Assembly (NCBI GenBank): GCA_037447655.1 | Contig: JBBHKE010001213.1 | Coordinates: forward strand, 43,633 to 68,799 | From: Zygnema cylindricum | Lineage: Eukaryota > Streptophyta > Zygnematophyceae > Zygnematales > Zygnemataceae | Reading direction: 5' to 3' | DNA: 25,167 bases | Shown here: positions 1-25,167 of the stretch, one piece after another | How positions within the stretch are numbered: the stretch's first letter is position 1 | Layout of the letters: every line of letters starts with the position of its first letter | Position numbers and translations under genes: made by a program | The notes under the pieces: model-generated | What the model was told of the DNA's origin: nothing | Databases searched by the model: none | The model's input: the letters and a program-made list of their open reading frames with translations, nothing else

Positions 1-402
1 GCTGCAGAAGAGGGACTATGAACCTCTTAGCATTAGGATAAAAGACATTACAACAAAAGTTCTTTGAGTGCTTTCATATCATGCCGTAACATGCCCGTTC
101 ATGTTTTAAAACATAATTTGGCGTGAAAAGCAGACTACATTGATACGGGAATCTCAATACTTATTTAATCTCATTTTCCTGCGCTGCCACATGCTAAATG
201 CTGTTAAAAATTAATTAGCGTTATTAACGCTATTTTGAGTTTTTCAAGATTTTGAAAAAAAAGTTTACTCTAGTTGATCCATAACGTTGATTTGGGTACA
301 ACGGATCTGCCATCAAGATCTTCACAGTAAAATAGTTGAAATTACAAAATCTTGACAAATCGTACACCGTCGCGTCCTTTTACTCTAATTTATTCATAAC
401 TC
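1..402. other. AT-rich non-coding DNA, no gene seen
   Basis: No open frame of note and no recognised protein similarity. The only structure I see is a short palindrome at 217-231 (AGCGTTATTAACGCT), which recurs in near-identical form at 1371-1385. The stretch ends at the target site of the MITE starting at 406. Confidence 0.5.
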
Positions 403-405
403 TAA

Positions 406-1056
406 GGGCATAGTTACATCAGACGAAAAGTGCGGTTTAATACAAAATTTTGTACTTGCCCGTACAATGCCGTACTATACTTTCGTGAGTTTCTTGAAAA
501 CAACATTACAGAAAATAGGATTACGATTCTCCAAGTATCAGGGAGAAGACGTCGACCGTCCGATTACATTTTGGTCTTCACCTGCGAAGCAATCGCTCCA
601 TTCGCCTCTGTATTGGTGAACCCACCTCCACCAATACAGAACCAGTCAATTCGCTACACCTGGACGATACACACGCGCGTCGATGAAAAATGAAAATTTT
701 CACACGCCCCAAAGTCACGTGCCTTCGGACAAGGTGACCTTAAAATCTTTGCCGAAAAGAAATACGGTTTTTTCCTGAAAGTCAGAAGAGTGAAGGAGAT
801 CTCAGGTACATTGACGCGGTACACTTGTGAAAAACACGTACGAAATACGCAAGTACGGATTTCCATACGAAAATGGTTGGTTCTCAAATCTTTGACAATT
901 TTAGAGATTTGATCGTCGACTTACGTGGAGCCACTTAAATCAGAACACGTATATAAAAACTAATTTACAGACGATACGCGATGTAACCGAGGCCTCTGTA
1001 ATACAGAAATTTTGTTGTCCGTACTATTACAGAGACCTCCTGATGTAACCATGCCC
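406..1056. mobile_element. Tourist-like (PIF/Harbinger) MITE, 651 bp
   Basis: Seen: a 17-bp terminal inverted repeat, GGGCATAGTTACATCAG at 406-422, matched by the reverse complement of 1040-1056 at 16 of 17 positions. It is flanked by TAA on both sides (403-405 and 1057-1059). Known: PIF/Harbinger elements and their Tourist MITEs make 3-bp TTA/TAA target duplications and have termini beginning GGG/C. The interior has no transposase frame, so the element is non-autonomous. Short open frames inside it (about 430-690 plus, 654-887 minus) resemble no known protein and are treated as chance. Confidence 0.72.
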
Positions 1057-1059
1057 TAA

Positions 1060-3243
1060 TTTGGGCTTTCTCACGTATAATTAATACGCGAACAATATCT
1101 TTACACTAAAATAAGTACGATCACATTCTGCCATTCATTCTGAGAGCAGTTTTACGTGCGATCGCGATTATTTTAATCCATGTTTCGTACTTTTTTACTC
1201 AACAAAGTACTATTCTGAACGAACTGATCCATCCGTACACCACACAATTTCAAGAAGATCTTAAATTAAAGTTATTAACGCTAATTCACCAGAACCTTAA
1301 TCAACGTAAAAAAAAATTAGTGTCATTAATTCTATTTCAGGTTGGGGTCAAAATTTGGGGGTGCCGATATAGCGTTCATAACGCTAATAACGATTGGCTG
1401 TGTAGCTTCGATTTTTTTTTATTTTATGATTTATTTGCCGTTTTTTAACTTATTTCTAAATTGTTTACCCAAAACGACAAAACTTTTGACGTGCTTTCTT
1501 CCCTGCGTTCCTAAAACGACAAAACACGGAACCGTACGGGCTCAAATTAGCTAGTCTATGAACACATGTCCAGTGAATGCTGGCCGTTTTTTTAGCGCAA
1601 AAAGTATCCCCAGTCATATCCGCTCCCGGCAGCCGATCCGGGCTGCTTCACCGCCCGCTAGGACTCGCTGAGGCTGCTTGCCGCAGCCAGTCGCATCTCG
1701 ACACGCTGACAGGAAAGCTCCTGCGCATCCGGCTTGTCCTTTCTGTGGCAGAGCAAACAATGGATGGCGACGAGATATTTTTGCAATTCTGTTTGTGACC
1801 TCTACTCCGAGAGCAGACTGGCGGTACAGCTTGTAGATTTGATTGGTGAGTTTTTATGTTCGCTTTTTTGGATTCCAGTTGGAGTTCCGTGCGGGAAAAG
1901 TGCTCGAGATGACCAATCGGTGGTGATTGTTGTTTCACACGTGGAGCAAATTAAAAGATTTTTCTAAAGGCATAAGATGTCCGTACCCTGTCACGAAGAC
2001 AATTGGAGCCCTGTGGTAATGTGCATCGTGAGTTCAAACGTACACCGCCGCTACTATGGCTCAATTTCGTAAAATTTTGTCTTACGTCATATATAGTACA
2101 GATATCCAGCTGTCTCCTTGGCACTCCCGCCAATTCATGCAAATCCCAAATCGCCAAAATCAAACTCAATCTTCTAAGACGACAAATTTACCGCTCAGCT
2201 ACTTGGAAATGCCACAGTGCTGTGTACAGAGACGCCGCAAACTTCTGGATGTCGACCGATAGAAAAGGAAGGCGACCGATTATGCAGCGATTGACAGAAG
2301 ATTCCAAATTATCTCCGTACATCCAGCGAGCCGCAATTCGATCTTGGTGCCGAGTAAGACGTTTTAGTCACGTGTCAGCAAGGAGCAATGGAAAGAGCCA
2401 TACTATTTGCACAAAACATTCAAGCTGCCATATGGATCCACGTTGCTGAATGCATCCCTCGACGTCTCTGAATGGCTACTATTACGAGGTTCCGTACATG
2501 GCGTTTTCCACTACGAACATACTGGAATCTGTTTCACTGTCGGACACATAACTTTATCGAAACGTACCAGAAAACGCCCTAACTTATTGCGAAAAGTCGA
2601 AAACCCTTATCTTTCAGGTAAAGACATTAAAACAGATTCCAAAATATTCGTGATCGAAACCCGCCTACAGTGCGAACATCTCGGGCGGGTGATCGTGCAC
2701 AAAATCGGGTCCAAGATCTCCACGCCTGCTGGAATGCTGTCAGAATTCCTCGAATCAGCTTCGCACACAGAGGTGTCGGTGAAAGCTAGCCGTACGCATC
2801 ACACGTCACAGTAGACGAATGAGAGTGCAGTGCCGTACTGCGAAGGCAGCTCACGCCAGGGAAGAGTTTATCAACCGACCAGTCACTGGTGTAACACCCC
2901 GCTGCATAACTGCATTCCCCTTACCAGCAGTTCCGTGTCCCATTTTCACAAAGGAAAGTTGCGGACACATCCGATATATGCAAAGAACGCACAGATTTAA
3001 TTCTGTCGAAAAGTTATTGTACTTCGGACAGGCCGCCAAAATATTTTGACGGCCTTTCAGCGATCACGCCCTCAAATACATAATTGAACATCACATTTTG
3101 TCGGCCTAACTGCAAACATGGAAGTTGAAGTTACACAGTGAATCGCTATTGCTATAAATGAATTATTGGTGTCAATCAAAAAACAGTGGTATTAACTCTA
3201 TTTTGGGTAAGCGGCCTATCGCCAACAAAACATTAACGTTAAC
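1060..3243. other. Unassigned region, possible remnants, no confident gene
   Basis: Base composition is less AT-rich between about 1600 and 2900 than on either side, and several short overlapping open frames occur on both strands. None gives a family I recognise. The longest coherent plus-strand reading is 2056-2814, listed separately. Related short motifs recur near 220, 1272, 1320 and 3189 (variants of ATTAACKCTATTT), suggesting dispersed repeat fragments. A possible 5' splice donor (GTGAGT) lies near 1845, but I could not link exons to it. Confidence 0.35.
2056..2814 (+). pseudogene. Unrecognised reading frame with two in-frame stops
   Basis: One plus-strand frame runs from an ATG at 2056 to a stop at 2812-2814. 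Only two stops interrupt it (TAG at 2260-2262, and TAG in the codon series near 2365). The last uninterrupted part, from Met at 2407, is about 135 residues. It contains a stretch HKTFKLPYGSTLLNASLDVS, which vaguely recalls alternating beta-strand proteins, but I cannot assign a family. It could be an exon, a dead gene or chance. No promoter, Kozak context or splice structure was established. Confidence 0.2.
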
Positions 3244-3246
3244 TTA

Positions 3247-3958
3247 GGGTGAAGTTCCATCATACGTTCTGTAATTGTACGGCCAACACTACATACCGGG
3301 TCGATTGAGTCGAAGTTCCATCACGTAGAGTCTGTAAACCACGTGTTCTAAATTGACTGGCGCCACGCAAGCTACGATCCGATATTGAATATCTTTCAGA
3401 TTTTTAGCACCGACAAACTTAACTTCAAATCTTGACTTGCGTACGACGTGAGCATACGACAAAACTTGTATACATTTTGCAGACGACGCCAGCTCATTTT
3501 TTAGGGTTTCGGTTTTCGAACATAACGAAAGTCCTTTGACAGAAATAGTGTGACGAACAAAAGTTATCGAAATAGCGTGACGAGGGAATGTTACAAAATT
3601 TCGTTTTTAGTTTCGTTTATATTTTGGAAATCGCGTGTCATGTGGAAATCTTAAGATTTTTCGTTGGTTTTCCATCATGACATGTAGATTAATTGTCCAC
3701 CGTGTCACAAATTTTTTTTTTCTGTGTATGCCAACCCACCTCGTCGAGGTGGGTTGAGTCTAACAGAGAAAATTGAAGCGAACTCATCGCAGATGAACAT
3801 TTGACGGCCAGTATTACCTCCAAGACCTCCGGAGAGTATTGGCAAGATTCTCTGTAATGTTGGTTTTCGTATAAAAACAAAATAGGCGGTACGATCTGGT
3901 ATGGAGAGTCGCGGATTTCTGTTAGAAACGCCACTTTTCGCTTGATGGAACTTCACCC
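3247..3958. mobile_element. Tourist-like (PIF/Harbinger) MITE, 712 bp
   Basis: Seen: a perfect 16-bp terminal inverted repeat, GGGTGAAGTTCCATCA at 3247-3262, with its reverse complement at 3943-3958. TTA flanks it on both sides (3244-3246 and 3959-3961). Known: a TTA duplication and GGG-starting termini are typical of PIF/Harbinger MITEs. The inner part of the TIR (GAAGTTCCATCA) recurs as a subterminal copy at 3312-3323. The interior also has a near-perfect 25-bp palindrome at 3732-3756. No transposase is encoded. The TIR differs from that of the MITE at 406-1056, so the two belong to separate families. Confidence 0.78.
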
Positions 3959-4206
3959 TTAAACGTCAAACCTTCAACATACTAAAACTGTTAAAGCTAT
4001 GTTCACATAGTCAACTTTGGAAGAGAGAATATTCGAAGAATCCGGAGAGAGGTGAAACTGACGTCACATACACTTTGCTGTAAAAGTACTATTTTGTCTT
4101 TTTAGTGATAATATATGTACTGCTCACATTATATGTCATGTGGAACAAAAGTAATATTTTGTACTTATTGTACAATTATCAATATTGTACTTGTAAGTAC
4201 ATTAAT

Positions 4207-5055
4207 TAGTGTTGGGGATCGGGTAAATTAATATCGCGATAACTTCGATATTCGATATATCGAATATCGATCGAGCAGACTCCTCGATATATCGTACCGG
4301 GACCAACATAAATAATCGCGATATATAGTATTTTTTTAAATTTAATATTTTATATAATATGTTATTTTATCGATAAAGACAAATTGTTTGATACGCCACG
4401 TACGATGTGATTTTCGTTCCGTAACTTAAAGGTAGACATCGCAAAATGTAACCGACAAAAAAGTACTAATTCTGTAATTCATATAATTACTTATTTAGCA
4501 CGTAGAGAACGTCACATACGAAAAGTTCACACTAATTTAGTCAAAGTATGATCTGAAAAAAAAAAATGCAGACTGTTCGTTTCAGGCTTTCAGGCAGGAA
4601 TGCCTACCAATAAGGCTTTCAGGCAGGAAAACCTACCAATCTGCAGGCAGATTGGTAGCCATTACTGCTTATCCATTTCCAGCGACTAGTATTATAGAAA
4701 GGTTACATTTTTAGTTTTACAAAATGTGAATTTTTATTATTATTTTTATTAATTATTTTTTGAAGTGTACAAAATGTGAAAGTTTATTACTATTTGTATT
4801 AATTTGGAGTAGCAGTAGCTAGTACTACCAGCTGCAGTAGCATTAGTACTGGCAGCAACAGTAGTTCTAGCAGCAGTAGCAAGAATAGTTATATATTTTT
4901 TTTTTAAAAAGCATCGATATATCGGCGATACGATATATTGGAGATATATCGCGATATTTAGCTTTTCGATATATCGAAGCGATATATCGAGTATCGGGTA
5001 CCTGAAATTCGATATATATCGAATATCGGCAAATGGTCCTCGATACCCAACACTA
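4207..5055. mobile_element. hAT-like MITE, 849 bp
   Basis: Seen: ends TAGTGTTGGGGATCG (4207) and the complement of TAGTGTTGGGTATCG (ending 5055), with flanking octamers ACATTAAT (4199-4206) and ACATTTAT (5056-5063) matching at 7 of 8 positions. Known: hAT transposons make 8-bp target duplications, often have short termini with a TAGTG/CAGTG start, and carry subterminal transposase-binding repeats. Both ends hold clusters of a palindromic CGATATATCG-type motif (4230-4330 and 4913-5035). The interior has two 28-bp direct repeats (4584-4611, 4613-4640), a 12-bp-arm hairpin (4633-4658), a 50-bp-offset duplication (4719 and 4769) and an imperfect AGCAGT-rich tract (about 4806-4885). There is no transposase frame. 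Confidence 0.72.
4633..4658. repeat. Perfect hairpin, 12-bp arms, 2-bp loop
   Basis: CTACCAATCTGC at 4633-4644 is followed by AG and then its exact reverse complement at 4647-4658. It overlaps the end of the second of two adjacent direct repeats (4584-4611 and 4613-4640) inside the hAT-like MITE. The function is unknown; it may simply be a rearranged third repeat copy in inverted orientation. Confidence 0.7.
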
Positions 5056-5059
5056 ACAT

Positions 5060-5190
5060 TTATGTATATATAAAATGTATATACATGTATATATATGTAT
5101 ATATATGTGTCTATATACATTTGTATATATATTTATAGCATGACAAAAACCCTCTAGGTTTACCTTTATATATATATATATATATGTATT
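5060..5190. repeat. AT-rich microsatellite tract
   Basis: Irregular TATATG/TATA arrays run from about 5060 to 5140, and a purer (TA)n tract lies at about 5168-5186. It directly follows the right target duplication of the hAT-like MITE. Open frames read through here (e.g. minus strand) are low-complexity artefacts rich in Tyr and Ile. Confidence 0.75.
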
Positions 5191-5744
5191 CTTTCCTTTT
5201 CATCCGCCATATGGGCTTTCCCTTCCACTCCTTTTTCTTTTTCCCTTCAACAGAACTTTTTAAAAAGTTGACCATAAAACTTAAACTTTCTTAAAACAAC
5301 CTTTGAACTGCATTCATGTTTTTTCTTTTCTTTCACTCTCTCACCATCCTAAAAGTATTAGTATCTTTCCTCGTTTTTCTCTCTTTTTTGGTTTCCTAAC
5401 TCTTTATATTTTTTAAACTCTTTATAAAAAATACACCTATCGCGATGGCCATATATGTTATTATTTTTAGGTCGGGGTTGTGACATTTGGTTAAGACACA
5501 TCACCCTGTCCTCTAGTTGTACATACCCTATATTGAATTAGAAGTCATGACAACAAAGAACAGAAAACTGGGCAAGTAAAAATAATTGCCAGATTGGTTG
5601 ATAAAAGAATAGTAAGTTAGAATGAAAACAAAAATACTGAAGTAGTAATTGAGTGTCACGTAGTGTCACTCTGACAGACTGTCCTACTACCTACGTGACC
5701 CCGAAGGGTCACTTGTCTTTTTTTAGCATGACGAAAGATCAAGG
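5191..5744. other. Pyrimidine-rich spacer, no gene
   Basis: The plus strand is C/T-rich from about 5200 to 5420 and then AT-rich. No coding frame is recognisable. A 9-bp inverted repeat (GTCACGTAG at 5655-5663, CTACGTGAC at 5691-5699) lies about 45 bp upstream of the LTR end of copy A; its meaning is unclear. Confidence 0.45.
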
Positions 5745-6461
5745 TGTTCTTTCGTAAGAAGAGGAAGAAAATATCTAAATTTAAACCTAGGACAGAGGTC
5801 CACAAAAATAGATAACGAAAGGCAGAATACTAGACTACGTTATTTAGCAGTAAGATCTATGAATCAAGTTGGTAGCAAAAGAGAATAAGGACGAATCTAG
5901 GATTCGAACACCCTTCGCTTTGCTAGAAACAGAGGTTGGCTGAGGACCGGTGAGCTTAGAATAGTGGTTGAGGAAGAACCTTTGTCAAAAAATCGGCCAT
6001 TAGTTGAGTAGTGGGACAGTGGTAGAAATGAACAGGGCCTGCAGCAATGGCCTTGCGAGTAAAGTGAAATTGGATGTCAATGTGCTTCTTCCGACGATGA
6101 TGAACATGATTGTTCATCAAGGCAAGGTCCCCTTGAGATTCACAAAAGATAGGTGTGGCAGATGATGGACAAAATTGAAGATTGAGGAAGAGAGAGCGAA
6201 GCAAGAGAGCCTCCTTAGTGGCATGAGTGGTAGACATGTACTCAGCTTCAGTTGAGGAGAGAGCAACGGTAGGTTTCTTTTTAGAGGCCCAAGAGACAAA
6301 AGCATTGCCGAGTGAGAAACAAACGCCGGTGGTGCTGCGCCGGTGGTTCTCATAATCGTCGGGTAACTTCATGATGAGAGTGTTAACTTTCTTTTTCATT
6401 GTAATTGTCCATCCGACACTCTCCATCTCCATATACTGATAAGAAAGATCATTATAGTAGT
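5745..6461 (-). mobile_element. Copy A: internally deleted Ty1/copia remnant (gag-RNase H-LTR/3' UTR)
   Basis: On the minus strand an open frame (6432 to 5956) starts with a copia gag signature, KKKVNTLIMKLPDDYEN. At about 6345 it switches without a stop to the RNase H domain (RRSTTGVCFSLGNA, then SSTEAEYMS, CESQGDLALMNN, HIDIQFHFTR, ADFLTK). Protease, integrase and RT are missing, so the copy is a deletion derivative. Downstream, 5955 to 5745 aligns by eye with 7874 to 7662 of copy B and ends in a minus-strand ...ACA, the expected LTR terminus. The exact LTR start and target duplication could not be defined. Its gag end abuts a non-LTR RT remnant at about 6462. Confidence 0.75.
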
Positions 6462-7661
6462 CTTCTCACCACATCGTGCCTTGTGGCAGTCACCAAACCT
6501 AATGGTGAAGTCTGCCCTATTGCCGTGGGAGAGGTTTAATATAGATTGGTTGCTCGTGCGATATGTCTCGAGCTCCAACCAACTTTCCATGATTATTTCT
6601 CTCCTCATCAGTTTGGAGTGGCCACGAGAGGAGGTTGTGAGGCCGTGGTCCACGCGATTAGGGATTTGTTGGATGTGCATCCGGATTGGTTGGTCCTTCA
6701 GGTCGACGTTTACAATGCTTTCAATACGGTGGATCGGAATGTGATTTTCTCGGAGCTTATGGCGGCTCCATCTCCGATTGTCCAATTATATCCCTTAAAA
6801 AGAGCTTTCTATTCTTTGACAAACAGCCTTTCCTTCTCGGCCAACAGTGATCTCACTCCTCTCTCCTTTGCGACTCGCACTCGTTGGGGAGACCCTCTTA
6901 GCGAACCTTTGTTAGCCCTTGCCTATTACCGGGCCCTTTGTGCTTCCGCAGCCGCCTTCCCTTCTTGCCTTTTCCCTTTGGTTGCACATGATACGCACAT
7001 TATTGGGCCTAGAGAACAAGTCGTGTTGGCATATGATTTTTTCAAGGAACGTTTAGCAGAACTCAACATTTCAATCTAACCTTGGAAGTGTGTTATTTGG
7101 TCTCCTCGAGATATTCCACCTTCCTTTACTCCCCCTGTTAATATTCAAACACTTTCTCCCTCCAATGGCATTCGTGTGCTTGGTTGCCCCCTTGGTTTGG
7201 ATACTTTCGTCACCCAATTCCTTCATGATGCTTTACAATCAGATCTTGCCCAAGTGGATGACCTTCCTCACCTTCCCGATCCCCAAGTGGCTTTTGCTAT
7301 GTTAACCAGGTGTTTTTCCCCACCGCCCTTCTTACCTTACTCGTACTTCCCCTCCCACCTCGACGTTTTTCTCCTCTCTCTCGATTTTTGACAATCGCCT
7401 CATGGATGTCCTCCACGCTCTATTAGGTCATGGGGAATTCGATCGCGAGTATGGGCCCTCGGCCCACATTCAGGCATCCCTCCCTGTCTCTTCTAGGGGG
7501 GGTTGGGTCTATTATCGACGGCTCGTGTTGCTCCTGCTGCTTATTTGAGAAATTGTGCGTTATTGCCTCTACTCTTGTTCCCATTTCTTGGCTGGGGACA
7601 CTCCCGTTCCAGCTGTCGTTATTTCCCGTGTTTCGGACAGTGTGTTCGCCTTTCAACGGTG
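6462..7661 (+). pseudogene. Decayed non-LTR retrotransposon reverse transcriptase
   Basis: The main reading frame begins near 6480 with VTKPNGEVCPIAVGEV. It continues with the RT fingers/palm signature HQFGVATRGGCEAVVHAIRD and the first catalytic Asp in VLQVDVYNAFN (about 6699), then the RGDPLS-like block (here WGDPLSEP). The catalytic A-D-D box reads VAHDTHI, so one Asp is His. Further downstream are IRVLGCPLGLD and GGLGLLSTARVAPAAYL, the C-terminal part of this RT family. Stops lie near 6534, at 7077-7079 and at 7389-7391, and a segment near 7391-7495 is read in another frame. The piece is 5'-truncated, lacks an endonuclease, and is bounded by copy A on the left and the LTR end of copy B (7662) on the right. 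Confidence 0.75.
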
Positions 7662-8720
7662 TGTCTTTTCGTAAGAAGAGGAAGAAAATATATAAATCTA
7701 AACCTTGGCCAAAGGTCCAGGAAAATAGATAATGAAAGGTATAATACTAGACTACGTACTCTAGCATTAAGATCAATAATTGAAGTTTGAAGCAAAAAAA
7801 AATAGGGACGAATATAGGATTCCAACACCCCCCCCGCTTTGCTAGAAACGGAGGCCGGCTGAGGACCGGTGAGCTTAGAATAGTGGTTGAGGAAGAGCCT
7901 TTGTCAAAAAATCGGCCATTTGTTGAGTAGTGGGGCAGTGGTAGAAATGAACAGTGCTTGCACCAATGGCCTCGCGAGTAAAGTGAAATTGGATGTCAAT
8001 GTGATTTGTCTGACGATGATGAACAGTATCGTTCATCAAGGCAAGGGCCTGTTGAGAATCACAAAAGATAGGTGTGGCAGATGATGGACAGAATTGAAGA
8101 TTGAGGAGGAGAGAGCGAAGCCAGAGAGCCTCCTTAGTGGCGTGAGTGGCCGACATGTACTCAGCTTCAGTTGAGGAGAGGGAAACAGTAGGATGCTTTT
8201 TAGAAGCCCAACAGACGAGAGCACAACCTAGTGAGAAACAAACACGGTGGTGCTACGACTGGAATCTAAGTCTCCCCCCAGTCCACTCGCAATGGCCAAA
8301 GAGAGGTGGAGGAGTGGAGCGAGTGAAGGTGAGTTTTAAAGTCCGGGTACCTTGAAGGTACCTAGGACTCTTTTGGCTACAACGAGGTGGTCAGTCTAGG
8401 TGTTGGATACTAACTGTCTACTGGGTTCCAGTCATGGCATACACCAGACTGCCAACTATGGATGTGAACTGATCATATATATCTTTGGGGACAGGCCCAC
8501 CAAAATTTTGAAGGAGTCTTACATTTAGATCTAGAGGGGTGGAGATAGGGGAACAATCAGCCATGGAAAATTTGGTCAAAATGTCACCTATGTATATTTC
8601 TAGGGAAAAGTAAAGAGTCATAGTGGAACGATCTCGACCAACAAAAATGCCAAACCGATACTCTACTTCCCCTAGATATGTCATTGAGAAATGGATGTTT
8701 AGCATGGTTTTGACCAGATG
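7662..8720 (-). mobile_element. Element M (copy B), 3' half: copia RT end, RNase H, LTR/3' UTR
   Basis: Minus-strand copia remnant. From 8720 leftward, the RT C-terminal part reads KTMLNIHFSMTYLGEVEYRFGI and then SIVGSLVYAMTGTQ. A scrambled linker follows (8430-8270), then RNase H (SSTEAEYMSATHATKEALWL, CDSQQALALMN, HIDIQFHFTREAI, ADFLTKALPQPLF) ending at 7875. A frameshift lies between the DWGGDLDS-like and CFSLG-like segments near 8255. The 3' untranslated/LTR part (7874-7662) is homologous to copy A and ends at a TG in the non-LTR RT remnant. The RT frame continues past 8720 only on the far side of nested element N, at 12420-13130. Confidence 0.78.
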
Positions 8721-8933
8721 TGTTGAAATAAATAGTTTTTGGGTATTTTCTAGGTCTAAATATATTAGCGGAAAAAGATAAGAAAAATAAAGGCAGCCTG
8801 CCTCCATCCCTTCTTTCTTGCCCCCATACTCGTTGTAGTCACTGAAAGAGAGAGAGAGTGATGGAGCCATGGCTACTTCAGCTCCATAGGTAGGACTAAA
8901 GAGTGACTTAAGTCACTCTTAACAAAAGGTTGA

Positions 8934-9002
8934 GTTCGGCAGGACTCGAGCCTCTGATCGGCATAGCGCAGCGTAGCTGTTAGCTCTAACCAGTCTGTGG
9001 GA
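8934..9002 (-). other. Antisense tRNA-like patch in LTR
   Basis: Read on the minus strand, the segment has a T-arm/B-box-like core (GGCTCGAGTCC, complement of 8942-8952) preceded by a D-arm-like GACTGGTTAGAGCTAACAGC. The 3' LTR copy (11628-11697) preserves it better, with GGTTCGAGTCC. It is not an intact tRNA gene: the acceptor and anticodon arms do not fold convincingly by eye. Confidence 0.4.
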
Positions 9003-9501
9003 GAAGTCCGTTAGGATATATAGGGTTTGGTATGTATTTAAACTATTGTATAGTACTAAAACCGTTTAACTAAAATATGTCTGAATGAACATAGAATTAG
9101 TTAAACTTTAGTGCGGACATCATTTCGTACGAAACAAGTGAATCTGATTTTGTTTCGACGGCCGACATTTAATGTCAGATTTAATCCGATGGCGCACATT
9201 TCTTCCGAGATCGCGGAATGGTCACTTTGGCGTTTATGGACGTGGGATGACCTGGCGCCACGTGGAGGGATAACATTTGGTCGCAGGATTTCCGGGGAGC
9301 GTACGGACGAGTGAAAGACTGACACGCGTCGACTCAACCGCCTTGTCGTACACCGGCCGTACAAAAAAGACATCAGCCGTAGTACCTTTATGTACTTTAC
9401 AGTCATATGATTGGTTTGTACTTCACTATAGAGGGGCTGTGAGAGGGTTTTAGGACTTAGGAAAATTTGGTAGGTAGTCACCTCTCTCTAAGAGAGATTT
9501 G

Positions 9502-9508
9502 TATAAAT
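9502..9508 (+). promoter_or_regulatory. LTR TATA box (TATAAAT)
   Basis: It follows the CTCTCTAAGAGAG-type stretch that also precedes the TATA boxes of the 3' LTR (12198-12204, TATAAAA) and of the copia element at 16953. The conserved position across diverged LTRs supports a promoter role (U3/R border shortly downstream). Confidence 0.6.
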
Positions 9509-9702
9509 TGGCATTTTTGTCCGCTCATAACTTATCGGCTGGTTGGCCGTTTCCAGTGATTCTTTTTGCTACGTACTCTGGGGAGTCGAGGCTGCATAGG
9601 GGTGTAATCAGACTGTTAGTTTGCCTCATTGGGCAGCAGTTGTTGTGGCTTGAAGTGGGTTAGCTAAAAACTATCTAGAGGCTTCGTGAATTCTGTAGTC
9701 CA

Positions 9703-11402
9703 ATGGAGGACACACCGAGACTTCCTTCCATTCCAGCTTCAGAGTTCGAGGGAGGGAGAAAGACCAGCAAAAGGATTCAAGAGAGACAAGCTGCTCATAA
9801 GGTAACTAAGCTATCTCATCCCGATGAGCCTCTGTCAAACTTGGAGGGAGTGAACAGCTCAAAAAAAGACAAATGGATTAGAGCCATAAATGATGAGATG
9901 GCTTCTATCATAGTAGCAAATACCTGGGAACTAACGATTGTCATCTAGATAGAAAACCTATTGGCTGTAAATAGGTATTTAAACTAAAACTGAACCCAAA
10001 TCATACCATTGAGAGATATAAGACTCGATTATTAGCGAAGGGGTTCACCCAAAAGGACGGGATTGACTATGAGGAGACCTTTGTTCCAATTGTTCGGTTC
10101 CCACCAGTAAGGATTCTCCTCAGTCTGGCAGCAGCGGAAGACATGGAAATACACCAGATAGACATTAAAACTGCTTTTTTTAATGGTGAATTAGAGGAAG
10201 AAATTTTCATGAGGCAACCTGAGGGGTTCAAGGAGGAAGGAGAAAAAAACAAAGTCTGCAAGCTCATAAAGTCCTTATATGAATTGAAGCAAGCTCCCCG
10301 ACAGTGGAATAAGAAACTAGATGAGTTTCTCACCACTCTGGGGTATATCCGGATTAGCTCTGCCATTCTATCTATACGTTTGAAGATGAGAATGGTGTCA
10401 TTTTTAATGCAATCAATGTCGATGATCTGCTTGTGCTTAGTAAGTCTTTAGAAAAGATGAATAGGTTAAAGAAAGATCTTAGAAGCAAGTTTGATATGAA
10501 AGATTTAGGTGAGGCAAGATACATTTTGGGGATCCAATGGAGAGAGAAAGGGGGAAAAGGATTATCATACTTACTCAAAAAGAAGCAAAAGGTAATATGC
10601 TTGAGAAATTCTAGATCGAAAAGGCTAACAGTTGTACCACTCCCATGTACTTGAAAAAAGTAAGTGATGGGAGTGGAGAAGGGGGAGTGTTAATCTTAGA
10701 TGATCAGATGAGCCCAGAAGAGAGAGAGTTTATGAAGTCTATCCCTTATAGACAGGTCGTAGGAAGTTTGATCTATTTTATAAACTGTACAAGACATAAC
10801 GTAGCGGCAGCAGTAGGAGTCTTAACGATCCTATGAAGAGAGATTGGGAGGCAACGAAGAGAGTCATGAGATATCTGGTAGGAACCAGAGAGTTATGGTT
10901 GCATTTGGGAGGGGAGCACACTAATATCACTACTTGGAGTGATATCAGTTATAGGGATGCACCTATGAGAAGATGCACTTCTGGGTTGGTGTTGAATAAG
11001 GGGGAAGGTGTTTGCTGTTGGAGCAGTAAGCAACAAAAGGTGGTTGCTCGGTCTACTATGGAGGTTGAGTATATGGCCTATTGTTTGGCTGTGAAATAGA
11101 TGATGTGGGTCAAATCCTTGTTGCAAGAATTGGGGTATATGAAGGAGGGAGTGCATGAAGTTTTTTGTGATAATGAGGCTGCCTTTGCTTTTTCAACCAA
11201 TCCAAAACATTATTTCAAGGCTATGCATATGGACATAAGATTGAGCTTCGTGAGGGAAAAGGTTGAAAATAAAATTGTAAATCTTGTGTATAAATCCGAT
11301 GAAGAAATGGTGGCTGACATGATGACCAAACGTGTGCCCTCTCCCAAGTTAAAATATTGTACGCAAAAATATGGATTAAAAAAAAAGTTAAAATTAGAAT
11401 AG
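9703..11402 (+). pseudogene. Element N remnant coding region: RT and RNase H
   Basis: An ATG inside the LTR 3' end (9703) is fused by the deletion, in frame, to the pre-RT linker (LPSIPASEFEGGRKTSKRIQ), open to 9948. Frame breaks follow. RT resumes at 10143 with HQIDIKTAFFNGELEEEIF, including MRQPEGF and QAPRQWNKKLDEF, and shifts frame near 10365. The catalytic box reads NVDDLLVLSKS. RNase H lies at about 10740-11402 (VGSLIYFINCTRH, WSDISYRDAPMRRCTSG, CDNEAAFAF, ADMMTKRVPSPK). The copy is useful because it keeps CAA, CGA and TGG at the three sites that are stops in the copia element at 16134. Confidence 0.82.
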
Positions 11403-11415
11403 AAAATAATGGGAG
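11401..11415 (+). other. Polypurine tract of element N
   Basis: AGAAAATAATGGGAG lies immediately before the 3' LTR start (TG at 11416). It differs at one position from the PPT at 21516-21530. It primes plus-strand synthesis in LTR retrotransposons. Confidence 0.8.
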
Positions 11416-12419
11416 TGCTGAAATAAATTGTTATTGGGTATTTTCTAGGTCTAAATAGATTAGCAGAAACAGATAAGAAAAATACAGGCAGCCTGCTTTC
11501 ATCTCTTCTCTCTTGCCCCCATACTTGATGTAGTCACTGTAGGAGAGAGAGAGAGTGATGGAGCCATGGCTACCTCAACTCCATAGGCGGGACTAAAGAG
11601 TGACTTAAGTCCCTCTCAACAAAAGGTTGAGTTCGACAGGACTCGAACCTCCGACCGGCAGAGCGCGGCGTAGGCGTTAGTTCTAACCAGTCTGTCGCAG
11701 AAGTCCGTTAGCATATAAAGGGTTTGATATGTATTTAAACTATTGTATGGTACTAAAATCGCTAAACTAATTATGTATGAATGAACATAGAATTAGTTGA
11801 AGCTTAGTGCGGTCATCATTTCGCACGAAACAAATGAATCTGATTTTGTTTCGACTGTCGACATTTAATGTCAGATTTAATACAACGGCACACATCACTT
11901 CCGAGATCGCGGAATGGTCACTTTGGCGTTTATGGACGTGGGATGACCATGCGCCACGTGGAGGGATAACATTTGGTCGCAGGAATTCCGGGGAGCGTAC
12001 GGACGAGTGAAATATTGACACACATCGACTCAACCGCCTTGTCGTACACACGCCGTACAGAAAGGACATCGACCGTAGTACCTTTCTGTATCTTACAGTC
12101 ATATGATTGGTTTGTACTTCACTAGAGAGGGGCTGTGAGAGGGGTTTAGGACTTAGGAAAATTTGGTAGGTAATCACCTTTCTCTAAGAGAGCTTTGTAT
12201 AAAATTGGCATTTTTGCCGGCTCATAACTTATCGGTTGGTTGGCCGTTTTCAATGATTCTTTTTGCTACGGACTCAGCGGAGTCCAAGTTGCATAAGGGT
12301 GCAGCCAGATTATCAGTTTGTCTTCTTGGGCAGCAGTTGTTGTGGCTTGAAGTGGGTTAGTTAAAAACTATCTAGAGGCTTCCTGAATTTTATTGTCCAA
12401 TGGCGGACATAGAATTGCA
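11416..12419 (+). repeat. 3' LTR of element N
   Basis: It starts TGCTGAAATAAATTG after the PPT and ends AGAATTGCA, matching the AGAGTTGCA end of the LTR at 22580. The target duplication AGATA follows. It contains a TATAAAA box (12198-12204) and an antisense tRNA-like patch (11628-11697) whose T-arm complement is 11639-11649. A downstream open stretch (about 12163-12360) shares residues with the equivalent stretch of the 16134 LTRs. Confidence 0.85.
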
Positions 12420-13130
12420 AGATAAATGAGAGAAAGAGAGGGGCTAACAAGCAGGAGATCATCTATATAAATGACAAGGATGATAAGTGTGTCTGTGGTG
12501 CCATGAATGAATAGGCCCAAATCCGCATCTAATTTGGAGAAGCCCTCACGGACGAGAATTGCCTCCAAATGTTTGTTCTAAACTCTAGGAGCTTCCTTAA
12601 GGCCATAAAGGGATTTCAGGAGACAACATACAATATGCTTTGTGTCAGGAGACACATACCCTCCCGGTTGCTTAAGGAATATTTCTTTAATGAGGGAATT
12701 GTAGAGGAAGGTTGTTTGCACATCCATGTGGTGGACATCTAAGTCTTGGGCAGCAACAAGAGAGAGGAGAACGTGACTAGAGGTGAATTTGCAACCGGGG
12801 TATAAGTTTATGTGAATTCAATGCCCCCTTTAGAAAAAATCTTTCCCCCCCAAAGCGAGCCTTAAATTTGTCAAGAGTTTTGTCCGATTTTGTTTTAACT
12901 CGAAAGACCCATTTCGATTCGATGACTTTTCTGCATATAAGAAGGAAGGTGAGTTCCTAGATGTCGTTTTGTTGGGGAGATGCAAATTCAAAACCAAAGG
13001 CGACTTTTCATTCGGTAGTATGAGGATTGGCCATGGCAGCGGAGAAGGTAAGTGGGACATTAATGGTGGCAGAATTTGCTGATCCATGACTAAGATGCTG
13101 GGCCTTGTCATGCGCCTAGGCGTCGGCGGG
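12420..13130 (-). mobile_element. Element M, 5' part: copia RT N-terminal half
   Basis: Minus-strand copia RT in several frames. From about 13075: sequence like AAMANPHTTE, then KVIESKWVFRVKTKSDKTLDKF (around 12915-12870), a TYTPV-like block, a DVHH/MDVQT-like block, LKSLYGLKEAP, and an open stretch 12568-12425 with LVREGFSKLDADLGLFIHGT and the catalytic box IYIDDLLLVSPSLSLI. The frame then runs into the left flank of nested element N (8720 and below). Stops and frameshifts are frequent between 12580 and 12830. Sequence to the right of about 13130 no longer looks like copia, so no 5' LTR of M is seen. Confidence 0.75.
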
Positions 13131-14313
13131 TGTTATTGCTGAATCTTATACTAATTCGCGTGTATGTGACGTGACAGGTTCGTAATTTTTCGTACTGCTG
13201 AAGGTACAAGATAATCAAAGGTCGTACTACATGCATCTACGATACAACGGGAAACCGACGTGGAACTAGAATTCTGTTCGGCATCAATTGTCAAGAACTC
13301 TAAAGGCTCCGATCTTGACAGATGGCTAAGTCGTGAACCCTTAGAGGTTCATGCATTATTTTTTGTAATGTAGGGAGGGTTTTCATCCTCGAGGTGTAGA
13401 TGAAAGGTATCCCGAGGCGGATACGCAGCGACCGTCTCTAAAAACTGGCAGCGTTTGCACATAGAAACCTGCTTGCTCAAAGACATATAAGAATTAGTGT
13501 AGCTGTACGATACGCAACAACATAGGATAAAAACCATGTGGCTGCGTAGGAATTGTTGTAAATTACAGCACGGGAATCCAACATTGGAGAGTTGGCGTTT
13601 TTTGGCAAATTTGTATTCCTCGGGATTTGTCGAACCTTTTTGTTTCACTTGGCATTTTCGGCAGCATATTTAGTATCAGTTAGTTGTTGAGTTAGGGTTT
13701 CTCTCTCTCGATCCTTAGTTTCTTGCTAGCTGTTGCCTTTGAGCTTTCTTATCTCTCTTTTCTGTACTAAGTCTTTAGCTAATCTACCGGCGCAAGCTAG
13801 CTTGCAAGGTTTCCCTCCAGCCTGTGTCTCACTTGCCGTGGTCAATGAATTCTGGCGTGTGAATCTTGGGTTTTATTGTTGCTTGTGCGCGGTTTTTGTC
13901 GTTTGGCTCTCTTTTCTTCTAATTTTGGGAGTGCCGGTTTTCTCGGCGGCTACATTCAATTTAGGAGAGTCTGCGGTCTACTAATTCGACTCTTGTAGGG
14001 AATATTGAAGACTTTAGGGCCTAGTGGCCACTGACGCAAATATTCATGTGTTGTAATTTGTCAATCTTTTCCAGTCAGCATTAATTGTTTGTTTTGTTTT
14101 CTTTTCCAGTCTAGTTGTTTTCTTCGGATTGATTTAGTTTTAACTCTCAATTTTTAGGGTTTATTTTGTTTGGTGGACTCTGAGTTTGATATTTCTGATT
14201 TTGTTTCTAAATCCGGTGTAGTTTCCTCTTTCTGTCTACCTACTGGATTAACTCACTTAGAAAACCTAGGAAACTAAAAACTTATAAAAAATATATATAT
14301 AAAAAACCAAGAG

Positions 14314-14373
<60 letters not shown>

Positions 14374-14952
14374 CCATGTTAATTAGGTCATATTAATTAT
14401 CACATAAAATAATAACTGCTTTAAAAGTTGGGTGGCGCGTGGCTTAAAGTTGATACCCGTACCCTAACAGGCTACTAACTACTTTGGCATTGAGCTGTGG
14501 TGTGATTACGATCATGTGGAACCGAAGCAACTTTGGGAGACGTTTATAGTATCCTACTGGATGTTATCGCTTCAGGTGAGTAACCGATCCTTGTGGGTGC
14601 AGGCGTGATCTAGTCTATCGAGTGTACTCACTTAGAGGGTTAGAGATCTTATCGAAGGCTGCGCCCTTGTTCTTCGCATAACACATCATTATTGCGTGGT
14701 CCGAGATCTGACCTTGATTGGTATTGAGTAGCAGTTTCTTGATTTCTTACATCTGGCCGTGTTGGCCCTGAATGGTTTCTTGCTTATTACATCTGGCCGC
14801 AAGTGGCCTTGTATAGGTGACATGAGTTTGCTTGGTGTTGCTTGATGTGAGTGGAATTGCGAAAGACAGTTTACGAGTAGACTAACTCCGGTGATGCACG
14901 ATATACCAAAATTCTTGGTGTTGGTGGTTTGCGGTTGTTAGTATACTTTTGA
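13131..14952. other. Non-coding stretch, probably Ty3-type 5' LTR/leader plus unknown DNA
   Basis: No recognisable protein. A 99-codon minus-strand open frame (13349-13648) and an 83-codon hydrophobic plus-strand one (13733-13984) match nothing I know. Features: a pyrimidine-rich patch near 13690-13750, (AT)27 at 14317-14370, a consensus splice donor CAG|GTGAGT at 14573-14581, and a repeated TTACATCTGGCCG...TGGCC block near 14747 and 14786. Because gag starts at 14953, the stretch may include the Ty3-type LTR and leader. I could not identify a PBS or an LTR edge, and the second LTR would lie outside the window. Confidence 0.35.
14317..14370. repeat. (AT)27 microsatellite
   Basis: An uninterrupted AT dinucleotide run, preceded by interrupted AT-rich sequence from about 14280. 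Confidence 0.95.
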
Positions 14953-16133
14953 ATGTGTTCGGCATTTAGCTCCATTCGGATAGGACGATCTTCTGGTTAC
15001 ATGCCAACAAACTGGAATAATTTTCAGTTCTCGGCCGGTACCACCAGAAGCTCAAGTTTTTACCGTGGGCCGCCCAGTGAGTCGATTACAGCCGGCTCCC
15101 TTCCGATATCTTTTCTAAACTCAGCAGTCCAGTCGCAATTTTTAAGATCACCCAGTCTGTCTAGATCTAGTCTTTCTTCTCTCCGAAGGTCTATGTCATC
15201 TATTTTTTTGTCATTCACCCACTGTTTAGGGGACGATTCGGACACCGACTCACTTGACATACACGGTCTAGGGCTACCGCCGTCAATTTTCTCAGTGAAC
15301 AGTACCTTACACACTAATTTTGATCCTTCTAGCGTAGACATAGCTTCATCCATTGACACCGGAGGAGGCAAACATCATTTTTGTGTTTTTGGTCTCAAGG
15401 ACAACATGTCATTGTCACACTTTCGCATGCTTTTTGATACCGAAATGCGTGACCTCGCATTTCGGCACCAGGACCATTATGACCTACGGGTTGCTTTTTC
15501 GTTACTGAGACGATACCTCACAAGATCTGCCCTATCTCTCCATACTCAAAAATATGAAGAAATTTGTGCTATGACTGCAATAGCACCCGCATATTTCGGA
15601 GCTCTAGCCATAGTAGACAGTCCCAAAATTCCTTTTCAAGCGGCTGTCCGTGCGGTTTATGACTTAGCAGGAAATGAAACTTCACCCGCAATACCGGAGA
15701 TTCCTCATCAATTTGCAGTGGCGGCTCGGGCTGCATATTTGGCTAGACCTGAAATGCTGGTCCTTCAAAGAGATCCAATCTCTTTGATTTTCGATTTTTT
15801 ACATGGAGAGTACCGAATGCAAAATCCAGACCAAGTCAAAGAATTAATGAACTTTGAACGCAAACCGGGCGAAACAGCATTGGGGCTGCGGTCTCGTATG
15901 GAAAAATTACGTGAAGCCCTACCAGATCTAATGTCAGAGGCTGAGGCGGTACAAAAACTTGTGGGTCAATTTCCCACAAAATCTTGACGGTTCATTCAGA
16001 ACCGCTTGACCGAAGCATATGGCTTTAAATTCACTTTCGAGCAGGCTGCAGTGTATGCCGTAAAGAATGAAATGCAGACCAGCTGGTGGGACGCTCATGA
16101 GCGGCCTCGGTCCTTGCCTAAAGATCACCTTAA
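14953..16133 (+). pseudogene. Ty3-type gag, N-terminal part
   Basis: An open frame from the ATG at 14953 runs 344 codons to a TGA at 15985-15987. The same frame then continues (RFIQNRLTEAYGFKFTFEQA) to the copia insertion at 16134. The capsid-like part reads LMNFERKPGETALGLRSRME followed by LREALPDLMSEAEAVQKLV, the helical pattern of retrotransposon gag proteins. The N-terminal ~110 residues are Ser-rich and low in similarity; a second Met at 15001 is an alternative start. The TGA is one transition from CGA or TGG. The reading frame resumes after the insert at 22586 with no shift. Confidence 0.65.
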
Positions 16134-16798
16134 TGTAGAAACTAATGGTTTTAAAGTATTTTCTAGGTCTGAAAAGAAATAAAGAAGTTGAGGCAGTCTA
16201 TCTCTAACTTCTCTCTCCAACTCTCAAACTTGTCGCAGTCACTGAGAAATTGGAGAGGAAGCAAGAGCCATGGCTACCTAGGCTATCCTGAGGTTTACGG
16301 GAAATTTATATTAGTTAAGGTTTATTTAATTAGAATGTATGTGCCGGCGACAGGAATTGATCCTTGTACCTACCGGGCGGCAGACAGGAAATAGCCGGTA
16401 GCCTTAGCCGTTAAGTCTAGGATTAATGTTACGTAGTATATAGGTTGATAATTATTTAAATATGTATACGTACGATAATTCATTTAACTATAATTGATTA
16501 CGTGATACATAGATCCGGTAATATATAAAGTACGGATTACGGTACGGATTAAGAATCAATATCGCGCATTTGTTTCGTAAGTGAAACAAATACCGCGCAT
16601 GTATTTATTACGGCTACGATTAAATTACATTCTAATCGGACGGCCGCAATTAGCGCCGAGATCGCGGAGGAAGATTTCGGCGGTTTATGGTCATCGCCAC
16701 ATCGGATGATGTGTGGCGAAATTACGTTGGATCGTGGAATCTCCGGAGATTATGGCACCGAATCCGGATATGACATGTGTCGACATTTAGGCAATGTC

Positions 16799-16873
16799 GT
16801 ACAATGTCCGTACCTAAAGTACACCGGCAGCTGTACTTTTGCGTACGGAACTCAATTCTGATTGGTTCCGTAC
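16799..16873 (+). promoter_or_regulatory. Cluster of six GTAC cores upstream of the TATA box
   Basis: GTAC at 16799, 16810, 16819, 16833, 16843 and 16870, several as CCGTAC or CGTACGG. All six are kept in the 3' LTR (about 22195-22275), and five occur at the same distance from TATA in element N (9348-9421). GTAC is the core bound by the green-lineage SBP-box transcription factors. A link to them here is inference. Confidence 0.45.
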
Positions 16874-16952
16874 ATCAGTAGATAGAGTCTGTGAGAGAGA
16901 TAGGACTTAGAAAAATTTAGAAGATAGGACCCTCTCTCCCAGAGAGCTTCTG

Positions 16953-16960
16953 TATAAAAG
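16953..16960 (+). promoter_or_regulatory. LTR TATA box (TATAAAAG)
   Basis: It is preceded by a CTCTCTCCCAGAGAG-type stretch and repeated identically in the 3' LTR at 22350-22357. The 3' LTR copy is oriented to drive transcription rightward into the zinc-knuckle part of the interrupted gag. Confidence 0.7.
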
Positions 16961-17163
16961 GTGAACTTTGACCCTCCATAGCTTACTGCTCAGGGGAGCA
17001 AATTCAGAGATTCTTTTTGCTATCAACTCAGGGGAGTCTTGCCTTCACAGGGGTGCAGGTGGTCAGGGTTTTTGTCTGCCAAGGTGGCAATTATTTTTGC
17101 TGAAACACAAAGGGGTCAGGATTATCCTAGAGGCTTCTTGGAAGCTGTCTACTCCGACGACTT

Positions 17164-20100
17164 ATGGAGGTCTCAGAGTTTCAGGTTATGGGCCCACCCT
17201 CTAGGGTACCAATCTTTAATGGAACTGGTTTCATATACTGGGAAATTATGATGATAAGAGCTCTATGCGAAAAAAGGTTTTGGGGGCATCTGAGTGGACG
17301 GTTGGGGCGTCCATCAAGTCTTGGAATTCCTCCAGGATTTGGAGGAACTAGATTCACCAGGAAAGAGGATTCATCTTCAACGGAGGAAACAAAAGAAGGA
17401 GAGGTGGTGGACAAAGGAAAGGAGAAAGAGACGACCACACCAATAGCAACTTTCACATTCATGTCGCCTATTCCGAGGAATGAGGAGAATGATACTGAAA
17501 CCTGGGACTTCAACAATATGGCGGCAAAGCACTTCATCCTACGCCATCTCACTCAAGGACTTGCATGTCCTCATTTGCAGGTAGAAAGGGCATTCGATCT
17601 TTGGATGGCTCTCATAGAGATGTACCGAAGTGGTACGATTCAGCAACAACAGTTGGCTGATCAGAAAGTTAAGGAGTATGTATACAAAGGGGGAAATATG
17701 TTGGATTTTTGCAATGAGCTTGCTACACTCTTCATGGAGCTAGAGAGTGCGGGAAAAGATTTTAGTGAAAAAGAAAAGGTTAACTGTTTACTCATGAAGT
17801 TACCTGATGAGTTCGTGAACATAGTTTACCGTGTGAAGGACTTGCCTGACTCAAGGTGGATATGGAACTCAGTGGTAGGGATGATTCTCGTTCAAGAGAA
17901 TACAATTGAGATCCGAAGGGGAGGAAAGAGTGGCCAAGCCTTGGCAACAGCGACTGATTGGAGGAACAGGGATTCCCGAAAACCGATCGGAAACTATGGG
18001 GAGAGGGAGCAGAAAAAACAGGCCGACGAGCTCGAACCAAGGGCTCCCAAAGGTTTATGTCATTTTTGTAAGAAACCGGGGCACTATATGGCAGAGTGCA
18101 CTAAGCTAACCGAGCTTCGGTTAAAAGAGGGGCAGACCGGTGGTACCCCGAGGGGAAAGAAAAAGGCCCTTGTCACACAGGTACTTAAGGCGGAATCTGA
18201 GGACGAGGACGATGAGCTCCTTTTGGATGAGGAGTTGGAGGCGAAAAATGAGGTCAAAATTCCACGAAGGCAGAAATGTGCTTTCGGTGGATTGAAAGGT
18301 GAAGCAGGCTGGATTGTAGATTCAGGTGCCTCCATGCACATGTGTAAGGATAGACACCTGTTCACTAAGATAAGAAAGATTCCCACCGTAGAGATAGAGT
18401 ACGTGGATGGGAGGATAGTCACCACTACTCTTGTAGTATCGGTAGATTTGAAAGTGTTAGTAGAAGGAAAGACATCCATATTAACATTCTCCGATGTATT
18501 GTTTATTCCGGAGCTGAACAAAAATCTTATCTCTACATCAGTATTAGATGATAAGGATTTTTTCACTAGCACTAGGGAAGGAGTCTTTACTGCTAGTTTT
18601 GAGGAGGATGTCTATTTCATTGCTGAGAAAGGTAGCCATGGGATGTTTAGGCTGATCTTAAGTAATGAAAAGAAGAAACTTTATTATGCTGGTGTTCATG
18701 ATATTATGATGTGGCATAAGAGGCTTGGGCATGTGAATCTAGATAAGTTAAGAGAGATGAAAAAGATGGGAGTGGTGGAAGGGATTCAGTTTAGTGAAAG
18801 TGATGATATAAGTGATTGTAGTGGATGTGCTCAAGGTAAAGCACACAGATTACCCTTTCCTGAATCAGCCACCTATAAGGGAGAAAAAATTCTAGATTTA
18901 GTACACACAGATATTTGGGGACCAGCTAAAGTGCCCTCACCGGGGGGGAAGAGATTTATGATGACTATAACTGATGATTGGTCTTGGTATTCCCGGGTAT
19001 ATTTTTTGAAAAACAAGTCCGAAGCTGAGGATTGTTTTAGACAATATAAAGCATGGAGCGAAAAACTCCATGAAACTCCAATCAAGAGAGTAAGGAGTGA
19101 CAATGGTGGAGAGTATACTTCTAACCAGTTTGAGAATTTTCTGAGGGAAGATGGGGTTCAACATCAAAAGAGAGTTCCAGAAAATCTAGAACAGAATGGG
19201 GTAGCTGAAAGGTTAAATAGAACACTAAGTGATAGTGCTAGAAGTATGTTGTCAGATAAAAAGATAGGAAAAAGGTTTTGGGCAGAAGCAATGAACTGTG
19301 CTAATTACCTCAAGAATAGAGTTCTTACTTCAGCTATAAAAGATCAAACACCTTATGAGAGATGGAGAGGCTGGAAACCAGACATATCTCACTTAAAGGT
19401 TTTCGGCAGTCAAGTGTTCAATCTAGATACTGATCGGTCCAATTGGAAGCTAGATCCTAAAGGAAAACCAGGATACTTATTAGGATATGATGAAGATGTT
19501 ATAGGATATAGAGTTTATGATCTAAAAAGGGAAGATATAATCTTAGTAAAGAATCTAGAAGTTATGGATGAAGGAAAGTCTGTGGATCCCTTCAAATATA
19601 CGAAGTCAGTAAAAATCAGATTTGAGTCAGAAAATTCCGATGACTTTGCGCTTCCTAACTATCCAGGTTTTAGAGAAGATGACATTCTTGCAGGAACAAA
19701 TCAGACCGAAAAGGACTTGGCTGTGGAAACTCCAGTGACAACTCTACTCGAAGCGGAAGACGTGGTGGAAATTTATTCGGAATCAAGGGATCGGGGAGAA
19801 GCCGAGTTTGTTCGAAAGAATCCACGAGAACCATCTATTCCGGCCTCAGATTTTGAGGGGGGGAGGAGAAGTAGCAAAAGACTGCAAGAAGAACAGGTTA
19901 ATAACAAGGTAACTAAACTATCTCATCAAGATGAACCTCAAACTTATAGAGAGGCGATGACTTGTCCAGAAAGAAACCGGTGGAAGACAGCCATCAATGA
20001 GGAGATGGCTTCAATCATGGCAGCCGATACTTGGGAGCTGGTGGACTGTCCACCTAACCGAAAACCAATCGGTTGTAAGTGGGTTTTCAAATTAAAACTG

Positions 20101-21510
20101 AACCCAGATAACACAATCGAGCGCTACAAGGCCAGATTAGTGGCAAATGGATCACAAAAGGAAGGAATTGACTACGAGGAAACCTTTGCCCCGGTGGTCA
20201 GATTTCCCTCCGTCCGCATACTTCTCAGTTTAGCAGCGGCGGAAGACATGGAAGTGCATCAGATGGACATCAAGATAGCCTTTTTGCATGGAGAATTGGA
20301 AGAGGAGATCTTTATGCGATAACCCGAAGGGTTTCAAGAGGAAGGAGAGGAGAGTAAGGTATGCCAGCTAATTAAATCTCTTTATAGTTTGAAACAGGCG
20401 CCTTGACAGTAGAATAAGAAGCTTGATGAGTTTCTTACCGGTTTGGGATATATTCGGATCAGCTCAGATCACTCAATCTATGTTTTCGAAGATGAGGAAG
20501 GTTTTATATTTATTGCAATTTATGTTGAAGATTTGCTTGTTTTAAGTAAATCAATGGAAAAAATTAACAAACTGAAAACCGATCTTAAGGGGAGATTTGA
20601 AATGAAGGATATGGGAGAAGCAAGATATATTTTGGGAATTCAAGTAGAGAGAGACCGAAAAAGGAAAATTATAAGACTGACTCAAAAGGAAGCAATAGGG
20701 AACATGCTTGAAAAATTTCAAATGGATAAAGCTAATAGTTGTACAACTCCAATGGAGTTGAAGAAGGGAAGTGAGGGGAGTGAGGAAGAAGGAGTCATAG
20801 TCTTAGACGAGGAATTATCTCCTGATAAACAGAAGTTCATGCAGACTATTCCTTACAGGCAAGTAGTGGGAAGTCTAATCTATTTTATGAATTGTACCCG
20901 GCCGGATTTAGCTGCAGCTGTAGGAGTGCTGAGTAGAAGTCTAAATGCTCCCACTAAGAAGGATTGGGAGGCAGCTAAGAGAGTCCTTAGATATTTGGTA
21001 GGAACTAGGGATCTATGGTTGCATTTGGGTGGGGAGAATACTGACATCACTACTTGGAGTGATGCTAGTTATGGTGATGCTCCGATGAGGAGATGTACTT
21101 CTGGATATGTATTATATGTGGGTGATGGGGCTTGCTGTTGGAGTAGTAAACAGCAAAAGGTTATTGCTCAGTCCACCATGGAGGCTGAGTATATGGCCTC
21201 TTGCTCTGCTGTAAAAGAATTGATGTGGGTCAAGTCTTTGCTTGGTGCGCTTGGCCACCCTAAGAGTGGTGTGCAAAAAATATTTTGTGATAATCAGGCA
21301 GCAATCGCTATTTCTGCCAATCCTAAACATCATTTTAAAGCCAAACACATTGACATCAGACTCAGCTTTGTTAGAGAAAAAGTAGAAAACAAAATAATCA
21401 GTTTAGAGTACAGACCAGATAGTGAGATGGTAGCGGATATGATGACCAAACCTGTGCCTTCCCCTAAGCTAATTTTTTTGCAGGGAGAAGTGTGGTCTGA
21501 AATTAAAGAT
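17164..21510 (+). pseudogene. Copia gag-pol polyprotein with three nonsense mutations
   Basis: A single frame, open 17164-20319 and 20443-21510. Start: Met at 17188 (residue 9, inside the PBS) is the usual-looking gag start (MGPPSRVPIFNGTGFIYW); the ATG at 17164 in the LTR adds eight residues. Domains by residue from 17164: gag UBN2-type block with VNCLLMKLPDEF (~205), CCHC knuckle C299-C302-H307-C312, acidic linker (~340-356), protease DSGA (D386), HHCC pre-integrase zinc domain (H518...), integrase D583-D646-E682 with 35 residues between the last two, RT from ~955, RNase H near the end (WSDASYGDAPMRRCTSG, STMEAEYMA, CDNQAAIAIS, ADMMTKPVPSPK). Stops: TAA 20320, TGA 20404, TAG 20410. The RT catalytic box reads YVED (20521-20532) instead of YVDD. 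The copy is probably inactive, though recent. Confidence 0.93.
17184..17198 (+). other. Primer-binding site: initiator tRNA-Met anticodon arm (half-tRNA priming)
   Basis: GGTTATGGGCCCACC starts at the base after the LTR. It is the exact reverse complement of GGTGGGCCCATAACC, the anticodon stem-loop segment of plant initiator tRNA-Met as I recall it. This fits priming by an internal tRNA fragment, as known for Drosophila copia, rather than by the tRNA 3' end (which would give TGGTATCAGAGC). The site also contains a gag ATG (17188-17190). Confidence 0.8.
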
Positions 21511-21515
21511 TGACT

Positions 21516-21530
21516 AGAAAATAAGGGGAG
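21516..21530 (+). other. Polypurine tract of the copia element
   Basis: AGAAAATAAGGGGAG abuts the 3' LTR start. It lies just after the polyprotein stop (TGA at 21511). Confidence 0.85.
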
Positions 21531-22580
21531 TGTAGAAACAAATGGTTTTAAAGTATTTTCTAGTTCTGAAAAGAAATAAAGAAGCCGAGGCAGTCTATCT
21601 CTAACTTCTCTCTCCAACTCTCAAACTTATCGCAGTCACTGAGAAATTGGAGAGGAAGCTAGAGCCATGGCTACCTTGGCTATCCTGAGGTTTACGGGAA
21701 ATTTATATTAGTTAAGGTTTATTTAATTAAAATGTATGTGCCGGCGACAGGAATTGATCCTTGTACCTACCGGCCGGCAGACAGGAAATAGCCGGTAGCC
21801 TTAGCCGTTAAGTCTAGGATTAATGTTACGTAGTATATAGGTTGATAATTATTTAAATATGTATACGTACGATAATTCATTTAACTATAATTGATTACGT
21901 GATACATAGATCCGGTAATATATAAAGTACGGATTACGGTACGGATTAAGAATCAATACCGCGCATTTGTTTCGTAAGTGAAACAAATACCGCGCATGTA
22001 TTTATTACGGCTACGATTAAATTACATTCTAATCGGACGGCTGCAATTAGCGCCGAGATCGCGGAGAAAGATTTCGGCGGTTTATGGTCATCGCCACATC
22101 GGATGATGTGTGGCGAAATTACGTTGGATCGTGGAATCTCCGGAGATTATGGCACCGAATCCGGATATGACATGTGTCGACATTTAGGCAATGTCGTACA
22201 ATGTCCGTACCTAAAGTACACCGGCATCTGTACTTTTGCGTACGGAACTCAATTCTGATTGGTTCCGTACATCAGTAGATAGAGTCTGTGAGAGAGATAG
22301 GACTTAGAAAAATTTAGAAGATAGGACCCTCTCTCCCAGAGAGCTTCTGTATAAAAGGTCAACTTTGACCCTCCATAACTTACTGCTCAGGGGAGCAAAT
22401 TTAGAGATTCTTTTTGCTATCGACTCAGGGGAGTCTTGCCTTCACAAGGGTGCAGGTGGTCAGGGTTTTTGTCTGCCAGGGTGGCAGTTATTTTTGCTGA
22501 AACACAAAAGGGTTAGGATTGTCCTAGAGGCTTCTTGGAAGCTGTCTACTCTGAGGACTTATGGAGGTCTCAGAGTTGCA
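21531..22580 (+). repeat. 3' LTR of the copia element
   Basis: Same length as the 5' LTR; it ends CAGAGTTGCA followed by the target duplication CTTAA. The part downstream of TATA is open from 22365 through the LTR end and, by chance of phase, joins the interrupted Ty3-type gag frame, giving one open frame to 23084. Confidence 0.95.
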
Positions 22581-23084
22581 CTTAATCCTAATCCTAACCA
22601 GAATCTTAACCCGCGCAACCCATGGCCTAACCCGAGACCTCCAAGGGCTTCCGCCATGGGAACACTACCGACACCCCTTGGGGTGCCTGTCTGCCTCCGG
22701 TGTGGTCACGGTGGTCTCGACGCACGCAGCTGTCTAGATAAGACGGCTACGTGCACTTATTGCAACCAAACAGGTCATTATGTACATCGTTGTCACATTA
22801 AGAATCCTGATTTCTGTTATCAAAATCAAATCAAAAACAGCGGTATACCTAGTCGCTCGAGAAATTTAACCACTTCACCTAAAGGGGATGAGAAAGACAC
22901 TCCCCCCAAAATCAGCCGGAGGGACCAAGATAGAGCAGAGATGCAGGCTACCGTGGCAGCCATGATGAAGGAGCAGTTTGCCGCGCTTATGGCGCATGTT
23001 AAACCGCAATTAACTGGCATAGACCGAACCGTAGTCCATATGCCCTCCTTTGCTGGACGATATCTCCGAGAGTCAACAGTCTAA
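22581..23084 (+). pseudogene. Ty3-type gag, C-terminal part with zinc knuckles
   Basis: It resumes the frame left at 16133. A Pro/Asn-rich spacer (NPNPNQNLNPRN) leads into two nucleocapsid-type knuckles. The first (22692-22733) reads CLRCGHGGLDARSC and lacks the His at the usual position. The second (22752-22793) is a perfect CX2CX4HX4C, CTYCNQTGHYVHRC. A charged helical segment follows (RRDQDRAEMQATVAAMMKEQ), and the frame ends at TAA 23082-23084. The same frame is open again right after this stop, so the TAA is likely a mutation within a longer gag-pro frame. The gag part binds genomic RNA in such elements. Confidence 0.75.
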
Positions 23085-23866
23085 CAGCGGGCAGCTATTT
23101 TCCAAGTGACTCTCGATCATAATCGTGAGTCTAAATCCATTAACACTCGCATACCATTATCATTTGCTAAAGAACCTAAAACCCTTATCTCGGAAACAGC
23201 CTCTAGCATTACAGCTGAGGCCTTAACCATTCTAGAGGGGAGTATACAAGATGTCTATAAGGTCAAAGAAAGGTTAGCACTACTGTCCACTATGCTTCCT
23301 GAATTGAATAGCGAGGCTAAATCCTCAGATCTAACTCAATCTGCAGATGCATTACAAGGGCTTCAAAACCATCGTAGTACCCCATCTCTTCAAACAATTG
23401 CTCTTAAAGAGCGTTCCTGTCTTACCCCACACATCAGTTTTCTGGATAACAAGTCAAGCGTGTTCACAGTTAATGGAGTGGCCCCAGCTTTACCTCTCAT
23501 GGACACAAGGGCAAAACCTATTATCCTTCGATCTGATTTTGCCAAAAAAATAGGTCTTACGGCAGATACACTATAACGCACTACCACTCGTTTGTTGACT
23601 TCCGCAGGAACCACAAAACCAGTCTTGTGTATGATAAAAGAACCACTCTGTTTTCAATTTTAGTGTCAACAAAACCGATTTCAGAAAATACTCACGCCTA
23701 CCAAATTAGTGATTATTTAGTGCCTGTCAGGACGTCAATTTTCGGTGCTGATATTCACATCAAACATTTTGTACAGACCAAAACAATTTTCCAACCGCAG
23801 TTTGCTTACTCTCTCATCTCGGCAAACCCATGTCGACATTTCGTTCATTCCGCGGTCCTTTGCTGA
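23085..23866 (+). pseudogene. Ty3-type protease region (retropepsin-like), damaged
   Basis: A frame open to TAA 23574-23576 carries NGVAPALPLMDTRAKPIILR, the flap/active-site pattern of retroviral-type aspartic proteases, in which the motif should be DTGA; here Gly is Arg (AGG at 23508-23510). Downstream FAKKIGLTADTL fits the family. The C-terminal part continues in the same frame to about 23640 and then in frame +2 (YQISDYLVPVRTSIFGADI), with a frameshift between. It would normally cleave the polyprotein. The residue change, stop and shift suggest it is dead. Confidence 0.6.
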
Positions 23867-23935
23867 AATGTCAGTTAGTTACTGGCAATCAAATTCTTAA
23901 TTGTTAACAATTAAATCTTACCTGATCCGTAGGGA

Positions 23936-25101
23936 GTGCAGGAATTATATGGCACACCCGGATTTATCATTGGCTCCTCAGAATTTGATAGATTGTACGA
24001 ATTTACGATACCGATTCCCTTATTCGGTATTCCGGATCCACCCGCAATTGCAATGGATCCTTACGGGTTCTTGCCTATTAATTGGAGACCAGTTAGTTTG
24101 CAACCTAACCCGAACGGTCTCGTTATCTTAGACCTTTTTGCAGGAATAGGTACCACACTTCTCTCTTGCTTTCGGAACGGTCTTCTGATTAAGCAATATT
24201 ATTCCGTAGATATTGACCTATTGGCTAGACGCGCTCAGTTACACCACTGTCAAATCTTGCATGAACAATACCCTCACCTCTTACCACAGTCCGCTTTTCA
24301 CAGCATGCACTCCGCTATACCAAGGGATATTCGCTTAATAGGAAATTATTAATTGTGAGAATTAGAATTGATCGATCTCCTTTTCGCCGGATGGGAATGT
24401 CAAGGTATGTCTAGGGTCGGGTAGGGCTTAGGTCTTGCAGATCCCCGTACTAAACCGTTCTTTGAGGTAGTGCGGCTTATCCATTTTTTTCAATCACTGG
24501 ACCGCCCTTTTGGATACGTTTTAGAAAACGTTGCAGCGAATAATGACCCCCGACCCACAGTTCTCGCAGATTACAAACGCATTGAATCATTAAGTGGACC
24601 GCCATTGATCATAGATGCTGCACTTCACGGTTCGTTGGCCCACCCGGTTCGTTCCAAGCGAACTAACCTGGTGGACATAGGACTGTTCCGAGAAGCTAAC
24701 ATCGCAGTCCGACCACCTAAACTTTCCATTGCAGAAGCACTTCTTCCATTTCTTAAGGTCCAGACATGTGTCAGATAGACTATCCTCCTCCATTTTGCCT
24801 TAACATCCCTGGCCAGCCATTATGTGCACTTCCTACACTTATGGCATATCTAAACTCTCATGCATATTCACATAACAGACCTGGTATGCTTCAGAACACA
24901 CATACGTGCAGTCTAGAAGAACTTACTGCTGCAGATTGAGAACACCATCTCCATTTCATCCCAGGCACCACTGCTGCCCCAGGACTCACTGAGCGACAAC
25001 GCTGCACATTACTTGGTCGGGTCATGGATCCACAATCAGTGTCATTTGTCTTGGGCATAGGGTTTGCATCCGGTCGATACTCACAGAACCATCCGTCTTA
25101 A
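23936..25101 (+). pseudogene. Retrotransposon-borne cytosine-5 DNA methyltransferase, degenerate
   Basis: Would transfer a methyl group from S-adenosylmethionine to cytosine C5. Motif I, ILDLFAGIGTTL, is at 24128-24163 (SAM binding). An acidic YYSVDID segment follows. Motif IV is GWECQG with the catalytic Cys at 24398-24400, normally preceded by Pro but here by Glu. Motif VI ENV is at 24524-24532. The motif VIII-like segment is HPVRSKRTNL after DAALHGSLA (24614-24670). After a frameshift near 24765 the C-terminal block reads GTTAAPGLTERQRCTLLGRVMD (to about 25029). Motif order is canonical, unlike the permuted DRM type. Stops at 24350, 24356, 24422 and 24937 are each one transition from a sense codon (e.g. 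CAA, CGA, CAG). An upstream extension, TPGFIIGSSEFDRLYEFTIP, is shared with elements of this kind as I recall. Confidence 0.8.
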
Positions 25102-25167
25102 TCAGCTGGGGGGGGGGATATACCATTTAAACACACTGCCTCAAAATCCTCACCTTCTCTTCGGGGT

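Follow-up and report, generated by a model that had tools for sequence, protein, structure and literature searches.

The window, by which we mean the whole 25,167-nucleotide stretch of Zygnema cylindricum DNA analysed here, holds, in decayed form, approximately the 5′ half of a Ty3/gypsy-type element whose coding region specifies Gag, a protease and a DNMT3-like cytosine methyltransferase. Comparison with other copies in the same genome identifies it, with high confidence, as a dead copy with an unassembled 3′ part, belonging to a multicopy Ty3/gypsy-class family whose polyprotein is predicted to run Gag–protease–DNMT3-like domain–RT–RNase H–integrase–PHD finger and whose insertions are flanked by 4-bp duplications. 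This confidence extends to what can be read from the sequences: the domain order, the presence of at least 150 copies, the conservation of the methyltransferase across subfamilies, the odd termini and the 4-bp target duplications. A wider proposal, in which we place about even confidence, is that the lineage couples an epigenetic writer (the DNMT3-like domain) to a reader (the PHD finger) and normally integrates from an end-joined circle, leaving a copy-specific record of the join.

Reading of motifs was not accepted as proof of identity, because the unjoined window pieces gave no C5-methyltransferase match above the Pfam cut-off and, against solved structures, a DNMT3A match with an E value of 0.9 at best. 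Proof comes from homology to a sister copy on contig C1344 of the same genome, which has an open frame of 2395 aa. The window aligns to this frame in four blocks, corresponding to gag (73% amino acid identity), gag to protease (68%) and two parts of the methyltransferase (81% each), the last of which reaches the final window base. The sister methyltransferase domain matches PF00145 at 4e-9 and DNMT3A at 1.8e-10. The methyltransferase motifs named in that prediction lie where it placed them, with DLFAGIGT at 24131–24154, ECQ, the ENV of YVLENV at 24515–24532, an RxR-like segment (HPVR in the window, HRVR in the sister) and the C-terminal block LTERQRCTLLGRVMD at 24985–25029. The gag knuckles and aspartic protease that it described 5′ of the methyltransferase on the same strand are likewise present, with DTRAKP (DTG in the sister) inside 23496–23522, and homology to the sister establishes the identity of all these segments. 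The end of the gene was misplaced at 25101: positions 25099–25101 are a premature stop, and homology continues to the last base of the window. The earlier reading of a methyltransferase-bearing Ty3-type element is supported, and three points go beyond it: the window copy is dead, a copia insertion splits it, and the family carries a PHD finger that lies outside the window.

Table 1. Features of the methyltransferase-bearing element and its nested insertion, in window coordinates.
Feature	Position	Strand	Basis and remarks
A1, terminal repeat at the 5′ end of the methyltransferase element	13106..14042 (right edge approximate)	+	starts TGTCATGC; 72% identity to A1 and A2 of sister copy; TGTC terminus as in sisters
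Leader between A1 and coding frame, with AT microsatellite	14043..14880	+	sister alignment from 14049 on; sequence
gag, part 1	14881..16128	+	73% aa identity to sister Gag over 422 residues; in-frame stops 14950 and 15985
copia target duplication CTTAA, left copy	16129..16133	+	sequence
Nested Ty1/copia element within gag	16134..22580	+	LTRs 97.6% identical, 1047 bp; Pfam matches to Gag, integrase and RT
copia target duplication CTTAA, right copy	22581..22585	+	sequence
gag, continued	22586..23490	+	68% aa identity to sister copy; two knuckle segments 22692–22793; stop 23082
Aspartic protease remnant (DTRAKP; sister DTGAKP) and eroded linker	23491..23914	+	stop 23574; frame change before DNMT
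Predicted DNMT3-like C5 cytosine methyltransferase domain, decayed	23915..25098	+	81% aa identity to sister domain
Motif IV GWECQG, catalytic Cys kept, usual Pro replaced by Glu	24389..24406	+	148 genomic ECQ-pattern matches, control 0
Polyprotein continuation toward RT, cut by contig end	25102..25167	+	homology to sister copy reaches last window base

The window copy is dead, as its stops and frameshifts show; the frame of the methyltransferase is interrupted by stops at 23930, 24350, 24356, 24422, 24937 and 25099 and by a frameshift near 24776, and gag has been split by the younger copia element. The portion in the window amounts to about 55% of the length of the sister element. The window forms the right end of contig C910, so that the RT, integrase and 3′ repeat of this copy are unassembled and A1 is the sole terminal repeat visible. 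A G-run at 25108–25117, just 3′ of the methyltransferase, resembles a central polypurine tract, and a comparable run is seen in copies C1344, C1407, C449, C829, C82, C1374 and C544. A second copia-type element lies at 8720–12409, where repeats of about 1 kb (blocks 87–91% identical) flank an RVT_2 fragment; near it are weak minus-strand copia matches (5959–6465 and 8421–8912) and a weak RVT_1 match (6540–7076), all under the cut-off.

Searches of the whole assembly (352.8 Mb, 2689 contigs) revealed many relatives. With PF00145, 123 of 782 candidates were scored and all exceeded the cut-off; with the methyltransferase piece of the window as query, 150 of 1041 first-look candidates were scored and all matched with E values of 8.2e-45 or better, which gives at least 150 copies, the remaining unscored candidates being unconfirmed. 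Twelve of these copies sit within open frames at least 900 aa long. The collection of further copies that had been proposed yielded, in C1344, the whole set from gag to PHD finger in a single open frame. Pfam matches along it are a zinc knuckle (0.0017) and a protease (PF13650, 0.0042), both under the cut-off, followed by DNA_methylase, RVT_1 (7.6e-30), RNase H (RT_RNaseH, 1.4e-34), Integrase_H2C2 (2.3e-15), rve (9.7e-12) and the PHD finger PF00628 (3.4e-10). The sister copies thus carry, in order, the Ty3/gypsy-type RT, RNase H and DDE integrase expected of the Ty3-type retrotransposon originally proposed. Copies C1407, C449, C829 and C82, though interrupted by frame breaks or stops, align to C1344 in matching order, and among eight further copies whose 3′ regions were examined, seven have the integrase–PHD tail (C1112 does not). 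The order recurs in a diverged family II (C1374, C544 and others). Here the presumed gag and protease occupy frames of their own, while a single frame of about 1520 aa takes in everything from the DNMT to the PHD finger, whose match (0.0034) is under the cut-off. The family of C1344 and the window (family I) and family II are 42% identical in the methyltransferase (328 columns) and 47% identical from RT to PHD (1027 columns).

The best solved relatives of the methyltransferase (METHYLTRANSFERASE) are DNMT3A and DNMT3B, with E values reaching 1.8e-10 for family I and 5.9e-14 for family II. HhaI is further off (0.0035 for family I, 1e-4 for family II), as is DRM2, which was matched by family II only (about 0.004). 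Methyltransferase motifs are conventionally named I, IV, VI, VIII and IX/X, and in our alignment they follow in this canonical order, unlike the rearranged order of plant DRM enzymes. At motif IV, the Pro-Cys typical of DNMT3 is replaced by Glu-Cys (GWECQG) in family I, including the window, whereas family II and a related contig from outside the genome have GWPCQG. The ECQ pattern has 148 matches in the genome, with varied synonymous codons among the first 100 places listed, and none in the reversed control; the W.CQ motif has been lost from three of the fetched family I copies (L004, L005, which is the C82 copy, and L033).

Comparison of C449, C829 and C82 with C1344 gave pN/pS values of 0.197–0.216 for the methyltransferase, 0.044–0.082 for RT and 0.13–0.16 for the PHD finger; stops in some copies bias these ratios upward, and C1407 is too close to C1344 to be used. 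The methyltransferase values were obtained at near-saturated synonymous distance (pS 0.72–0.80). The domain is thus conserved, but to a lesser degree than RT. In a family II pair, dN/dS was 0.16 for the methyltransferase, 0.11 for RT and 0.48 for the PHD finger (54 codons), so that constraint on the last is weak in this pair. For the PHD finger of family I, the solved relatives listed (60 of 86 matches) comprise, among others, PHF12, BAZ2B and PHF21A. PHF21A reads unmodified H3K4, as does the ADD domain of DNMT3.

The termini of these elements are unusual. The order A1–coding–B1–A2–B2 is found in C1344, C449, C829 and C1374, and a B–A–B 3′ end in 10 of the 15 copies read (C1344, C1407, C449, C829, C1374, C1915, C704, C2234, C1063 and C232, but not C544, C82, C783, C1112 or C2577). 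The same complete LTR does not occur at both ends: the 5′ end has A only and the 3′ end B–A–B. B1 and A2 meet in the palindrome GACAGCTGTC (GACA-GC-TGTC), which is exact in nine of the ten B–A–B copies and one base off in C704, and the integrated ends read TGTC...GACA. Perfect 4-bp duplications flank six of the eight B–A–B copies with both ends read (TTGG in C1344, AAGG in C829, TTGT in C1063, TAGA in C2234, CCCT in C1915 and ACTC in C704); C1407 and C232, which have lost their 5′ ends, were left out of the count. The exceptions are C449, with three of four bases, and C1374, with none. For C1915 and C1374 the start was taken at the second TGTC, which opens the terminal motif of the family. The probability of at least five duplications in seven by chance, calculated before C704 was added, is 2e-11. 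A1 and A2 are 99.1–100% identical in C1344, C829, C1063, C1915 and C2234 and 97–98% identical in C704 and C1374, thus indicating recent insertions. In C449 (G000:C449:121000-131000), they are only 80% identical over 1225 columns; its A1 shares 98.7% identity with the C1063 A1, against 72–89% for A2, which identifies this copy as a mosaic with A1 from the C1063 subfamily and A2 from another. Copies C544, C783 and C2577 end exactly at B1 (GACA), with neither A2–B2 nor a target duplication; an origin from 1-LTR circles was considered for them and dropped, since the duplication is missing and recombination is as likely.

By eye, no TGG-type tRNA primer site was seen behind A1. Nine copies were compared in this region, and in these B1 begins 0 to 9 bases behind a G-run resembling a polypurine tract. 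B2 also starts at or near this 3′ G-run, from which one to three G residues are retained in three B2 copies. The joins between A2 and B2 vary even between close copies: C1063 and C2234 are 98.8% identical up to the join, where A2 of C2234 ends about 80 bp earlier and its B2 keeps GG, and C1344 and C1407 are 99.8% identical up to the join, where C1407 lacks approximately the last 226 bp of A2. Some of these differences could be later deletions.

A cycle is proposed in which reverse transcription is primed at the 3′ G-run and would give a linear cDNA with long repeats reading B-gc-A. Plus-strand synthesis would start at the G-run and hence at the edge of B; just this order is then expected of the reverse-transcribed repeat, and the A2/B2 join would be the join of two cDNA ends. 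Imprecise joining of these ends would yield a 2-LTR circle, which integrase would open by cleaving the palindrome GACA-gc-TGTC inside one repeat, and the integrated product would be TGTC–A1–coding–B1–gc–A2–B2–GACA with a 4-bp duplication. Opening of a circle by integrase at the palindrome is suggested by the TGTC/GACA ends, the 4-bp duplications, the B1/A2 palindrome and the copy-specific A2/B2 joins, and we consider the cycle as a whole a plausible reading that stands at roughly equal chances of being right or wrong. In such a cycle, the writer (the methyltransferase) could modify the element's own cDNA, or the circle ahead of its integration, and the reader (the PHD finger, which follows the integrase) could select the chromatin to which integration is steered. 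The old circle-junction model has been set aside for retroviruses. If the terminal structure is read rightly, these elements would be natural retrotransposons whose integrating form is circular DNA, with copy-specific joins that are preserved in the genome and can be counted.

The same termini could instead reflect a DIRS-like cycle, in which the internal B1-gc-A2 block templates circularization of the cDNA, A–coding–B–A–B is inherited precisely, and a DDE integrase replaces the tyrosine recombinase in the last step only. The near-constant B1-gc-A2 block agrees with this, as does the repeat order, which is that of DIRS elements, as a figure legend states for the Klebsormidium element (PMC5890265). 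Against precise inheritance stand the A2/B2 joins, which vary among copies that are almost identical and begin at or close to the 3′ G-run, a pattern more in keeping with priming at that run and joining of ends. We regard the DIRS-like cycle as rather unlikely. No phage-integrase family, the mark of the tyrosine recombinase of DIRS elements, was found by Pfam in C1344 or C1374, where the rve integrase is present.

A more radical alternative would remove the methyltransferase from the element altogether, as a host or bacterial gene or pseudogene merely beside a gag fragment. The window alone, which lacks RT and integrase, would allow this, but the chance association that had been named as a possible refutation does not hold in the sister copies, where the methyltransferase occurs with RT, RNase H, integrase and PHD finger in the same order, in one frame in C1344 and in at least 150 copies. 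Matches elsewhere also argue against it, as those to viral, phage and most bacterial sequences are weak. In IMG/VR, the window methyltransferase piece had 15 pattern matches of which none was confirmed, and the first gag piece had none; the methyltransferase alignment matched 28 of 64 stretches (best E value 2e-12, relative to the candidates only), with best segments shorter than the whole domain. It also matched 108 phage records, all at less than 60% identity and with coverage of the query short of 80%. These matches lend no support to a recent viral or phage origin of the domain, which was also considered. GTDB gave five loci, four of them weak Streptomyces matches and the fifth a strong match to a contig that is itself such a retrotransposon. 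A stray gene is therefore extremely improbable. The methyltransferase could also be a passenger that has no useful activity owing to the Pro-to-Glu exchange in motif IV and is kept as a mere spacer in the polyprotein. The GWECQG motif is indeed widespread in family I, and CpG depletion is not clear there, with observed/expected ratios of 0.89–0.94 in four copies and of 0.89 and 0.78 in two stretches of the window copy (0.66 in family II with PCQ, and 0.49 in a copia coding region without DNMT); family I thus has no footprint favouring self-methylation at CpG. No activity in yeast was found for the published Klebsormidium DNMT, a result that its authors call inconclusive, while CG methylation in yeast was shown for the SymbioDIRS domains by de Mendoza et al., who also suggested methylation of cDNA (PMC5890265). 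A mere spacer would not, on the other hand, be expected to show purifying selection over near-saturated synonymous distance with the Cys, ENV and RxR segments kept, or the PCQ retained by family II and the outside contig, and this explanation seems doubtful to us.

Retrotransposons that bear a methyltransferase were already known from one charophyte and from dinoflagellates (PMC5890265), and DNMT3 in streptophyte and dinoflagellate retrotransposons is mentioned as earlier reported in a 2025 survey (PMC12344493). KnitGypsy-Dnmt3 of Klebsormidium nitens has LTR gypsy domains, an unrearranged Dnmt3-type domain in Pol, several intronless copies, DIRS-like repeats and purifying selection (de Mendoza et al. 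2018, PMC5890265), and the Zygnema family fits this published description, the sole basis of the comparison, feature by feature. The original prediction had left open whether this host and element belong to the same lineage as the charophyte elements. This question is answered in part by the GRAS genes, the gypsy RT and integrase, the DNMT3-type domain in Pol and the A–coding–B–A–B order, which agree with the description of KnitGypsy-Dnmt3. In the genome, 27 of 28 GRAS candidates are exon-level matches, and such genes presumably point to zygnematophytes or land plants. Differences from KnitGypsy-Dnmt3, again by description only, are the number of copies (at least 150, in two diverged families), the C-terminal PHD finger (the word PHD is absent from the main text of PMC5890265), the Pro-to-Glu exchange in motif IV of family I, and the 4-bp duplications and palindromic junction described here. 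What is added is therefore the PHD reader, the exchange beside the catalytic Cys and the end structure, and the gypsy form emerges as a lineage that is old and successful, with writer and reader both conserved, and not a curiosity of one alga. The dinoflagellate elements SymbioDIRS-Dnmt3 and SymbioLINE-Dnmt are also retrotransposons with a cytosine methyltransferase, and SymbioDIRS shares the repeat order, but they use a tyrosine recombinase or LINE machinery in place of the gypsy RT and DDE integrase found here (PMC5890265). Among the matches listed in open-licence literature, no paper dealt with a PHD finger in such elements or with their integration from a circle.

Chromoviruses, the Ty3/gypsy elements with an integrase chromodomain, likewise have a chromatin-binding module behind the integrase. 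The Zygnema elements differ from them in having a PHD finger in place of the chromodomain, a DNMT between protease and RT, and split terminal repeats; no chromodomain was found after the integrase among the Pfam families for C1344, where PF00628 stands in its place. Chromodomains are regarded as accessory domains (PMC6338049). For the proposed opening of the circle, the closest likeness is offered by spumavirus integrase, reported to cut the palindromic 2-LTR junction with loss of two nucleotides (PMC1180852), as here, and by HIV-1 integrase, which cuts its own junction palindrome in vitro (PMC1180852; PMC1905944). In both, cleavage of a palindromic junction makes both processed ends in one step. 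The palindrome there is the LTR–LTR join, however, whereas in Zygnema it lies inside the repeat and the presumed LTR–LTR join (A2/B2) is variable, so that the step from these viruses to the present element would be one of analogy.

The strong GTDB match, CADCWO010000201.1 (9285 bp), is filed under an uncultured Synechococcales cyanobacterium (isolate AVDCRST_MAG81) and carries the same domain set. Its two frames, with one stop between them, encode a protease (7.8e-4, under the cut-off), a methyltransferase with PCQ (6.8e-12), RT, RNase H, integrase and a PHD finger (1.9e-11, at 6459–6593), and it is 51–52% identical to families I and II from RT to integrase. A G-run at 6940–6946 lies ahead of its sole palindrome GACAGCTGTC, at 7051. 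This contig is probably a wrongly binned eukaryotic element, that is, eukaryotic contamination, and a crust alga such as Klebsormidium would be our guess at its source, since we take the isolate name to point to a soil crust. Its first and last 127 bases are the same, and these overlapping ends perhaps reflect a circle or an assembly loop.

Two further observations were made within the Zygnema genome. The family II copy at G000:C1374:31308-35679 contains a 3.7-kb insert between two copies of a 325–331-bp stretch made up of the ORF end and B. A third methyltransferase lineage, with GWPCQGYSQAG, is present at G000:C412:296156-299485 (L003); it is about 51% identical to family II over the first 311 residues and possibly represents a further retrotransposon family.
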